Assembly: GCF_023635005.1 (NCBI RefSeq)
Contig: NZ_JAMLJM010000002.1
Location: 62,001-126,000 of the forward strand
Length of the DNA stretch: 64,000 bases
Origin: Flavobacterium luminosum
Lineage (GTDB): Bacteria > Bacteroidota > Bacteroidia > Flavobacteriales > Flavobacteriaceae
Direction of reading: 5' to 3'
The notes below the pieces were generated by a model. It saw only the letters and a program-made list of their open reading frames with translations. It ran no database searches and was not told the DNA's origin. Every line of letters starts with the position of its first letter. Position 1 is the stretch's first letter. The position numbers and the translations under genes were made by a program. This document shows, in pieces, positions 1 through 64,000 of the stretch.

Positions 1-388
1 CTTCACCAAAACAAAAAATTATCTCCATCTCGTGTTTTAAAGCGGTATCAACTTTATTGGCTAATAAAGCATCTGTTTCGTGAAAATAAGCACGGCGCTC
101 AGAATGACCAAGAATAACGGTATTGACACCAATATTTTTAAGCATGTCAGCCGAAATTTCTCCCGTAAACGCTCCTCCTTCTGCCTGATGCATATTTTGT
201 GCAGCTACTTCAATAGGTGTAAATTCAGTATGGTCTACCGCCGAGGCTAAATTGACAAAAGTAGGAGCAATAATCACTCTGCTTTCTGTTTCAGCAGGTA
301 ATTTCTGGATTAATTCGTTAATCAGGTCTTCCGTTTGTTCGGCGTTTTTATTCATTTTCCAGTTGCCGGCAACAATTTTCTGTCTCAT
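1..388 (-). CDS. tpiA: Triosephosphate isomerase, N-terminal part (cut by window edge)
   Basis: Interconverts dihydroxyacetone phosphate and glyceraldehyde 3-phosphate in cytoplasmic glycolysis. The visible 129 codons hold the family's N-terminal signature GNWKMN at residues 8-13, with the substrate-binding lysine. They also hold the catalytic-histidine motif LGHSERR, with the histidine at residue 95, the family's usual position. The gene continues beyond base 1, so roughly the C-terminal half with the catalytic glutamate is not seen. The ATG directly follows the stop codon of the upstream TlpA-like gene with no spacer, so the two are probably co-transcribed and translationally coupled. Confidence 0.97.
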   Translation of the reverse strand, partial: MRQKIVAGNWKMNKNAEQTEDLINELIQKLPAETESRVIIAPTFVNLASAVDHTEFTPIEVAAQNMHQAEGGAFTGEISADMLKNIGVNTVILGHSERRAYFHETDALLANKVDTALKHEMEIIFCFGE

Positions 389-886
389 TTACTGTATGTT
401 TTTTATGGTCTCGTTAATTTTATCAAAATCAGTTTCTATAGCTCTGTATAAAGCAATTTTACCGGTTTTGTCAAGAATAATATATCTAGGAATCCAATTT
501 AAGTCAATCGATTGTCCAAAACTTCCTTTCATACCGCCTTCCATTAAATAGTGGTCACCAACCAAGGCATGTTTTTCGATTCCTTTTAACCAAGCTTCAT
601 TAGTTTTATCGGCTGATAAAAAAACATAAGCCACTTCTGAATGTTGTGCTTGTAATTCTTTTAGTTTAGGCATATTTTTTACACAATCACTGCACCAAGA
701 CGCCCATGCTTCTATCACAATGGTTTTGCCTTTGTGTTTGCTGATGATTTCTTGAAACGAAATTTCCTGTCCTTTAACATCTTTTAATTTAGAGGACAAA
801 GCTTCTGGAGTAAATTCGGTTTTTTGGGCTTGAGAGCAAGAAATACTCAGAAATAATAATGATAATAGGCTAAATATTTTTTTCAT
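389..886 (-). CDS. TlpA-like thioredoxin-fold lipoprotein
   Basis: Exported thiol-disulfide oxidoreductase of the TlpA/ResA type, 165 aa. An N-terminal hydrophobic segment ends in Cys17 (context SISCSQ), a plausible lipoprotein cleavage site. A thioredoxin fold follows, with the active site W-C65-S-D-C68. The protein probably faces the periplasm and reduces or exchanges disulfides on exported proteins. It lies 6 bases downstream of a MauE/DoxX-type membrane protein and abuts tpiA. The pairing with the membrane protein is likely functional, while co-transcription with tpiA looks like operon packing. The substrate is unknown. Confidence 0.88.
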   Translation of the reverse strand: MKKIFSLLSLLFLSISCSQAQKTEFTPEALSSKLKDVKGQEISFQEIISKHKGKTIVIEAWASWCSDCVKNMPKLKELQAQHSEVAYVFLSADKTNEAWLKGIEKHALVGDHYLMEGGMKGSFGQSIDLNWIPRYIILDKTGKIALYRAIETDFDKINETIKNIQ

Positions 887-892
887 GGTTTA

Positions 893-1990
893 TTATAGTT
901 TAATGTTTTCAATATCGTTGTAATGTGCTTTTTGCATGATGGTTCCTTTTTGTAAAACTACTATACTTGGATTGGCTCGTTCAATAGTTTTGATAGTAGT
1001 AGGATCACAAAAATAGAAGTCGAAGGTAAATCCGTATTGTTGTTTTATTTTTTCAACTGAAGCAGCATCAGAACCTGTTACCGCAATAGTGTGATAACCT
1101 TTAGCTTTGGCTTTTTGATAAAAATTTTCTAAAAGTTTTAAGCCTTCAGGAGCAGATTTTTCTAAAGCATAAAGAGTGAAAAAAATGACTTTTTCTTCGT
1201 TAAGAATTTCTTCTTTGTAATCGCTTCCGTCTTTTTCCAAACTGAAATCATGAATAGGAGGCACATATCCTTCTTTGATTAATTTATCCACACGGTCAAT
1301 GAATTTCGCTGTAGGAGGTATGTTCATCAACTCCTTGTCTGAAAATTCTTTTTGTATTCCGTTTACTTCATAAATGAATTTCATTTCATACTCAGATTTT
1401 GGAGCTCCTTCTGGGATTTCCATTCCTTTTTGAATGTTTTTTCCAATGGCAAAGGCTCTAAAATCAATCAATGGTAAATGATGTAAAACATGATAACCAA
1501 TATAACAACTCGCTACAAGACTAAGAACAGAAACTGCTGAAGCAAATTTGTTATTGAATAAGGTTGTGATGTATTGCTTGTTAAAGAATAAAATAAGTAT
1601 GAAAACCAGTAATACAACATCTTTAGTGAACGATTCCCATGGAGTTAGTTTTAAGGCATCTCCAAAACAACCACAATCTTTTACTACATTGAAGTAGGCA
1701 GAATAGAACGTTAAAAATGTAAAGAATAAAATTAAAGCCAGTAAGCTCCAAAGTGTAAATTTAGTTTGGTATCCCACTAAAAGCATAACGCCTAATACCA
1801 TCTCAAGGATAACTACGAAAAGCGCTAATCCTAAGGTATAAGGAAGTAATGCCGGTAAATTGAAAACAGTTTCTCCAAAGTATTCATCTAATTTATACGA
1901 AAATCCTACAGGGTCATTTAGTTTGATGAAACCCGAAATGATAAATAAAAGACCAACAAACAAACGTGAAAAATGTACAATGTATTTCAT
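893..1990 (-). CDS. MauE/DoxX-type membrane protein with C-terminal thioredoxin-like domain
   Basis: 365 aa. Residues 1-160 form about four membrane helices with the C106-x-C108-F-G motif typical of MauE-like members of the DoxX clan. Another hydrophobic stretch lies near 150-175. The C-terminal ~120 residues look like a thioredoxin/AhpC fold without a CxxC active site. MauE-type proteins are thought to help form or transfer disulfides. With the TlpA-like gene 6 bases downstream, a membrane-to-periplasm thiol relay is a reasonable inference. Database names for such proteins are usually only DoxX family or BT_3928 family, so the precise role is unknown. Confidence 0.8.
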   Translation of the reverse strand: MKYIVHFSRLFVGLLFIISGFIKLNDPVGFSYKLDEYFGETVFNLPALLPYTLGLALFVVILEMVLGVMLLVGYQTKFTLWSLLALILFFTFLTFYSAYFNVVKDCGCFGDALKLTPWESFTKDVVLLVFILILFFNKQYITTLFNNKFASAVSVLSLVASCYIGYHVLHHLPLIDFRAFAIGKNIQKGMEIPEGAPKSEYEMKFIYEVNGIQKEFSDKELMNIPPTAKFIDRVDKLIKEGYVPPIHDFSLEKDGSDYKEEILNEEKVIFFTLYALEKSAPEGLKLLENFYQKAKAKGYHTIAVTGSDAASVEKIKQQYGFTFDFYFCDPTTIKTIERANPSIVVLQKGTIMQKAHYNDIENIKL

Positions 1991-2020
1991 ATTGAAATTA
2001 CTTTTGTTAAAATTTGAAAA

Positions 2021-2563
2021 TTACTTTTTATAGTCCATTAAAATAAGAGCAAAAACAGCATAATTAATCATATCCTGATAGTTTGCGTCAATGCCTTCTG
2101 ATACCAAAGTCTTGCCTTTGTTGTCTTCGATTTGTTTTACACGAAGTAATTTTTGTAAAATTAAATCGGTTAACGAACTCACACGCATTTCACGCCAAGC
2201 TTCACCGTAATCGTGATTTTTAGCTTCCATTAATTCTTTGGTGATTTTAATTTTTTCATCATACAAGGCCACAGCATCAGTGACATTTAAATCCGGTTGA
2301 TCTACAACACCTTTGTCTAACTGAATTAAAGCCATGATAGCGTAATTGATAATCCCAACAAATTCAGAAGCTTCACCTTCGTCTACTTTTCGTACCTCTT
2401 TTTCTTGCAAAGAGCGAATTCTTTGGGCTTTAATAAAAATTTGATCGGTGAGAGAAGGCAATCGCAATATGCGCCATGCACTTCCGTAATCTTTTAGTTT
2501 TTTAGTAAATAAATCGCGACAAATCGATATGATTGCATCGTATTGTTGTGAGGTATTATGCAT
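2021..2563 (-). CDS. DUF1599 (nucleotide modification associated domain 1) protein
   Basis: 180 aa cytoplasmic protein conserved in Bacteroidota, biochemical function unknown. It consists of two related halves. Residues 9-82 and 101-176 both carry an acidic/YG-x-AWR segment (DYGSAWRILR and DYGEAWREMR), then SLTD, then INYA. A TTG seven codons upstream was rejected in favour of the ATG at 2563: the family reads well from MHNT, and a -7 element (2592..2599) would start the RNA just before it. It heads a minus-strand run toward the MauE/TlpA/tpiA genes, with 30 bases before the next gene. Confidence 0.75.
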   Translation of the reverse strand: MHNTSQQYDAIISICRDLFTKKLKDYGSAWRILRLPSLTDQIFIKAQRIRSLQEKEVRKVDEGEASEFVGIINYAIMALIQLDKGVVDQPDLNVTDAVALYDEKIKITKELMEAKNHDYGEAWREMRVSSLTDLILQKLLRVKQIEDNKGKTLVSEGIDANYQDMINYAVFALILMDYKK

Positions 2564-2578
2564 TAGATAGTATATTTG
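2546..2578 (+). promoter_or_regulatory. Promoter for folP (TTG-N22-TATATTTG)
   Basis: A TTG at 2546-2548 and a TATATTTG at 2571-2578 match the Bacteroidota -33/-7 pattern. Transcription would start near 2585. This favours the folP ATG at 2659 over the TTG at 2638 only weakly, since both lie downstream. It overlaps the 5' end of the DUF1599 gene on the other strand. Confidence 0.5.
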
Positions 2579-2591
2579 TATCAAGTTTGTC

Positions 2592-2599
2592 CAAAAATA
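2592..2599 (-). promoter_or_regulatory. -7 element (TATTTTTG) for the DUF1599-tpiA run
   Basis: Read on the minus strand, the octamer matches TAnnTTTG and would start RNA near 2586. That places it upstream of the ATG at 2563 and very close to the upstream TTG codon at 2584. No convincing -33 TTG is seen, so the element is only tentative. Confidence 0.4.
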
Positions 2600-2658
2600 G
2601 GACTTTTTTTGGATTGAATTAGGAATATTAACGATTTTTGAACATCTATTATTTACCT

Positions 2659-3477
2659 ATGACCATTAATTGCAACGGAAACCTGATCGATTTATCTATC
2701 CCAAAGGTAATGGGAATTTTAAACGTAACCCCTGATTCTTTCTACGATGGAGGCAGGCATGTTTCTGAAAAGATGCTTTTGAGTCAAGTCGAAAAAATGC
2801 TCACCGATGGGGCTACATTTATAGATGTGGGAGGTCAAACAACAAAGCCGACATCGACTTTGATTTCTGCAGAAGAAGAATTGAAACGAGTGATTCCTGC
2901 GGTGGATTTGATTTTGAAAAATTTCCCAGAAGCAATACTTTCCATAGATACGTTTTATGCAAAAGTGGCCCAAGAAAGTGTAGCGCATGGAGCAGCAATT
3001 ATAAATGATGTTTCTGCCGGCAGTTTAGACGAAGCCATGTTTGACACAATTGCTCGCTTACAGGTACCTTATATTATGATGCACATGCGAGGGACTCCGC
3101 AAACCATGCAAAACTTGACTCAGTATGACGATTTGTTGAAAGAAATTTGTTACTATTTCTCAGAAAAAATTGCACATGCCCGAAGTTTAGGGATCAATGA
3201 TTTGATTTTAGACCCAGGTTTTGGTTTTGCAAAAACAACCGAACAAAATTTTGAGTTGATGCGTCAGTTGGAATTATTCAACATCTTCGAATTGCCGCTT
3301 TTGATTGGTATTTCAAGAAAATCAATGATTTATAAAACTTTAGAAGTGACCGCTGCCGAAGCTCTCAACGGTACCACTTTTTTAAATGCGATTGCCTTAA
3401 CCAAAGGAGCTCAAATTCTGAGAGTGCATGATGTTAAAGAAGCGGTGGAATGTGTGAAATTGTTTGAGAAACTATAA
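2659..3477 (+). CDS. folP: Dihydropteroate synthase
   Basis: Condenses 6-hydroxymethyl-7,8-dihydropterin pyrophosphate with p-aminobenzoate in folate synthesis; it is the sulfonamide target. The protein is 272 aa, normal for the family. It has the first signature MGILNVTPDSFYDGG near the N-terminus, the second loop with SIDT, and the conserved LDPGFGF and GISRKS segments, which give a TIM-barrel fold with the pterin and pABA sites intact. The ATG at 2659 is preferred to an in-frame TTG seven codons upstream because the protein then starts just before the first conserved strand. It is a single gene divergent from the DUF1599 run. Confidence 0.96.
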   Translation: MTINCNGNLIDLSIPKVMGILNVTPDSFYDGGRHVSEKMLLSQVEKMLTDGATFIDVGGQTTKPTSTLISAEEELKRVIPAVDLILKNFPEAILSIDTFYAKVAQESVAHGAAIINDVSAGSLDEAMFDTIARLQVPYIMMHMRGTPQTMQNLTQYDDLLKEICYYFSEKIAHARSLGINDLILDPGFGFAKTTEQNFELMRQLELFNIFELPLLIGISRKSMIYKTLEVTAAEALNGTTFLNAIALTKGAQILRVHDVKEAVECVKLFEKL

Positions 3478-3494
3478 ATAGTTGACCGCAGCAA

Positions 3495-3560
3495 TTTAAG
3501 ATTATTTTAAATTCCATCGTTTTGGTAATTATTTGATGGAAATGAAGCAATAATCTTAAA
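3495..3560. terminator. Nested inverted repeat between convergent folP and thioesterase genes
   Basis: Outer arms of 12 bases (TTTAAGATTATT at 3495-3506 and its complement at 3549-3560) enclose inner arms of 7 bases (TTCCATC at 3512-3518 and GATGGAA at 3535-3541). It sits between convergent genes, so a two-way terminator is the simplest reading, though no clean U-tract follows. Confidence 0.45.
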
Positions 3561-3566
3561 GATTGG

Positions 3567-3965
3567 TTATTGCAGTAAGGATGCAATTTCCGGTATAGAA
3601 TCGGGAGCTACTAATTTGCCATTTTTTAAAGCTACACCAGTCACTTTAGCCGATAAGATAGTTTTGTTGTCAGATATTCGAATAATATTCTGATGGAAAA
3701 TAACTCTCAAATGACCTTCTTTTTCTGCAGAAACTTCAATTTTAAATCGATCACGACTGACTAATGAGTTTTTAAAATTCATCTCAATGCTTTTCACTAC
3801 TAAAAGGATATTGTTTTGAGAGAATGCTACAAAATCGATACCATGATGGTGTAAGAATTCGTGTCGGGCGTGTTCTAAATAATTTTGATACACCGAATTA
3901 TTTACAATTCCTTGTACGTCTAATTCGTAATCTCTTACCGCTAATTCAATTGAAAAAAGTTCCAT
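3567..3965 (-). CDS. Acyl-CoA thioesterase, YbgC/4HBT hotdog family
   Basis: 132 aa single hotdog domain. The N-terminal segment RDYELDVQGIVNN carries the 4HBT active-site arrangement, with the aspartate at residue 16 and G-x-V-x-N after it, followed by the Y-x-x-Y-x-E-x-A-R helix. It hydrolyses acyl-CoA or acyl-ACP thioesters; the chain specificity cannot be read from sequence. It is the last gene of the truA-ABC exporter-thioesterase run, starting 3 bases after the transporter stop codon, so it may act on lipid precursors handled nearby. Its role is otherwise inferred. Confidence 0.85.
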   Translation of the reverse strand: MELFSIELAVRDYELDVQGIVNNSVYQNYLEHARHEFLHHHGIDFVAFSQNNILLVVKSIEMNFKNSLVSRDRFKIEVSAEKEGHLRVIFHQNIIRISDNKTILSAKVTGVALKNGKLVAPDSIPEIASLLQ

Positions 3966-3968
3966 GGG

Positions 3969-5732
3969 TTAAGCATTAGTGTTTTCTTCGCGGTTTAAAA
4001 ATTGCGCTTCGTATAATTTTTTGTAATAGCCGTTTTCTTTTTGTAACAGTTCTTTGTGACTGCCTTCTTCTACCACTATACCTTTGTCTAAAACTACTAT
4101 TCTATTAGCATTGATTACTGTCGCTAAACGATGGGCAATGACAATTGAAGTTCTATTTTTGGTAAGCGTATTTGTTGCTTTTTGAATTAATTCTTCTAAA
4201 TAGGCATCGATAGAAGAGGTCGCTTCGTCTAAAATAAGAATACTCGGATTGCTCACATAAGCTCTTAAGAAAGCAATCAACTGTCTTTGTCCGGAAGAGA
4301 GCATGCTGCCTCGTTCTTTAACATCATAATCGTAATTGTCGGGTAATCTCATAATGAAATCATGCGCACCAATTTCTTTAGCCGCTTTAATTACCTCTTC
4401 TCTGGAAATTTTCGGATTGTTTAAAGTAATATTGTTGTGTATTGTATCGGCAAACAAGAAAACATCTTGCAATACTACAGCAATTTGTTTGCGAAGACTT
4501 TCTAAAGTATATTCTTTTATGTTGTGTCCATCAATAGAGATGGTTCCTGATTTGATTTCATAAAAACGATTCAACAAATTAATGATGGTCGATTTTCCCG
4601 CGCCCGTTGCTCCAACAATGGCTATAGTTTCGGCCTTTTTTATAGAAAGGTTGATTTTTTTTAGAACGTCTTCGTCTTTTTTATAACCAAATACAACTTC
4701 TTTAAATTCGATATTACCTTCAAAATGAGGTGCTTCTAGAGAGCCGGAATCTTCAATAGGTTGATGATTGTCTAATACTTCAAACACACGATTGGCAGCG
4801 ATCATTCCCATTTGCATCTCATTGAATTTATCCGCAATTTGACGTAGAGGAGTGAAAAATATAGAGATATACATCGTGTAGGCGAAAAGGTCTCCAAAAC
4901 TGGTGATTCCATCGTTGTTTAAAATGTTTAATCCACCATACCAAATGATCAAACTCAGTGTTAAAGCCGAAACGATATCAGCAATTGGAAAGAAAATGGA
5001 GTTGTACCAAACGTTTTTAATCCAAGCTTTTTTGTGCAATTGGTTAATGGCTTTAAAATTTTCATATTCAATATCTTCACGAGTGAAAAGCTGTACTATT
5101 TTCATTCCTGAAACACGCTCTTGTACGAAAGTGTTCATGTTGGCAATTTGAGCACGAACCTCTTCAAATGCAACTTTCATTTTAATTTGGAAAACTCTGG
5201 TAGCATAGATTAAAATAGGCATGGCTGCTATTACAATTAAAGTAAGCTTCCAGTTCATGTAGAGCATAAAACCTAACACAACAATCATTTTAAGCAGGTC
5301 ACTCACGATCATGAATAGTCCTTGACTGAAAATTCGGGCTATGGCTTCAATATCTGAAACGGCTCGAGTTACCAATTTTCCAACGGGCTCGTTGTCGTAA
5401 TAACTCATTCTGAAAGTAGACAAGTGATTGAATAGTTTAATTCGAATGTCCTTAATGATGTCTTGTCCTAACCAATTGGCCCAATACACAAAATAGAATT
5501 GTGCTAGCACTTCTAAGAATAATGTTAAAGCGATGAGTCCGATAAAGAGCAATAATCCTGTTTCGTCTTTGGTTTGAATGTAATGATCAACATTATATTT
5601 TAGTAAATACGGGCGCAATGCGGCAAATAACGATAATAAAATGGCCCATACAATTACGCTATTGTAACGCCATTGATAAGGTTTGGTGTATACTAAAATT
5701 CTTTTAAAAAGTTTCGAATCAAATGCTTTCAT
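3969..5732 (-). CDS. ABC exporter, fused permease and ATPase (MsbA/MdlB-like)
   Basis: 587 aa half-transporter. Residues 1-310 form the six-helix type-1 exporter membrane domain. The ATPase domain has Walker A GATGAGKST near residue 375, the signature LSSGQRQ near 475, and Walker B ILILDEATS near 500, followed by the H-loop AHRLAT. It would act as a homodimer (or a heterodimer with a partner not seen here), exporting lipids or drugs from the inner membrane. It lies 1 base downstream of truA and 3 bases upstream of the thioesterase. The substrate cannot be decided from sequence. Confidence 0.93.
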   Translation of the reverse strand: MKAFDSKLFKRILVYTKPYQWRYNSVIVWAILLSLFAALRPYLLKYNVDHYIQTKDETGLLLFIGLIALTLFLEVLAQFYFVYWANWLGQDIIKDIRIKLFNHLSTFRMSYYDNEPVGKLVTRAVSDIEAIARIFSQGLFMIVSDLLKMIVVLGFMLYMNWKLTLIVIAAMPILIYATRVFQIKMKVAFEEVRAQIANMNTFVQERVSGMKIVQLFTREDIEYENFKAINQLHKKAWIKNVWYNSIFFPIADIVSALTLSLIIWYGGLNILNNDGITSFGDLFAYTMYISIFFTPLRQIADKFNEMQMGMIAANRVFEVLDNHQPIEDSGSLEAPHFEGNIEFKEVVFGYKKDEDVLKKINLSIKKAETIAIVGATGAGKSTIINLLNRFYEIKSGTISIDGHNIKEYTLESLRKQIAVVLQDVFLFADTIHNNITLNNPKISREEVIKAAKEIGAHDFIMRLPDNYDYDVKERGSMLSSGQRQLIAFLRAYVSNPSILILDEATSSIDAYLEELIQKATNTLTKNRTSIVIAHRLATVINANRIVVLDKGIVVEEGSHKELLQKENGYYKKLYEAQFLNREENTNA

Positions 5733-5733
5733 G

Positions 5734-6474
5734 CTATTTGTTGATATACGGATACGTAATATTTGTTAAGAACAATCCTTGAGCTGGAACAGAAAAGCCC
5801 GCTTGTTTACGGTCTTTACTTTCTATGATTTTTATAAAATCTTCCTTCGTAATCTTATGTAACCCAATATTTACTAATGTGCCAACAATGGCTCGCACCA
5901 TGTTTCTGAGAAAACGATCAGCAGTAATAGTAAAGATCAGTTTGTTATTTTCTTTTCTCCAGTAAGCTTCGGTAATTTTACAATTATAGGTAAACACATC
6001 TGTGTTAGACTTAGAAAAACACTGAAAATCTGTAAAATTAAGCAATAACTGAGCTGCTTCATTCATGGCTTCAAGATCTAGTGGTAATTGATTATACCAC
6101 GATGTCTCATTACCAAAAATATCTTTTTTAGTCGATATAAAATAATGGTAAGTTCTCGAAGTAGCATCAAAACGAGCATGAGCTTCTTCGTGTACGGGAA
6201 TAATATCGTATACAATAATATCTTTGGGTAAAAAAGAATTGGCCTTGTAGATTAATTTGTCTTTATCGATTTCTTTATCGGTATCAAAATGACCATACAT
6301 CAAGGAAGCATGAACACCGCTATCGGTACGTCCTGCCCCAACAATATCGATTTCTTGCTGTAATAGTGTGGAAAAAATTTTGTTTAAAGTTTCTTGTACA
6401 GAAATAGCATTGGGTTGGTATTGCCAACCATGATAATGTGTTCCGTTATAAGCAAATTCGATAAAGTATCTCAA
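5734..6474 (-). CDS. truA: tRNA pseudouridine synthase A
   Basis: Isomerises uridines 38-40 in the tRNA anticodon stem. The protein is 246 aa with the catalytic motif GAGRTDSGVHA, nucleophile Asp51, and the usual N-terminal strand MRYFIEFAYNG. The start codon is TTG. No in-frame ATG lies upstream, and a -7 element TATCTTTG at 6492-6499 would start RNA about 10 bases before it, leaving a very short leader. It is first in an operon with the ABC exporter (1 base apart) and the thioesterase. Confidence 0.95.
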   Translation of the reverse strand: MRYFIEFAYNGTHYHGWQYQPNAISVQETLNKIFSTLLQQEIDIVGAGRTDSGVHASLMYGHFDTDKEIDKDKLIYKANSFLPKDIIVYDIIPVHEEAHARFDATSRTYHYFISTKKDIFGNETSWYNQLPLDLEAMNEAAQLLLNFTDFQCFSKSNTDVFTYNCKITEAYWRKENNKLIFTITADRFLRNMVRAIVGTLVNIGLHKITKEDFIKIIESKDRKQAGFSVPAQGLFLTNITYPYINK

Positions 6475-6491
6475 ACCAAAAATCTTTTTTG

Positions 6492-6499
6492 CAAAGATA
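6492..6499 (-). promoter_or_regulatory. -7 element (TATCTTTG) of the truA promoter
   Basis: Minus-strand octamer matching TAnnTTTG, 18 bases upstream of the TTG start of truA. No clear -33 TTG is seen at the expected distance. It supports the TTG start because an upstream extension would not be transcribed. Confidence 0.5.
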
Positions 6500-6525
6500 G
6501 AAGAATTCTATGGGTTATAAATTAA

Positions 6526-6563
6526 AAAAAGACTCAGCAAACGATAGTTCTTTGAGTCTTTTT
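6526..6563 (-). terminator. Rho-independent terminator after the His-rich protein gene
   Basis: Arms AAAAAGACTCA (6526-6536) and TGAGTCTTTTT (6553-6563) form an 11-bp stem. On the minus strand it is followed by a run of T. It ends the gene at 6582-7130 before the truA promoter. Confidence 0.8.
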
Positions 6564-6581
6564 GTGATTAGATGATATTGA

Positions 6582-7130
6582 TTAACGTCTTCCGTGTCCG
6601 TGACCATGTCCGTTTCCGCGACCATGATTTTCGTTTCTGTCGTTTTGTTTTTTATAATAACCTCTATCGTTATTGCGATAATAATAGTGGTCGTCGTTAT
6701 CGTAGCGTCTTTCCTTAACCACTACATAATTGGTTCTTCTGTTGTAGTTAGGACCGTAGTATTCGTGACGATAGTTTCTGTAGTTATCTCTCCAATAGTG
6801 TCTGCGGTGATAATCAAAATTTACCCAAGGAGAATTTCCTCTATAATTAATCACTACTCTATGTCCTCGGTTGATATCGTATCCATGGCAGTATTCTGGT
6901 AAGTAACGTGAGCGTATCCAACCGTTTGGACCATAGTAAACATATACAGCATCGTAGGTATCGTAATAACATTCGATTTCCGGTAAATAAACGTATTGCA
7001 CTCGTTCTTCATGGTAATGATCGTGCCAAGTTGGTCGAGAACCAATATTCAAACTTATAGAAACTTGCGCATTAGATTCCAGAGAAAATAAAACTAAAAA
7101 TGCTCCGAATATAAATTGTAACTTTTTCAT
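6582..7130 (-). CDS. Secreted Tyr/Arg/His-rich protein of unknown function
   Basis: 182 aa. A Sec signal peptide (residues 1-21, ending SNAQ) is followed by a mature region rich in Tyr, His, Arg and Asn. A folded-looking middle part of about 40-110 has many aromatic residues. The extreme C-terminus is low complexity, alternating His, Gly and Arg (HGRGNGHGHGHGRR). Such tails can bind divalent metals, but that is inference. Similar short secreted proteins are common in flavobacteria and usually annotated hypothetical. It is monocistronic, with its own terminator downstream and 90 bases before maf upstream. Confidence 0.7.
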   Translation of the reverse strand: MKKLQFIFGAFLVLFSLESNAQVSISLNIGSRPTWHDHYHEERVQYVYLPEIECYYDTYDAVYVYYGPNGWIRSRYLPEYCHGYDINRGHRVVINYRGNSPWVNFDYHRRHYWRDNYRNYRHEYYGPNYNRRTNYVVVKERRYDNDDHYYYRNNDRGYYKKQNDRNENHGRGNGHGHGHGRR

Positions 7131-7220
7131 CGTGTATGGTTTTTAAGTTATGGATAATAGTCTGTTGATTTAAACGATAATCCAATTACTATGCCAAAAC
7201 GAAAAAGTAACAGAATTTAG

Positions 7221-7799
7221 TTAAAATTTTAACAAATACTGAAAGAGTTTTTCTGTGGGTAAACCTACCACATTGGTATAGGATCCTTCAATTTTGGAAA
7301 TGCCGATAAGCCCTATCCAATCCTGAATTCCGTAGCTACCAGCTTTATCTAGTGGTTGGTAGTGGTGAACATAATATTCAATAGCTTCTAAACTTAAATC
7401 TGAAAAGGTCACTTGAGTGATATCGTAGATAATATCTGATTTTTCTTTGGTTTTACAACATACCGAAGTAACTACTTGATGGGTTTTTCCAGATAGTTTT
7501 TGTAACATTTGAACTGCTTCTGCTTCATTTCTAGGTTTGCCCAAAGCTTCGTTATCTAACCAAACTAAAGTATCACTAGTGATTAATAATTCATTTTTTT
7601 CTAAATCATTAAATGCATCGGCTTTTAATTGTGCCAAATAATTTGTGATTTCATACGATTGTAAATGTGGGGGATACACTTCTTCAATTTCTTTCAATCG
7701 AATTTCGAAATCTAAATCCAAATCTTTTAAAAATTGTTGACGGCGCGGAGATCCTGAAGCCAGAATGATTTTAGTATTTTCAAATTTCTTACGAAGCAT
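7221..7799 (-). CDS. maf: Maf-family nucleotide pyrophosphatase
   Basis: 192 aa house-cleaning pyrophosphatase that hydrolyses non-canonical or modified NTPs (dTTP/UTP or m7GTP type, subfamily not resolved). It has the N-terminal motif ASGSPRRQQFL, the conserved SDT (TSDTLVW) and GKP segments, and the C-terminal GSYTNVVGLP loop. It is the last gene of the DUF2520-kdsC-ubiA-maf operon and overlaps the prenyltransferase gene by 11 bases, which implies translational coupling. Confidence 0.92.
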   Translation of the reverse strand: MLRKKFENTKIILASGSPRRQQFLKDLDLDFEIRLKEIEEVYPPHLQSYEITNYLAQLKADAFNDLEKNELLITSDTLVWLDNEALGKPRNEAEAVQMLQKLSGKTHQVVTSVCCKTKEKSDIIYDITQVTFSDLSLEAIEYYVHHYQPLDKAGSYGIQDWIGLIGISKIEGSYTNVVGLPTEKLFQYLLKF

Positions 7800-8712
7800 A
7801 ATATTGAATATTTAATCCGATGACACCAATGGCTAATATTCCAAAGAAAATGATCAGTTTTAAAACTAGACTCAAATGATTGAAATCTTTCTTGTTCTTG
7901 GCAGTACCCATTTTAATCATAAAATAAAGCAAAGGACCTATGATAAATCCTAAAATATAGACTGTAGCAAACTCTAATTGGAATAAGTATGTATAGATGT
8001 AATAAAGAATCATGATTACAGGAATAAAACTGTAGCCTAGTAATATTTTAGTGGTTCTTGAAACTCCTAGTACAATTGGAAGCGTGGAAATACCACTATT
8101 ATAATCACCTTTCATATCCTCTAAATCTTTTACGATTTCCCGAAGCAGATTAATAATAAAAGCGATCACAGCGAAATCTAATAAGATGGAAAAAGTCATT
8201 TTCATTTGGGCTTGATTTTCTGGAATCGTTGCAGGGTAAATTTCAAACAAGCCAATAATTATGATGCTAAAAGCCAATAAAAAGGAAATAATTAGATTTT
8301 TAACCAATAGAATTTGTTTGAAAGAAGTAGCATACATGTACAACAAAGCGGCACAAAAAATAAAAACAGAACCAAAAATAGGTTTACCAATTACATTAGC
8401 CAGATAGAAACCTAAAAGTACTCCAATTATCGTAAAAGTAGCATAGAGATTATAAGCTTGATTCTCGGAAATAGATTTTCCAACTTGGTTGCTATTGGGT
8501 TTGTTTATCGCATCCGAATTCTGATCGTTAATATCGTTGATAATATTTCCACCAGCCGCAATGCAAATAGTTGCTAGAACTAATAGACCAAATTGCCAGT
8601 CGGATAGAAACAACCAAATGTTTTGTATTTTTAAAAAACCATATAAAACGACAAACTGCATTAAAGCAATGAGTAATAAATTAGGATAGCGAATTAGTTT
8701 TAGGTATTTCAT
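7789..8712 (-). CDS. UbiA-family prenyltransferase
   Basis: 307 aa integral membrane protein with about eight or nine helices. The first aspartate-rich motif N59-D-I-N-D63-Q-N-S-D67 is followed by the second conserved region around LLREIVKDLEDMKGD, which binds Mg-pyrophosphate. It transfers an isoprenoid chain to an acceptor. Flavobacterial members are routinely labelled geranylgeranylglycerol-phosphate geranylgeranyltransferase, but the acceptor is not proven by sequence. Its operon context (KdsC-like phosphatase upstream, Maf downstream) does not point to a single pathway. It begins 5 bases after the kdsC stop. Confidence 0.85.
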   Translation of the reverse strand: MKYLKLIRYPNLLLIALMQFVVLYGFLKIQNIWLFLSDWQFGLLVLATICIAAGGNIINDINDQNSDAINKPNSNQVGKSISENQAYNLYATFTIIGVLLGFYLANVIGKPIFGSVFIFCAALLYMYATSFKQILLVKNLIISFLLAFSIIIIGLFEIYPATIPENQAQMKMTFSILLDFAVIAFIINLLREIVKDLEDMKGDYNSGISTLPIVLGVSRTTKILLGYSFIPVIMILYYIYTYLFQLEFATVYILGFIIGPLLYFMIKMGTAKNKKDFNHLSLVLKLIIFFGILAIGVIGLNIQYYAS

Positions 8713-8717
8713 TGTTT

Positions 8718-9245
8718 TTAATCGAATTTACCATTAAAATAAGTATTCCATTTCTCTTGAACTTTCATCACTTGTTCAATAACATCACGAACGGCACCTT
8801 TACCGCCATTTCTGTGAGAAATATATTGGGATATTTCTTTAATTTCTGGTACAGAATCCTGAGGGCAGGTAGGTAATCCTACCAATTTCATCACGTGAAA
8901 ATCAGGGATATCATCACCCATATATAATACTTGTTCCGGCTTAATGTTATAGATGTCGATATATTCTTTAAAGGTTTCTACTTTATCGGAACAGCCTAAA
9001 TGAATATCTGTAATCCCTAAATTTCGTAAACGAATTCTAACTCCTTCATTGCTACCGCCGGAAATGATACAAACGTTATAACCACTTTCAATAGCGGCTT
9101 TCATGGCAAAACCATCGCGGATATTCATCTCGCGAAGCATTTCGCCAGTTGGGGTTACATGTACTGTTCCATCGGTCAATACACCATCAACATCAAAGAT
9201 GAAGGTGGTGATGTCGTTCATCAGTTCTTTATAGCTTTTTGCCAT
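8718..9245 (-). CDS. HAD phosphatase, KdsC-like (KDO 8-phosphate phosphatase)
   Basis: 175 aa cap-less C0-type HAD phosphatase. The nucleophile loop FDVDGVLTDG has Asp18 and Asp20; motif II is ISGG and motif III has GDDIPD. The most likely reaction is dephosphorylation of 3-deoxy-D-manno-octulosonate 8-phosphate for lipopolysaccharide core synthesis. The reading frame can be extended two codons to a TTG, but the ATG at 9245 gives the usual MAKSYKE start. It overlaps the upstream DUF2520 gene by 17 bases. The specificity call is by family similarity; related sugar phosphatases share the motif. Confidence 0.87.
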   Translation of the reverse strand: MAKSYKELMNDITTFIFDVDGVLTDGTVHVTPTGEMLREMNIRDGFAMKAAIESGYNVCIISGGSNEGVRIRLRNLGITDIHLGCSDKVETFKEYIDIYNIKPEQVLYMGDDIPDFHVMKLVGLPTCPQDSVPEIKEISQYISHRNGGKGAVRDVIEQVMKVQEKWNTYFNGKFD

Positions 9246-9990
9246 TGTCAATTATGGATTTTGTAAGTAGTTTATAGATTTCTTTATGGGTTTGATCAGT
9301 CAGAAAATTAAGATGTGTGTTAATGGTAATGCTGTCGTTTCTTTTCGCTGGTCCTGTTTGTGCTTCCTGAGGCGAAAGAGTTTTTATCTTGTTCGCTGTT
9401 TCTTCAATCAGAGGATATAAAATTTCAAATGGAATATTGTTGGTTTGACAAATTTCAGAACCAATTTGATACAAGTGATTCACAAAATTGCATACAAAAA
9501 CGGCAGATACATGTAATGCTTTTCTTTGTTGAGAGTCAATCGCATATACTTTATCGGAGATAGCTAGAGCAACTTGTTCTAGTAATTTGAAATCGGATTC
9601 AGTTGTAGCTTCCAAACAGATGGGAATTGTCCGGAAATTGACTTCTTTCCCTTTAGTGAATGTTTGAAGTGGATAAAAAACACCTTTTCGGTTTTCATCG
9701 TTTAGGATTTCAATCGAAGCCGAACCGGAAGTATGTACTACGAGTTTGTTTTTAAACAAAAGTTGATTCGAAACCTGTTCAATAGCATTATCGGTTACGG
9801 CAATAATATAAAGATCGGCTTCCTGAATTTGGTTAAAATCAGTTGTAATTTTATCTTTTTCAATAATATCACCAATACTTTCAGGGTTGCGAGCCAAAAC
9901 TTGTTTTACTTCAACGGTATTACTTTTAGCGAAGGCTGAAATCAAGTGTTGCGCAACATTTCCGGCACCAATTATTACTGTCTGAATCAT
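9229..9990 (-). CDS. Rossmann-fold dehydrogenase-like protein with DUF2520 domain
   Basis: 253 aa. The N-terminal dinucleotide-binding signature GAGNVAQHL at about residues 8-16 is followed by a Rossmann-like domain to about 120. A helical DUF2520 domain resembling the C-terminal part of pyrroline-5-carboxylate/6-phosphogluconate-type dehydrogenases completes it. The substrate is unknown; the family is annotated only by domain. It is the first gene of a four-gene minus-strand operon and overlaps kdsC by 17 bases. Confidence 0.82.
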   Translation of the reverse strand: MIQTVIIGAGNVAQHLISAFAKSNTVEVKQVLARNPESIGDIIEKDKITTDFNQIQEADLYIIAVTDNAIEQVSNQLLFKNKLVVHTSGSASIEILNDENRKGVFYPLQTFTKGKEVNFRTIPICLEATTESDFKLLEQVALAISDKVYAIDSQQRKALHVSAVFVCNFVNHLYQIGSEICQTNNIPFEILYPLIEETANKIKTLSPQEAQTGPAKRNDSITINTHLNFLTDQTHKEIYKLLTKSIIDNGKKL

Positions 9991-10074
9991 GTGGCTAAAA
10001 TAGTAAAAAATACACTTTTAAAAGAATTCATGCACTATTAACAATTTGTTGTTGATAATCAAAAGGATTATTTG

Positions 10075-10104
10075 TTGTTTTGTTCAAGTAAAATTTTATT
10101 TTTG
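10075..10104 (+). promoter_or_regulatory. Promoter (TTG-N19-TATTTTTG) for the 146-aa secreted protein
   Basis: TTG at 10075-10077 and TATTTTTG at 10097-10104 match the Bacteroidota consensus with 19-base spacing. RNA would start near 10111, giving a leader of about 20 bases before the ATG at 10132. Confidence 0.7.
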
Positions 10105-10131
10105 CATAATAACCAAAACTATTTTTAATCT

Positions 10132-10572
10132 ATGAAAAAGTTATTCTTGTTAGCGCTTTTTTTAATCAGCGGTCTAAGTTTCGGACAAATTAAGGTATTG
10201 CCAACAACTCCATTAGAACGCTTGGGAAGAGTGGGTACTAACGAAGTTTATGTACAAAAAGAAGGAACTCAATATACATTCTTTTATAAAGACATAGAAA
10301 ATACAGACGAAAGCTCTACTAAAAATTTTTCATTTAAGAATGTAGACAACGATTACGAAAATCTTTACAAAATCATTATTGATGGTTTCAATGCATCACC
10401 GATGTATGATATTAAATTAGAACTTCCAAATGATTTTGTATGGTTACATTATACTAAAACTTCTGCAAGACCAGTGGTTCAGTTTATGACTACAAATAAA
10501 TTGACTTCATCTACAGGAATTTCACAAATGTTAAGTGTAGAAGACATTAAAAAACTATTCGAAAAAAATTAA
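10132..10572 (+). CDS. Secreted protein of unknown function
   Basis: 146 aa. A signal peptide (residues 1-18, ending LSFG) is followed by about 125 residues without a motif I recognise. The N-terminal half of the mature part includes a charged segment around 45-60 and an aromatic YENLYK region. There are no cysteines, so disulfides or lipid attachment are excluded. It is monocistronic: a strong promoter lies just upstream and a hairpin terminator 25 bases downstream. Confidence 0.75.
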   Translation: MKKLFLLALFLISGLSFGQIKVLPTTPLERLGRVGTNEVYVQKEGTQYTFFYKDIENTDESSTKNFSFKNVDNDYENLYKIIIDGFNASPMYDIKLELPNDFVWLHYTKTSARPVVQFMTTNKLTSSTGISQMLSVEDIKKLFEKN

Positions 10573-10596
10573 TTCTTTATTTTTGATTGAGATAGG

Positions 10597-10625
10597 AAGC
10601 GAAACATAATGTTTCGCTTTTTTTA
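10597..10625 (+). terminator. Rho-independent terminator
   Basis: Arms AAGCGAAAC (10597-10605) and GTTTCGCTT (10611-10619) with a 5-base loop are followed by a T-run. It ends the gene at 10132-10572. Confidence 0.9.
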
Positions 10626-10656
10626 TTCTTAAAATCTCCTTAAAAAAAGGTTAGTA

Positions 10657-10690
10657 TTGAATCGAAAAAGAAAGTAATTAAGTATTTTTG
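10657..10690 (+). promoter_or_regulatory. Promoter (TTG-N23-TATTTTTG) for ccsBA-gpx
   Basis: TTG at 10657-10659 and TATTTTTG at 10683-10690. The GTG that opens the longest reading frame (10690) lies inside the -7 element, so translation must begin at the ATG at 10714. This decides the ccsBA start. Confidence 0.65.
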
Positions 10691-10713
10691 TGCCTCTCAT
10701 TAAGACCCTTAAA

Positions 10714-13700
10714 ATGGATAAAAAAATTTTCTCTTTTCTTTTCTCAACACGTTTAATGGCTGTTTTGTTTATTGTCTTTGCAGCTGCTATGGCAGCAGGA
10801 ACTTTTATAGAAGATGCTTACAATACAGATACAGCGAGAATTTTAGTATATAATGCATGGTGGTTCGAGGTAATCATGGTGTTTTTCATGATTAACTTTT
10901 TCGGAAACATTAAGCGTTATCAATTGTATAAAAAAGAAAAATGGGCCACTCTCGTTTTGCATTTATCGTTCATTCTAATATTGTTAGGTGCTTTTATTAC
11001 TCGTTACATCAGTTACGAAGGCATGATGCCTATTAGAGAAGGAGCTACTGAAAATCAATTTTATTCCGATAGAGCTTTTCTTACTATGTACGTAGATGGT
11101 AACTACAAAGGTGAAATGATGCGAAAAACCATCGAAAAGCCATTGTTGTTGTCTGCTGCTGTTGATAATCATTTTGTAGACAAGCATGAGTTTAGCGAAA
11201 TTCCATTTCAAGTAGAGTTGGTTGACTTTATCATGGGAGCCAAAGAAGTGATTAAGCCGGATCCTAACGGTGTTTTATATCTAAAAATGGTTGAATCCGG
11301 TGATGGTCAACGTCATGAGCATTACATCAAAGAAGGAGAGGTACAAAGTATACACAACATTCTTTTTGCTTTAAACAAGTACACTCAAGGAGCAATAAAT
11401 ATTACAATCAATGAAAATGGTTCTACTATAGAAACACCTTTCGATGGTGATTTTATGCGTATGGCTGATCAGTTTAAAGGTAATGTTACTAAAAATACCA
11501 AATCAGAGTTAATGTATAGATCTCTGTACAATGTAGCCGGAAGTCAGTTTGTATTCCCTGAAGCTGCAATAAAAGGAGTGAAAGAATACAAATCTAATGG
11601 AGATTATAAAAACAAAGAAACGGATGATGCTTTGGTGTTGAAAATTTCAAACCAGAATCAAGAAAAAACTATAACTATTTTAGGCTCTAAAGGAAAGGTA
11701 AGTGAACCACAAGCTTTCAAATTGGGCGATCTTGAATATACCGTTATTTTTGGAAGTAAAGTATATGAACTTCCTTTCAAGGTTAAATTAAACAAATTTA
11801 TAGCCTCTAAAAATCCTGGAACCGAGAAAAGTTATTCTGCTTTCGAAAGTCAAGTGACTATAGTAGATAAAAAATCTTTTGATGCTCGAATTTACATGAA
11901 TAATGTATTGGATTATCAAGGATACAGATTTTTTCAAGCGGGTTTCGATCCAGATGAAAAAGGGACAAAATTATCTGTAAGTCATGATTTTTGGGGAACT
12001 TGGATTACTTACATTGGTTATTTTTTATTGTATTTGGGTATGATGGCTATTTTATTTACTAAACATTCGCGTTTTGGAGAATTGAAAGAGAAATTAGATA
12101 AGGTTCGTCTTAAAAAAGCTTCATTACTGATTATTACATTATTATTCTCACTAGGTGGTTTTGCACAACATAGTGCTCACAAGCATAATACGGTAACAGA
12201 AAAACAAATTGATTCGTTATTACATAAATTCTTAGTGCCGGAGGAACAGGCTGAAAAATTCGGACGATTGGTTATTCAGGATGAAGGAGGACGAATGAAG
12301 CCTGTCAATACTTTTTCTTCAGAATTGTTAAGAAAAGTAAGTAAGAGTGATACGTATAAGGATATGAACGCCGATCAGGTCTTTTTGTCTATTACACAAT
12401 TCCCTCAGGTATGGTATGAAGTGCCTATTATTTTCTTGAAAAGAGGTAACGATAGTATTCGAAAAATAATTGGTGTTGATCAAGATGCTGAGTACGCTAA
12501 AATGATTGATTTCTTTGATGAAAAAGGAAATTACAAATTGTCTTCTTATGCAGACAAGGCATACAGAGCTGCTGTCCCTAATCAGTTTGAAAAAGATTTT
12601 ATCGATGCAGATAAAAAAGTAAATTTATTGTATTCTGCATTAAGCGGACAAATTCTGAAAATATTCCCAAAACCGTATGATAAAAACAACAAATGGGTGA
12701 GTTATTTAGAATTGAATGAACCAACAAATACGGCTTTAGATACGGTTAGAAATGTTTTACCTTTTTATCTAAATTCTCTAGACAAAGCTTCGTTTTCTAA
12801 AGATTACAAATTGGCTAATAGTTTGTTGCAAGGACTAGAAAACTATCAGAAAAAATACGGTTACGAAGTTCGTCCATCGGATGAGAAAATAAATATGGAG
12901 ATACTCTATAATAAATATGATGTATTTAAGAAATTGTTTTCATGGTATTTGTATGCCGGTTTGCTCATGTTTTTGTTTGTGATTATTAATATTTTCAATA
13001 CAAAAAAATGGGTTGGAATTTCAGTAAATGTTTTTCATGCGATCATCGGTATTTTATTTCTTTTACACACAGCAGGATTAATTACTCGTTGGTATATTTC
13101 CGGATATGCTCCTTGGAGTAACGCTTATGAATCAATGATATACGTAGGTTGGTCGATTATGTTTTTTGGATTGGCTTTTGGAAGAAAATCAAAATTAACA
13201 GTGGCTTCTACGGCTTTTGTGGCGGCTATGATCTTAATGGTTGCACATTGGAATTGGATGGATCCATCTATTGGAAATTTACAACCGGTATTAAATTCTT
13301 ATTGGTTAATGATTCACGTAGCAGTAATTGTAGCGAGTTACGGTCCTTTTGCATTGGGCGCTATTTTAGGTTTGGTAGCAATGATTTTAATGTTGTTTAG
13401 AACAAAAACCAATATGAAAATAATGGATTTGAACATTAAAGAAATTACCTATATCAACGAAATGGCTTTAACGGTTGGATTAGTAATGTTAACCATTGGA
13501 AACTTTTTGGGAGGACAATGGGCGAATGAAAGTTGGGGACGTTATTGGGGATGGGATCCAAAAGAAACATGGGCTTTAATAAGTATTATGGTTTATGCTT
13601 TTGTAATTCACATGCGTTTTGTACCAGCATTAAGAGGAAAACTTTTCTACAATTTCATGAGTGTTTTAGCTTTTGCCTCTATTATAATGACATACTTTGG

Positions 13701-13848
13701 AGTTAATTTCCATTTAAGTGGTTTGCATTCCTATGCGTCTGGTGAGCGTCAAAATGTGACTATTTACATTTATATTCTTACAGGATACCTATTATTTTCA
13801 GCACTAGTATTTTGGGTTAATAAAAGAAATGAAAAACAATTAAAATAA
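10714..13848 (+). CDS. Fused CcsB-CcsA cytochrome c synthase (system II)
   Basis: 1044 aa integral membrane protein that carries haem across the membrane and attaches it to CxxCH motifs of c-type cytochromes. The N-terminal part (about 1-480) is ResB/CcsB-like, with helices near 15, 55, 90 and 430 around a large periplasmic domain. The C-terminal part (about 745-1044) is CcsA, with the haem-handling motif W-G-x-x-W-x-W-D-P-K-E around residues 935-950 and conserved histidines. Between them is a second periplasmic region of about 270 residues that opens with a hydrophobic, signal-like helix (about 472-485). Clients may include the dihaem cytochrome at 40603. Gpx follows 6 bases downstream. Confidence 0.92.
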   Translation: MDKKIFSFLFSTRLMAVLFIVFAAAMAAGTFIEDAYNTDTARILVYNAWWFEVIMVFFMINFFGNIKRYQLYKKEKWATLVLHLSFILILLGAFITRYISYEGMMPIREGATENQFYSDRAFLTMYVDGNYKGEMMRKTIEKPLLLSAAVDNHFVDKHEFSEIPFQVELVDFIMGAKEVIKPDPNGVLYLKMVESGDGQRHEHYIKEGEVQSIHNILFALNKYTQGAINITINENGSTIETPFDGDFMRMADQFKGNVTKNTKSELMYRSLYNVAGSQFVFPEAAIKGVKEYKSNGDYKNKETDDALVLKISNQNQEKTITILGSKGKVSEPQAFKLGDLEYTVIFGSKVYELPFKVKLNKFIASKNPGTEKSYSAFESQVTIVDKKSFDARIYMNNVLDYQGYRFFQAGFDPDEKGTKLSVSHDFWGTWITYIGYFLLYLGMMAILFTKHSRFGELKEKLDKVRLKKASLLIITLLFSLGGFAQHSAHKHNTVTEKQIDSLLHKFLVPEEQAEKFGRLVIQDEGGRMKPVNTFSSELLRKVSKSDTYKDMNADQVFLSITQFPQVWYEVPIIFLKRGNDSIRKIIGVDQDAEYAKMIDFFDEKGNYKLSSYADKAYRAAVPNQFEKDFIDADKKVNLLYSALSGQILKIFPKPYDKNNKWVSYLELNEPTNTALDTVRNVLPFYLNSLDKASFSKDYKLANSLLQGLENYQKKYGYEVRPSDEKINMEILYNKYDVFKKLFSWYLYAGLLMFLFVIINIFNTKKWVGISVNVFHAIIGILFLLHTAGLITRWYISGYAPWSNAYESMIYVGWSIMFFGLAFGRKSKLTVASTAFVAAMILMVAHWNWMDPSIGNLQPVLNSYWLMIHVAVIVASYGPFALGAILGLVAMILMLFRTKTNMKIMDLNIKEITYINEMALTVGLVMLTIGNFLGGQWANESWGRYWGWDPKETWALISIMVYAFVIHMRFVPALRGKLFYNFMSVLAFASIIMTYFGVNFHLSGLHSYASGERQNVTIYIYILTGYLLFSALVFWVNKRNEKQLK

Positions 13849-13854
13849 TAATTT

Positions 13855-14460
13855 ATGAGACAAGCATTTGTTATTGTATTAGGCTTATTTCTTTTGAGTT
13901 GTATGCAACAAAAAAGTAATGTAAAAGTGCCAGTAGATTCATCGGAAAACGAACAGGTTCAAAATAGTATAACTATGGAAAAACAAACTATTTATCAGTT
14001 TAAAGTTAAAGACATTTCAGGGAATGAATTTGACTTGGCTTCTTTAAAAGGAAAAAAAGTAATGATCGTGAATACAGCTTCAGAGTGTGGGTTAACACCT
14101 CAATACGAGCAGTTACAAGAAGTTTACGATCAATATAAAGCAAAAAACTTTGTGATTGTTGGTTTTCCTGCGAATAATTTTGGAGCACAAGAACCAGGAT
14201 CAAATGAACAAATTGCAACTTTTTGTAAAAAGAATTTTGGAGTAACCTTTCCAATGATGGAAAAAATCTCAGTAAAAGGAGATGACATGCATCCTTTGTA
14301 TCAATTTTTGACACAAAAAGCCAAAAATGGTCTTGAGGATAATGAAGTACAATGGAATTTTCAAAAATACCTAATCAACACCAAGGGAGAATTAGAAAAA
14401 GTAGTAAGTCCAAGAACGCTACCGAATGATCCTTCCATCATTGATTGGATAAAAGCTTAA
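13855..14460 (+). CDS. Glutathione peroxidase-family lipoprotein
   Basis: 201 aa thiol peroxidase of the Gpx fold, exported and probably lipid-anchored (signal ends LLSC16). The catalytic tetrad is visible: Cys78 in NTASECGLT (cysteine, not selenocysteine), Gln112 in the FGAQEPG segment, and Trp167-Asn168 in VQWNFQKYL. Most Cys-Gpx enzymes use thioredoxin rather than glutathione, and this organism appears to make bacillithiol, so the physiological reductant is open. It sits 6 bases behind ccsBA, probably in one transcript, which fits a role protecting the cell envelope. Confidence 0.92.
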   Translation: MRQAFVIVLGLFLLSCMQQKSNVKVPVDSSENEQVQNSITMEKQTIYQFKVKDISGNEFDLASLKGKKVMIVNTASECGLTPQYEQLQEVYDQYKAKNFVIVGFPANNFGAQEPGSNEQIATFCKKNFGVTFPMMEKISVKGDDMHPLYQFLTQKAKNGLEDNEVQWNFQKYLINTKGELEKVVSPRTLPNDPSIIDWIKA

Positions 14461-14466
14461 AAAAAT

Positions 14467-14497
14467 AATGCGCTATGGAAATAGCGCATTTATTTTT
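14467..14497. terminator. Two-way terminator between convergent gpx and serine hydrolase
   Basis: A perfect 10-bp stem, AATGCGCTAT (14467-14476) with its complement at 14481-14490, has a GGAA loop and a T-rich tail. It overlaps the last codons of the minus-strand hydrolase gene. Confidence 0.85.
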
Positions 14498-15549
14498 TGC
14501 CATAAAACGTCATCAAAGTCGGAAAGCGCCAAATTTACTTTATCGGCAGCATCTCCCATACGTATTACGACCATTTTTTTACTAGGGACAACATATATTT
14601 TTTGATCATTTTTTCCTAAAGCCATAAACATGTCGTTAGGACCAGAAGGAATGATACTTCCGTTAAACTGCAGTTGACTTCCCGGTAAATGATAACTGGC
14701 TTTACCATTTAACCACCATAAATAACCGTATCCAAGATTGATGTTTTGTGATGTTGAGGTTGCTTCATTAAAAAAAGTTTCATTTAAGATTTGTTCGCCA
14801 TTCCATTTTCCTTTGTTTAAGGCCAAAAGTCCAAAACGCGCCATACTTCTGGTGTTACTCCAATAAATTCTAAGTCCATCATTAGTATTAACCCAGAAAC
14901 CGTTAGTACTCATTCCAATTTTATCACGCAATTTGGTGTTAAAATAAGTATTCCAAGTTTGTCCAGTTGCTTCTGTGACCACATCTTGAAGTTTTACATA
15001 AACATTGTCATAAGCCCATCGCGTTCCGGCATCAGCTTTGTAAATTAAATTTGCAGGATCTACTAAATCAGCATTATATTCATCGTCTAAACCAGAGCTC
15101 ATACTAAGTAAATGTTTACAAGTAATAAGATCTTCCTTAGCTGCGGTTTCACTGGTCCATCCCGTTCCTAAATAGGTGGAAACCTTATGGTTAATATTTA
15201 GTTTTCCTTCCTGTTGTGCTATACCGGTTAGTGTTGCGGTAAGTGTTTTTCCAGCACTGGCCCAATACCATACAGAATTAGCGTCATGACCATTGAAGTA
15301 TTCTTCCATTACAATTCTCCCATTGACTAGGATGATAAATGATTTGGTGTTTTTTTGAATCAAATAATCTTTCAGTGGTTGCACCGCGTTTTGATTCCAT
15401 CCTAAGGAAGTCATCGATTGAGTTTCCCAAGTAGTGCCTGTCAAAGGCGGATAATACATTTTTTCTGTTACTGTCGGGGTTGTTGTTTCATCAGAACTAC
15501 ATCCCGAAAATCCAAGTAGGCAAAAACTCAAAAAATAAAATAGTTTCAT
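14473..15549 (-). CDS. Serine hydrolase, beta-lactamase class C / penicillin-binding-like lipoprotein
   Basis: 358 aa. The lipoprotein signal ends at GFSGC17. The serine beta-lactamase-like domain has the nucleophile motif S98-A-G-K101 and the second motif Y180-D-N182, which are family hallmarks of class C enzymes and esterase/peptidase relatives. Members hydrolyse amide or ester bonds of peptidoglycan peptides, D-amino peptides or small esters, so resistance to beta-lactams should not be assumed. It is monocistronic and convergent with gpx, sharing a terminator that lies inside its 3' end. Confidence 0.88.
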   Translation of the reverse strand: MKLFYFLSFCLLGFSGCSSDETTTPTVTEKMYYPPLTGTTWETQSMTSLGWNQNAVQPLKDYLIQKNTKSFIILVNGRIVMEEYFNGHDANSVWYWASAGKTLTATLTGIAQQEGKLNINHKVSTYLGTGWTSETAAKEDLITCKHLLSMSSGLDDEYNADLVDPANLIYKADAGTRWAYDNVYVKLQDVVTEATGQTWNTYFNTKLRDKIGMSTNGFWVNTNDGLRIYWSNTRSMARFGLLALNKGKWNGEQILNETFFNEATSTSQNINLGYGYLWWLNGKASYHLPGSQLQFNGSIIPSGPNDMFMALGKNDQKIYVVPSKKMVVIRMGDAADKVNLALSDFDDVLWQKINALFP

Positions 15550-15625
15550 TTGGTTTCGTTTAGTTATTTCAAATTTAGACGATAATTTTTTAAAAAGGTT
15601 TAATTGAATATGCTAATTTTACGAT

Positions 15626-16063
15626 ATGAAAAAAAGTATAGTTCTATTAGCAGTATTTACAATAGTATCATGTGCTGAAAAAGTAGATATTCAGCATATA
15701 GATAAAATCAAAGGTTATTGGCAAATCACTAAGGTTGAAACGGCCGAAGGAGAAAAGAAGGAGTATCCTGTAAATGAAAATTACGAATATTTTGATATTC
15801 AAAATAAAGTTGGTTTTCATAAAAAAGTACGTTGGCAACCGATGGGCACTTTTTTAGTAGATGATTTACAGGAAAAGATGGTCGCTTCTGTCAAAGAAGA
15901 GGAAGTAGTTTTAGATTTTTCTTCTGAATTTGGTAAACATACCGAAAAAGTAATTGAGCTAACCGATAGTACTTTGGTCTTAGAGTCGGAAGCAGGTGCC
16001 GATTTTTATTACAAAAAAGTAAATGTAAACGCATTACCTAATTATGGCAAAAAGGCTGAGTAA
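15626..16063 (+). CDS. Small lipoprotein, lipocalin-like fold possible
   Basis: 145 aa. The lipoprotein signal ends at IVSC16. A predicted all-beta region follows, starting with a G-x-W (KGYWQITKVE) typical of lipocalin-like domains, and the remainder alternates short strands. Function is unknown; the lipocalin idea rests only on the GxW opening and the strand pattern. Its last 20 bases overlap the DUF721 gene, indicating co-translation. Confidence 0.7.
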   Translation: MKKSIVLLAVFTIVSCAEKVDIQHIDKIKGYWQITKVETAEGEKKEYPVNENYEYFDIQNKVGFHKKVRWQPMGTFLVDDLQEKMVASVKEEEVVLDFSSEFGKHTEKVIELTDSTLVLESEAGADFYYKKVNVNALPNYGKKAE

Positions 16064-16340
16064 CGAAAGTTCGATAGGGGATATTTTAAAAGAAATTATT
16101 GAAGTCAATAAGCTGGATAAAGGCTTAAATCAGATTTCTGTAGCCGATGCTTGGAAAACCCTCATGGGTAACGGTGTTAATAATTATACCCGAAATGTAT
16201 TGCTTAAAAGGTCTACTTTGTATGTAGAGCTTACCTCGTCTGTTTTAAGAGAGGAACTCAGTTACGGAAAAGATAAGATTATTAAAATGATTAATGAAGA
16301 ATTGGGTAGAGAAGTAGTAAAAGAAGTCGTTCTAAAATAA
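16044..16340 (+). CDS. DUF721 (DciA-like) protein
   Basis: 98 aa cytoplasmic protein with the DUF721 pattern. An N-terminal helical part (IGDILKEIIE) precedes a KH-like alpha-beta core containing AWKTLMGNGVNNYTR, LYVELTSSVLREEL and a final EVVLK strand. DciA, a DUF721 member, loads the replicative helicase in bacteria lacking DnaC, and Bacteroidota members are short like this one. Role in replication is therefore plausible but not shown. It overlaps the upstream lipoprotein gene by 20 bases and ends at a convergent terminator shared with aceA. Confidence 0.82.
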   Translation: MAKRLSNESSIGDILKEIIEVNKLDKGLNQISVADAWKTLMGNGVNNYTRNVLLKRSTLYVELTSSVLREELSYGKDKIIKMINEELGREVVKEVVLK

Positions 16341-16375
16341 AAAAAATGCTCCTGAATTATAGGAGCATTTTTCAT
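16341..16375. terminator. Two-way terminator between DUF721 gene and aceA
   Basis: Arms AATGCTCCT and AGGAGCATT are flanked by an A-run on one side and a T-run on the other, giving a terminator in both directions for the convergent genes. Confidence 0.85.
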
Positions 16376-16389
16376 TAATCAATTAAAAT

Positions 16390-17667
16390 TTAAAATTGAG
16401 CCGTTTCTGTAGAATCTTTCATAGCTACTGTTGAAGCAGTTCCTGCGGTTACCGCATTTTGAACTTCGTCGAAATAAGATGTTCCTACAAAATTTTGATG
16501 TTTCACAGCTCGGAATCCTTCAGCTTGCAAAGCGAATTCTTTTTGTTGTAATTCAGAATAACCAGCCATTCCTCTGCGTTTGTATGCTAAAGCTAGTTCA
16601 AACATAGACGTATTTAAAGCGTGGAATCCAGCTAGTGTGATAAATTGAAACTTATATCCTAATTTGGCTAAATCTTCTCTGAATGTTTCCATTTCAGTTA
16701 CCGATAATTTTGCCGCCCAATTAAAAGAAGGCGAGCAGTTGTAAGCCAATAATTTTCCTGGAAATTTAGCGTGAATTGCTTCGGCAAATTTTCTAGCTTC
16801 GTTAATATCTGGAGTTGAAGTTTCCAACCAAATTAAATCTGCGTAAGGTGCGTAGGATAATCCACGGCTGATTCCTTGTTCAAGACCCGCTTTCACATAA
16901 AAAAATCCTTCGGCAGTTCTTTCTCCTGTAATAAATTCTCGATCTCTTTCATCGATATCACTAGTTAATAAATTGGCCGCATCGGCATCCGTACGCGCTA
17001 CAATCAATGTTGGAACTCCCATTGTGTCAGCTGCCAATCGAGCAGCGATAAGTTTATTGATTGCTTCTTGAGTTGGAACCAATACTTTTCCTCCCAAATG
17101 GCCACATTTTTTGGCTGATGACAACTGATCTTCAAAGTGAACTCCAGCGGCCCCGGCTTCGATCATACCTTTCATTAATTCAAAAGCATTCAAATTCCCT
17201 CCAAAACCAGCTTCGGCATCGGCAACAATAGGAACCAAATAATCTTTTTTGTTTTCTACTCTGTTCACCGACTGAATTTGATCGGCTCGTAATAAGGCAT
17301 TGTTAATGCGTTTTACTACTTGAGGAACGCTATTGGCTGGATATAAGGATTGATCGGGGTACATCTCACCGGCTAAATTAGCATCGGCTGCTACTTGCCA
17401 ACCGCTTAAATATATGGCTTCTAAACCAGCTTCCACCTCTTGAATGGCTTGATTACCAGTTAAAGCTCCTAGTCCCGCTACCCAATCTTGAGAATTTAGT
17501 TTTTTCCAAAGTATTTCGGCCCCGCGACGTGCTACAGAGTATTCAATTTGATACGATCCTTGTAATTCAACTACTTTTTCTGCGGTATAAGGTCTTTCAA
17601 TACCTTTCCATCGCGGGTTGGTTGTCCAATCTGTAACTAATTGTTGAATTCTTTCTTCAGTTTTCAT
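16390..17667 (-). CDS. aceA: Isocitrate lyase
   Basis: Splits isocitrate to glyoxylate and succinate, the first step of the glyoxylate shunt. The protein is 425 aa, the short bacterial form. The catalytic loop [13 protein letters not shown] lies near residue 187, and [11 protein letters not shown] and the NCSPSFNW motif are also present. It lies 85 bases downstream of aceB on the same strand with no clear promoter in the gap, so both are probably one transcript. It is presumably controlled by the divergent regulator at 19468 and needed for growth on acetate or fatty acids. Confidence 0.97.
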
Positions 17668-17752
17668 AATTTTGTGATGCTTTAAATAGTTATTGATAAT
17701 TATTTGAATTTATTAAACTGTTGAATGTTGCCGCATTCAGCAGTTTTTTGTT

Positions 17753-19333
17753 TTAAATATATTCGTAAGCGGTTGTAGTTAGGAAATCGTCTAGCTCTTT
17801 TTTAACAGACATTTCGGTAAATAACTTTGCTGCTAAATTAAATTTGCCATGATCGTAACGTTCTGTTCCTACATATTCTTTAATTTTTAGTAATTCTTCC
17901 TGAACTAATTGTTTTAAAAGTTCAGTATCAAAGATTTTTCCATCATCGATGGTGACCTTTTTTTGCAACCATAACCAAATTTGCGCTCTTGAAATTTCAG
18001 CCGTAGCAGCATCTTCCATCAAGTGATATAAAGCAGCAGCTCCAACTCCCATAAGCCAAGATTCGATATAAAGAATCCCTACATTAATATTTTTTCGAAT
18101 TCCATTCAGGGTAATCTCTCCTTTAGGCATGGCTAACAATTGGTCTTCAGTGATGGTTAATTCGCTTCGTTTGATATGCATCTGATTTTTCGTCAACATA
18201 TTTTCATTAAAGACTTTCATAGCCAATGGAACTAAAGCGGGATGTGCTACCCATGTACCATCATGTCCGTTTTTTACCTCTCGTTCTTTGTCTTCAATTA
18301 CTTTTTTGAATGCCATTCCATTAGCGGTTTCGTCATTTTTTATCGGAATTTGAGCCGCCATACCTCCAATAGCCAGAATATTGCGTTTGTGGCAAACCTG
18401 AATAACTCTAAGTGAATAAGCACTCATGAAAGGACTAGTCATGGTAATTTGATCTCTGTCAGGAACTATGAAATCTTTATGGCTTTTTAGTTTTTTGATG
18501 TAAGAGAAAATATAATCCCATCGACCACAATTTAAGCCTGCGATATGTTCTTTTAGCTCGTAAATAATTTCATCCAACTGAAAACTTGCTGTAATAGTTT
18601 CTATCAGAACCGTAGCTTTAATGCTTCCTTGAGGTACCTTTAAATAATCTTGACTAAATACAAAAACTTCATTCCACCAACGAGCTTCTTCATAATGTTC
18701 TAGTTTGGGCAAATAAAAATATGGTCCCAATCCTTGCGCTAGTTGATTTTGAGCATTATGAAATAAAAACAAACCAAAATCTACTAAGGAAGCCGATGTT
18801 CTTTGACCATTAATTTTGATATTTTTTTCTTCCAGGTGTAATCCGCGTGGTCTTACCAATAGGACAGCGGTGTTTTCATTCAATTGATATTTCTTTCCGT
18901 TTTGTTCTAAGACAATGTTTTTGTTCACGGCATCTTTCAGATTTTGTTGTCCTTCCATTAGATTATTCCAAGTAGGGGAACAGCTGTCCTCAAAATCTGC
19001 CATAAATGTTTTAGCGCCAGAATTCAATGCGTTAATTACCATTTTGCGATCTACTGGCCCTGTAATTTCAACTCTTCGATCTAATAAAGGCTCTGGTATC
19101 GTTGCCGCTACCCAGTTCGACTCTCGGATTTCTTTTGTGCTTTTTGGAAAAACTGGACTTCCACCAGATTCAAATAGCGTTTGTTGGGTTGCTCTTTTCT
19201 TTAAGAGTTCAATTCTTTTAGCATTGAATTTATGATGGAGTGCTTCTAAAAAAGTAACAGCTTCTTCGGTCAGGATTGCAGCATGCTTTTCCCAATCTTT
19301 TATTTGTGTTTTTTGATTCGTTAAAATTTCCAT
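17753..19333 (-). CDS. aceB: Malate synthase A
   Basis: Condenses glyoxylate with acetyl-CoA to malate, the second glyoxylate-shunt step. The protein is 526 aa, typical of the A isoform. It shows the family segments DFEDSCSPTW, the LLVRPRGLHL strand, VLIETITASFQLDEI, and a C-terminal region ending in the catalytic-base domain around MEDAATAEISR. Its start is about 18 bases from the transcription start implied by the TTG-N20-TATGTTTG promoter at 19358-19388. It is divergent from the XRE/IrrE-like regulator and followed by aceA. Confidence 0.97.
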   Translation of the reverse strand: MEILTNQKTQIKDWEKHAAILTEEAVTFLEALHHKFNAKRIELLKKRATQQTLFESGGSPVFPKSTKEIRESNWVAATIPEPLLDRRVEITGPVDRKMVINALNSGAKTFMADFEDSCSPTWNNLMEGQQNLKDAVNKNIVLEQNGKKYQLNENTAVLLVRPRGLHLEEKNIKINGQRTSASLVDFGLFLFHNAQNQLAQGLGPYFYLPKLEHYEEARWWNEVFVFSQDYLKVPQGSIKATVLIETITASFQLDEIIYELKEHIAGLNCGRWDYIFSYIKKLKSHKDFIVPDRDQITMTSPFMSAYSLRVIQVCHKRNILAIGGMAAQIPIKNDETANGMAFKKVIEDKEREVKNGHDGTWVAHPALVPLAMKVFNENMLTKNQMHIKRSELTITEDQLLAMPKGEITLNGIRKNINVGILYIESWLMGVGAAALYHLMEDAATAEISRAQIWLWLQKKVTIDDGKIFDTELLKQLVQEELLKIKEYVGTERYDHGKFNLAAKLFTEMSVKKELDDFLTTTAYEYI

Positions 19334-19349
19334 GGTGAAATACTATTTA

Positions 19350-19404
19350 TTTGCGAACAAACATATAAAATATTTTTTTACAAAACAAGCGAACGTTCGC
19401 AAAA
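19350..19404. promoter_or_regulatory. Candidate operator: TTTGCGAAC repeats and 12-bp palindrome
   Basis: TTTGCGAAC occurs on the plus strand at 19350-19358. It occurs again on the minus strand at 19396-19404, as one arm of the perfect palindrome GCGAACGTTCGC (19389-19400). These flank the -7 and -33 elements of aceB. RamB, the actinobacterial relative of the divergent regulator, recognises a sequence containing AACTTTGCAAA, which shares the TTTGC core. Binding is inferred. Confidence 0.5.
19358..19388 (-). promoter_or_regulatory. aceB promoter (TTG-N20-TATGTTTG)
   Basis: On the minus strand, TTG (plus-strand CAA at 19386-19388) and TATGTTTG (19358-19365) are 20 bases apart, which fits the Bacteroidota consensus. 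Copies of the TTTGCGAAC repeat lie at both ends, so the regulator could block or recruit RNA polymerase here. Confidence 0.65.
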
Positions 19405-19436
19405 AAAATAAAAATTCCAAAATCAAACGAATTTTC

Positions 19437-19444
19437 TATCTTTG
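19437..19444 (+). promoter_or_regulatory. -7 element (TATCTTTG) of the regulator gene
   Basis: TATCTTTG matches TAnnTTTG and would start RNA near 19451, about 16 bases before the regulator's ATG. No -33 TTG is visible at the proper distance, so expression may be weak or need activation. Confidence 0.5.
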
Positions 19445-19467
19445 TAAAGGTTAGTTAATTCGTCCTG

Positions 19468-20946
19468 ATGATAGAAGAAGAATATATACGATTAATTTTT
19501 GGTCTTAAACTAAAGCAAATGAGAACAGATAAAAATCTGTCCCTATTTGGTTTGGCAAAAATTACGGGTTTGTCGAAATCGTATTTAAACGAGATCGAAA
19601 AAGGAAAAAAATACCCGAAGCGCGATAAGATTTTACTATTGGCTGAAGCGTTGGAAACCAATTATGATAATTTGGTTTCGCTGAAATTGGATAAAAATTT
19701 GGCGCCAATTGGAGAAATTCTACAATCGAACATTCTTAAAGAAATTCCGCTTGATCTTTTTGGGATCAAAGAAAGTGATCTAATCGACATTATTGCCGAA
19801 GCACCTTTAAAAGTCAATGCCTTTATCAGTACTATTTTTGAAATTGCAAAACATTATAATTTAACCAAAGAAAGTTTCTTTTTGGCAGCTTTACGATCTT
19901 ATCAAGAAGCGAACAACAATTTCTTTGAAGATATTGAAAATCAGGTTGAAAAATTTGCAAAAGCCTATTCTATCGATCTTTCCAAGCGTCTTTCGGTAAA
20001 GGAATTGGAAGAAATATTAACAGAAGAATACGGTTATGTAATCAATAACGAAGAATTATCTGAGCATAAGGAATTAATCAATCTGCGTTCAGTATTTGTC
20101 CCTACTTCCAAAACGCTTTTGGTTTCTTCTGAGACAGATGAATCACAGCGTTTGTTTATCTATGCCAAGGAAATTGCTTATAATTATCTCGACATTACCG
20201 ACCGTTTGTATACTTTTTCTTGGATTAAGTTTGAGCGATTCGATCAGGTTTTGAATAATTTTTTAGCGTCTTATTTTGCCGGAGCCTTATTGATTCCAAG
20301 AAAATCATTGGTCGAAAATTTAAAAGTTTTTTTCGAAAAACCAACATTCGATCCTATTGCTTTTCAGAAATTAATTGCTTCCTACACGGATTCACCTGAA
20401 ACGTTTTACCAACGATTAACGAATATTTTACCCAAAGATTTTAATATCAAAAATCTATTTTTTCTCAGATTTGGGTACAAACCGGAGCGCGATGATATTA
20501 AGCTAACAAAAGAGTTGCATATTACCAATCTGCTGGAACCTCATGCCAATGAGAGTAACGAGCATTATTGTCGAAGATGGATTTCTTTACAAACCATCAA
20601 AGAAATCCCGAATACGGACAAGGAACATTTGTTCGATGCTCAGGTTTCTTTTTATGAACATAGTGGTGTAGAATATTTTACAATCTCGTCGGCAACTAAA
20701 GATCCGTTTAGAAAGGGATATTATCGCAGTATTGGTTTTGGTATCATGATTACGCCTAATTCTTCTTCTAAAATTGCTTTTCTAAAAGAGGAATCCATTA
20801 AAAAACGTCAAGTAGGAGTGACTTGTGAATCGTGCCGAATTACGGATTGCAAGGAAAGGGTAGCGCCACCCAAAACAGTCGAGCGAAAGTTACGTTTTGC
20901 TCAGACCGATGAGGTAGTAAGCCATATTTTTGAAAAATATAAGTAA
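19468..20946 (+). CDS. XRE-type regulator with degenerate IrrE/ImmA-like domain (RamB/ScfR-like)
   Basis: 492 aa. An N-terminal helix-turn-helix (about residues 9-70, with GLSKSYLNEIEKGKKYP as recognition helix) is followed by a domain related to ImmA/IrrE. Where that family has HExxH this protein reads KEIAY (residues 234-238), so peptidase activity is unlikely. The C-terminus is DUF2083-like, with Cys453, Cys456 and Cys461 (C-x2-C-x4-C). Relatives (RamB, ScfR/PrpC-type) sense acyl-CoA or acetate status and control aceA/aceB. The divergent position next to aceB-aceA, with palindromes between, makes it the likely glyoxylate-shunt regulator. The ligand is unknown. Confidence 0.85.
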   Translation: MIEEEYIRLIFGLKLKQMRTDKNLSLFGLAKITGLSKSYLNEIEKGKKYPKRDKILLLAEALETNYDNLVSLKLDKNLAPIGEILQSNILKEIPLDLFGIKESDLIDIIAEAPLKVNAFISTIFEIAKHYNLTKESFFLAALRSYQEANNNFFEDIENQVEKFAKAYSIDLSKRLSVKELEEILTEEYGYVINNEELSEHKELINLRSVFVPTSKTLLVSSETDESQRLFIYAKEIAYNYLDITDRLYTFSWIKFERFDQVLNNFLASYFAGALLIPRKSLVENLKVFFEKPTFDPIAFQKLIASYTDSPETFYQRLTNILPKDFNIKNLFFLRFGYKPERDDIKLTKELHITNLLEPHANESNEHYCRRWISLQTIKEIPNTDKEHLFDAQVSFYEHSGVEYFTISSATKDPFRKGYYRSIGFGIMITPNSSSKIAFLKEESIKKRQVGVTCESCRITDCKERVAPPKTVERKLRFAQTDEVVSHIFEKYK

Positions 20947-20949
20947 TAA

Positions 20950-20985
20950 AAAAATCCGTCAAGTGATACACTGACGGATTTTTTA
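20950..20985. terminator. Two-way terminator between regulator and ndk
   Basis: Stem arms AAAATCCGTCA and TGACGGATTTT have a 10-base loop and A/T runs on either side. It serves both convergent genes. Confidence 0.9.
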
Positions 20986-21033
20986 TGTTTAAAATACTCG
21001 GTTTTATTGTCGAGTACTATTGCTGAGATTCAA

Positions 21034-21453
21034 TTAGAACATTTCTCTTCCAGCAAAGTGGAAAGCACCTTCGATAGCAGCATTTTCATCAGAATCAGAT
21101 CCGTGAACTGCATTTTCTCCAATAGAAGTAGCGTATTTTTTACGGATAGTACCCTCAGCAGCTTCTGCAGGATTTGTAGCACCAATTAATGTACGGAAAT
21201 CTTCAACAGCATTGTCTTTTTCTAAGATAGCTGCTACAATCGGACCTCTTGACATAAATTCTACTAATTCACCGTAAAAAGGTCTTTCAGCGTGAACAGC
21301 GTAAAATTTCTGAGCATCAGCTACTGTCAATTGAGTTAATTTCATAGAAACGATTCTGAAACCACCTTCAGTAATCATATTCAAAATCCCACCGATGTGT
21401 CCTTTTTCAACTGCATCCGGTTTGATCATAGTAAAAGTTCTATTACCTGCCAT
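21034..21453 (-). CDS. ndk: Nucleoside diphosphate kinase
   Basis: Transfers the gamma phosphate between NTPs and NDPs through a phosphohistidine. The protein is 139 aa, the normal bacterial length. The start [13 protein letters not shown] matches the family and the active-site motif is NAVHGSDS with His117. A -7 element TACTTTTG lies at 21477-21484 upstream of the ATG. It is monocistronic and convergent with the regulator gene, sharing its terminator. Confidence 0.97.
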
Positions 21454-21560
21454 TTTGTTTATTTTTAATTTGGGTGCAAAAGTACAATTTTAGTTTCAAT
21501 CTCTTACTGTTTGCAATTTTATTTTTTTGCAGCACAACAACTTTGTCTTCTCGAAAGTTT

Positions 21561-21614
21561 CTTCCCGCTGTCCGCGCTACACGGTAGCTAGCTTCCATCG
21601 GGGCTGTAGCGAAG
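21561..21614. repeat. GC-rich intergenic element resembling a dispersed Flavobacterium repeat
   Basis: The stretch between ndk and bshC is distinctly richer in G and C than its surroundings. It carries the blocks CCCGCTGTCCGCGCTAC and GCTTCCATCGGGGCTGTAG, with short inverted arms CGCTAC (21575-21580) and GTAGCG (21606-21611). From memory, very similar blocks (AGCCCCGATGGAAGC and GCGGACAGCGGGA) are scattered between genes in Flavobacterium genomes. Only one copy is in this window, so repetition cannot be shown here. Confidence 0.5.
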
Positions 21615-21621
21615 TGTGTAG

Positions 21622-23211
21622 TTACAAAGTAATAATAGTAAAATCTTGTTCTAACGGTTTTAAAACCTCTATTAATTGGTTAATAAAGCGGTCACCATAT
21701 TCTTTGTATAATACTGAAAAATTAAGTTGTCGCTCCTGTAATCCTCCATTGGGAAACAATTCGTTTTGAATAGCAAAAATACGATCCAACTTGTCGCGAT
21801 GAATTCTTTTCTCGGCTTTCAATAACCTTTTTTCAAGGTTTTCTAATCCTTTAAGTTGTTTTACTTCTTGTGCTTTAACCGCTCCTATAAACGAAGGGTC
21901 GGTTTTAGCGGCTATGGCATGTAGTTGTTCAAACTGTTGTTTTAAATTTTCTTTTTGTTGCGAAAAATCTATAACGAATTGAGAAAACTCTATAGTTTTT
22001 TTGTTTTCAAGCTTTTGTTGAGTCATGAATAAATCCTCCCAACTCAATTGCAGTTGATCTGCTTTTTTGGCCTGTTTTTCACTACTTACCAAAACAGAAT
22101 TTCTCAATAAAAGCATCGGGAAAGTTATTTTAAAAGCATCGAACATTTTTTTTAGTTCAAGCCAGTAAGCAATTTCTCCACCACCACCTACATAACAAAG
22201 GTTAGGAAGAATGATTTCCTGATACAAAGGTCTCAAGATTACGTTGGGACTGAACTTTTCAGGATGGTTTTTCAGTTCCGAAAGTATTTCATCTTGCGTA
22301 AATTCAAGAATTGTATTGTTGATTTTGAATTTTCCTTTCTCTATAATAATTCGTTCTCGCAGGTTATCTTCAATATAAAAAAGATTCAGTTCTCTGGGAT
22401 TAACTTGCGCCTCATAATTTGAAAAGTGCTTAAGGGTTTCAGAAACTTGCTGATACGAAACCTGCTCCTGTAATTCTCTGCTTACGTAGGGCGCAAACAA
22501 TTGTTTTAATTTTTGGTCATCGCCATCTAGAATAACTAAACCGTACTCTTTGAAAATTTCATTGACTAAATAACGTGTAGCCTCGGTTAAGTTTTCGTGT
22601 TCTAAATAGGCTTTTTGGAACCAATTTTTCAATTGTTTAGCATTGTCATTTGTCCCAATCAATTCCGAAAATTCCTCAAAAAGGTTTTGCAACCCTTCTG
22701 TGGTTAATCTTCCTACAGGACCAGAAGCTTGTCTATTCCAACTTAATTTTTTGTCGAAAATTTTAAAATGATTAATCTCTTCAAAATCATGATCTTCTGT
22801 AGCCATCCAATAAACCGGAACAAAATTAAATTCGGGATATTCGGATTTTAATTGCTTACACAAATTAATCACAGAAACAATTTTGTAGATAAAATACAAC
22901 GGACCAGTAAATAAATTCAACTGATGCCCTGTTGTTATCGTAAAAGTATTGGCTAATCGTAGCGATTCAATATTTTCGGTTGTGCTTTCAGAAAGAGAAA
23001 TATTTTTGTTTTGTTGCAAAAGACTTTCCACTAAAACAGCTCTGTTTTCAATTGGAAAATTGTTTTGTTTTTCTTCGATCTGAGCCAGAAAATTATCAAG
23101 TGTGGGAAAGCGATAGTATAGAGACTGTAATTCGTGTTTTTGATTCAAATAATCAACAATAAGTTTTGAAAAATATCCTGAATTTTGATAGTTGATACAG
23201 TCGCTTGGCAT
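21622..23211 (-). CDS. bshC: Bacillithiol biosynthesis cysteine-adding enzyme BshC
   Basis: 529 aa. Adds cysteine to GlcN-malate in the last step of bacillithiol synthesis. The recognisable family block TTGHQLNLFTGPLYFIYKI lies near residue 93, ATEDHDFEE near 155 and GGGGEIAYWLELK near 340. A long coiled-coil region at about 395-485 is where BshC dimerises. A promoter with TTG-N22-TATTTTTG spacing lies at 23237-23269, giving a leader of about 20 bases. BshA and BshB genes are not in the window. It implies bacillithiol is a main cytosolic thiol of this organism. Confidence 0.93.
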   Translation of the reverse strand: MPSDCINYQNSGYFSKLIVDYLNQKHELQSLYYRFPTLDNFLAQIEEKQNNFPIENRAVLVESLLQQNKNISLSESTTENIESLRLANTFTITTGHQLNLFTGPLYFIYKIVSVINLCKQLKSEYPEFNFVPVYWMATEDHDFEEINHFKIFDKKLSWNRQASGPVGRLTTEGLQNLFEEFSELIGTNDNAKQLKNWFQKAYLEHENLTEATRYLVNEIFKEYGLVILDGDDQKLKQLFAPYVSRELQEQVSYQQVSETLKHFSNYEAQVNPRELNLFYIEDNLRERIIIEKGKFKINNTILEFTQDEILSELKNHPEKFSPNVILRPLYQEIILPNLCYVGGGGEIAYWLELKKMFDAFKITFPMLLLRNSVLVSSEKQAKKADQLQLSWEDLFMTQQKLENKKTIEFSQFVIDFSQQKENLKQQFEQLHAIAAKTDPSFIGAVKAQEVKQLKGLENLEKRLLKAEKRIHRDKLDRIFAIQNELFPNGGLQERQLNFSVLYKEYGDRFINQLIEVLKPLEQDFTIITL

Positions 23212-23236
23212 TGGTTTTTATTTTTTGCTAAATTAA

Positions 23237-23269
23237 CAAAAATAAAGGTAGTTAAAATTGGTTTAACAA
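23237..23269 (-). promoter_or_regulatory. bshC promoter (TTG-N22-TATTTTTG)
   Basis: Minus-strand TTG (plus CAA at 23267-23269) and TATTTTTG (23237-23244) are spaced by 22 bases, upstream of bshC and divergent from the radical SAM promoter. Confidence 0.5.
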
Positions 23270-23296
23270 GCCATTATGATTTTCGTATTTTAGGCT

Positions 23297-23304
23297 TACT
23301 TTTG
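23297..23304 (+). promoter_or_regulatory. -7 element (TACTTTTG) of the radical SAM gene
   Basis: TACTTTTG at 23297-23304 would start RNA near 23311. The longest reading frame begins at 23185, upstream of this, so the first 46 codons would not be transcribed. It supports the TTG start at 23323. Confidence 0.55.
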
Positions 23305-23322
23305 TATTTTAAATACTCTGTT

Positions 23323-25548
23323 TTGAAAGACATCCTACTTATTACACCGCCTTTTACACAACTGAATACTCCGTATCCGGCGACAGCTTATTTAAAAGGT
23401 TTTTTAAATACTAAATCTATTGCTTCTTTTCAAATGGATTTAGGAATTGAAGTCATTCTGGAGCTATTTTCTTCGAAAGGTTTGAATGCAATCTTTGATT
23501 TTGTTGAGTCAAATTTTACTTCTCAAACTGAATCCAACTTTGAGGTTTCTGAAAACTCTCAAAGGATTTTAGCACTTAAAACAGAGTATACCAAGACTAT
23601 AGATGGTGTGATAGCTTTTTTACAAGGAAACAATCCAACTCTTGCGCGTCAGATTTGTTCGGGCAATTTTCTGCCTGAAGCTTCACGTTTTGCCCATCTC
23701 GATGATTTGGATTGGGCTTTTGGTTCAATGGGGATGCAAGATAAAGCAAAGCATTTGGCCACTTTGTATTTAGAGGATTTATCTGATTTCATTGTAGAAT
23801 GTGTAGATGATAATTTTGGGTTTAGTCGTTATGCGGAACGCTTAGGACGAAGTGCAAATTCTTTTGATGAATTGTATGAATTTCTGCAGAATGCCCCAAC
23901 ATACATTGATAATATTACTCTTCGAAATTTGAAGGATAAATTAGATGAGAAACACCATAAGTTAATTTGTCTTTCAGTTCCTTTTCCGGGAAATCTTTAC
24001 AGTGCTTTTCGTTGTGCTCAATTTGTTAAGACACATTATCCTGAGGTTAAGATAGCAATGGGAGGTGGTTTTCCTAATACGGAATTACGCGAACTAAAAG
24101 ATAAAAGAGTCTTTGAGTTTTTTGATTTTATTACTCTTGACGATGGTGAATTGCCAATTGAATTATTGTACGATTCAGTTTGTCATTCCGACGAAGGAGG
24201 AATCCAATCCATCGAATTTAAACGGACTTTTTTACTTGAGAATGATGAGGTAGTTTATAAAAACAATACATCACGTGCCGATTACAAACAAAGCGAAGTA
24301 GGTACACCGGATTATTCTGATTTGTTGTTGAATCAATATATTTCGGTCATTGAAATTGCCAATCCAATGCATAGTCTTTGGAGTGATGGTCGTTGGAATA
24401 AGCTTACGATGGCTCATGGCTGTTATTGGGGAAAATGTACATTTTGCGATATTTCATTGGATTATATCAAAGTATATGAACCTATCCATGCCAAAATTTT
24501 GGTGGATAGAATGGAAGAACTTATCGCACAAACGGGAGAAAATGGATTTCATTTTGTAGATGAAGCGGCACCTCCGGCTTTAATGCGCGAAGTGGCTTTG
24601 GAGATTCTTCGTAGAAATTTAGTGGTGACGTGGTGGACTAATATTCGTTTCGAGAAAAGTTTTACATTAGATTTATGCGTGTTGCTAAAAACTTCAGGCT
24701 GTATTGCTGTTTCGGGAGGATTAGAAGTTGCTTCGGATCGTTTATTAGAACTTATTAAAAAAGGTGTAACGGTAGAGCAAGTAGCTAAAGTAACCAAGAA
24801 CTTCACTGATTCAGGAATCATGGTTCATGCTTATCTGATGTATGGCTATCCGACTCAAACCATTCAAGAGACTATCGATAGTTTAGAAATGGTTCGTCAA
24901 ATGTTCGAATTGGGCATTCTACAGTCGGGATTTTGGCATCAGTTTGCGATGACTGCCCATAGTCCGGTGGGAATGAACCCTGAACAATTTGGAGTGGTTC
25001 CACAATTAAATGAAATTACGTTTGCCAATAACGATGTCCAATTTAAAGACAAAACAGGAATCAACCACGATAAATTCAGTTTCGGGTTAAAAAAATCTCT
25101 TTTCAATTTTATGCACGGGATTTGTTTTGACTATCCTCTGCAAGATTGGTTTGATTTTAAGATTCCAAACACTAAAATTCATCCTGATTTTATTTACAAT
25201 TGTTTACAAGAAGAGCAACTGCTGACTGTAAAACCAAATGCGAAAGTGGTATGGATTGGTGGAAAACCTACTGTGACTCATTTTACTAAGTCTAAAAAAG
25301 GTAAATCATGGGAAATGTTACAATTTACTTTTTACGATAAAAAGGATACTTTAAGTGTTTCAATCGAAAAAGACAAAGGAGAATGGCTTCTTCAAATTTT
25401 AGACGATATTTCTGTTTATAAAGAAAAGAAATGGACTTTCAATGATTTAAAAATTTCGTACGAAACTCATGGACTAGAGGATTTTGAATTATTTTGGTTT
25501 TCTAAGCCTATCCATCTTCTTAGAAGTTCTCTTTTATTGACTTTGTAA
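23323..25548 (+). CDS. B12-binding domain/radical SAM protein of unknown function
   Basis: 741 aa from the TTG chosen here. The first residues KDILLITPPFTQLNTPYPA form the opening strand of a cobalamin-binding Rossmann domain (about 1-290, with ICLSVPFPGN and IAMGGGFPNTE). A radical SAM barrel follows. The cluster motif reads C367-Y-W-G-K-C372-T-F-C375, spacing C-x4-C-x2-C instead of the standard C-x3-C-x2-C. The rest of the barrel has GGLEVASDRLL and MYGYPTQT segments. A C-terminal region of about 150 residues is unassigned. The reaction is unknown; relatives methylate or rearrange unactivated carbons. It stands alone, divergent from bshC. Confidence 0.82.
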   Translation: MKDILLITPPFTQLNTPYPATAYLKGFLNTKSIASFQMDLGIEVILELFSSKGLNAIFDFVESNFTSQTESNFEVSENSQRILALKTEYTKTIDGVIAFLQGNNPTLARQICSGNFLPEASRFAHLDDLDWAFGSMGMQDKAKHLATLYLEDLSDFIVECVDDNFGFSRYAERLGRSANSFDELYEFLQNAPTYIDNITLRNLKDKLDEKHHKLICLSVPFPGNLYSAFRCAQFVKTHYPEVKIAMGGGFPNTELRELKDKRVFEFFDFITLDDGELPIELLYDSVCHSDEGGIQSIEFKRTFLLENDEVVYKNNTSRADYKQSEVGTPDYSDLLLNQYISVIEIANPMHSLWSDGRWNKLTMAHGCYWGKCTFCDISLDYIKVYEPIHAKILVDRMEELIAQTGENGFHFVDEAAPPALMREVALEILRRNLVVTWWTNIRFEKSFTLDLCVLLKTSGCIAVSGGLEVASDRLLELIKKGVTVEQVAKVTKNFTDSGIMVHAYLMYGYPTQTIQETIDSLEMVRQMFELGILQSGFWHQFAMTAHSPVGMNPEQFGVVPQLNEITFANNDVQFKDKTGINHDKFSFGLKKSLFNFMHGICFDYPLQDWFDFKIPNTKIHPDFIYNCLQEEQLLTVKPNAKVVWIGGKPTVTHFTKSKKGKSWEMLQFTFYDKKDTLSVSIEKDKGEWLLQILDDISVYKEKKWTFNDLKISYETHGLEDFELFWFSKPIHLLRSSLLLTL

Positions 25549-25659
25549 GATTAATAGTAAGTCTAAATCGTTATTGCTGTTTTTTTTTGATAGATAGTAA
25601 AAAATATACTAAGTTTATGATTCCCAAATTATAACCTTAAAGAAATTAACCTCAAATCT

Positions 25660-27771
25660 ATGACAAAAATCAACAGATTGTCTATATATTCCAAGTTGTT
25701 GTTGTTGATTTTTTTCTCCACTACATCCTTTATTCTGTTATTCCTATATCTTTTTTATTACACACTCAAACAAGAGAAGGAAGTCTATACAATGACTCAA
25801 AAACAGTTGAACGATGAGGTTAATTCATTAATGAAATTAAACTCGGAATCTCATTATTCTACTCTAATAGACGTTACTTATTGGGATGCTTTGGTTGATT
25901 TTACCCAAACAAAAGATCAAAAATGGTTCGATAAGCATGTGGGAAATATTATCAATATGTATTTTGTTGAATACATTGGGATTTATGATTTGCAAGGCAA
26001 TGAGATTGGAAAAAAATACAAACCAGAATTAAAACATCCTATTCGTTTTATAAACAAACCATTGCTGAATTATGTTTATCAAAAAAGAACTACTAAATTT
26101 TATGTAAAATTGCCCGAAGGTTATGCGGAGGTTTTTATGGCGACAATACATCCGGGTAACGATCCCACAAAAATGAAATCTAAGCCATCAGGTTTTTTCG
26201 TCATGGCTAGATTACTGAATCAGGAGTATATTAATCGATTAGAAGAAATTAGTACTTCGAAAGTTTCGTTTTCATATCTAGAAAAGGAAAAACTTTTTTA
26301 TGATAATTTCATCAAAGGAATCTATACTTTAAAATCTTGGAATGGAGAAAAGATAGGGGTTTTGGCGTTTGAGCGTAAATTCTTTGTGAACTTTAAAGCC
26401 ACCGAAAGAATTTTAGCCATAATTTTAATTTTCTTTATTTTATTTCTAATTGTCTATGTTTTTTTTCTGAGAAGATGGGTTTCTACTCCTTTGTATCTTA
26501 TCACTCAGATTTTGGAAGCCGGGAACAAAAAAGCCATAAAGCGATTAAAATCATCACCTGGTGAGTTCAGTAAAATTGGTAATTTATTCGAAGAAACTTT
26601 TTCGCAGCGAAAACAATTAGAAAAAGCAAAAGCAAAAGCAGAGGAAAGCGATCAGTTAAAAACAGCCTTCTTAACCAATTTGTCGCATGAAATCAGAACT
26701 CCGATGAATGCCATTATTGGTTTTTCTGAACTTTTAAAAGAAAACGGTTTAGAAGAAAGTGAAAAACAGAATTACATAAAAATCATCAATAAAAGTGGAG
26801 TCAATTTGGTTTCAATTATCGATGATCTTATCGAAATGTCTAAAATCGATGCCAATCAAATTAGACCTAATATTTCTAGTGTAGATTTAGAATCTTGTAT
26901 GCAGGAATTATACAAGTCGATTGCGATTACGATTTCAAAAGATAAAAACATTGATTTTAAGTGGATTGAAGCTAATCCTCCAATAACTTCGAAAGTGTTG
27001 TTGGATGAAACCAAGTTCAAGCAAATATTAACCAATCTTCTCACCAATGCTATTAAGTTTACTAATCAAGGATTTGTTGAATTTGGTTATCATTTAAATA
27101 GTGAAAAATTGCAAATAGATTTTTTTGTGAGAGATTCAGGGTTAGGAATTGCTCAAGATCATCAGCCTTTTATTTTTGATAGATTTCGAAGAGTTGATAA
27201 TGATTATTCCATAAAAGAAGGAGGATTGGGACTTGGCTTAGCGATCACTAAAGCGTATGTGCAACTTTTAGACGGTACAATAGAACTAGAATCAGAATTA
27301 GACCAAGGTTCGCTGTTTACATTTAGTATTCCATTGGTCTATGCGACTGAGAGTACGGATACCGGTAAAGTATCGGAAGATTCAAAAGACCATCCAATAG
27401 ATAAATCGATTACGGTTTTAGTTGCAGAGGATGACAATATTAACTACCTATTAATTGAAAACCTTTTGATTAGAAAAGACTTTAATGTCATAAGAGCTAA
27501 AGACGGAATAGAAGCGGTTGAATTGTATCAAAAGTATCCACAAATCGATTTGGTTTTAATGGATATTAAGATGCCTAGAATGGGAGGGTATGAAGCATTT
27601 GAGAAAATAAAAGAAATAAATGCAGAATTACCCATTATAGCTCAAACAGCATTTTCATCTTCTGAAGAAATTGAAAAAATTAATACTTTCGGATTTAGCG
27701 GATATATTACAAAGCCTATCGATAAGGCGACATTATACGATTTAATATCTGAAATACTCAAACATTACTGA
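25660..27771 (+). CDS. Hybrid sensor histidine kinase/response regulator
   Basis: 703 aa inner-membrane sensor. One helix near residues 12-33 and another near 248-270 bracket an extracytoplasmic CHASE4-like domain of about 210 residues. The cytoplasmic part has a short linker, then HisKA with phosphoacceptor His343 in LSHEIRTPMNAI. The HATPase domain has N-box LTNLLTNAIKF, DSGLGI and GLGLGLAI. A receiver domain follows, with acidic pocket AEDDNIN and phosphoacceptor Asp635 in LMDIKMP. No output domain or partner gene is adjacent, so signal and target are unknown. It ends at a hairpin shared with rimO. Confidence 0.93.
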   Translation: MTKINRLSIYSKLLLLIFFSTTSFILLFLYLFYYTLKQEKEVYTMTQKQLNDEVNSLMKLNSESHYSTLIDVTYWDALVDFTQTKDQKWFDKHVGNIINMYFVEYIGIYDLQGNEIGKKYKPELKHPIRFINKPLLNYVYQKRTTKFYVKLPEGYAEVFMATIHPGNDPTKMKSKPSGFFVMARLLNQEYINRLEEISTSKVSFSYLEKEKLFYDNFIKGIYTLKSWNGEKIGVLAFERKFFVNFKATERILAIILIFFILFLIVYVFFLRRWVSTPLYLITQILEAGNKKAIKRLKSSPGEFSKIGNLFEETFSQRKQLEKAKAKAEESDQLKTAFLTNLSHEIRTPMNAIIGFSELLKENGLEESEKQNYIKIINKSGVNLVSIIDDLIEMSKIDANQIRPNISSVDLESCMQELYKSIAITISKDKNIDFKWIEANPPITSKVLLDETKFKQILTNLLTNAIKFTNQGFVEFGYHLNSEKLQIDFFVRDSGLGIAQDHQPFIFDRFRRVDNDYSIKEGGLGLGLAITKAYVQLLDGTIELESELDQGSLFTFSIPLVYATESTDTGKVSEDSKDHPIDKSITVLVAEDDNINYLLIENLLIRKDFNVIRAKDGIEAVELYQKYPQIDLVLMDIKMPRMGGYEAFEKIKEINAELPIIAQTAFSSSEEIEKINTFGFSGYITKPIDKATLYDLISEILKHY

Positions 27772-27775
27772 AGGA

Positions 27776-27813
27776 ATAAAAATACCCCAAAGAGTGTTTG
27801 ACTTTTGGGGTAT
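27776..27813. terminator. Terminator between kinase and rimO
   Basis: A perfect 10-bp stem ATACCCCAAA (27782-27791) pairs with 27804-27813, and the minus-strand side continues into a T-rich tail. It is best placed as the rimO terminator and probably also stops the convergent kinase transcript. Confidence 0.8.
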
Positions 27814-27849
27814 AATTTGATTTAGAATGACTATTTTATTTATATAGCA

Positions 27850-29151
27850 TTATACTGGTTCTCCGTACAAGTCAAATTCTGTAGCATCAAAGATTTTGAT
27901 ATTGGCAAATTCTCCTATTTTAAGATAATGTTGAGCAGCATCAATTAGTACTTCGTTATCCACATCCGGACTATCAAATTCTGTTCTTCCAATAAAATAA
28001 GGCCCTTCTTTTCTGTCAATAATACACTTGAATGTTTCTCCTATTTTTTCCTGATTCAAATCCCATGAAATTTGAGCCTGAATCTCCATGATTTCATTCG
28101 CGCGGGCTTGTTTTACTTCTTCAGGAACATCATCTTCTAAAGTATAAGCATGGGTGTTTTCTTCGTGCGAATACGCAAAACAGCCCAAACGTTCAAAACG
28201 CATTTCAGTAACCCAGTTTTTAAGAATCTGAAAATCTTCTTCTGTTTCTCCAGGATAGCCAACGATTAAAGTGGTTCGGATAGCCATTCCTGGTACTGCC
28301 GCACGAAAATCTTTTAATAATTGTGTGGTTTTTTCATAAGTGGTACCGCGACGCATCGATTTTAGAATGTTGTCCGATATATGCTGTAATGGAATATCGA
28401 TGTAATTACAAATTTTTGGTTCCTTTTTCATTAATTCCAATACGTCCATAGGGAAACCGGTAGGGAAGGCATAGTGAAGTCGAATCCATTCGATACCTTC
28501 TATTTTTACCAAGTTTTCTAATAATTCCGCTAGATTTCTTTTTTTGTACAGATCTAATCCGTAATAAGTTAAATCTTGAGCAATTAAGATCAGTTCTTTT
28601 ACGCCGTTAGCTGCTAAACCTTCTGCTTCTTTAACCAATTTTTCAATAGGCTGAGAAACATGTTTTCCTCTCATGATAGGAATCGCACAAAAGCTACATG
28701 GTCTGTCACAACCTTCGGCAATTTTTAAGTAAGCATAATTTTTAGGAGTAGTGGTTAAACGTTCTCCCAATAATTCATGTTTGTAATCTGCACCAAGCGC
28801 TTTTAGCAATAAAGGTAAATCAGTAGTGCCAAAATATTGGTCAACGTTAGGAATTTCTGCTTCTAAATCAGGGCGGTATCTTTCTGATAAACACCCCGTA
28901 ACAAAAACCTTATCAACTATCCCTTGTTCTTTTTTGTCTACGTATTCTAAAATCGTATTAACCGACTCTTCTTTGGCATTATTAATAAAACCACATGTGT
29001 TAATCACAACAATATTTCCTTCTTCTTCGTGGGCAACATCTTTACCACTGGCTTTCAATTGTCCCATTAACACTTCACTGTCATAGACATTTTTAGAACA
29101 ACCTAATGTGATGACATTAATTTTATTTTTCTTTAACGATTTGGTTCTCAT
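27850..29151 (-). CDS. rimO: Ribosomal protein S12 methylthiotransferase
   Basis: Adds a methylthio group to an aspartate of ribosomal protein S12. The protein is 433 aa and of MiaB/RimO type. The N-terminal UPF0004 domain has Cys18, Cys53 and Cys87 for the auxiliary cluster. The radical SAM motif is C148-x3-C152-x2-C155 (EGCDRPCSFC), and a C-terminal TRAM domain follows. The pattern LGCSKNVYDSE near the start favours RimO over MiaB. A -7 element TAATTTTG at 29170-29177 lies upstream. It is monocistronic. Confidence 0.95.
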   Translation of the reverse strand: MRTKSLKKNKINVITLGCSKNVYDSEVLMGQLKASGKDVAHEEEGNIVVINTCGFINNAKEESVNTILEYVDKKEQGIVDKVFVTGCLSERYRPDLEAEIPNVDQYFGTTDLPLLLKALGADYKHELLGERLTTTPKNYAYLKIAEGCDRPCSFCAIPIMRGKHVSQPIEKLVKEAEGLAANGVKELILIAQDLTYYGLDLYKKRNLAELLENLVKIEGIEWIRLHYAFPTGFPMDVLELMKKEPKICNYIDIPLQHISDNILKSMRRGTTYEKTTQLLKDFRAAVPGMAIRTTLIVGYPGETEEDFQILKNWVTEMRFERLGCFAYSHEENTHAYTLEDDVPEEVKQARANEIMEIQAQISWDLNQEKIGETFKCIIDRKEGPYFIGRTEFDSPDVDNEVLIDAAQHYLKIGEFANIKIFDATEFDLYGEPV

Positions 29152-29232
29152 TGTTTTAATTTAGGATTGCAAAATTACAATATTTATTTTAAGTGGCGAA
29201 ACATTTAAGAATAGAACCCCCGAGAATAGGAA

Positions 29233-29263
29233 TAAAAAAGAGGCTGTCCTTTTGAGACAGCCT
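29233..29263 (-). terminator. Rho-independent terminator after the FadL-type porin gene
   Basis: Stem AGGCTGTC (29241-29248) pairs with GACAGCCT (29256-29263) and is followed by a T-run on the minus strand. It ends the minus-strand gene at 29290 before rimO. Confidence 0.9.
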
Positions 29264-29289
29264 TCTTGTAATATTAAATTTGAAATAGA

Positions 29290-30822
29290 TTATAATTCAA
29301 ATGAAAGCGATACGGTAACATTATTGTTTTTTAGTGTGCTGTTAGCTCGATCTGTCAAACCGGTTGAAAACATCTGGTAGCCATAATCTCTTTTGGAAGT
29401 AGCATAGGCTAAGTCTAATTTAGTACCTCCAAAGTTATATCCAATACCGCCCGAATATCCTTTTAGGTCGCCCATTAAAGCCTCATTTTTGTAAGGACTG
29501 GACTCGTAACGGAAACCACCTCGCAAACTCCATTTCTCAATTTTATATTCTCCTCCAATTCTTAATTCGTTTGAAGTAGTAAATAAATCTTCGATTAGCA
29601 TATTGCCATCTCTATAATCACTTTTTGGTTTTAAACGCATCGTGCTGTAATCTTTTGAACTAAAGTCAACGCTTAAAAATCCTTGTTTATCAAAGATATA
29701 AGCTGCACTTGCAGTTAGTTTTCCTGGAGTTTGAATGGTATAAGGTTCAAAAACCATTACAATACCCGGTTCAACTCTGTCTACAGGTAATTCTCCAGTG
29801 TTATTACCACTAACGGCTGCAACTCTTTGAATCAATTCGTCGGTTAATTTATGCCAAGTTGGTGATTCATAAGTAGCTCCTACTCTAAATTGATCGTCTA
29901 ATTTTAAGATTGCTCCAATTTGAAAAGAGAATCCATTTCCGTAAGTATGCAAGTCATTATCAAAGTAAATTCTCTTTACATAGGTATCTGTAGTGGTATT
30001 GTTGTCATTGCTTTCGAAAAAACTAGAGTATTTTGTGTAGTCTGAGAAATGAGAGTTTAAGTTGATACCGATCATCAATTTGTCCTGATAGTTAGCTGCA
30101 GCATTGAAAGACAATTTACCATTATAACCAGTGGTTTCAGCAGAATATTGATGGGTAAAATTCCCTGGTAACACCGCTGAAGTATATTGATTTATATTTG
30201 GGTTGTCGTAATTTCCTGGATCAGTATCTAACGGGATTGGATCTATTATGTAGGCATTGTAACCTAAATACGCTTGTTGTTCGTTAAAATATAATTCGTC
30301 GAAATAATAATTCTGCAAATTACCTAGTTGTACTGAGTTAGTATAGGCATTCCCGTTGGCATAAGCTAGGAAATATTTGTCAATCGAATTGCTCGGATTT
30401 ATTCCTGAAATATAGATAGAACTATCAAAATTATTTTGATTTTCGTAATTCAAAGACAAAGCAAATTTTTTCCAATCACTATGGTTGTTGTTTTCAAATA
30501 CGAAAACACCTCCAGCTTGATTCAAATCAAAAGAATTGTATGAATCACTATTGCGGGAGCCAAAGTAATTGTTATTGTTTTTAGAAGCGTAATTACTCAA
30601 GGTAAATGCTACCTGATTATTTTTGAAAATTACGGAACCGGCAGGATTGATGCTTACAGCAGATAAATCGCCTCCCAATGCTCCAAAAGCACCACTTAGT
30701 GCTCTAAAGCGAGCAGTTCCCAGCGGTTCTGTTTGAGAATAACGTAAAGCGTCATTTATATCTTGTGCTTGAATGGCAGAAGTTCCTAAAATAATACTTA
30801 AAATAGAAATATATTTTTTCAT
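29290..30822 (-). CDS. Outer membrane transport protein, OmpP1/FadL/TodX type
   Basis: 510 aa. A signal peptide (1-19, ending IQAQ) is followed by the conserved FadL N-terminal plug region (DALRYSQTEPLGTARFRALSGAFGAL split across about 23-50, with the GGDLSAVSINPAG block). A long series of amphipathic beta strands ends in a terminal aromatic/hydrophobic strand (VTVSLSFEL), as expected for an outer membrane beta-barrel. Relatives carry long-chain fatty acids or hydrophobic compounds across the outer membrane, so a link to the fatty-acid-related glyoxylate genes is possible but not adjacent. It lies 56 bases downstream of the Tyr/Gly-rich lipoprotein and may be co-transcribed with it. Confidence 0.9.
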   Translation of the reverse strand: MKKYISILSIILGTSAIQAQDINDALRYSQTEPLGTARFRALSGAFGALGGDLSAVSINPAGSVIFKNNQVAFTLSNYASKNNNNYFGSRNSDSYNSFDLNQAGGVFVFENNNHSDWKKFALSLNYENQNNFDSSIYISGINPSNSIDKYFLAYANGNAYTNSVQLGNLQNYYFDELYFNEQQAYLGYNAYIIDPIPLDTDPGNYDNPNINQYTSAVLPGNFTHQYSAETTGYNGKLSFNAAANYQDKLMIGINLNSHFSDYTKYSSFFESNDNNTTTDTYVKRIYFDNDLHTYGNGFSFQIGAILKLDDQFRVGATYESPTWHKLTDELIQRVAAVSGNNTGELPVDRVEPGIVMVFEPYTIQTPGKLTASAAYIFDKQGFLSVDFSSKDYSTMRLKPKSDYRDGNMLIEDLFTTSNELRIGGEYKIEKWSLRGGFRYESSPYKNEALMGDLKGYSGGIGYNFGGTKLDLAYATSKRDYGYQMFSTGLTDRANSTLKNNNVTVSLSFEL

Positions 30823-30878
30823 GAGAGTAATGTTTATTTGTCAAAAACCTTAATTGGTACTTTCGGTAAAGTTAAAGG

Positions 30879-31835
30879 TTATCCTCTTCGTCCACCGCCA
30901 CTTCGTCCACCGGAGAAACCTCCTCCGCTGTTATAATTTCCTCCCGAAGATCTTGGAGCGTCGTAACTTCTTGTAGAATTGCTTCTTGGCGCATCGTAGC
31001 TTCTATTAGAGTTGCTTCTCGGAGCGTCATAATTTCTTGGTGAAGTACTTCTTTGTCTAGGATTTTCGTTAGTGTTAGTTCTCGAAGGAGTAGTTTCATT
31101 ATTTCTTCTTGGAGAATTAAAATTCGTTCTTGGACTTGAAAAAGTTCTATTGCTGTTAAAGTTTGTTCTTCTATTGGATTCATACGAACGTCGACCGGTA
31201 TAATTTCTGTCGTTTGAATATCGATCTCCATAAATCACATTTCTTCTTCCTCCGTTGTGGCTATAATTTCTTCCATAGTAGTGGTTGCCATACCAATTAT
31301 TGTAGTAACCTCCGTAGTAACTATATCCGTACCAACCACCCCAGTAAGAAGGGCCGTAATAAGCGCTATATCCCCAGAAAGGATCGTACCAATAAGAATT
31401 CCATCCCCAATAACTTCTCCAAGGACGGTAACCCCAATAATAATTATTCCAACCCCAGTTGTTTTCGTAAATATTAATAGTCGTTTGGGTTGTGTTTTCA
31501 CCCCAAGCCGCATAATTTTGTCTTTCGACTGAAGTGGTATCCGTATTGCTTGAATAGTTTTCAATATCAGTGAAAATATCAGAATTTTCTATACCGTAGT
31601 TATTGGCATTATTAGCGAAAAATTCCTTGTATTTTTTATTAGAGTCGTCAGTCTGATTTTGTTGAGTTTCTGTGTTGGTCTGTGTGACAACCTCTCTTTT
31701 ACTACTGCCGTAAATACCATCATTGTCGTAATAAGAAACATTCTGGTACGAACCACAAGAACTTACTATCAAACCTAATAAACCAACAACAGATTTGATA
31801 AGGGTATTGTTTGAAGAGGAGAATTTTAGTTTCAT
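30879..31835 (-). CDS. Tyr/Trp/Gly- and Asn/Arg-rich lipoprotein with C-terminal tandem repeats
   Basis: 318 aa, no recognised domain. The lipoprotein signal ends at IVSSC (Cys about 27). A Ser/Asn/Gln-rich segment (40-105) is followed by an extremely aromatic segment (about 110-195, mostly Tyr, Trp, Gly, Asn). An Arg/Ser/Asn-rich C-terminus has three 11-residue repeats (YDAPRSNS-type) and a Gly-Arg tail. The TTG extension to 31865 was rejected because that codon overlaps a -7 element. Such composition suggests an unstructured, sticky surface protein, but this is inference. It precedes the FadL-type gene and is divergent from proS. Confidence 0.65.
   Translation of the reverse strand: MKLKFSSSNNTLIKSVVGLLGLIVSSCGSYQNVSYYDNDGIYGSSKREVVTQTNTETQQNQTDDSNKKYKEFFANNANNYGIENSDIFTDIENYSSNTDTTSVERQNYAAWGENTTQTTINIYENNWGWNNYYWGYRPWRSYWGWNSYWYDPFWGYSAYYGPSYWGGWYGYSYYGGYYNNWYGNHYYGRNYSHNGGRRNVIYGDRYSNDRNYTGRRSYESNRRTNFNSNRTFSSPRTNFNSPRRNNETTPSRTNTNENPRQRSTSPRNYDAPRSNSNRSYDAPRSNSTRSYDAPRSSGGNYNSGGGFSGGRSGGGRRG
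30949..31047 (-). repeat. Three tandem 33-bp repeats in the lipoprotein gene
   Basis: Units at 30949-30981, 30982-31014 and 31015-31047 each encode about eleven residues of the form R/N-x-Y-D-A-P-R-S-x-x. They differ by several silent or conservative changes, so they are not very recent copies. Repeat number could vary between strains. Confidence 0.7.
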
Positions 31836-31862
31836 ATCTTTAAAATTTATTGTTGGACAACT

Positions 31863-31870
31863 CAAAAATA
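31863..31870 (-). promoter_or_regulatory. -7 element (TATTTTTG) of the Tyr/Gly-rich lipoprotein gene
   Basis: A minus-strand octamer 28 bases upstream of the ATG at 31835. It overlaps the in-frame TTG codon (31865), which rules that codon out as the start. No -33 element is clear. Confidence 0.5.
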
Positions 31871-31933
31871 GTTAGTTTTGTCGAATAATTATAATATTTA
31901 ACATTGCACAATATTTGTGCCAAACTATTCAAT

Positions 31934-33412
31934 ATGAGCAAGAACTTAACTAAGCGTGCAGAAGATTACTCGAAATGGTATAATGAACTGGTTGTTAAAG
32001 CGGATTTAGCGGAGAATTCAGGTGTTAGAGGATGTATGGTGATCAAGCCCTATGGGTATGCTATTTGGGAAAAAATGCAAGCAGAGTTGGATAGAATGTT
32101 TAAAGAAACAGGACATAGCAATGCCTATTTCCCGTTGTTTGTTCCTAAAAGTATGTTCGAAGCCGAAGAAAAAAATGCGGAAGGCTTTGCAAAAGAGTGT
32201 GCTATTGTGACGCATTATCGCTTAAAAACAGACGAATCGAAACCAGGTAAATTAATGGTAGATCCTAATGCAAAATTGGAAGAGGAATTAATCGTTCGTC
32301 CTACCAGTGAAGCAATCATTTGGAGTACTTATAAAAATTGGGTTCAGTCTTACAGAGATTTACCTTTATTAATTAATCAATGGGCTAATGTGGTTCGTTG
32401 GGAAATGCGCACCCGTTTATTCTTGCGTACGGCTGAATTTTTGTGGCAAGAAGGGCATACAGCGCATGCAACAAAACAAGAAGCTTTGGCGGAAACAGTT
32501 CAGATGATGAATGTTTATGCCGATTTTGCAGAAAACTTCATGGCTATTCCGGTAGTTAAAGGGGTTAAAACGGAAACAGAACGTTTTGCTGGTGCTGATG
32601 AGACATATTGTATCGAGGCTTTAATGCAAGATGGAAAAGCATTGCAGGCGGGAACTTCACATTTCTTAGGACAAAATTTTGCAAAAGCATTTGATGTTAA
32701 ATTTGCGAGTCAGGAAGGAAAACAAGAATATGTGTGGGGAACGTCATGGGGGGTGTCAACTCGATTGATGGGAGCTCTAATTATGACTCATTCGGATGAT
32801 TTAGGATTGGTGTTGCCTCCGAATGTTGCGCCAATACAAGTGGTAATTGTGCCTATCTTTAGATCGGATGAAGAATTGGATAAAATTTCAGCTGTAGCTA
32901 ATGAACTTCAAGCGAAATTCAGAAAATTAGGAATATCGGTTAAGTTTGACAATAGAACGACTCAAAAACCAGGTTTTAAATTTGCTGAATGGGAATTAAA
33001 AGGTGTTCCAGTTAGAATTGCTATAGGTCCTAAAGATTTAGAAAACGGAACTTTTGAAGTAGCTCGTCGTGACAATTTGACTAAAGAAGTTGTAAGTGCT
33101 GAAGGAGTAACAACTTATATTGCTGAATTATTAGAGCAAATTCAACAAAATTTATTTGCAAAAGCATTAGATTACAGAAATACTTATATTACTGAAGTAG
33201 ATAATTTTGAAGACTTCAAAGAAGTATTAGATGGTAAAGGAGGTTTTGTATCGGCACATTGGGACGGTACTACAGAAACCGAAGAGAAAATTAAAGAGTT
33301 AACGAAAGCTACTATACGTTGTATACCTTTAGATAGAAAAGAGGAAGAAGGTGTTTGTGTTTTTTCAGGAAAGCCATCAAATGGAAGAGTCTTATTTGCA
33401 AAGGCTTACTAA
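31934..33412 (+). CDS. proS: Prolyl-tRNA synthetase, short (archaeal/eukaryote-like) type
   Basis: Charges tRNA-Pro. The protein is 492 aa from the ATG at 31934; a TTG ten codons upstream was rejected since [19 protein letters not shown] is the family start. It shows class II motif 1 (about residues 70-90), motif 2 with the [19 protein letters not shown] block, and motif 3 ([19 protein letters not shown]). A C-terminal anticodon-binding domain and the zinc-like end segment typical of type 3 ProRS complete it. There is no editing INS domain. It leads into the tRNA-Glu pair and rpsT on the same strand. Confidence 0.96.
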
Positions 33413-33451
33413 AAAAATGTAAAAAAAGACTAAAAAAAATTGCAAGTGCTA

Positions 33452-33481
33452 TTGCAGAAATAAAAAATGTGTGTATCTTTG
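33452..33481 (+). promoter_or_regulatory. tRNA-Glu promoter (TTG-N19-TATCTTTG)
   Basis: TTG at 33452-33454 and TATCTTTG at 33474-33481 are spaced by 19 bases, a very good match to the Bacteroidota consensus. RNA would start near 33488, upstream of both tRNA genes. Confidence 0.75.
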
Positions 33482-33531
33482 CACTCGCAATACGAAAATG
33501 AGCTGATTAATTCAGAAACAGAGTACGAAAT

Positions 33532-33603
33532 GGCCCGTTCGTCTATCGGTTAGGACGCCAGGTTTTCATCCTGGTAAGAAGGGTTCGATTCCCTTACGGG
33601 CTA
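33532..33603 (+). tRNA. tRNA-Glu (anticodon TTC), first copy
   Basis: A 72-base cloverleaf. Acceptor arms GGCCCGT and ACGGGCT pair with a G-U at position 1:72. The anticodon stem CCAGG/CCTGG encloses loop TTTTCAT (anticodon TTC), and the T-loop is GGTTCGATTCC. The discriminator base is A and CCA is not encoded. It is identical to the copy 34 bases downstream. Confidence 0.95.
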
Positions 33604-33637
33604 CAATTTTTGAAATATTGAAATTTAAAGGCTAGAT

Positions 33638-33709
33638 GGCCCGTTCGTCTATCGGTTAGGACGCCAGGTTTTCATCCTGGTAAGAAGGGTTCGATTCCCT
33701 TACGGGCTA
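33638..33709 (+). tRNA. tRNA-Glu (anticodon TTC), second copy
   Basis: Base-for-base identical to the first copy, including the ATG-like bases just before the acceptor stem and CAA just after the discriminator. It probably shares the upstream promoter, as none is visible in the 34-base gap. Confidence 0.95.
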
Positions 33710-33865
33710 CAAAATTAGTTGTAAATAAGTTTTATAAAATAAAGCTTAGTGTCTCAAGTCTTTGTTTTATTAGTTAAAACCAAAGTGATTGCGTAAGTAA
33801 TTGTGGGAGGTTTTTCTTTTTTAACTAGTAGTTTATAATAATTATTACAATTAAAAAATAAGAAA

Positions 33866-34117
33866 ATGGCAAATCATAAGTCAGCTCTAAAAAGAATTAG
33901 AAGTAACGAGAAAAAAAGAGTATTAAACAGATATCAGCACAAAACTACACGTAATGCTATCAAAGCAATTCGTTTAGCTACTGATAAAGCTGAAGCTGCT
34001 GCTAAATTATCTGGTGTTATTTCTATGATCGACAAATTAGCTAAGAAAAATATCATACACGATAATAAAGCTTCAAACTTAAAGTCTAAATTGACAAGAC
34101 ACGTAGCTGCTTTATAA
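33866..34117 (+). CDS. rpsT: 30S ribosomal protein S20
   Basis: 83 aa, basic, three-helix protein of the small subunit that binds 16S rRNA. It starts MANHKSALKRIRSNEKKR, the family signature, and contains the RNAIKAIR helix. It follows the tRNA-Glu pair by 156 bases and ends at a strong terminator 26 bases downstream. Confidence 0.97.
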   Translation: MANHKSALKRIRSNEKKRVLNRYQHKTTRNAIKAIRLATDKAEAAAKLSGVISMIDKLAKKNIIHDNKASNLKSKLTRHVAAL

Positions 34118-34143
34118 TTCTGTTAGTGTTCAAAAATTTACTC

Positions 34144-34171
34144 AAAAGCTCTGCATTTGCAGGGCTTTTTT
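34144..34171 (+). terminator. Rho-independent terminator of rpsT
   Basis: A 12-bp stem AAAAGCTCTGCA (34144-34155) with one G-U pair and a 2-base loop is followed by a T-run. Confidence 0.9.
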
Positions 34172-34517
34172 GTTTTGTATTCAAATGTTTTAGCAATAAA
34201 TATTGCTAATTTCTTTAGCTTGAAATAAGAAAGTTTCAGTTTTGCTAACTACTAGGAATAAATAAGTTATCATCACAAATTACCTCAATTTTAAATTTGA
34301 ATCTTCTTTAAACGTATTTTTTATAATTCAAAATCATAACTGTAATAGGTTTATTTTTTTAATTGTGAGTAAAATGAATCGAGTAGGAGGTTTATTGATA
34401 AAAAGGATAATTTGCTAAGCTTTTTGTTATGTCTTAATTGTTAAGGAATTACGACTATTATTAAAAAAGTTTTATATGTAAAAAATAATCGTACTTTTGC
34501 ACCACAAAAAAATACAA
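34172..34517 (+). promoter_or_regulatory. Noncoding leader region upstream of typA
   Basis: About 345 AT-rich bases between the rpsT terminator and typA. The only recognisable element is a -7 match TACTTTTG at 34492-34499, about 19 bases before the typA ATG. It overlaps the in-frame TTG (34497) that opens the longest frame, which excludes that start. No reading frame, strong hairpin or repeat was seen in the remainder. Confidence 0.5.
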
Positions 34518-36317
34518 ATGGAATCTATTAGAAACATTGCAATTATTGCTCACGTTGACCACGGTAAGACTACGTTGGTTGATAAAATCATGTACCACTG
34601 TCAGTTATTTCGAGAAAATGAAAACACGGGTGATTTAATTTTAGATAACAACGACTTGGAACGTGAACGCGGTATTACAATTACTTCTAAAAATGTTTCT
34701 GTTACTTATAAAGGTACTAAAATTAATATTATTGATACACCGGGACACGCCGATTTTGGTGGAGAAGTAGAGCGTGTATTAAACATGGCTGATGGTGTTT
34801 GTCTATTGGTGGATGCTTTTGAAGGTCCAATGCCTCAAACACGTTTCGTATTGCAAAAAGCAATCGATTTAGGATTAAAACCATGTGTGGTAATCAATAA
34901 AGTAGATAAAGAAAACTGTACTCCAGAAGAAGTGCATGAAAAAGTTTTCGATTTGATGTTTGAATTAGGGGCTACAGAAGAGCAGTTAGACTTCCCAACA
35001 GTTTATGGTTCAGCTAAAAACAACTGGATGTCTGATGATTGGAAAAAACAAACGGAAAACATTGAACCTTTATTAGATATGGTTTTGAATAATGTTCCGT
35101 CTCCAAAAGTTTCAGAAGGAACTCCTCAAATGCTAATTACTTCATTAGACTTCTCTTCATTTACAGGTCGTATTGCGATTGGTCGTTTACAAAGAGGTGT
35201 TTTAAGAGAAGGAATGAATGTTTCTTTGGTAAAACGTGATGGTACGATCACTAAATCTAAAATTAAAGAATTGCATACTTTTGAAGGTCTTGGACGTAAA
35301 AAAGTTGCAGAAGTAGTAGCGGGTGATATTTGTGCGATTGTTGGTTTAGAAGGTTTTGAAATTGGTGATACCGTAGCTGATTTCGAAAATCCGGAAGCTT
35401 TAGCAACCATTGCAATTGATGAGCCTACGATGAGTATGTTATTTACTATTAACGATTCTCCTTTCTTTGGTAAAGAAGGAAAATTTGTAACTTCAAGACA
35501 CATTAAAGACCGTTTAAATAAAGAATTAGAGAAAAACTTAGCATTAAGAGTTCAGGAAACGGATTCGGCAGATAAGTTTATGGTTTTTGGTCGTGGAGTT
35601 TTACACTTATCGGTTTTAATCGAAACTATGAGACGTGAAGGATACGAATTACAAATTGGTCAACCACAGGTTATTATCAAAGAAATTGATGGTGTTAAAT
35701 GTGAACCAGTAGAGGAATTAACAATAGATTTGCCTGAAAATGTTTCTGGTCGTGCGGTAGAGTTTGTTACTGTTCGTAAAGGTGAAATGTTAAGCATGGA
35801 GCCTAAAGGAGATCGTATGATTATAAAATTCATCATTCCTTCAAGAGGTATTATCGGTCTGAGAAATCAATTATTAACAGCTACAGCTGGAGAAGCTATT
35901 ATGGCACACCGTTTCTTAGAATATCAACCATTTAAAGGAGAAATTCCTGGACGTTTGAGTGGTTCATTAATTTCTATGGAAAATGGTAAAGCGATTCCTT
36001 ATTCAATCGATAAATTACAAGATAGAGGTAAGTTCTTCGTTGATCCAAATGAAGATATTTATGAAGGTCAAGTAATTGGTGAAAATTCACGTGGAGATGA
36101 TATGGTCGTGAATGTTACTAAAACTAAAAAATTGACTAACGTTCGTTCTTCTGGTGCTGATGATAAAGCGAGAATTGTTCCTGCTATCAAATTCTCTTTA
36201 GAAGAAGCATTAGAATATATTCAAAAAGACGAATACGTTGAAGTTACACCGAAATCATTACGTTTACGTAAGATTTATTTAAATGAAAATGACAGAAAAC
36301 GTAATAAAATAGCGTAA
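34518..36317 (+). CDS. typA: Ribosome-associated GTPase BipA/TypA
   Basis: 599 aa translational GTPase involved in 50S assembly and stress or cold adaptation. The G1 loop [10 protein letters not shown] at residues 11-20, G2/G3 ([16 protein letters not shown]) and G4 NKVDK are intact. EF-G-like domains II, III and V follow, then the BipA-specific C-terminal domain with [15 protein letters not shown]. It is a single gene with its own promoter element and terminator. Confidence 0.96.
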
Positions 36318-36322
36318 TAATG

Positions 36323-36350
36323 AAATCCAGCGAAAGCTGGATTTTTTTTT
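36323..36350 (+). terminator. Rho-independent terminator of typA
   Basis: A perfect 9-bp stem AAATCCAGC (36323-36331) with GAAA tetraloop is followed by a T-run. Confidence 0.92.
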
Positions 36351-36387
36351 AATACAAAGTTCGTTTAGAATAATGTATAAAAAACAA

Positions 36388-36420
36388 AATCCTTATCAGA
36401 CTAACTTGATAAGGATTTTT
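36388..36420 (-). terminator. Terminator of lysA (symmetrical)
   Basis: A perfect 12-bp stem AAATCCTTATCA (36388-36399) pairs with 36407-36418; the A/T runs on both sides allow both directions. It lies just after the lysA stop on the minus strand. Confidence 0.88.
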
Positions 36421-36441
36421 TGTATTTATATTTTTTAAAGT

Positions 36442-37647
36442 TTATGAACCGATCTCAATTTGATTGTGTAAGAGATCTTCAAAAGTTTCACGTTTACGGA
36501 TTAAATGTGCTTTTCCGTCTTTCCATAAAACCTCTGCAGGTTTGTAACGTGAATTATAGTTTGAAGACATGCTAAAACAATAGGCACCGGCATTTCTGAA
36601 ACATAAAATATCGCCTTCTTTGATTTCTGTGATGCGACGATTTGTGGCAAATGTATCTGTTTCGCAAATATAACCTACTACCGAATAAAAACGCTCTTTT
36701 CCTTTTGGGTGTGAAATATTTTCAATATAATGTTCAGAGCCATAGAACATTGGGCGAATCAAATGATTAAAACCTGTGTCAATTCCAGCAAAAACGGTAG
36801 AAGTAGTTTGTTTTACTACGTTTACTTTTGCTAAAAAATAACCGGCTTCACTTACCAAAAATTTACCAGGTTCGAAGGCTAACGTCAATTCACGGCCGTA
36901 TTCTTTTTCGAAAGCTAAAAAACGTTTGGTCAGTTTTTTTCCTAATTCTTCAACATCGGTTTCAATATCTCCTTTTTTGTAAGGAACTTTAAAACCACTT
37001 CCAAAATCTATAAAATCTAATTCTTTGAAATGTTTCGCTGTATCAAATAAAATTTCTGCAGCATATAGAAAAACTTCAATATCCAGAATATCAGAACCAG
37101 TATGCATGTGAATACCGTTAATATGCATTCCGGTATTTTCTACAATTCTTAAAATGTGTGGTAATTGATGGATTGATATACCGAATTTGCTATCAATATG
37201 ACCAACAGAAATGTTAGAATTTCCTCCTGCCATTACGTGTGGATTTATACGAATACAAACCGGAGTTTGAGGATGTTTAGCCCCAAATTGCTCTAAAATT
37301 GATAAATTATCGATATTTACCTGCACTCCTAATGCCGCCACTTCCTCAATTTCGTCTAAAGAAACTCCATTAGGCGTATAAATTATATTTTCAGGTGCGA
37401 AACCGGCGTGTAATCCTAATAGAACTTCCTGAATGGAAACCGTGTCCAATCCAGAACCCATTTCTTTGAAAAGCTTTAAAATGGAAACATTAGACAAGGC
37501 TTTCACAGCATAATTAATGCGAAGTCTTTCCACCTTGGCAAATGCATTCGTTAATCGTTGGTACTGATGAGCAATTTTTTCGGCATCATATACATAAACA
37601 GGTGAGCCAAATTCTTGTGCGATTTGTAATAACTGATTCGATTCCAT
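36442..37647 (-). CDS. lysA: Diaminopimelate decarboxylase
   Basis: PLP enzyme that makes lysine from meso-diaminopimelate. The protein is 401 aa and of fold-type III. The Schiff-base lysine is Lys49 in INYAVKALSN. HMHTGSDI and the glycine-rich DFGSGFKVPY phosphate-binding loop follow, and the EPGKFLVSEAG and CETDTFA segments line the active site. A consensus promoter at 37664-37694 gives a leader of about 10 bases. It is monocistronic. Confidence 0.95.
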   Translation of the reverse strand: MESNQLLQIAQEFGSPVYVYDAEKIAHQYQRLTNAFAKVERLRINYAVKALSNVSILKLFKEMGSGLDTVSIQEVLLGLHAGFAPENIIYTPNGVSLDEIEEVAALGVQVNIDNLSILEQFGAKHPQTPVCIRINPHVMAGGNSNISVGHIDSKFGISIHQLPHILRIVENTGMHINGIHMHTGSDILDIEVFLYAAEILFDTAKHFKELDFIDFGSGFKVPYKKGDIETDVEELGKKLTKRFLAFEKEYGRELTLAFEPGKFLVSEAGYFLAKVNVVKQTTSTVFAGIDTGFNHLIRPMFYGSEHYIENISHPKGKERFYSVVGYICETDTFATNRRITEIKEGDILCFRNAGAYCFSMSSNYNSRYKPAEVLWKDGKAHLIRKRETFEDLLHNQIEIGS

Positions 37648-37663
37648 TTTTTAAATTTTTATG

Positions 37664-37694
37664 CAAAACTAAAGTTATGAATTTTCAGATCCAA
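37664..37694 (-). promoter_or_regulatory. lysA promoter (TTG-N20-TAGTTTTG)
   Basis: Minus-strand TTG (plus CAA at 37692-37694) and TAGTTTTG (37664-37671) are spaced by 20 bases. The element is immediately upstream of the lysA ATG. Confidence 0.7.
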
Positions 37695-38003
37695 AAAAAT
37701 AAACAAAACTATATAAAATAAAACATATTGTTATTTTTATAACAAAATATTCTATTAAACTACTGTTTGTAAACTTTTTTTATTCTTATTAACACAGATT
37801 GAATTTTGAGGTTAAGAATTTTTTTAATCAATCTTTTGTAATATTTCGAATGGTTTTTAAATTCGATTGTTATAAAACAGTCCTGTTCTTCTCTCTTAAG
37901 TTGTATTCAAGAGCAACAGATGAAATAAAAGTTCAGACAAGTATTATTTTCTTCAGGAATTTATTATTTTTGTGGCACTTTACATAAGTCAAAATCAATA
38001 TTT
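37695..38003. other. Noncoding region between lysA and sucC
   Basis: About 310 very AT-rich bases separate divergent genes. It holds an AT-rich inverted repeat TTGTTAT (37728-37734), four T, ATAACAA (37739-37745). It also holds a -7 match TATTTTTG at 37965-37972 that would start sucC RNA near 37979. A 62-codon TTG-initiated frame (37799-37987) was judged not a gene. Nothing else was recognised. Confidence 0.5.
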
Positions 38004-39197
38004 ATGAATTTACACGAGTATCAAGGAAAACAAATATTAGCAAGCTACGGTGTACGTGTACAGCGTGGTTATGTGGCTCACAACGCTGAGGAGGCAGTTG
38101 CAAAAGCAAAACAACTTACCGAAGAAACGGGAACAGGTTGGCATGTGATTAAGGCTCAAATTCACGCCGGTGGTCGTGGAAAAGGAGGAGGAGTTAAATT
38201 AGCTAAAAATCTAGACCAAGTAAAAGAAATCGCAGGACAAATTATTGGTATGGATCTAATTACCCCTCAAACACCTCCAACAGGAAAAAGAGTTCATAAG
38301 GTATTGGTAGCAGAAGATGTATACTATCCTGGAGAAAGTGAAACAAAAGAATTTTACATGTCGGTTTTATTAAACCGTGGTAAAGGTCGTAATATGATTA
38401 TGTATTCTACCGAAGGTGGAATGGATATTGAAGAAGTTGCAGAAAAAACACCTCATTTAATTTTTACAGAAGAAATTGATCCTTCAGTAGGTTTACAAGG
38501 TTTTCAAGCAAGAAGAATTGCTTTTAACTTAGGTTTATCTGGTGAAGCATTCAAAGAAATGGTAAAATTTGTTGGTGCTTTATATAATGCATACATTGGT
38601 TCAGATTCATCAATGTTTGAAATTAATCCAGTTTTAAAAACTTCGGACAATAAAATTATGGCAGTAGATGCTAAAGTTTCTTTAGACGATAATGCTTTGT
38701 TCCGTCACGTTGATTTAGCTGAGATGCGCGATGTTACTGAAGAGCGTCCAATTGAAGTTGAAGCGAAAGAAGCAGGATTAAATTATGTTGACTTAGACGG
38801 TACTGTAGGTTGTATGGTAAATGGTGCTGGTCTAGCGATGGCAACAATGGACTTAATTAAATATGCGGGTTATGAGCCAGCTAACTTCCTTGATGTTGGA
38901 GGAACAGCTGATGCTAAACGTGTAGAAACTGCTTTCCGTATTATCTTAAAAGATCCAAACGTAAAAGCTATTTTAATCAATATTTTTGGTGGTATTGTTC
39001 GTTGTGACCGTGTGGCTCAAGGAGTAGTTGATGCTTACAAGAATATGGGTGATGCAATTAAAGTGCCAATCATTGTTCGTTTACAAGGTACTAACGCTGA
39101 AATTGCTAAAGAATTAATCGACAATTCAGGAATGCCAATTTTATCAGCAGTTCAATTCCAAGAAGCTGCAGATCAGGTAAAAGTAGCTTTGTCTTAA
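38004..39197 (+). CDS. sucC: Succinyl-CoA synthetase beta subunit
   Basis: ADP/GDP-forming subunit of the TCA-cycle enzyme making succinate from succinyl-CoA. The protein is 397 aa. It has an N-terminal ATP-grasp fold with MNLHEYQGKQIL, the nucleotide-binding HAGGRGKGGGVKLA region and EINPV, then a C-terminal CoA-ligase domain with NIFGGIVRCDRVA. The alpha subunit sucD is not next to it: a terminator and a minus-strand gene follow at once. A -7 element at 37965-37972 lies 31 bases upstream. Confidence 0.97.
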   Translation: MNLHEYQGKQILASYGVRVQRGYVAHNAEEAVAKAKQLTEETGTGWHVIKAQIHAGGRGKGGGVKLAKNLDQVKEIAGQIIGMDLITPQTPPTGKRVHKVLVAEDVYYPGESETKEFYMSVLLNRGKGRNMIMYSTEGGMDIEEVAEKTPHLIFTEEIDPSVGLQGFQARRIAFNLGLSGEAFKEMVKFVGALYNAYIGSDSSMFEINPVLKTSDNKIMAVDAKVSLDDNALFRHVDLAEMRDVTEERPIEVEAKEAGLNYVDLDGTVGCMVNGAGLAMATMDLIKYAGYEPANFLDVGGTADAKRVETAFRIILKDPNVKAILINIFGGIVRCDRVAQGVVDAYKNMGDAIKVPIIVRLQGTNAEIAKELIDNSGMPILSAVQFQEAADQVKVALS

Positions 39198-39220
39198 TTA
39201 GATAATTCAATTTTATATAG

Positions 39221-39251
39221 AAAACTCCCGAGACATTCTCGGGAGTTTTTG
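39221..39251 (+). terminator. Rho-independent terminator of sucC
   Basis: Stem AAAACTCCCGAG with its complement around an ACATT loop is followed by T residues. Confidence 0.92.
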
Positions 39252-39279
39252 TTTATATGTCTTGTCCTGAAAAAAAAAA

Positions 39280-39311
39280 TAAAAATCCGAGCATTGCTCG
39301 GATTTTTTTAT
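39280..39311 (-). terminator. Terminator of the DUF2892 gene
   Basis: Stem AAATCCGAGC with complement around an ATT loop, A and T runs on both sides. The stop codon of the minus-strand DUF2892 gene falls within its flanking T-run. Confidence 0.88.
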
Positions 39312-39523
39312 GGTTTGTTAGGAGTAGTCGGACAAGTACTGAATCCAAATACTTTGTAGAGAGGGCAAAAACCAATGAATGAGGTAATTACAAAAACGCC
39401 GGCTAACACAGTTAAAATCCATCCCAAAGTTCCTGTAATACTCCCATTATAGGTTAAATAGCCCATAATTATTGCAAGAAGTATTCTGATCATACGATCT
39501 GCTGCACTCATGTTTTTAGTCAT
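39308..39523 (-). CDS. DUF2892 small membrane protein
   Basis: 71 aa with two predicted membrane helices (about 10-28 and 33-51). It starts with the DUF2892 pattern M-S-A-A-D-R-M-I-R and ends with the characteristic CPLYKVFGFSTC, two cysteines near the second helix. The same domain is fused to rhodanese in YgaP-type sulfur-transfer proteins, so a role in thiol or sulfur handling is possible, not shown. It is a stand-alone gene. Confidence 0.8.
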   Translation of the reverse strand: MTKNMSAADRMIRILLAIIMGYLTYNGSITGTLGWILTVLAGVFVITSFIGFCPLYKVFGFSTCPTTPNKP

Positions 39524-39587
39524 AATGGTTTGTTTTTTAGGTTGATATCTTCAAATTTACTAAAAAACTATAACAAAAGAAATGCAG

Positions 39588-39980
39588 CTATTTCTTTTTT
39601 CCGTTTTTAAATTTTGTGTTTTCCATCACAGCCGTTTTTGTTGAAATAGGCTTATTGCTGTGAGTTGTTTTTTTAAAAATTTTTGTTGGTTTTGATTTTT
39701 CTGGGGTTGTTTTAGCAACAGGAGTATTCGCAGCAATAACCTCTTTCGGGTTTTTAGGATTTTCTTTGGTCCCTCGAAGATGAATTACCAATCCATTTAA
39801 GAAGTTTCTTAACACCTGATCTCCACATTCCATATATTTAGGATGGTCTTCTTGACGAAAGAAATTACCCAATTCTCCTTTTGACATTCTAAAATCAACT
39901 AACTCTAAGATTTCTACGATCTGATCATCTCTCAGTTGTAAAGCAACTCTTAATTTTTTAAATATTTCGTTGTTGTTCAT
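39588..39980 (-). CDS. DUF1456 family protein
   Basis: 130 aa. The N-terminal about 75 residues match the DUF1456/YehS type (NNEIFKKLRVAL, RDDQIVEILELV, KGELGNFFRQEDHPKY, VLRNFLNGLV). The C-terminal half is a Lys/Thr/Pro-rich, probably disordered tail with several KPTKIFKK-like basic patches that may bind nucleic acid. Function unknown. The TTG extension to 40001 was dropped in favour of the ATG at 39980. Confidence 0.78.
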   Translation of the reverse strand: MNNNEIFKKLRVALQLRDDQIVEILELVDFRMSKGELGNFFRQEDHPKYMECGDQVLRNFLNGLVIHLRGTKENPKNPKEVIAANTPVAKTTPEKSKPTKIFKKTTHSNKPISTKTAVMENTKFKNGKKK

Positions 39981-40128
39981 CGCATTTTTTTTGAGCCCCA
40001 AAGGTAATTGTTTTTCAATTCTTTCGGTTATAATTTCTAAAGATACTTTTTTGTGAATTATTATCGATTTGAAGCACTAAGTCTTTTTAGTTTCACTATC
40101 TAAAAACAAATAGTATTATTGAGAGTCT

Positions 40129-40159
40129 TTGCAATTATTCTTTGAAAAGGTTAGCTTTG
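40129..40159 (+). promoter_or_regulatory. Promoter (TTG-N20-TAGCTTTG) for the TerB-like gene
   Basis: TTG at 40129-40131 and TAGCTTTG at 40152-40159 with 20-base spacing. The longest frame begins inside this promoter, so the real start is the ATG at 40177. Confidence 0.7.
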
Positions 40160-40176
40160 CTGCAAATATCCAAATT

Positions 40177-40578
40177 ATGAATTCCCAGGAAGAAAAAATA
40201 GGTTTGTTATCTGAAATGATTGCTTTTGCAGTTATCGATGGAGTATTACACGATAGGGAATACGATTTTTTACTGATGGTTTCAGAGGAATTGGGAATCG
40301 ATAAAGATACTTTTTTACAATTGTTTAGTAAAAGAAATGAGTTTAAAGTGGTTAAAGATGAATTTCACAGAATTCTTCATTTTTACCGATTGGCTTTATT
40401 GATGCATTGCGATGGTATTTTACACGAAAGGGAAAGAATCTTTATCAATGAAATTGGCATCAATATGGGGTTAAATCCTCAAGCGACAAAGCGTATTTTA
40501 AAGCTTATGGAAGATTCACCCAATCAAATGGTTGAAGCAGAAACATTAATTACAGCTTTCCAAGAACAGCACAACTAA
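40177..40578 (+). CDS. TerB-like helical protein
   Basis: 133 aa, all-helical. It has two similar segments, AVIDGVLHDREYDFL and MHCDGILHERERIFI, each with the D-G-x5-E arrangement that forms the acidic metal site in TerB-like domains. No signal or membrane segment is seen. TerB domains occur in stress and membrane-associated systems, but here the gene is alone, with no ter genes around. It is convergent with the cytochrome c gene, 24 bases apart. Confidence 0.65.
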   Translation: MNSQEEKIGLLSEMIAFAVIDGVLHDREYDFLLMVSEELGIDKDTFLQLFSKRNEFKVVKDEFHRILHFYRLALLMHCDGILHERERIFINEIGINMGLNPQATKRILKLMEDSPNQMVEAETLITAFQEQHN

Positions 40579-40602
40579 CATTTCTACTTCCCCTTTGATA
40601 TA

Positions 40603-41577
40603 TTATGTAGAAGGTGTAAAACGAGTTACAGCATTATTTTTAGGTTCCAAAGATTTAAGATATTTAAATATGGCCGCTAAATCTTCTTCGGTCATACCCG
40701 CATACATATTCCATGGCATCATAGTTTGGAATTCTCCCGGTTTTACTTTAGGAGCTACATAATTTGGATTAGCATAATCTTTGAATCTTTTTATGAATTG
40801 TTTTTCAGTCCATTGTCCAATACCGGTAGGGTGTGGGGTAATGTTAGCTGATCTTAGCGTGGCGCCTCCAGGTAATTGAAATTCAAATCCACCAGCGAAA
40901 GGTTCTCCAACAAATTTTCCTTTTTCTTGTCTTGTGTGGCAATCGTAACAAGCGGCAGCAGTTGTTAAGTATTTACCATAAGCAACAGATTTTTTATCTG
41001 AAGGGATTGAAGAAAATTCAGCTTTTTGTGGGATCGTGTTAATGATAAAATTCATCGGGAAATCCGCAACAGAAGGTTCTGTTTTATGTTCAATCGGTTT
41101 TAGCGTTCTGATGTAAGCAATCACGGCAAATATATCTTTTTGATCCAATTGGCCATAGCTTATGTGTGGCATTACGGGAAATAAAGCTCTTCCGTCTTTG
41201 TTCACTCCAGAGGTAATAGCTCTGAAGATTTCTCCATCACTCCAAGATTTTAGGTTGGCAGGTGTAATATTACTTGCAACGAATTTCCCCGGGAAACCTA
41301 GTTTCTGATCAAAAATTTCTCCACCCATTCCCAATGTTCCTTCTTTTGGTGGTCCTGCAAAAGATCCCCAATCTCTGGAAGAATGACAGTCCATACACAC
41401 CATTACATTATTAGCCAAGTATTTTCCTCTGGCAATATTTTCTTTAGTCATCGCTACTTTTAGGTTAGGAACTTCTCCAACAGAAGGTAGCATCGTTTTG
41501 GCATAAGTAAGTGCTCCTAAAATAAGCACACAAGCAAGGATAAAAATGTACCCTAAAAATTTCATTATTCTTTTCAT
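40603..41577 (-). CDS. Dihaem c-type cytochrome
   Basis: 324 aa. An N-terminal membrane anchor or signal (about 5-26) is followed by two cytochrome c domains: haem 1 at C61-M-D-C64-H65 and haem 2 at C210-Y-D-C213-H214. Candidate axial methionines are in FPVMPHISY and MMPWNMYAGM. The layout recalls the dihaem subunits of alcohol or gluconate dehydrogenases and of related periplasmic electron carriers, but no dehydrogenase gene is adjacent. The start was placed at the ATG at 41577; the upstream TTG gives a polar extension ahead of the membrane helix. Maturation would use CcsBA at 10714. Confidence 0.85.
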   Translation of the reverse strand: MKRIMKFLGYIFILACVLILGALTYAKTMLPSVGEVPNLKVAMTKENIARGKYLANNVMVCMDCHSSRDWGSFAGPPKEGTLGMGGEIFDQKLGFPGKFVASNITPANLKSWSDGEIFRAITSGVNKDGRALFPVMPHISYGQLDQKDIFAVIAYIRTLKPIEHKTEPSVADFPMNFIINTIPQKAEFSSIPSDKKSVAYGKYLTTAAACYDCHTRQEKGKFVGEPFAGGFEFQLPGGATLRSANITPHPTGIGQWTEKQFIKRFKDYANPNYVAPKVKPGEFQTMMPWNMYAGMTEEDLAAIFKYLKSLEPKNNAVTRFTPST

Positions 41578-41915
41578 CTCATAAATTTTGGGTAAAAGTA
41601 TTTTTAATACGTTTTTATTCAAAATTTAGGCTTATTTTTTCGATAAAATATAAAAATAACGGGTTGAAATACCATTTTTTTAATAAATATGTTTTTTTGT
41701 TTGTAGAAGATATGATGTAATATGTTTTCGTAAAATACAGTTGATATCCGTTAGATTGAAGTTTTAATGGTTTAAATTCGAGTGTTTTAACGATGAAATA
41801 GAATAAAAAAGTATAACGAGTCGTTTTTGATTGTTTCAAAAAAGTTTTCTAAAAAAAACGATTGGATCACTCAAATATGAATCATTAAAAATGATACCCA
41901 AAAGTTTATGTAGGA
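41578..41915. other. Noncoding AT-rich region between cytochrome c and uvrB
   Basis: About 340 bases. A minus-strand octamer TACTTTTA at 41594-41601 is a near match to the -7 consensus and could drive the cytochrome gene. A 74-codon minus-strand frame (41615-41839) has no family features. No hairpin terminator for uvrB was recognised. Confidence 0.4.
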
Positions 41916-43904
41916 TTATATTTTTTCTTGAAGAGCTTTGATTTCATCTCTTAATTTAGCGGCTTGCATAAAATCAAGATCTTTGGCAGCTTTTTCCATA
42001 GTTTTTCGGAGTTCACGGATTTTCTTTTCGATTTCGGGTTTGCTTAAGTATTGACTTTCCGGTTCTGCAGCTTTTAAAATTTGATTTTCATAGTATTTAG
42101 TGGAAACAGAATTTCCGCTCAAAGCATTATTTAAACTCTTATTTAGGGCTTTCGGCTGTAGTCCATGTAGAGTATTATACTGGATTTGCTTTTCACGACG
42201 ATAGTTGGTTTCGTCTATGGTACGTTGCATACTGTCGGTAATCTTATCGGCATACATGATGGCTTTACCATTTACGTTTCGGGCTGCACGACCTACAGTT
42301 TGTGTTAACGAACGATGACTACGTAAAAAACCTTCTTTATCAGCATCTAAAATAGCGACTAAAGAAACTTCAGGTAAATCTAAACCTTCTCTTAATAGGT
42401 TGACACCAATCAGTACATCGAATAATCCTTTACGTAAATCCTGCATGATTTCTACACGTTCTAAAGTGTCTACATCACTATGAATATAACGACATCTGAT
42501 AGAAACTTTAGTGAGATATTTGGTTAGTTCTTCTGCCATACGTTTGGTTAAAGTAGTGACCAAAACTCTTTCGTCTACTTCACACCGTTGTTGGATTTCT
42601 TCAATCAGATCGTCTATTTGATTCGCGCTAGGACGAATTTCAATGATAGGATCCAATAAGCCAGTAGGACGAATGACTTGTTCTACATAAACCCCTTCTG
42701 ATTTCTGTAATTCATAATCTGCAGGAGTTGCCGAAACATAAACTACTTGATTTTGTAGTGCTTCAAATTCCTCAAATTTAAGAGGTCTATTATCCATAGC
42801 GGCTGGTAAACGAAAACCATATTCAACTAAATTCTCTTTTCGGCTTCTATCGCCACCGTACATGGCATGCACTTGAGAAATAGTCACGTGACTTTCATCG
42901 ACAATCATGAGGTAATCATCTGGGAAATAATCCAATAAACAGAAAGGTCTGGTTCCAGCTTCGCGACCGTCAAGATATCTAGAATAATTTTCGATTCCCG
43001 AACAATATCCTAACTCTCGAATCATTTCCAAATCAAAATTTGTTCGTTCTTCTAAACGTTTTGCCTCCAAATGTTTTCCAATTTCTTTGAAATAATCGAC
43101 TTGTTTTACTAAATCTTGTTGAATGTTCCAAATAGCATTTTGTAATACATCCGGAGAGGTAACAAACATATTTGCAGGATAAATATTTAATTTATCATAA
43201 CGTTCAATTACTTTAGACGTTTTAGTATCGAAGGCTTCAATTTCTTCAATATCATCCCCGAAAAAATGAATGCGAAACGGATCATCTGCATAACTAGGAA
43301 ATACTTCTACGGTATCCCCTTTAATACGAAAAGTTCCAGGGGTGAAATCACCTTCGGTACGAGCATATAAACTTTGTACTAATCGATGTAAAAATTTCGT
43401 ACGGGATATCGTTTGATCTCTTTCAATCGAAATTACGTTTTTTTGAAATTCAACGGGGTTGCCAATTCCATACAAACAAGATACCGATGCTACTACCAAA
43501 ACGTCTCTTCTTCCTGAAAGGAGTGCTGAAGTGGTACTTAATCGAAGTTTTTCTAATTCATCGTTGATAGACAAGTCTTTTTCAATGTAGGTTCCAGTTA
43601 CAGGAATATAGGCTTCGGGTTGGTAATAATCGTAATAAGAAACGAAGTACTGTACCGAATTGTTTGGAAAAAACTGCTTGAACTCAGAGTACAACTGGGC
43701 AGCTAAAGTTTTATTGTGTGCTAAAACTAATGTAGGTCTTTGGATTTCCTGCACAACATTTGCCATTGTGAAGGTTTTTCCCGAACCGGTTACCCCGAGA
43801 AGTGTTTGGTATTTTTCTCCATTAATAATGCCTTTGGCTAATTTTTCAATAGCTTGTGGCTGATCGCCCATTGGTTTGTAATCGGATACGACTTGGAATT
43901 TCAT
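41916..43904 (-). CDS. uvrB: Excinuclease ABC subunit B
   Basis: Damage-verification helicase of nucleotide excision repair. The protein is 662 aa. Walker A is GVTGSGKTFTMANV near residue 35, the beta-hairpin region is YYDYYQPEAYIP near 93, and the DEAD-type box is DESHVTI. Helicase motifs V-VI (REGLDLPEV, QTVGRAARN) are present. The UVR domain at the C-terminus (about 622-657) contacts UvrC. The ATG at 43904 is used: an in-frame TTG at 43925 lies inside the -7 element TATCTTTG (43923-43930). Confidence 0.97.
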   Translation of the reverse strand: MKFQVVSDYKPMGDQPQAIEKLAKGIINGEKYQTLLGVTGSGKTFTMANVVQEIQRPTLVLAHNKTLAAQLYSEFKQFFPNNSVQYFVSYYDYYQPEAYIPVTGTYIEKDLSINDELEKLRLSTTSALLSGRRDVLVVASVSCLYGIGNPVEFQKNVISIERDQTISRTKFLHRLVQSLYARTEGDFTPGTFRIKGDTVEVFPSYADDPFRIHFFGDDIEEIEAFDTKTSKVIERYDKLNIYPANMFVTSPDVLQNAIWNIQQDLVKQVDYFKEIGKHLEAKRLEERTNFDLEMIRELGYCSGIENYSRYLDGREAGTRPFCLLDYFPDDYLMIVDESHVTISQVHAMYGGDRSRKENLVEYGFRLPAAMDNRPLKFEEFEALQNQVVYVSATPADYELQKSEGVYVEQVIRPTGLLDPIIEIRPSANQIDDLIEEIQQRCEVDERVLVTTLTKRMAEELTKYLTKVSIRCRYIHSDVDTLERVEIMQDLRKGLFDVLIGVNLLREGLDLPEVSLVAILDADKEGFLRSHRSLTQTVGRAARNVNGKAIMYADKITDSMQRTIDETNYRREKQIQYNTLHGLQPKALNKSLNNALSGNSVSTKYYENQILKAAEPESQYLSKPEIEKKIRELRKTMEKAAKDLDFMQAAKLRDEIKALQEKI

Positions 43905-43982
43905 GGTATAAAAACTTGATTGCAAAGATACTAATTTTACCCAAGAAATACTTGCTTTTATGAGGTCTGACAGATAAGAGAA

Positions 43983-44030
43983 ACCGCAAACTGATAGGCT
44001 TTCAAAGTGTTTAACCTGTCAATTTGCGGT
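43983..44030. repeat. 16-16-16 inverted repeat upstream of uvrB
   Basis: Arms ACCGCAAACTGATAGG (43983-43998) and CCTGTCAATTTGCGGT (44015-44030) are complementary except for two positions, one of which is a G-U pair in RNA of either strand, around a 16-base loop. It sits after the DUF3570 stop and before the uvrB promoter. No T-run follows, so it is not a typical terminator. Confidence 0.55.
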
Positions 44031-44054
44031 AGCTGTATTTGGGAAAAATAAATT

Positions 44055-45266
44055 TTATTTAAATTTCATCGCCAAAGTTACAATGTGTGAATTTAGACCA
44101 TTGTCTCGGGTATAATATCCGTAACGTAATTCTAGTGAATTGATTCTTTTTACGCCAAAAATTCCTTGATCTGCATCGGTAATTTTGTAACCTAAACCAA
44201 TCATGTGACTTTTGAATTTGGATAGATCGAAGTCACTAGTGTAATATTCTTCACCCAATTGATGTGTGAATATGGGTTTGAAATATTTTGCAGAAGTCTG
44301 ATTGTAAAAACGATATGGCACCGATATAGACGAGAATGCTGAGAGTTTTAAAACAGGTTCAAAACTGATGGTATGTGATTTGATATCCCAATTGTCTTGA
44401 TAATATCTGTAAAAACTTCTCAGAATAATATTGTCACCTAAAAAGTAGTTCGCTCTAACACCGAACGGAATCTTAAAGCGTGTACTTGGTAGTTTTTCCG
44501 ATTTTAAATCGCCTCCGTCAAAATATACACGGTTAAATTTAGTGGCCAAGAGTCCTTCTTGATAACCCAAATCGGTTAATAAAGCAATTTGAAAGTTTTT
44601 ATTAATGACTTGAGAAAGGGTTAATCCTAAATTATACGAAGTACGAGGTTTGCTGTCTCCTTGTTTGGCGTCGTTATCTGATGGATTGTTCCTTAATTCT
44701 ATTGGGAGGATGACTTTCCAAGTATCGAAAAAGGCCATACCTTTTACGGAAAACTCTCGGTTTTTGTCTTTTGAGATTTTAGTAAAACCTCCATTAATTC
44801 CAATAGAGAAATAATCAAATTCTGCTGAACCAGAAAGACCTCCATTCAGAATATAATTTTTTTCTTCATTCTGAAATGCATAATTCAAGGAAGGATATAC
44901 TCTAACATCTTGGTAGGATGCAGAACTCACAGTGTTAGGGTCAATTTTATCGGAAGAAGCAGAGGTATAAGAATCTACGCCTAATTCGAAACCTAAATTA
45001 TGCTTGTTGTTATTTTTATCTTTTTTAGAGACTTTAACTTCAATAGTTGTGGCAATATCTCTGAGTTTCTCAGTTCCTTTACCACCTGTCACAGCCGAAT
45101 TGTCTCCATCTTGAGTATAATAACTTGTAATAAAGTTAACTTCTTCAATTTTGAGTTTTTGTTTTTGGTAAGCTGAAGTTGTATCTGTTGTAATATTTTC
45201 TTGAGCTTTGCTATGATTTCCAAATAAAAATGCCAATAGCGATGCGGTTATAATTCTTTTTTTCAT
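44055..45266 (-). CDS. DUF3570 protein, predicted outer-membrane beta-barrel
   Basis: 403 aa. A signal peptide (1-21, ending SKAQ) is followed by a long beta-strand-rich region with aromatic girdles and a final strand ending in MKFK, consistent with an outer membrane barrel. Residues 50-70 hold a conserved Gly/Asp-rich block (TQDGDNSAVTGGKGTEKL). Residues 98-104 read D-S-Y-T-S-A-S, close to the D-x-x-[ST]-G-A-[ST] motif modified by ApbE flavin transferases. It is last in the run thioredoxin-apbE-DUF4266-DUF3570, 17 bases after DUF4266. Function is unknown; flavinylation at Thr101 is my inference. Confidence 0.8.
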   Translation of the reverse strand: MKKRIITASLLAFLFGNHSKAQENITTDTTSAYQKQKLKIEEVNFITSYYTQDGDNSAVTGGKGTEKLRDIATTIEVKVSKKDKNNNKHNLGFELGVDSYTSASSDKIDPNTVSSASYQDVRVYPSLNYAFQNEEKNYILNGGLSGSAEFDYFSIGINGGFTKISKDKNREFSVKGMAFFDTWKVILPIELRNNPSDNDAKQGDSKPRTSYNLGLTLSQVINKNFQIALLTDLGYQEGLLATKFNRVYFDGGDLKSEKLPSTRFKIPFGVRANYFLGDNIILRSFYRYYQDNWDIKSHTISFEPVLKLSAFSSISVPYRFYNQTSAKYFKPIFTHQLGEEYYTSDFDLSKFKSHMIGLGYKITDADQGIFGVKRINSLELRYGYYTRDNGLNSHIVTLAMKFK

Positions 45267-45283
45267 GACTTTTTTATTAGAGA

Positions 45284-45490
45284 TTAGTTACAACCACATC
45301 CACCACCTGTTTTTCCTCCGTTAGCACCAGAGCTAGCTTCGCGATATAATTGGAAAGTATTCTCGAATTTTTCAGATTTTCTAGCAGCTAATTCCATGTC
45401 GGAATCGTTAATTTTCGATTTTTGATATTCTTTTACAGAAGTGCAACTCACACTTGACAAGAGTAAAAGAAAATAGGCTAAAGATTTCAT
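45284..45490 (-). CDS. DUF4266 small lipoprotein with C-terminal Gly-Cys-Gly-Cys
   Basis: 68 aa. The lipoprotein signal ends at SSVSC16, leaving about 52 mature residues: a charged helix (KINDSDMELAARKSEKFEN) followed by a Gly-rich tail ending G-G-G-C-G-C-N. The family is known only as a DUF that accompanies ApbE and DUF3570. The paired cysteines could bind a metal or act as a thiol pair with the thioredoxin encoded in the same operon; this is inference. It is 13 bases downstream of apbE. Confidence 0.8.
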   Translation of the reverse strand: MKSLAYFLLLLSSVSCTSVKEYQKSKINDSDMELAARKSEKFENTFQLYREASSGANGGKTGGGCGCN

Positions 45491-45503
45491 ATTTGAAGTT
45501 AAT

Positions 45504-46424
45504 TTATGTTAATGTTATATTGTTGGAAAAGTATTTTCGGTCGTAATCATCAATTATAATACAGCCTATGTGTTTTAACTGATTAATAAAATCCATACCG
45601 ACTTCAATTCCCATAACGGTGACAGGAGTGGCCAAAGCATCTGCAATTTCTGCATTTTCAGCAATAATAGTGACGCTTTTAATGCCACTTACCGGATAAC
45701 CCGTTTTTGGGTCTATGGTATGAGAATATTTTTTATTGTTGATGATAACGAATTTCTCATAGTTTCCAGAAGTGGCTACCGCCTTGTTTGTTATCTTAAA
45801 GGTAGAAAAAATATCGTTACGATGGTTAGGGTTAGCTACACCGATGGTCCAGGCTTGTCCGTTTTCTTGAGTTCCCCAGGCAGTTAAATCACCTGATGCA
45901 TTCACAATACCGCTTTCAACACCGTTTTGAAGCAAGATTTTTTTTGCCATTTCGGCAGCATATCCTTTCCCAATTCCTCCAAAACCGATGCGCATTCCTT
46001 TGTTTTTGAGAAAGATCGTTTTGTTTTCTTTGTCCAGAATGATATTCTCGTAATTGATAAGTGCTACCGATTTTTTTGCTGTTTCAGGATCTGGTAAAGA
46101 GGTCATTTGCGTATCGAAATTCCAAAATCTTTTGTCTAGGCTACCATAACTGATGTCGAAAGCACCTTGAGTGATTCTTGAAATCATTTGACAACGCTCG
46201 ATGAGGTTAAAAACTTCATCGGGCACAACAATGGGTTTATTTCCGGCATTTTCATTAATTTGAAATGTAACGCTGTCTGTTGAAAAGGTCGTGAGTAAAC
46301 GTTCGATTCGTTTTATTTCCTCTATGGCTAAATTAATTTTATCTGAGCACCAATTTTCATTGGAACCCACTACGGAAATCTCAAATCGATTTCCCATTAA
46401 TTTATCCACTTTTTTCCAAAGCAT
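45504..46424 (-). CDS. apbE: FAD:protein FMN transferase (ApbE)
   Basis: 306 aa. Attaches FMN through a phosphoester to Ser/Thr of target proteins. It has the N-terminal MGNRFEISVVG strand, the GGIGKGYAAE segment, GDLTAWG, YSHTIDPKTGYPV and the Mg-binding C-terminal block near NAEIADALATPV. Unusually there is no signal peptide or lipobox. The conserved fold starts at residue 10, and the upstream frame meets a stop 10 codons before the ATG. It starts 1 base after the thioredoxin gene's stop codon. The enzyme should therefore work in the cytoplasm unless exported by other means. Confidence 0.93.
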   Translation of the reverse strand: MLWKKVDKLMGNRFEISVVGSNENWCSDKINLAIEEIKRIERLLTTFSTDSVTFQINENAGNKPIVVPDEVFNLIERCQMISRITQGAFDISYGSLDKRFWNFDTQMTSLPDPETAKKSVALINYENIILDKENKTIFLKNKGMRIGFGGIGKGYAAEMAKKILLQNGVESGIVNASGDLTAWGTQENGQAWTIGVANPNHRNDIFSTFKITNKAVATSGNYEKFVIINNKKYSHTIDPKTGYPVSGIKSVTIIAENAEIADALATPVTVMGIEVGMDFINQLKHIGCIIIDDYDRKYFSNNITLT

Positions 46425-46425
46425 T

Positions 46426-46854
46426 TTATTTGAGTTTTGCGATGAATTCTTCTAGAGTTTCTGATGGTAAATGATCCCACGATTTAATTACTTTTCCTTC
46501 TTTATTCAATAGTAAAATCAATGGGAATAAACCATTACGGTTATATTTTTCAGCCAAAGTTTCATTTTCTTTGACAATTTCAGGAGTTAACTGATTTTTT
46601 TTCAATCTTGGAAAGTCAGCATTGTAAACTACTAGATTGTTATCGGCATAGGATTTAAATTGTTCGGTCAGTACAAATTGTTTTTTGAATTTTACACATG
46701 GCGCACACCAATCGGAACCAGAGAAGTAAAGCAATACATTTTTGTTTTCGGTTTGGGCTTTCTCTAAAGTTTGTGAGAAATTGAGTTTATTTGCTTCTTG
46801 AGCAGAAATTAGCACAGAAAACAGTAAAACGGCTAGTTGTAGGAGAGTTTTCAT
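46426..46854 (-). CDS. Exported thioredoxin-family protein
   Basis: 142 aa. A signal peptide (1-19, ending ISAQ) is followed by a thioredoxin fold with active site W-C50-A-P-C53 in the SGSDWCAPC context typical of DsbD-like/thioredoxin_7 periplasmic reductases. It is coupled to apbE (1-base gap) and follows the thiamine pyrophosphokinase gene by 11 bases. It is probably the reductant for cysteines in this cassette, for example the DUF4266 Gly-Cys-Gly-Cys tail. Confidence 0.87.
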   Translation of the reverse strand: MKTLLQLAVLLFSVLISAQEANKLNFSQTLEKAQTENKNVLLYFSGSDWCAPCVKFKKQFVLTEQFKSYADNNLVVYNADFPRLKKNQLTPEIVKENETLAEKYNRNGLFPLILLLNKEGKVIKSWDHLPSETLEEFIAKLK

Positions 46855-46865
46855 AAGTAAGGGAT

Positions 46866-47528
46866 TTAGTCAAAAGATTCAATTAATAATAGATTACCAG
46901 ATTCATGAGTGACAATAACCATGCCGTCTTCTGCTACATGATTACTGCTTCCTGTTCTGTATCCTATGGTAAGGGTGTCATTGGTAAGGGTGTAATATAA
47001 ATTTTCAGAGTGAATACCGGTTACTTCACCTATAGGTATTAACGAAATGATACTGTTTTTAGTGTACCATTTTTCAAATTTATTCGGGAGAAGAAAAATT
47101 TTGGAATGGTCGTCTATAATAACAATTTTTAATTGTTCTTTAAATCGGACAATATTGGTAAGATTGGTTATTGTATGATCTGCTCTACGTCCTGTGGCCC
47201 AAATTACATTTACCGCTTTATGTCCTCTTTCGATTAAATATTCAAAAGCTTTTTCTAAATCGGTTTTATTTTGATCCGGAGCATAGACAATTTCCAGTGG
47301 ATATTGTTGGTTGAGATAGTATTCAGGCGTAAATCCTCGATCAAAATCCCCTAAAAGCACATCAATTTTGATTCCTAATTCAAAAACTCGTTCAATTGCA
47401 GAATCCAGAACAACTACAAAAGGAGACCATTCTAATAACTGGCCCAATAATTCTTTTGAACATTCCGCTCCATTAGCAATAATTAAAGCAGGTTCTTGAT
47501 CATCGCGAACGATATGATGTGAAGACAT
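46866..47528 (-). CDS. Thiamine pyrophosphokinase
   Basis: 220 aa. Converts thiamine to thiamine pyrophosphate with ATP. The N-terminal catalytic part has the DFDRG block (LLGDFDRGF), PDQNKTDLEKA and the ATGRRADHTITN motif. The C-terminal beta domain binds thiamine. It is first in the run leading to thioredoxin-apbE-DUF4266-DUF3570 and may simply share their promoter. No TPP riboswitch pattern was seen upstream. Confidence 0.9.
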   Translation of the reverse strand: MSSHHIVRDDQEPALIIANGAECSKELLGQLLEWSPFVVVLDSAIERVFELGIKIDVLLGDFDRGFTPEYYLNQQYPLEIVYAPDQNKTDLEKAFEYLIERGHKAVNVIWATGRRADHTITNLTNIVRFKEQLKIVIIDDHSKIFLLPNKFEKWYTKNSIISLIPIGEVTGIHSENLYYTLTNDTLTIGYRTGSSNHVAEDGMVIVTHESGNLLLIESFD

Positions 47529-47606
47529 TTTAGATACGATTTACGAAGTTTGTTATGATATGTAAATTTATGAAACTTCTGTAAAAGTTACTCAATATTT
47601 CTCATC

Positions 47607-48428
47607 TTATTGAACTGTATAGTCTCTAGCGTCAACTTCTCCCAACGCAAAATATCCAAAAGGGAAGTTTTGTGAGTTGGTAACATTTATGATATTTCCG
47701 CGAAGAACCGCCGGAGGTGTGGCAAAAGGGTTTCCAGAATTGCCGCCTGAAGCAGAAATTAATTTCGACATGTAGTTGAAATACGCTTTGTCTATTCCTT
47801 GAACACTCAATTGCAACAGATTCCCTTTTTTGATATCATCATTGTAAAATCCAAACATTAAGTTGCCTTGGAAAAATTCATCACTAACGACACCGTATTC
47901 TGGAAAAACAATTTCTGGATTTTTAACTTTTAACAGATAATAGTTTTCTTGCTGACCATCGTCTTGAAAGAAAAATTTCACCTGAATTTCATCTTCACCA
48001 CTTATTCCGGGTTTGGTTTCTTGTTGAATGTCTTGAATAACCGGTGTAGCCAATAATTTACTGGTAGCTGTGTAGGTTTCTCCTTTGTACACCACTGTAA
48101 GGGTATAATTTGTATTGATTTGAGGAACGAAATTGGTACAAATATAATTCCCCGTATTGGCATCTTCAATAAAATTGAAAAGAGTGTTAGCATCGTCTTT
48201 TATACTTACTATAGCCCCAGATGCCGGAAGTATTTCACTGGTATAAAAATCGTTAGTTAAGCTTAATTTGATTACTTGAGTGGCGCCATCGGTTCCTTTG
48301 TACCATTTTATATTTGCATCTATAACTAATTTAGCTGGAGCATTTTCCAAAGGAATGTCAACTACATCTTGACAGGAAGTTAGTAGAAGAATGGTGGTAA
48401 GTAGCAACAGTATTTTTTTCATTGTCAT
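47607..48428 (-). CDS. DUF4249 lipoprotein, partner of the TonB receptor
   Basis: 273 aa. The lipoprotein signal ends at LLTSC19. An N-terminal beta-sandwich-like region (DIPLENAPAKLVIDANI) is typical of DUF4249. Such proteins accompany TonB receptors in Bacteroidota and may cap or assist the receptor at the outer membrane; ligand unknown. Its ATG overlaps the stop of the receptor gene in a TAATG arrangement, so it is translationally coupled to it. Confidence 0.85.
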   Translation of the reverse strand: MTMKKILLLLTTILLLTSCQDVVDIPLENAPAKLVIDANIKWYKGTDGATQVIKLSLTNDFYTSEILPASGAIVSIKDDANTLFNFIEDANTGNYICTNFVPQINTNYTLTVVYKGETYTATSKLLATPVIQDIQQETKPGISGEDEIQVKFFFQDDGQQENYYLLKVKNPEIVFPEYGVVSDEFFQGNLMFGFYNDDIKKGNLLQLSVQGIDKAYFNYMSKLISASGGNSGNPFATPPAVLRGNIINVTNSQNFPFGYFALGEVDARDYTVQ

Positions 48429-50809
48429 TAAAATTTAAAATTGTAAGAAACAGACGGAACAATTCCGAAAATGGATAAACGTGTAGCTTCATTCTTTCCA
48501 GTATCTCTGTTTTGAGCAAAAGAAATGGAAGCTGCATTTTTACGACTGTACACGTTGTAAATACTAAATACCCATTCGCCTTTCCAATTTCGAGAAATAT
48601 TCTTCTCGGGAGTCAAAGTTGCGGAAATATCCAAATGGTGAAAAGCCGGAAGTCTATTATTGTTGCGGGAATCGTAACTAGGAATAACAATATCTTGATA
48701 AACATATTTTCCAGAAGGATAGGTGACAGGTTGACCGGATTGTAGGATGAAATTAGCACCAAAAGTCCATTTTTTATTATAGATGTAATTTCCGGTAATA
48801 GCCAAATTGTGCGTTTTATCATAAGCGGATCGATACCAGTTACCATTATTGATACCGATTTCAGTTTCGGTTCTTCCAGGAGTTTGTTGTTCGGATCTAG
48901 AAAGTGTGTAGGCGATCCATCCTGAAAAATTTCCTGTATTTTTTCGCAATAAAAGCTCTAATCCGTAGGAACGCATTTTTCCATTTAAAATAACTTGTTC
49001 GATAGCTTCGTTGGCGATCAAATCGGCACCATCTATATAATCCATTCTGTTTTGAATGCCTTTGTAATAGGTTTCTACTTCTAAAGTATAATCATCATTT
49101 TTAAAATTCCTAAAATAACCTAAAGCAATTTGATCCGCAATTTGAGGTTTGATGTAATTGTCACTTGGTGTCCAAACATCGAGTGGCGTAGGAGAGGCTG
49201 TATTCGAAATTAATTGTAAATATTGAACCATGCGGTTGTAGCCCAATTTTAAAGATTGGTTGTTGTTAATTTCATACGCAACAGCTAATCGAGGTTCCAT
49301 GTAATTAAATTGTGCAATGGTCTTGTTTTTTCCAAAGTAACGGGTGCTTATGGGGGTTGCTTTTTCATAAATTTTTAAACTTTCATCATAAGTAACCGCC
49401 TGATTGTTTTGGTAGTAATTGATAGTCGAAGCACCTAAACGGTAAAACCAACTGTATCGTAATCCTGTCAAAATAGATATTTTATTTCCTATTGATTGTT
49501 CGGCATCTAGATAAATGGCAGGTTCTAGAGCGAATTTTTTATCCAATTGACGGAAATTGATACTAGAATCTTCGTCTATAGGTTCGATGGTTCCAGGATT
49601 AAAATCGTAATAAATGGCATTGGCACCATAGTTCAGTTTAAGATTGTTGGATAGGTAATGTTTGAAATCGTATTTTAGATTGTAATTTTTTATACCTGAT
49701 TTCCAGTTGAATCCAATAAAATCTAATGTTAATCCGTAATAGTAATCACTATAAATCATTGATAAATTGGAAAATAATTTATCAGAAAAAAGATGATTCC
49801 ATCGTAAATTTAATGTAGTGTTTCCATAAGTATTGGTAAAACTATCGCCAATAGAAAAAATATCACGACCAAAATAACCCGAAAGGTATAAAGTATTGTT
49901 TTTGTTGAGTTTGTAGTTTAATTTGGTGTTTAAATCATAAAAATAAGCCAAATTGTTATTGTCTGTAAATTTCAAAAAAAGATGAGCATAAGAACCACGA
50001 CCTCCGACCAAAAACGAACCTTTTTCCTTAACAATTGGACCTTCTGCAAGAATTCGGCTAGTTATTAAACCAACACCGCCATTCATGCTGAATTTGTTAC
50101 TGTTACCGTCCTTTTGGTAAATATCCAAAACCGAAGAAGCTCTTCCTCCAAATCGCGCAGGAATTCCTCCTTTGTATAGTTTTAAATCTTTAATAGCATC
50201 TGGATTGAAAACAGAGAAAAATCCGAATACATGCGAAGAATTGTATATGGTTGCTTCGTCTAACAAAACTAAATTTTGATCGGCACTACCACCACGAACA
50301 TTAAAGCCCGATTGACCTTCTCCTGCATTGGTTACGCCCGGTAAAAACAATAGCGATTTGATCACATCAACTTCTCCCAAAACTACCGGCATTTGTTTTA
50401 TAGACTGAATACTCAGTTTGTTGACGCTAATTTCCGGTTTTTTGATATTAGCTTTATTTTTAGAGGTGATGACTACTTCATCTAATTGTTTGGATGTTTC
50501 AGTTTCTTCTGATAAACGAAGGTTGATGCGAGTGTTGTCGTTAAGGGAGACTTTTCTAATGTCTGTGTCATATCCCGAGTAATTTACTTCAAGAGTATAA
50601 TCACCTTTTGGTAATGTCATTGAAAAGAATCCGTATTCATTGGTGAATACAGAAGTATTAGTCTCCACAATCGAAACGGTTACCCCAATTAATGTTTCGT
50701 TGGTTTTAGCGTCTGTTATGCTTCCGCTCAAAGTGATTTTATCTTGAGCATTCAGATTATAACCGAAAAATAATAAAAAAAATGAAAACCAAAATCTCAA
50801 TAAGTTCAT
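48428..50809 (-). CDS. TonB-dependent outer membrane receptor
   Basis: 793 aa. A signal peptide (1-21, ending LNAQ) is followed by a carboxypeptidase-regulatory-like (CarboxypepD_reg) beta-sandwich at about 24-105 (ITDAKTNETLIGVTVSI). A plug domain has the motif VRGGSADQNLVLLDEATIYN, and the 22-strand barrel ends with a terminal aromatic strand (VSYNFKF). Without a SusD partner but with DUF4249 next to it, glycan uptake is less likely than uptake of another nutrient or a peptide. The substrate is unknown. It ends by overlapping DUF4249. Confidence 0.92.
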   Translation of the reverse strand: MNLLRFWFSFFLLFFGYNLNAQDKITLSGSITDAKTNETLIGVTVSIVETNTSVFTNEYGFFSMTLPKGDYTLEVNYSGYDTDIRKVSLNDNTRINLRLSEETETSKQLDEVVITSKNKANIKKPEISVNKLSIQSIKQMPVVLGEVDVIKSLLFLPGVTNAGEGQSGFNVRGGSADQNLVLLDEATIYNSSHVFGFFSVFNPDAIKDLKLYKGGIPARFGGRASSVLDIYQKDGNSNKFSMNGGVGLITSRILAEGPIVKEKGSFLVGGRGSYAHLFLKFTDNNNLAYFYDLNTKLNYKLNKNNTLYLSGYFGRDIFSIGDSFTNTYGNTTLNLRWNHLFSDKLFSNLSMIYSDYYYGLTLDFIGFNWKSGIKNYNLKYDFKHYLSNNLKLNYGANAIYYDFNPGTIEPIDEDSSINFRQLDKKFALEPAIYLDAEQSIGNKISILTGLRYSWFYRLGASTINYYQNNQAVTYDESLKIYEKATPISTRYFGKNKTIAQFNYMEPRLAVAYEINNNQSLKLGYNRMVQYLQLISNTASPTPLDVWTPSDNYIKPQIADQIALGYFRNFKNDDYTLEVETYYKGIQNRMDYIDGADLIANEAIEQVILNGKMRSYGLELLLRKNTGNFSGWIAYTLSRSEQQTPGRTETEIGINNGNWYRSAYDKTHNLAITGNYIYNKKWTFGANFILQSGQPVTYPSGKYVYQDIVIPSYDSRNNNRLPAFHHLDISATLTPEKNISRNWKGEWVFSIYNVYSRKNAASISFAQNRDTGKNEATRLSIFGIVPSVSYNFKF

Positions 50810-50883
50810 GCTGATTTTTTTATGTTTCTATGATGGTAAAGATCGATTTTTTTTAGCAAAACACTTGTTAATATAGGGTTAAT

Positions 50884-50916
50884 AAAAAAGGCGACCTGAA
50901 AAGATCGCCTTTTTTT
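50884..50916 (-). terminator. Rho-independent terminator of icd
   Basis: Stem AAAAAAGGCGA with its complement and a 10-base loop, A and T runs on both sides. It lies just after the minus-strand icd stop at 50934 and upstream of the TonB receptor start. Confidence 0.88.
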
Positions 50917-50933
50917 ACATTTAAAATGTAATC

Positions 50934-53168
<2,235 letters not shown>

Positions 53169-53324
53169 TCAAAAATGAATAAATGCTTTAAAAAAGGTTA
53201 GCAAATATAAGAAAATCAGACTAAAATACAGATGACTTATGTGGGGTAAATGAAAATTATTTGATTATTACTTTTTTTAGATTTAATTGTAAAAAGTGTA
53301 ATTTTTATTCTGATTTTTTTGCAT

Positions 53325-53357
53325 AAAAAAAGTCTCGAAATAAACGAGACTTTTTTT
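53325..53357. terminator. Terminator after rplS
   Basis: Arms AAGTCTCG and CGAGACTT with A and T runs on both sides. It is downstream of rplS on the minus strand, and also upstream of icd. Confidence 0.85.
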
Positions 53358-53376
53358 ATTGCATTCCAATGAAAGA

Positions 53377-53727
53377 TTAACCTCTTCTTTCTTTGATTTT
53401 TGCTTTTTTACCAGTAAGATCTCTGAAGTAGAAAATACGAGCTCTTCTAACTTTACCTCTTTGGTTTAATTCAATTTTTTGTAATGCTGGCATGTTGATA
53501 GGGAAGATACGCTCTACACCTACAGCACCTGACATTTTACGGATAGTAAAAGTTTCAGTAGCACCAGTACCTCTTCTTTGGATTACTACTCCTTTGAAGA
53601 ACTGAGTTCTTGTTTTTTCACCCTCTTTAATTTCATAGTACACAGTGATAGTATCACCAGCACCAAATGCAGGGAAATCTTTTTTTGCAGTTAATTCGTT
53701 GTTTACGAAATCTAATAAACTTGCCAT
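53377..53727 (-). CDS. rplS: 50S ribosomal protein L19
   Basis: 116 aa. It lies at the 30S-50S interface. It has the family segments FPAFGAGDTITVYY, the RTQFFKGVVIQRRG block, FTIRKMSGAVGVERIFP and a basic C-terminus. A GTG-initiated extension of 13 codons was rejected: the standard start is MASLLDFVNNEL. The promoter lies 70-100 bases upstream. Unlike in many bacteria it is not next to trmD, which lies 1.3 kb away beyond an SDR gene. Confidence 0.96.
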   Translation of the reverse strand: MASLLDFVNNELTAKKDFPAFGAGDTITVYYEIKEGEKTRTQFFKGVVIQRRGTGATETFTIRKMSGAVGVERIFPINMPALQKIELNQRGKVRRARIFYFRDLTGKKAKIKERRG

Positions 53728-53797
53728 TTTATTGAAAATTATGGTTAAAATCTGAACAACATTCACGGTTATCGCCAGAGGTTGGTCAAAGTGGGTG

Positions 53798-53827
53798 CAA
53801 AATTATAAATTTATTCTCAAAACCCAA
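53798..53827 (-). promoter_or_regulatory. rplS promoter (TTG-N19-TAATTTTG)
   Basis: Minus-strand TTG (plus CAA at 53825-53827) and TAATTTTG (53798-53805) with 19-base spacing, a close match to the consensus. RNA starts near 53791, leaving a leader of about 64 bases. Confidence 0.7.
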
Positions 53828-54158
53828 AATAAATTTAACTTTTTAAAGCATTGATTTTCTGTCTCTTTTAGGATTTTTAATGTGAAATTGTTTTTTGACT
53901 GTTGTATGTCGTCATCAATAAGATTCGTTCGAGTGTTTTTGTGTATTGAAAGAAGCAAAAAATGAACAAAGAATCGTATTTAATGTTTTTTAATCTTGGT
54001 TTTGATGCAATTTTTCAACTAAAATTAATCGAAATTAATGTGAAAATAATGATTAACAATGACTTATGCTAACATTTTTATAAGCAATGACAATCGTATT
54101 TTCGAAGGTGTTATTTCGAAAATTATTACTATTTTAGAATTCTAATTTTTAAAAAAAT
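53828..54158. other. Noncoding region upstream of the SDR gene, with inverted repeats
   Basis: About 330 AT-rich bases without a gene. Near the SDR start lie an inverted repeat ATTTTCGAA (54098-54106) with its complement at 54115-54123, and a perfect 12-bp palindrome TTAGAATTCTAA (54134-54145), both candidates for operator sites. No TAnnTTTG element was found for the SDR gene. Confidence 0.45.
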
Positions 54159-54974
54159 ATGGCAAAATTAATATTTCAGAATAAAAAAGTTTTAGTTACC
54201 GGAGGCGCTTCAGGTATTGGAAAAATTATGGTTAGAAAAGCTTTAGAACGAAAAGCTTCTCATGTAGTAATTTGGGATGTGAATGCCGAAGGGTTAGCTA
54301 AGGTAAAAGAAGAGTTTGCTTCTTTTGAATCTGAAATTGTCACCTTTGTAGTCGATATTTCTCAGGTAGATCAAATTGTTGCCACAGCAGCCAAGGTAAG
54401 GGAAGAAGTCGGTGTCATTGATATTTTAATTAATAATGCAGGGATTGTTGTAGGAAAATATTTTTCAGAGCATTCTCATACCGATATTTCAAGAACAATG
54501 TTAATCAATTCCAATGCTTTAATGCACACAACCTTGGAATTTTTGCCAGAAATGAAAAATCAAGATTATGGCGCAATTTGTAATATTGCTTCTTCGGCTG
54601 GATTGATCTCTAATCCCAAGATGTCTGTTTACGCTGCTTCAAAATGGGCCGTGGTAGGATGGAGTGATAGTTTGCGAATTGAATTGAGCGAGACGAGTCA
54701 AAATGTTTCGGTTACTACCATTATGCCTTTTTATATTAATACCGGAATGTTTGATGGGGTAAAGTCTAAAGTATTACCAATACTAGATCCAGAAAAAACT
54801 TCGGAACGAATTATCAGAGCCATCGAAAATAGAACCAAAATGTTGGCGATACCTTTGCCATATTGGGTGATTCGATTGTGTCAAGGTATTTTTCCTTTAG
54901 CAATTTACGAATGGATCATGAAACATGTTTTTGGTATTTATGATTCTATGAAAGATTTTAAAGGAAGAAAATAA
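54159..54974 (+). CDS. Short-chain dehydrogenase/reductase, classical SDR
   Basis: 271 aa. The NAD(P) motif TGGASGIG (residues 14-21) is followed by NNAGI near 90, the catalytic serine in IASSAG near 146 and Y-A-A-S-K near 160. The C-terminal about 60 residues contain an amphipathic to hydrophobic segment (YWVIRLCQGIFPLAIYEW), as seen in membrane-associated SDRs of the 17-beta/DHRS7-like kind. The substrate is unknown, perhaps a lipid or retinoid-like alcohol. It is a single gene with possible operator repeats upstream. Confidence 0.88.
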   Translation: MAKLIFQNKKVLVTGGASGIGKIMVRKALERKASHVVIWDVNAEGLAKVKEEFASFESEIVTFVVDISQVDQIVATAAKVREEVGVIDILINNAGIVVGKYFSEHSHTDISRTMLINSNALMHTTLEFLPEMKNQDYGAICNIASSAGLISNPKMSVYAASKWAVVGWSDSLRIELSETSQNVSVTTIMPFYINTGMFDGVKSKVLPILDPEKTSERIIRAIENRTKMLAIPLPYWVIRLCQGIFPLAIYEWIMKHVFGIYDSMKDFKGRK

Positions 54975-55011
54975 CCAAAACTAGGCATTAGACCAGTATT
55001 TTCTCGGAATA

Positions 55012-55689
55012 TTAATCTTCTAGTAAATCTGGTCGTCTGTTTTTTGTATGTTCGAAGGCTTTTTCTTCACGCCATTTGTCTATGTTGGCGGCGTGTCCAC
55101 TTAGCAAGACATCGGGAACTTTCCATCCTTTATATTCTGCAGGTCGGGTGTAAATAGGAGGAGAGAGTAAGTTGTCCTGAAAACTATCGGTAAGTGCCGA
55201 AGTTTCATCGCTTAAAACCCCAGGAATCAATCGGATTAGGGCATCACACAAAACAATGGCGCCAATTTCGCCACCGCTGAGGACGTAATCGCCAATAGAG
55301 ATTTCTTTGGTTATGAAATGATCTCTTACCCGTTGATCCACCCCTTTATAATGTCCGCATAATATGATAATGTTTTCATACATCGACATTTTGTTTGCCA
55401 TGGGTTGATTTAAGGTTTCCCCATCGGGTGTCATGTAGATGATTTCATCATATTCTCGTTCCGATTTTAATTTTGTGATACAATCGTCTATGGGTTGAAT
55501 CATCATTACCATTCCAGCACCTCCACCAAACTGATAATCATCAATACTTCTGCGTTTGTCGTAAGCGTAATCTCTTAAATTATGGAAGTGAACTTCTACC
55601 AAGCCTTTTTCAATTGCTCTTTTCATAATAGATGCTTCAAATGGGCTTTTTAGTAATTCTGGTAAAACAGTGATAATATCTATACGCAT
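55012..55689 (-). CDS. trmD: tRNA (guanine-37-N1)-methyltransferase
   Basis: 225 aa SPOUT enzyme that methylates G37 next to the anticodon, preventing frameshifts. It has [13 protein letters not shown] at the start, the [10 protein letters not shown] region, [13 protein letters not shown] and the trefoil-knot motif [12 protein letters not shown]. The C-terminal helical domain has [19 protein letters not shown]. The ATG at 55689 is used; the frame extends 10 codons to a weaker start, and a -7 element TACCTTTG lies at 55709-55716. Confidence 0.96.
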
Positions 55690-55769
55690 ATTTATTGTAT
55701 CAAAGTGGCAAAGGTACAAAGTTTAGCTATTTGTACTTCTAATAAAATTTAAAATTGAACAGATGAATT

Positions 55770-55803
55770 AAAAAAAGAAAGCGATTTGAAACAAACCGCT
55801 TTC
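55770..55803 (-). terminator. Rho-independent terminator of the FabG-like gene
   Basis: On the minus strand GAAAGCGGTTTG and CAAATCGCTTTC pair over 12 positions including one G-U, with a 3-base loop, followed by seven T. Confidence 0.92.
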
Positions 55804-55823
55804 TATAGTATCAAGAATATTTT

Positions 55824-56540
55824 TTATGGATTGGTTGACCACAAAGAAGCCGTTTTTAGCATGGCTCTTCTTGGCAGTTGTAAACTCGCAACAATTAATT
55901 GTGCAAAATCTTCCGGTTGTAATACTTTTTCAGTATTTCCGTCGGTAATTCCTAGTTCTAGCGACATGTCAGAAGCTATTGTACTAGGCGTTAGAGTACA
56001 AACACGGATGTTGTTTTTTCGTACTTCTTTCATTAAAGATTCAGATAGTCCAATTACAGCAAACTTTGATGCTGAGTAGGCTGAAGTTCCTGGATTTCCG
56101 TTGATTCCGGCAGTAGACGACACATTAATAATGTCTCCTTGGTTTTTAGCCACTAAATGCGGTAAAACTTCTTTGGTTACATAGTACATACCCAATACAT
56201 TGGTTTGAATCATGTTAACCCATTTTTCTGTCTCCATTTCAAGAAAAGATCCGAAAGCAGCTATTCCAGCGTTATTCACTAAAATATCTACAGTTCCTAA
56301 TTCAGCAATAATTTTCTCAATACCTTCTTTTACTGCGTTATAATCACTAACATCAAAAACAGCATAAGTTGCATTCACTCCAAGTGCTTTTAACTCGTTT
56401 ACCGTAGCTAGTAAGTTTTGTTCATTTCTACCCGTAATGGCTACATCTACTCCTTCTTTAGCTAGTGCAATAGCAGTTGCTTTTCCTAGTCCTCTTCCTC
56501 CTCCGGTTATAATTGCTTTTTGACCTTTTAAATTTTCCAT
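55824..56540 (-). CDS. Short-chain dehydrogenase, 3-ketoacyl-ACP reductase-like
   Basis: 238 aa. It has TGGGRGLG at residues 12-19, NNAGI near 89, serine in VSSTAG near 141 and Y-S-A-S-K near 155, and no C-terminal extension. The overall pattern matches the FabG-like group, in which members reduce 3-ketoacyl-ACP or other ketones. Whether this is the housekeeping FabG cannot be decided, since no fatty-acid synthesis genes adjoin it. The ATG at 56540 is preferred to a TTG at 56561, which overlaps the -7 element TAAATTTG (56559-56566). Confidence 0.85.
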   Translation of the reverse strand: MENLKGQKAIITGGGRGLGKATAIALAKEGVDVAITGRNEQNLLATVNELKALGVNATYAVFDVSDYNAVKEGIEKIIAELGTVDILVNNAGIAAFGSFLEMETEKWVNMIQTNVLGMYYVTKEVLPHLVAKNQGDIINVSSTAGINGNPGTSAYSASKFAVIGLSESLMKEVRKNNIRVCTLTPSTIASDMSLELGITDGNTEKVLQPEDFAQLIVASLQLPRRAMLKTASLWSTNP

Positions 56541-56696
56541 ATGTTTAATTTTAAAGTGCAAATTTAAAAGGAATAGATTTTAAAATATTTAATTTTAAAT
56601 TAAGTTTATGAGTTGTAACCCTATTAAAAAACTTTTGTGTTTGAGCAGTAAGGAATTATTTAATATCCAATATCAGGTACTTTCTTTTAATATTTG

Positions 56697-56704
56697 TAAT
56701 TTTG
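56697..56704 (+). promoter_or_regulatory. -7 element (TAATTTTG) of the dual PPIase gene
   Basis: TAATTTTG at 56697-56704 would start RNA about 19 bases before the ATG at 56730. The -33 TTG is not evident. Confidence 0.5.
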
Positions 56705-56729
56705 TGACTCAAATTTAAATAAATATACT

Positions 56730-57662
56730 ATGCAAGACGGTATTTACGCAAAATTTAATACTTCAAAAGGCTCTATCTTAGTAAAGTTAACGTACGATTT
56801 GACTCCAGGAACTGTAGGGAATTTCGTTGGATTAGCAGAAGGTAATTTAGAAAATTCAGTAAAACCTCAAGGACAAAAATATTATGACGGCTTGAAATTT
56901 CACCGCGTGATTCCGGACTTTATGATTCAAGGAGGATGCCCATTGGGAACAGGAACAGGAGATCCAGGATATAAATTTGACGATGAGTTTCACCCTTCAT
57001 TAAAACACGACAAGCCAGGTGTGTTATCTATGGCTAATGCAGGACCGGGAACCAATGGTTCACAATTTTTTATCACACACGTTCCAACGCCATGGTTAGA
57101 TGGAAAACATTCTGTTTTTGGTCATGTGGTAGAAGGTCAAGATGTGGTTGATGCAGTAGCTCAGGGAGATACTTTAGAAAGCATCGAAATAATCCGTCAA
57201 GGCGAAGAAGCTCAAAAATGGAATGCGGTAGAAGCTTTCCGTACTTTTGAAGGTTCTAGACTGAAAAGAATTGAAGAGGCTAAGCGTCAAGCTGAAGAGG
57301 CTATGGAAAGATTGGCTGCTGGTTTTGAAAGAACAGAAAGTGGTTTACGTTATAAAATCATTCAAAAAGGGAATGGTAAACAAGCGGAGAAAGGAAAAAC
57401 AGTTTCTGTGCATTACGAAGGTAAATTAGAAAACGGTAAAACATTTGACAGTTCTTATCCTCGTAAAAAACCAATTGAATTTCCATTAGGGAAAGGATTT
57501 GTAATTGAAGGATGGGACGAAGGAATTGCATTATTGCAAGTAGGAGATAAAGCACGTTTTGTGATTCCATCTTATTTGGGTTACGGTGATAAAAGTGTAG
57601 GCGGAGTGATTCCTGCTAATGCAACTCTTATTTTTGACGTAGAGTTAATGGATGTAAAATAA
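56730..57662 (+). CDS. Dual-family peptidyl-prolyl isomerase (cyclophilin-FKBP fusion)
   Basis: 310 aa with two complete PPIase domains. Residues about 1-160 are a cyclophilin ([39 protein letters not shown], with the catalytic arginine in FHRV). A charged helical linker of about 40 residues ([20 protein letters not shown]) follows. Residues about 205-310 are an FKBP domain ([37 protein letters not shown]). No signal peptide is present, so it acts in the cytoplasm as a folding helper. Cyclophilin-FKBP fusions of this order have been described from Flavobacterium. It is monocistronic. Confidence 0.94.
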
Positions 57663-57681
57663 GATTTACACCCTCATCAAT

Positions 57682-57718
57682 AAAAAAATCTCCGTTCATT
57701 AGAGCGGAGATTTTTTTT
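57682..57718. terminator. Two-way terminator between dual PPIase and T9SS gene
   Basis: Stem ATCTCCG (57688-57694) and CGGAGAT (57705-57711) with A and T runs on either side. It ends both convergent genes. Confidence 0.9.
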
Positions 57719-57759
57719 ATCACTATTTATTAAATAATACGATTAGATAATCATTTTGT

Positions 57760-60700
57760 TTATCGTTTTAAAGTGAAATGACCTCTTACTTCACGGCCGT
57801 CTTCTAAAATAGATTTGTACCAATAATCGTCAGAGGGTTGAGGTACTCCCAAATAGGTACCATCCCAACCTTCATTAAGAGGATTAATTTCTTTTAAAAG
57901 TTTGCCGTATCGGTTAAAAATGTAAATTTTAGCTTTGGAATTAAATTGACTGCTAGCTCCAATCATATTCCAATGATCGTGATATCCATCACCATTTGGG
58001 GTAAAGTATTGAGGAAACCCAGTTATAGAAATAGGAACTTCTAATACAGGACAGCCATTTAAGTCTAATACATAAACGGTATGTAATCCCGGACGAACAT
58101 TTTCGAAATATCCTGTGGTTTGTCTTTCAGCATATAAATCGTCTAACGTAAATACATAATTTCCTAATCCGGTTACGGTAATAGAAATACTGTTATTCTC
58201 AGTTAAATCTTTAACGACTGGTTCTCCAATTAATGTAGCAGTGTTTGAGGTATTCACAGTAATGATACGTTCTTTACTACATTGCAAACCATTAGCGTTA
58301 GAAACAGTAACTTTATATTCACCCGCTTCATTTACATTGAGATAAGGATTGTTTTCACCGTTCAATGGAGTTCCATCTTTATGCCATTGGAATAAATAAT
58401 TTGAAAAATTAGAATTTTGAGGAAGCCCCGAAGTTAAGGTTTGATATATATTAGCATCATTGGTACAAATATAAGTATCATCCTCCTTATCAACATTTGT
58501 ATCAATAGCAGGTAAAGGTTCTACAACAACATCAAAAGTGATAGGTTTACCAAAACAAGCATCTGTAATTTTGTCTTCTATTCTGATCCAGATGGTTTGT
58601 CTGTCTTTATAACCTGTATTTCTGTAATTTGAAATATCCGAAATAGCCAGAGAGTTTCCGTTTGCATCATTCTCTAAATAATAATCATTCTCGTTTTTAT
58701 AAAATTTAAATTCGAGATTAGTATTGTTTAAAAAAGTAGTCAAATCATTGGCGATGTCAGTAAAATCAAAGGAAGCAATTCCGTCATAATCATTATTAAC
58801 CGCGTCTACATAATCGTCACATTGATGTTTGTCTGAAGGTTGAGGGAAAGTAATTGCCCCAGCCGTTGAAACATACAATTCCATGCTAGTAACACTGAAA
58901 CAGTTGTTGTTATTGGTTACTCTAACCCAGATGGTTTGAGGAGATGAAGTATTTTCATAAGAAGTTGGATTGGTGATTAAATCACTAGCTTCATTGTTTC
59001 GCGCACCTGTTTCCGTTAAGAAAAAGTCTATCTTTTCATTGACATAATTGTTTGAAAGTTGGCTTTCTTTATTTCTTAAATTGAAAATACTTTGATTGTT
59101 AGTGTCGGTGTCACACTGAATATAAGTAACTCCACTATTTACAATAGGCAATTCATAAATAATTAACGATGCATGGTTTGAATAAAAATCACAACTATTA
59201 CCGCTTCGGTTTAATTGTACACGATAAACAAAACCATTCATATTACTCTGTAAATTTGTAATGGTTAATTGATTAGTGTTAGTTCCATAATAGGTAGTGT
59301 CGTTGCTAAGATTGCTCCAGTTTAAACCATTATCTGTCGATAATTGCCATTGAAAAGTCTCCGCATTTACGTCTATTTCAAAAGTAGTAGTTTCGAATAA
59401 ACATTGAGCTTTATTGCTAGGTTGAGCGATAATTGTTATTGGGGCTACCGTAGTATAATCCGGGTGAGGAGTAGTGTAACCTATGGCGTTTGTTACTAGT
59501 CCGTTAGCATTTACCATAACTGTAGTATCTCCGAGAATCCCGTCGAAGTTGTTGTCTGAAAAGCCAGCTTCTTTAACATCAAAACAAAGATCATTGTCGC
59601 TGTCTAATTCTCTAAAATTCTTTATACCATCTGTATCAGTATCTACTATACCTTCAACAGAATCAAGGATACCATCATTATCAGAATCCAAGTCTAAATA
59701 ATCAGGAACTAAATCGTTGTCGTTGTCATAAGGGATGAATCCATTTTCGAAAGCGTTATCTAAACCATTTAAATTGGTATCAGAATTAGATAAAACTACT
59801 GGTGCATTACCTTGAGCTTCAATCACATCACTTATTCCATCGTTATCACTGTCGTTATCGAGTTGATCAGGAATGCCATCACTATCAGTATCTTTGTAAA
59901 CACAAGTCGCTAGTACTTTAAAAGTAGATTTGTTGATTTCTGTATCAGATAAATTTTTATGGGTAATTTTTAATGAAGCAGTTTGATAGGACTGAAATTT
60001 AAAATCAGCGTTTCCGGCAGCTAAAGGTGTGCTTCCATTCAAACGGAATCGGATTTCGAAAGAAGAGTATTGCGTTACATCGCTCTCATAAATTCCATCA
60101 TAATTAGTATCAATTAATAACTGATTTGACGGGTTTAGCACCGTGATGGTTTTATTGATATCACTATTTACAACATATTCAGCATTTGAATTGATTAGAT
60201 CGTTTGGCGCTGCTGTTTGAGGATATTCTAGAGTGATGTTGGTCGGTTGACTGAAATTTAAAGTGTAATCTACAAAATATCCTTTTCCGGCTGGGACTTC
60301 TGTAATGAAACTTCCGTCGGCATTTCCAGTAAAAGGAATGGCTGCTGCCATAGTAGAAGTTGAGTAACTGGTATTGTAAGTAATGGTTGAATTGGGAATG
60401 TTACCCGTGGTTACTGCTGTGTTAATGATTTGATTGCCAAACGATTCAGTGCAATTGGTAATTCCGTCGTTGTCATTGTCAATATCAATGTTATCATTAG
60501 CCAAATCACCATCTTGGTTCGTAGAACAAGAACTAACAGGAATTCGATCAGATTCAAGACTTCTTCCACAAGAAGAAATAGAAGCTTTAACATGATAAAA
60601 CCCAGGTTGTGTAGGAGTGTAGGAATTATTGGTTGCCCCCGTCGTGATAGGCACTTCATTGAAATACCATTGAAATTGATCAAAAGAAGTAACATCATTT

Positions 60701-62154
60701 ACTTTTAAAACAATATTAGGTATACAATTTTCATTACTTACGGAAACTTTTTGAAAAGCAACTTCAGGGGCAAAAGTAAAACCAGAGTAAAAACCTCCGT
60801 ATGTTGCAAATCCAGAAGATCCAAAATAGGATAAATAAACCGATTCACTCGAAAAAACAGAAACATTTCCACTTAATCCATTGAAAATATAGGTAACATA
60901 ATCTGGATTTCCGGTAACGTTAGAAGGACCAGTATAACTCACACCAATGTTTGATAAATTAGCCAAAGTATAGTCAACACCGTTGATAATAAAATTTAAT
61001 GAGGCGCCCTTTTTAGTTACAATAGAAACTGTGCCTCCAAAATTACTATCAGTACCTACTTCATTTATTTTAGGGATATTATTGATAATTTTAGGAGTTT
61101 CGCAACTTAAAGGCGGCACAAAATGCATGTTCTGATTAGCTTCATTTCCAGAACCTCCTAGGCCTTGATAGGCAAATACATTTTTAGAGGTTTTAACATA
61201 TAAATTATTGTCGCTGGTGAAATTAAAACCATTGATTGCTAAATATTCACCCGCATTCAAGATAGCTGTCGGCGTTGTATTTCCGTTAATAAAAACCTCG
61301 GTTCCGTTTTCATGAGCAACTAATAAGGGTTTTTCTACATCGTTGTTTCCTTTTCCTTTAATGAAGATGTATTCGTTACCAATATTTTTTGTAGACACAA
61401 TTTGGTCAAAACCAAAATCGGAACTATTGGTAACAGAACCGTTTGAACCTCCATACGAGCCACAATTCACTGCGATAGGTTTGTTGGAACTAATAAGCGC
61501 CCCGATTAGCCCGTCTCTATTTGCATTATTTGGTCCTTGAGTAGCTATAATATAACTTTCACCACTATTTAAGGTAATGCTGAAGGGAGCATTTCCGGTA
61601 TTTTGATTGACTAGTGTAGTACCTGGTTTGATATCACTGAATGTTACAACGGTATTGTTTTCGGTTGCTAAAACTGAGGCAAAAGTATAATGTCTAGTAT
61701 CTGTAATTAATCCGGGACTGTTGTTGGTAAAAGCCCCGATTCTGTATTCAGTACCCAATGCTGCTAAACCTTTTGAAACGATACCTCCAGCTTGATTTAT
61801 AGCGGTTAATCGGACAGTAACATAAATTAAATCGTCTGCTTCAACGATATACCCTTTGTTATTTAGCACCGAACCTACAGAGAATCCGTTAGCTAAAATT
61901 TGTGTATCGGAACCATTTCCTATAATAATTGACTGAGGATTATCTCTACTCACGACTCCAGTGGTTGAAGCCCCACCTAAAGCAGTGATTTTATAGTTTA
62001 CATTGGTTGTACTTGGACAGGAAATATATAAGGCTTGTTCTAAAGACTGATATGCTTCACTGTTTGAAATAGGAGGGATATAATGTGTTTTACTGAATTG
62101 CGCATAACCATTTAGCCCTAAAAAAAAGGTTAACAATAATAATTTAATTCTCAT
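57760..62154 (-). CDS. Large T9SS surface protein: IgGFc-binding-like region, TSP3 repeats, type-B CTD
   Basis: 1464 aa. A signal peptide (1-18, ending GYAQ) is followed by an IgGFc-binding-protein-like region to about residue 470. An Ig/PKD-like segment lies near 475-540. Calcium-binding thrombospondin type-3-like D-x-D-x-D-G repeats lie at about 546-570 and 755-870. Several Ig-like or SprB-like beta domains follow. The C-terminal about 85 residues are the gliding-motility-associated (type-B) sorting domain with FTPNGDGYHDHWN, IFNRYGKLL, GWDGTYLG and the end GHFTLKR. It is therefore secreted by the type IX system and attached to or released from the cell surface. Its own -7 element TACCTTTG lies at 62175-62182. 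No PorP/SprF-type gene is next to it. Confidence 0.88.
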   Translation of the reverse strand: MRIKLLLLTFFLGLNGYAQFSKTHYIPPISNSEAYQSLEQALYISCPSTTNVNYKITALGGASTTGVVSRDNPQSIIIGNGSDTQILANGFSVGSVLNNKGYIVEADDLIYVTVRLTAINQAGGIVSKGLAALGTEYRIGAFTNNSPGLITDTRHYTFASVLATENNTVVTFSDIKPGTTLVNQNTGNAPFSITLNSGESYIIATQGPNNANRDGLIGALISSNKPIAVNCGSYGGSNGSVTNSSDFGFDQIVSTKNIGNEYIFIKGKGNNDVEKPLLVAHENGTEVFINGNTTPTAILNAGEYLAINGFNFTSDNNLYVKTSKNVFAYQGLGGSGNEANQNMHFVPPLSCETPKIINNIPKINEVGTDSNFGGTVSIVTKKGASLNFIINGVDYTLANLSNIGVSYTGPSNVTGNPDYVTYIFNGLSGNVSVFSSESVYLSYFGSSGFATYGGFYSGFTFAPEVAFQKVSVSNENCIPNIVLKVNDVTSFDQFQWYFNEVPITTGATNNSYTPTQPGFYHVKASISSCGRSLESDRIPVSSCSTNQDGDLANDNIDIDNDNDGITNCTESFGNQIINTAVTTGNIPNSTITYNTSYSTSTMAAAIPFTGNADGSFITEVPAGKGYFVDYTLNFSQPTNITLEYPQTAAPNDLINSNAEYVVNSDINKTITVLNPSNQLLIDTNYDGIYESDVTQYSSFEIRFRLNGSTPLAAGNADFKFQSYQTASLKITHKNLSDTEINKSTFKVLATCVYKDTDSDGIPDQLDNDSDNDGISDVIEAQGNAPVVLSNSDTNLNGLDNAFENGFIPYDNDNDLVPDYLDLDSDNDGILDSVEGIVDTDTDGIKNFRELDSDNDLCFDVKEAGFSDNNFDGILGDTTVMVNANGLVTNAIGYTTPHPDYTTVAPITIIAQPSNKAQCLFETTTFEIDVNAETFQWQLSTDNGLNWSNLSNDTTYYGTNTNQLTITNLQSNMNGFVYRVQLNRSGNSCDFYSNHASLIIYELPIVNSGVTYIQCDTDTNNQSIFNLRNKESQLSNNYVNEKIDFFLTETGARNNEASDLITNPTSYENTSSPQTIWVRVTNNNNCFSVTSMELYVSTAGAITFPQPSDKHQCDDYVDAVNNDYDGIASFDFTDIANDLTTFLNNTNLEFKFYKNENDYYLENDANGNSLAISDISNYRNTGYKDRQTIWIRIEDKITDACFGKPITFDVVVEPLPAIDTNVDKEDDTYICTNDANIYQTLTSGLPQNSNFSNYLFQWHKDGTPLNGENNPYLNVNEAGEYKVTVSNANGLQCSKERIITVNTSNTATLIGEPVVKDLTENNSISITVTGLGNYVFTLDDLYAERQTTGYFENVRPGLHTVYVLDLNGCPVLEVPISITGFPQYFTPNGDGYHDHWNMIGASSQFNSKAKIYIFNRYGKLLKEINPLNEGWDGTYLGVPQPSDDYWYKSILEDGREVRGHFTLKR

Positions 62155-62187
62155 AAGTTTGTTTGGTTGTGGTCCAAAGGTAGAGAA

Positions 62188-64000
62188 TTATCTTTTAAGT
62201 GAAAAATGACCTTTTACAGTTCTCCCATTGTATAGATTTATTACAAACCAATAATCTCCAGCGGGAAGAGGCTCTCCTCTAAACGTACCGTCCCAACCGT
62301 TGGATTGTGAAGACAATTGCTTTAATAATTTTCCGTAACGATCAAAAATATTGATGTATGATGTTGGGTATAATTCTAAAAAGTTAATTTTCCAATAGTC
62401 ATTGTAACCATCGTTATTAGGTGTAAAATATTTTGGAAAGTCTAATAAGTATATTGTTTTAGAAGGAATTGGTTGGCACCCATTTTTATCTCTTACATAA
62501 ATAGTGTATTCTCCTGTTTCCAAATTCTCGAAGGTGGGGCTATCTTGGTAAATACTTCCGTCTATTGAAAATTCGTAATCACCTCCATTATCAGTATAGG
62601 TAATGGTAATCGAATTATTTTCAGAAAAATCATAAATAGTAGCATCAATATCACTAGCTGGTGCCGAAGGGAGAATATTGAATGTTTTAGTGGCTTTACA
62701 ACCGTTTGAATCGGTCACTTCAACAGTGTAAATTCCTGAAGTGCTAACCTGAGTTTCAAAATCTTGGTCTCCGTTAGACCAGTTATAACTGGCAAAGGTA
62801 TTGGCTACATTCAAAGTTACTGTAGCGTTAGGACACAAATATAAAGTGGTTTCATTGTTAAAGTCCGCAGGCGCATTGTAATTGACCTGTAAAATTATTT
62901 CTATGATGTCGTAACAATCCGATCCGTTCACTATTCTGGCAAAAATACTTTCAGTATTTGCTTTTTGGTTGGTATAATTATTCGGTAATGGATTACTTTG
63001 TGCTTCCGCATCTAAACTTGTAGCGTAATATTCAACCACGAGCCCAGATGGTAAACCGCTTGTAATTATTGGACTAATTTCCGTATTTAAATCGAAAGAA
63101 GTGATTCCATTTTTAGTACCATCTTCATCACACTTTGCCACTGTTTGAGGCGAGGTTACACTTTGATTGGAAATTTCTAAGTTTACTTCGGCATAAGAAG
63201 AACAATTGTATTGGTTATCAACCCTTGCATAGATTTTTTTTGGAATACTATTATAAGCAGAAGGATTTGTTATAACGGCTCCTCCAATATTCTCGTAATA
63301 TGTAACGTTACCAAGAGAAAGATCATTGTTTTTAATTAGATTATCTAACTTGGTTAGGTTGAATAAGGCGTTTCCGTTGGAATCATAATCGCATTGAACT
63401 AGAGTTTGATTAGATAAGATTGGTTTTGAGGCAAATTGAATGTTTACTTCACCCGTTGAGATACAACTACCGTTTATAGTTACTTCGACACTATAATTTA
63501 CAACAGCCGTATTGGTATTATCTGTAATAGTGAATGTAGGTGTTGTAATGCTTGTCGGATTACTATCAATGAACCATTTGTAAGTATTGTTGGTTCCTGG
63601 TTGTGTTGCATCGAGAATTACGGTTTCGCCTTCGCAATAAGGATTGTTATTGCTGATGAGTCTATCTTCTCCCAGATCTGTTTCACTTTTAAAAGTACCG
63701 CCTCCTAGAAATATCGCCGAGTCAAAAAGACCATTTCCTTGATCTGCTATGACTAATTTAATGTGATAGGTATTACCAGAGATTACATTGGCTTGGGCTT
63801 TTAATACTTTGGTTTGCCCGTTGAAAGTGGTTGGATGATCATAATCGTTAAAGGCATCGAAATATTCTTCGTTACTGGCTGTGCATATAGTTCCTGATCC
63901 TCTGATTGTATTAACTGATACTGGAGTATTTGTTCCTGGGACTAAAGCAATATTTTCATACGTTCCGCCGGCAGGTTTTATTAAAAAAGCAAATCCATCA
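62188..64000 (-). CDS. T9SS type-B sorting-domain protein with choice-of-anchor L domain (cut by window edge)
   Basis: The frame is open without a stop from 62188 to the right edge (about 604 codons), and contains no ATG, GTG or TTG upstream of 63141. So the gene begins outside the window, and a short product starting at the GTG at 63141 is not real. The visible N-terminal part (about 63630-64000) reads as a choice-of-anchor L domain (DGFAFLIKP, IALVPGTNTPVSVNTI, HIKLVIADQGNGLFDSAIFL). Ig-like and adhesion-type repeats with regularly spaced cysteines follow. The C-terminus is a type-B CTD (FTPNNDGYNDYWK, GWDGTFRGEPLPAGDYWF, end GHFSLKR). It lies 33 bases upstream of a paralogous surface protein gene. 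Confidence 0.88.
   Translation of the reverse strand, partial: DGFAFLIKPAGGTYENIALVPGTNTPVSVNTIRGSGTICTASNEEYFDAFNDYDHPTTFNGQTKVLKAQANVISGNTYHIKLVIADQGNGLFDSAIFLGGGTFKSETDLGEDRLISNNNPYCEGETVILDATQPGTNNTYKWFIDSNPTSITTPTFTITDNTNTAVVNYSVEVTINGSCISTGEVNIQFASKPILSNQTLVQCDYDSNGNALFNLTKLDNLIKNNDLSLGNVTYYENIGGAVITNPSAYNSIPKKIYARVDNQYNCSSYAEVNLEISNQSVTSPQTVAKCDEDGTKNGITSFDLNTEISPIITSGLPSGLVVEYYATSLDAEAQSNPLPNNYTNQKANTESIFARIVNGSDCYDIIEIILQVNYNAPADFNNETTLYLCPNATVTLNVANTFASYNWSNGDQDFETQVSTSGIYTVEVTDSNGCKATKTFNILPSAPASDIDATIYDFSENNSITITYTDNGGDYEFSIDGSIYQDSPTFENLETGEYTIYVRDKNGCQPIPSKTIYLLDFPKYFTPNNDGYNDYWKINFLELYPTSYINIFDRYGKLLKQLSSQSNGWDGTFRGEPLPAGDYWFVINLYNGRTVKGHFSLKR

Follow-up and report, generated by a model that had tools for sequence, protein, structure and literature searches.

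A variant ApbE/DUF3570/thioredoxin/DUF4266 cassette in Flavobacterium luminosum with a signal-less ApbE and candidate flavin sites on a predicted outward loop

Gene clusters that encode ApbE, DUF3570, a thioredoxin-like protein, and DUF4266 have been described (PMC8238504, eLife 2021) and were proposed to make up an electron-transfer system of hybrid thioredoxin/flavin type that receives its electrons from DsbD in some bacteria. That study points out the CXC at the C-terminus of DUF4266 and puts the number of clusters with no adjacent DsbD at 316. DUF3570 from Chlorobium luteolum, coexpressed with its own ApbE in Escherichia coli, was covalently flavinylated at two [S/T]GA[S/T] sites; elsewhere in that text the motif is given as '[S/T]GA[S/T]-like' (PMC8238504).

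We analyzed a 64,000-nucleotide stretch of the F. luminosum genome (the window, on contig C12). Thioredoxin, ApbE, DUF4266, and DUF3570 are encoded there by four abutting minus-strand genes with intergenic gaps of 1, 13, and 17 bases. The features are as follows.

46426..46854, minus strand: exported thioredoxin-like protein (Thioredoxin_7), signal peptide and CAPC, 142 aa (Pfam PF13899, E 4e-11; N-terminus score 3.19)
46696..46707, minus strand: thioredoxin CxxC, Cys50-Ala-Pro-Cys53 (sequence)
45504..46424, minus strand: ApbE FAD:protein FMN transferase, 306 aa, without recognizable export signal (Pfam PF02424, E 1e-80)
45284..45490, minus strand: DUF4266 small lipoprotein, 68 aa, Gly-rich tail leading to GGGCGCN (Pfam PF14086, E 5e-19)
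45443..45445, minus strand: predicted lipobox cysteine of DUF4266, Cys16 (sequence)
45290..45298, minus strand: C-terminal Cys-Gly-Cys of DUF4266, residues 65-67 (sequence)
44055..45266, minus strand: DUF3570, 403 aa, predicted 16-strand outer-membrane beta-barrel and expected flavin carrier (Pfam PF12094, E 4e-31; AF2 model; porin-like folds)
44910..44966, minus strand: DUF3570 residues 101-119, disordered loop L2 with both candidate flavin sites, predicted to face outward (pLDDT)
44955..44975, minus strand: candidate flavinylation motif 1 of DUF3570, D98-x-x-T-S-A-S104 (conservation)
44916..44927, minus strand: candidate flavinylation motif 2 of DUF3570, S114-S-A-S117 (alignment counts)

Open reading frames and Pfam matches agree on this layout, as a preliminary description of the locus had read it. 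ApbE (271.6 bits, cut-off 25.6), DUF3570 (108.5 bits, cut-off 25), DUF4266 (69.6 bits, cut-off 27, with its C-terminal CXC), and the Thioredoxin_7 match all exceed their Pfam cut-offs in a scan of eight window proteins; the remaining open reading frames between 38000 and 53000 were assessed by eye. The thioredoxin scored 82.7 bits against the DsbH disulfide reductase equivalog of NCBIfam (NF043050), below the cut-off of 190. The preliminary description had the 68-aa DUF4266 lipoprotein end in Gly-Cys-Gly-Cys, but an asparagine follows the Cys-Gly-Cys.

With all four families encoded together, the cassette is best read as a variant member of the described electron-transfer clusters. The preliminary description had called the system undescribed; PMC8238504 reports the same gene set in hundreds of clusters. 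ApbE, DUF3570, Thioredoxin_7, and a CXC-ended DUF4266 in one cluster are common to both, whereas the window differs in an ApbE without a recognizable export signal and in the motifs TSAS and SSAS. We call it a variant because these motifs fall outside strict [S/T]GA[S/T] while keeping the closing Ala-Ser. No DsbD is encoded in the cassette cluster, and the only DsbD_TM match in the genome is on another contig (C19), so the cassette groups with the 316 DsbD-less clusters rather than under the 'DsbD system' label (PMC8238504). Relative to the accessible text of that report, the signal-less cassette ApbE, the predicted outward loop with the candidate flavin sites, and the serine-for-glycine change in motif 1 are additions; that text does not assign the flavin loop to the outer membrane, as we propose here.

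The genes of the cassette are linked far above chance. DUF3570 occurs in 118 of 395 genomes of a phylum sample and DUF4266 in 113, every one within those 118, and in a class sample of 149 genomes an identical 18 carry both. The preliminary description had staked its case on the families co-occurring, and this expectation held, with 113 of 118 DUF3570 genomes having DUF4266; it was not found in five DUF3570-bearing genomes of the phylum sample (G343, G355, G404, G474, and G488). Among the 80 nearest loci, which are the best 80 of at least 589 DUF3570 relatives and not a random draw, DUF4266 and ApbE are each present in 80 and thioredoxin in 79; a contig end cuts the exception, L047. Gene order differs in three of the 80 (L036, L038, and L042), with DUF3570 first. 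Thioredoxin counts are limited to these loci, as our own profile, whose seeds included a fused open reading frame from L162, also matched ApbE.

The cassette is looser in 40 selected further stretches, which with the 80 nearest loci make a set of 120. Within this set, ApbE is absent from L150, L153, L157, L158, L167, L169, L171, and L172, DUF4266 from L150, L167, and L171, and DUF3570 from L172 and L178. Some of these exceptions arise because the set of one genome is split over two places: DUF3570 of G432 (L150) lies ~41 kb from the remaining cassette genes (L178), and DUF3570 (L171) and DUF4266 (L172) of G056 are on separate contigs. The sole ApbE of G191 (L153) is on a different contig.

The preliminary description had predicted DUF3570 to be an outer-membrane barrel, and modeling supports this. 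The AF2 model (m9556bb5d2e2b; pLDDT 86, pTM 0.79) has 16 strands, counted by hand from the DSSP list. Foldseek matched it to porins with E values down to 1e-9, at TM scores of only 0.26-0.46, and comparison with CymA, OmpG, and OccK gave VIA Z values of about 15-18. This likeness to porin-type barrels is one of fold. The N-terminus scores 2.53 for a signal and exceeds the threshold in 76 of 79 scored proteins from the nearest loci; an even-stranded barrel of outer-membrane type and a signal peptide are both predicted. In contrast to CymA, OmpG, and OccK, DUF3570 has a disordered, conserved, predicted outward loop with flavinylation-like motifs. The pLDDT drops below 50 over residues 104-117, between strands 88-100 and 120-123/126-133, and the candidate flavin serines S104 and S117 share this one loop on the long-loop side of the model, which is predicted to face outward. 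Strand residues that are at least 93% conserved are shifted outward along the barrel (mean height 0.77 versus 0.48; Mann-Whitney p 1e-4).

ApbE has a single match in the whole genome. FMN_bind, NQR2/RnfD, and DUF2271 have no matches in it, so that of the four families sought DUF3570 alone provides a client. DUF3570 and DUF4266 had both been suggested as clients; flavinylation of the Chlorobium protein, which shares the substrate family and two motif serines, favors the first (PMC8238504), and nothing we found marks the second. Conservation in DUF4266 peaks in its Gly-rich tail and CGCN, and REGAS-like stretches of the tail (REASS in the window) do not match D-x-x-[ST]-G-A-[ST]. The end GGCGCN is found in all 81 scored relatives (82 in total), C50, G51, C52, and N53 of alignment A3 are invariant in 27 sequences, a lipobox-like pattern is present in 76 of the 81, and 78 of 81 scored N-termini from the nearest loci exceed the signal threshold.

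We counted the DUF3570 motifs in 157 rows longer than 330 aa (154 distinct). The central glycine of motif 1 is replaced by serine in 111 of 112 Bacteroidia rows, and the window has TSAS, whereas 40 of 40 Chlorobiaceae rows (37 distinct) have [ST]GAS. Motif 2, SSAS in the window, reads SSAS in 82, SGAS in 11, and TSAS in 8 of the 112 Bacteroidia rows, with 11 others; Chlorobiaceae are left out of this comparison, as 29 of 40 rows hold another string there, and in several of these SGAS follows within a few columns. In a different substrate, flavinylation fell by half when the Gly was changed to Ala (PMC12052999), and the serine could mean that flavinylation at TSAS/SSAS has been lost from the Bacteroidia variant, the loop being structural and ApbE serving another client. 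However, D98, S102, A103, and S104 are invariant in the 55 sequences of alignment A2, and position 104 is Ser in 156 of 157 rows. Together with an ApbE beside DUF3570 in every one of the nearest loci and a genome devoid of the other clients sought, this makes a loss of flavinylation quite improbable.

The window ApbE begins MLWKKVDKLMGNRF... and has no hydrophobic stretch at its N-terminus (score 0.49); thioredoxin, DUF4266, and DUF3570 each have one. Neither the signal peptide nor the lipobox of an extracytosolic (secreted) ApbE was recognized by our own hydrophobicity rule, which was used here in place of SignalP. The preliminary description was silent on this point and on the spelling of the motifs. 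Residues conserved at 97% or more across 113 ApbEs include H235, D262, and T266, which we take to be catalytic. None of the 79 scorable cassette ApbEs from the nearest loci exceeds the signal threshold, with two scoring 1.5-2. In Chlorobiaceae, 0 of 11 cassette ApbEs exceed it versus 11 of 11 non-cassette ApbEs, and a signal-less cassette enzyme shares the genome with a signal-bearing non-cassette one in G193, G073, G003, and G210. The 11 come from relatives of C. luteolum, whose own pair was cloned in a way described as 'similar' to a design that used an apbE truncated of its signal peptide, so the authors may have seen a signal on that ApbE (PMC8238504). A cytosolic ApbE of Klebsiella pneumoniae likewise lacks a signal peptide and has one client, but that client is a soluble fumarate reductase (PMC12052999), whereas for the one in the window export to the outer membrane is predicted. 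The signal-less ApbE and the predicted outward position of both sites suggest that flavin is attached inside the cell, ahead of transport to the surface.

Alternatively, the same cassette could be flavinylated in the periplasm, the signal-less ApbE leaving by an unrecognized route or along with thioredoxin. Well-studied ApbEs are periplasmic (PMC12052999), and 21 of 32 cassette ApbEs outside the 80 nearest loci exceed the signal threshold. The signal-bearing enzymes outside those loci include 17 Bacteroidia cassette ApbEs and every cassette ApbE of f68 and f87 except one borderline case; thus, cytosolic flavinylation cannot be universal. At L162, ApbE is naturally fused behind a signal peptide and thioredoxin and would therefore be periplasmic, yet it groups in the tree with the otherwise signal-less ApbEs of the window. 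Against this route stand the 0 of 79 nearest-loci enzymes reaching the threshold and the relative frames of thioredoxin and ApbE, which split 8, 47, and 20 among 75 pairs. With frames so divided, no one frameshift or read-through event could give every ApbE a hidden signal, and we rejected this as a general explanation, although one frame holds 47 of the 75 pairs and L162 is a true fusion. Overall, we consider periplasmic flavinylation of the window protein unlikely.

The ApbE signal has apparently been lost more than once; the tree holds 22 of the 79 nearest-loci cassette ApbEs and has a midpoint root and several long branches, which leaves both the direction of change and the number of losses uncertain. 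L154, with a score of 1.93, is treated as lacking a signal in the threshold count and as having one in the tree. L177 is divergent.

The cassette thioredoxin has CxPC as its first C..C match in 78 of 79 relatives from the nearest loci (CNIC in one), and 78 of 79 N-termini exceed the hydrophobicity threshold. DsbD has a thioredoxin domain, and our own 'DsbD' profile also matched thioredoxins; its count is left out. The single DsbD match in the genome (G000:C19) lies in a 707-aa open reading frame. In a model of a DUF4266-DUF3570 read-through chain, DUF4266 was unplaced, and its tail and linker (residues 30-93) have pLDDT below 50, so the model is silent on docking either way.

Electrons could instead be drawn from quinol, with cytochrome b561 and a Rieske protein as carriers, while thioredoxin and DUF4266 do no more than maintain a site of metal or thiols. 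In 36 of 118 loci, a Rieske gene shares the strand of DUF3570, usually ~0.5 kb past thioredoxin, and a cytochrome b561 gene is nearby in 13 (same strand in 6). However, most loci are without both, neither is among the eight window proteins scanned with Pfam, and thioredoxin and DUF4266 are near-universal in the 80 nearest loci. A quinol route appears very improbable.

Our main reading, to which we give a probability of roughly 50%, is a thiol/flavin device of known type in a variant form, with flavin attached before export and flavins displayed at the surface. The dedicated signal-less ApbE would place FMN on Ser104 and Ser117 of nascent, unfolded DUF3570 in the cytosol. DUF3570 would then leave by Sec, passage of an FMN-bearing chain being an assumption of the proposal, and insert as a 16-strand outer-membrane barrel with its flavin loop outward. 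Reducing equivalents would leave the cytosol through the DsbD of contig C19, reach the exported thioredoxin, and move on by way of the DUF4266 lipoprotein, whose flexible tail bears the CGC thiols, to the surface flavins; these would exchange electrons with an extracellular partner, possibly ferric iron.

More tentatively, the same arrangement may extend to many Bacteroidia and to the Chlorobiaceae, where an ApbE apparently stripped of its signal more than once would load FMN onto an outer-membrane barrel protein while it is still in the cytosol and so yield covalent surface flavins. Power would cross the outer membrane through a lipoprotein Cys-Gly-Cys tail and not through cytochromes, and the Bacteroidia motif would be D-x-x-[ST]-S-A-S. 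If true, this would be a heme-free electron route across the outer membrane of Gram-negative bacteria, and an exported outer-membrane protein could carry covalent flavin through Sec. It would also explain why the signal of a dedicated ApbE is dispensable, since the cytosol is where FAD is made and the loop to be modified ends up outside, and it would broaden the motif used to find flavinylation sites.

Four minus-strand genes occupy 46854-44055 of the window in the order thioredoxin, ApbE, DUF4266 and DUF3570, with gaps of 1, 13 and 17 bases, as the preliminary description had it. All four products match their Pfam families above the cut-off. The cassette and its upstream neighbor are as follows:

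46866-47528, minus strand: thiamine diphosphokinase, upstream of the cassette and 11 bases from the thioredoxin gene
46426-46854, minus strand: thioredoxin with a signal peptide and a CAPC motif
45504-46424, minus strand: ApbE
45284-45490, minus strand: DUF4266 lipoprotein of 68 aa, C-terminus GGGCGCN
44055-45266, minus strand: DUF3570 protein of 403 aa

The downstream neighbor of the cassette is a UvrB gene. About 2.4 kb from the cassette, 40603-41622 (minus strand) encodes a 339-aa protein whose N-terminus is hydrophobic. It has two CxxCH motifs, CMDCH and CYDCH, and from its sequence reads as cytochrome c-like. Among the matches listed, the closest named relatives belong to Flavobacterium species (for F. 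suncheonense, 80% identity in DUF3570).

The preliminary description took this system for a candidate undescribed one; in fact, clusters combining ApbE, DUF3570, a thioredoxin-like protein (PF13899) and DUF4266 are already presented in PMC8238504. That paper reports 285 clusters with DsbD, of which 227 contain DUF3570, 183 thioredoxin and 221 DUF4266; a further 316 clusters have the four genes but lack DsbD. Its authors propose that thioredoxin and flavin form a hybrid system, fed by DsbD in some bacteria, remark on the CXC of DUF4266, and show experimentally that two [S/T]GA[S/T] sites of C. luteolum DUF3570 are flavinylated. Within the literature searched, DUF3570, DUF4266, PF12094 and PF14086 appear only in this paper; a search on flavinylation, thioredoxin and the outer membrane yielded nothing further on the cassette, and one on flavinylated outer-membrane β-barrels returned no title concerning the system. 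PMC11334425 is a later publication from the same field. The window cassette is an already known kind of system, in variant form.

The proposed linkage of the families was borne out. A sample of 395 genomes across the phylum yielded DUF3570 in 118; the 113 genomes with DUF4266 are a subset of these (25 of 170 genera for each family). A single family, f70, accounts for 67 of the 118, so the phylum sample is far from independent. The FMO protein marks green sulfur bacteria and was detected in 5/5 f70 genomes tested; we therefore take f70 to be Chlorobiaceae. In a class sample of 149 genomes, the identical 18 carry both families. The 80 named loci nearest to the window DUF3570, the best 80 of at least 589 relatives, contain DUF4266 (80/80), ApbE (80/80) and thioredoxin (79/80, the sole miss being at a contig end). 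The linkage has exceptions, among them loci without ApbE or DUF4266 in a set of 40 stretches added to these 80. A thiamine diphosphokinase relative lies close to the cassette in seven of these 80. Some Chlorobiaceae have up to nine DUF3570 matches per genome, and one array (L156, G331:C45:26000-45900) packs four DUF3570 ORFs, two DUF4266 and one ApbE into 20 kb. One Mucilaginibacter locus (L073 and L094) has a pair of long DUF3570 ORFs.

A gene for a Rieske protein lies on the strand of DUF3570 in 36 of the 118 loci with DUF3570, usually ~0.5 kb past the thioredoxin (for example, L073:1362-1814, a [2Fe-2S] protein, and 35 further loci). VIT1 genes occur in 22 of these loci (20 same-strand) and cytochrome b561 genes in 13 (six same-strand). 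VIT1 already features in PMC8238504, where 25 such genes are taken as a pointer to iron; "Rieske" and "b561" are absent from its main text. None of the three was found among the eight window proteins scanned with Pfam.

The window genome (2.65 Mb, completeness 99.98%) contains one ApbE match and no match to FMN_bind, NQR2/RnfD or DUF2271, the other client families searched. By these profile matches, it has a single ApbE and a single predicted client among the families sought. Its one DsbD_TM match lies on another contig, in a 707-aa ORF.

The flavinylation motif is given in PMC12052999 as D-x-x-[S/T]-G-A-[S/T]; according to the same paper, replacing Gly with Ala in another substrate lowered flavinylation to about half. 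The window DUF3570 has two related motifs, D98-x-x-T-S-A-S104 and S114-S-A-S117. Among 157 aligned DUF3570s, motif 1 is [ST]GAS in 40/40 Chlorobiaceae rows (37 distinct) and [TS]SAS in 109 of 112 Bacteroidia rows, the rest being ASAS (two) and TTAS (one); the Gly place is Ser in 111 of the 112. Elsewhere it reads SSAS in both rows of family f68, TSAS in both of f87 and TGAT in the single row of f72. Ser104 is conserved in 156/157 rows. For motif 2, the Bacteroidia rows read SSAS (82), SGAS (11), TSAS (8) or other (11). Given these counts and the published motif and substitution, the window motifs are plausible, yet not canonical, candidate flavin sites.

DUF3570, previously described as a predicted outer-membrane barrel, was modeled accordingly by AlphaFold2 (55 sequences, mean pLDDT 86.1, pTM 0.79), with 16 strands by count. 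Foldseek and VIA-align listed porins and similar barrels (TM 0.26-0.46; Z ~15-18 for CymA, OmpG and OccK, and 21 for a BamA model). Strands 3 and 4 are joined by a loop that contains residues 104-117 (pLDDT <50). Outer-membrane proteins generally have both termini in the periplasm, which would place this loop outward with the other long loops, a side assigned by strand counting. The 18 of 216 strand residues that are ≥93% conserved over the 157 rows lie farther outward along the barrel (mean relative height 0.77 vs 0.48, p 1e-4), with the same result at thresholds from 0.8 to 0.95. Among Bacteroidia segments, conservation is highest in outward L1 (0.88), followed by L3 (0.80), which has two residues; flavin loop L2 (0.72) is about fifth of 31, level with strand 13. 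However, outward L4 shows little conservation (0.45), and across the full set of 157 rows the inner turn T3 equals L1 at 0.63. This pattern suggests that the working face of DUF3570 is probably the outward one. That the flavin sites would finish on the barrel's outward loop is the step we would defend first.

Export signals were scored by a simple rule, the highest Kyte-Doolittle mean over 10 residues following any sufficiently upstream ATG, GTG or TTG start, with a threshold of 2.0. The window thioredoxin (3.19), DUF3570 (2.53) and DUF4266 (2.23) exceed it; ApbE scores 0.49 and is predicted to lack an export signal. In the 80 nearest loci, the threshold was exceeded by 78/79 thioredoxins, 78 of 81 DUF4266 scored (82 found) and 76 of 79 DUF3570 scored (81 found; the remaining three at 1.5-2), and by 0/79 cassette ApbEs (two at 1.5-2), a count that leaves out the cut L047 and a second, non-cassette ApbE of L044. 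We also scored all 30 ApbE matches of 18 other genomes: 0/11 Chlorobiaceae cassette ApbEs were above threshold, 11/11 non-cassette ApbEs scored at least 2.27, and the eight from other cassettes comprised three without a signal (genomes G193, G073 and G003), four above threshold and one at 1.93. G193, G073, G003 and G210 each encode a signal-less cassette ApbE and another, signal-bearing ApbE.

Nevertheless, 21 of 32 cassette ApbEs in the added stretches were above threshold and 11 below. The signal-bearing form belongs to a second cassette type, mostly from Flavobacteriaceae, and to cassettes of f68 and f87. In a tree of 81 ApbEs, read with long-branch warnings, the trait requires four changes, and Chlorobiaceae and the window's group form separate signal-less groups. 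Within the window's group, L162:3871-5430 (plus strand) is a natural thioredoxin-ApbE fusion, a 520-residue open frame with an N-terminal signal peptide, which points to ApbE being periplasmic in the species concerned.

FMN would be attached to DUF3570 in the cytosol, prior to export, a reading to which we give about even odds. Bonardi et al. are said to have found in 2011 that a bulky group is able to pass Sec. PMC12052999 describes a cytosolic ApbE for a soluble client in K. pneumoniae. Transfer may run from thioredoxin through DUF4266 to the flavin; a co-model of DUF4266 with DUF3570 gave no placement for DUF4266. The interest of the cassette lies in its signal-less ApbE and its outward flavin loop, both of them predictions.
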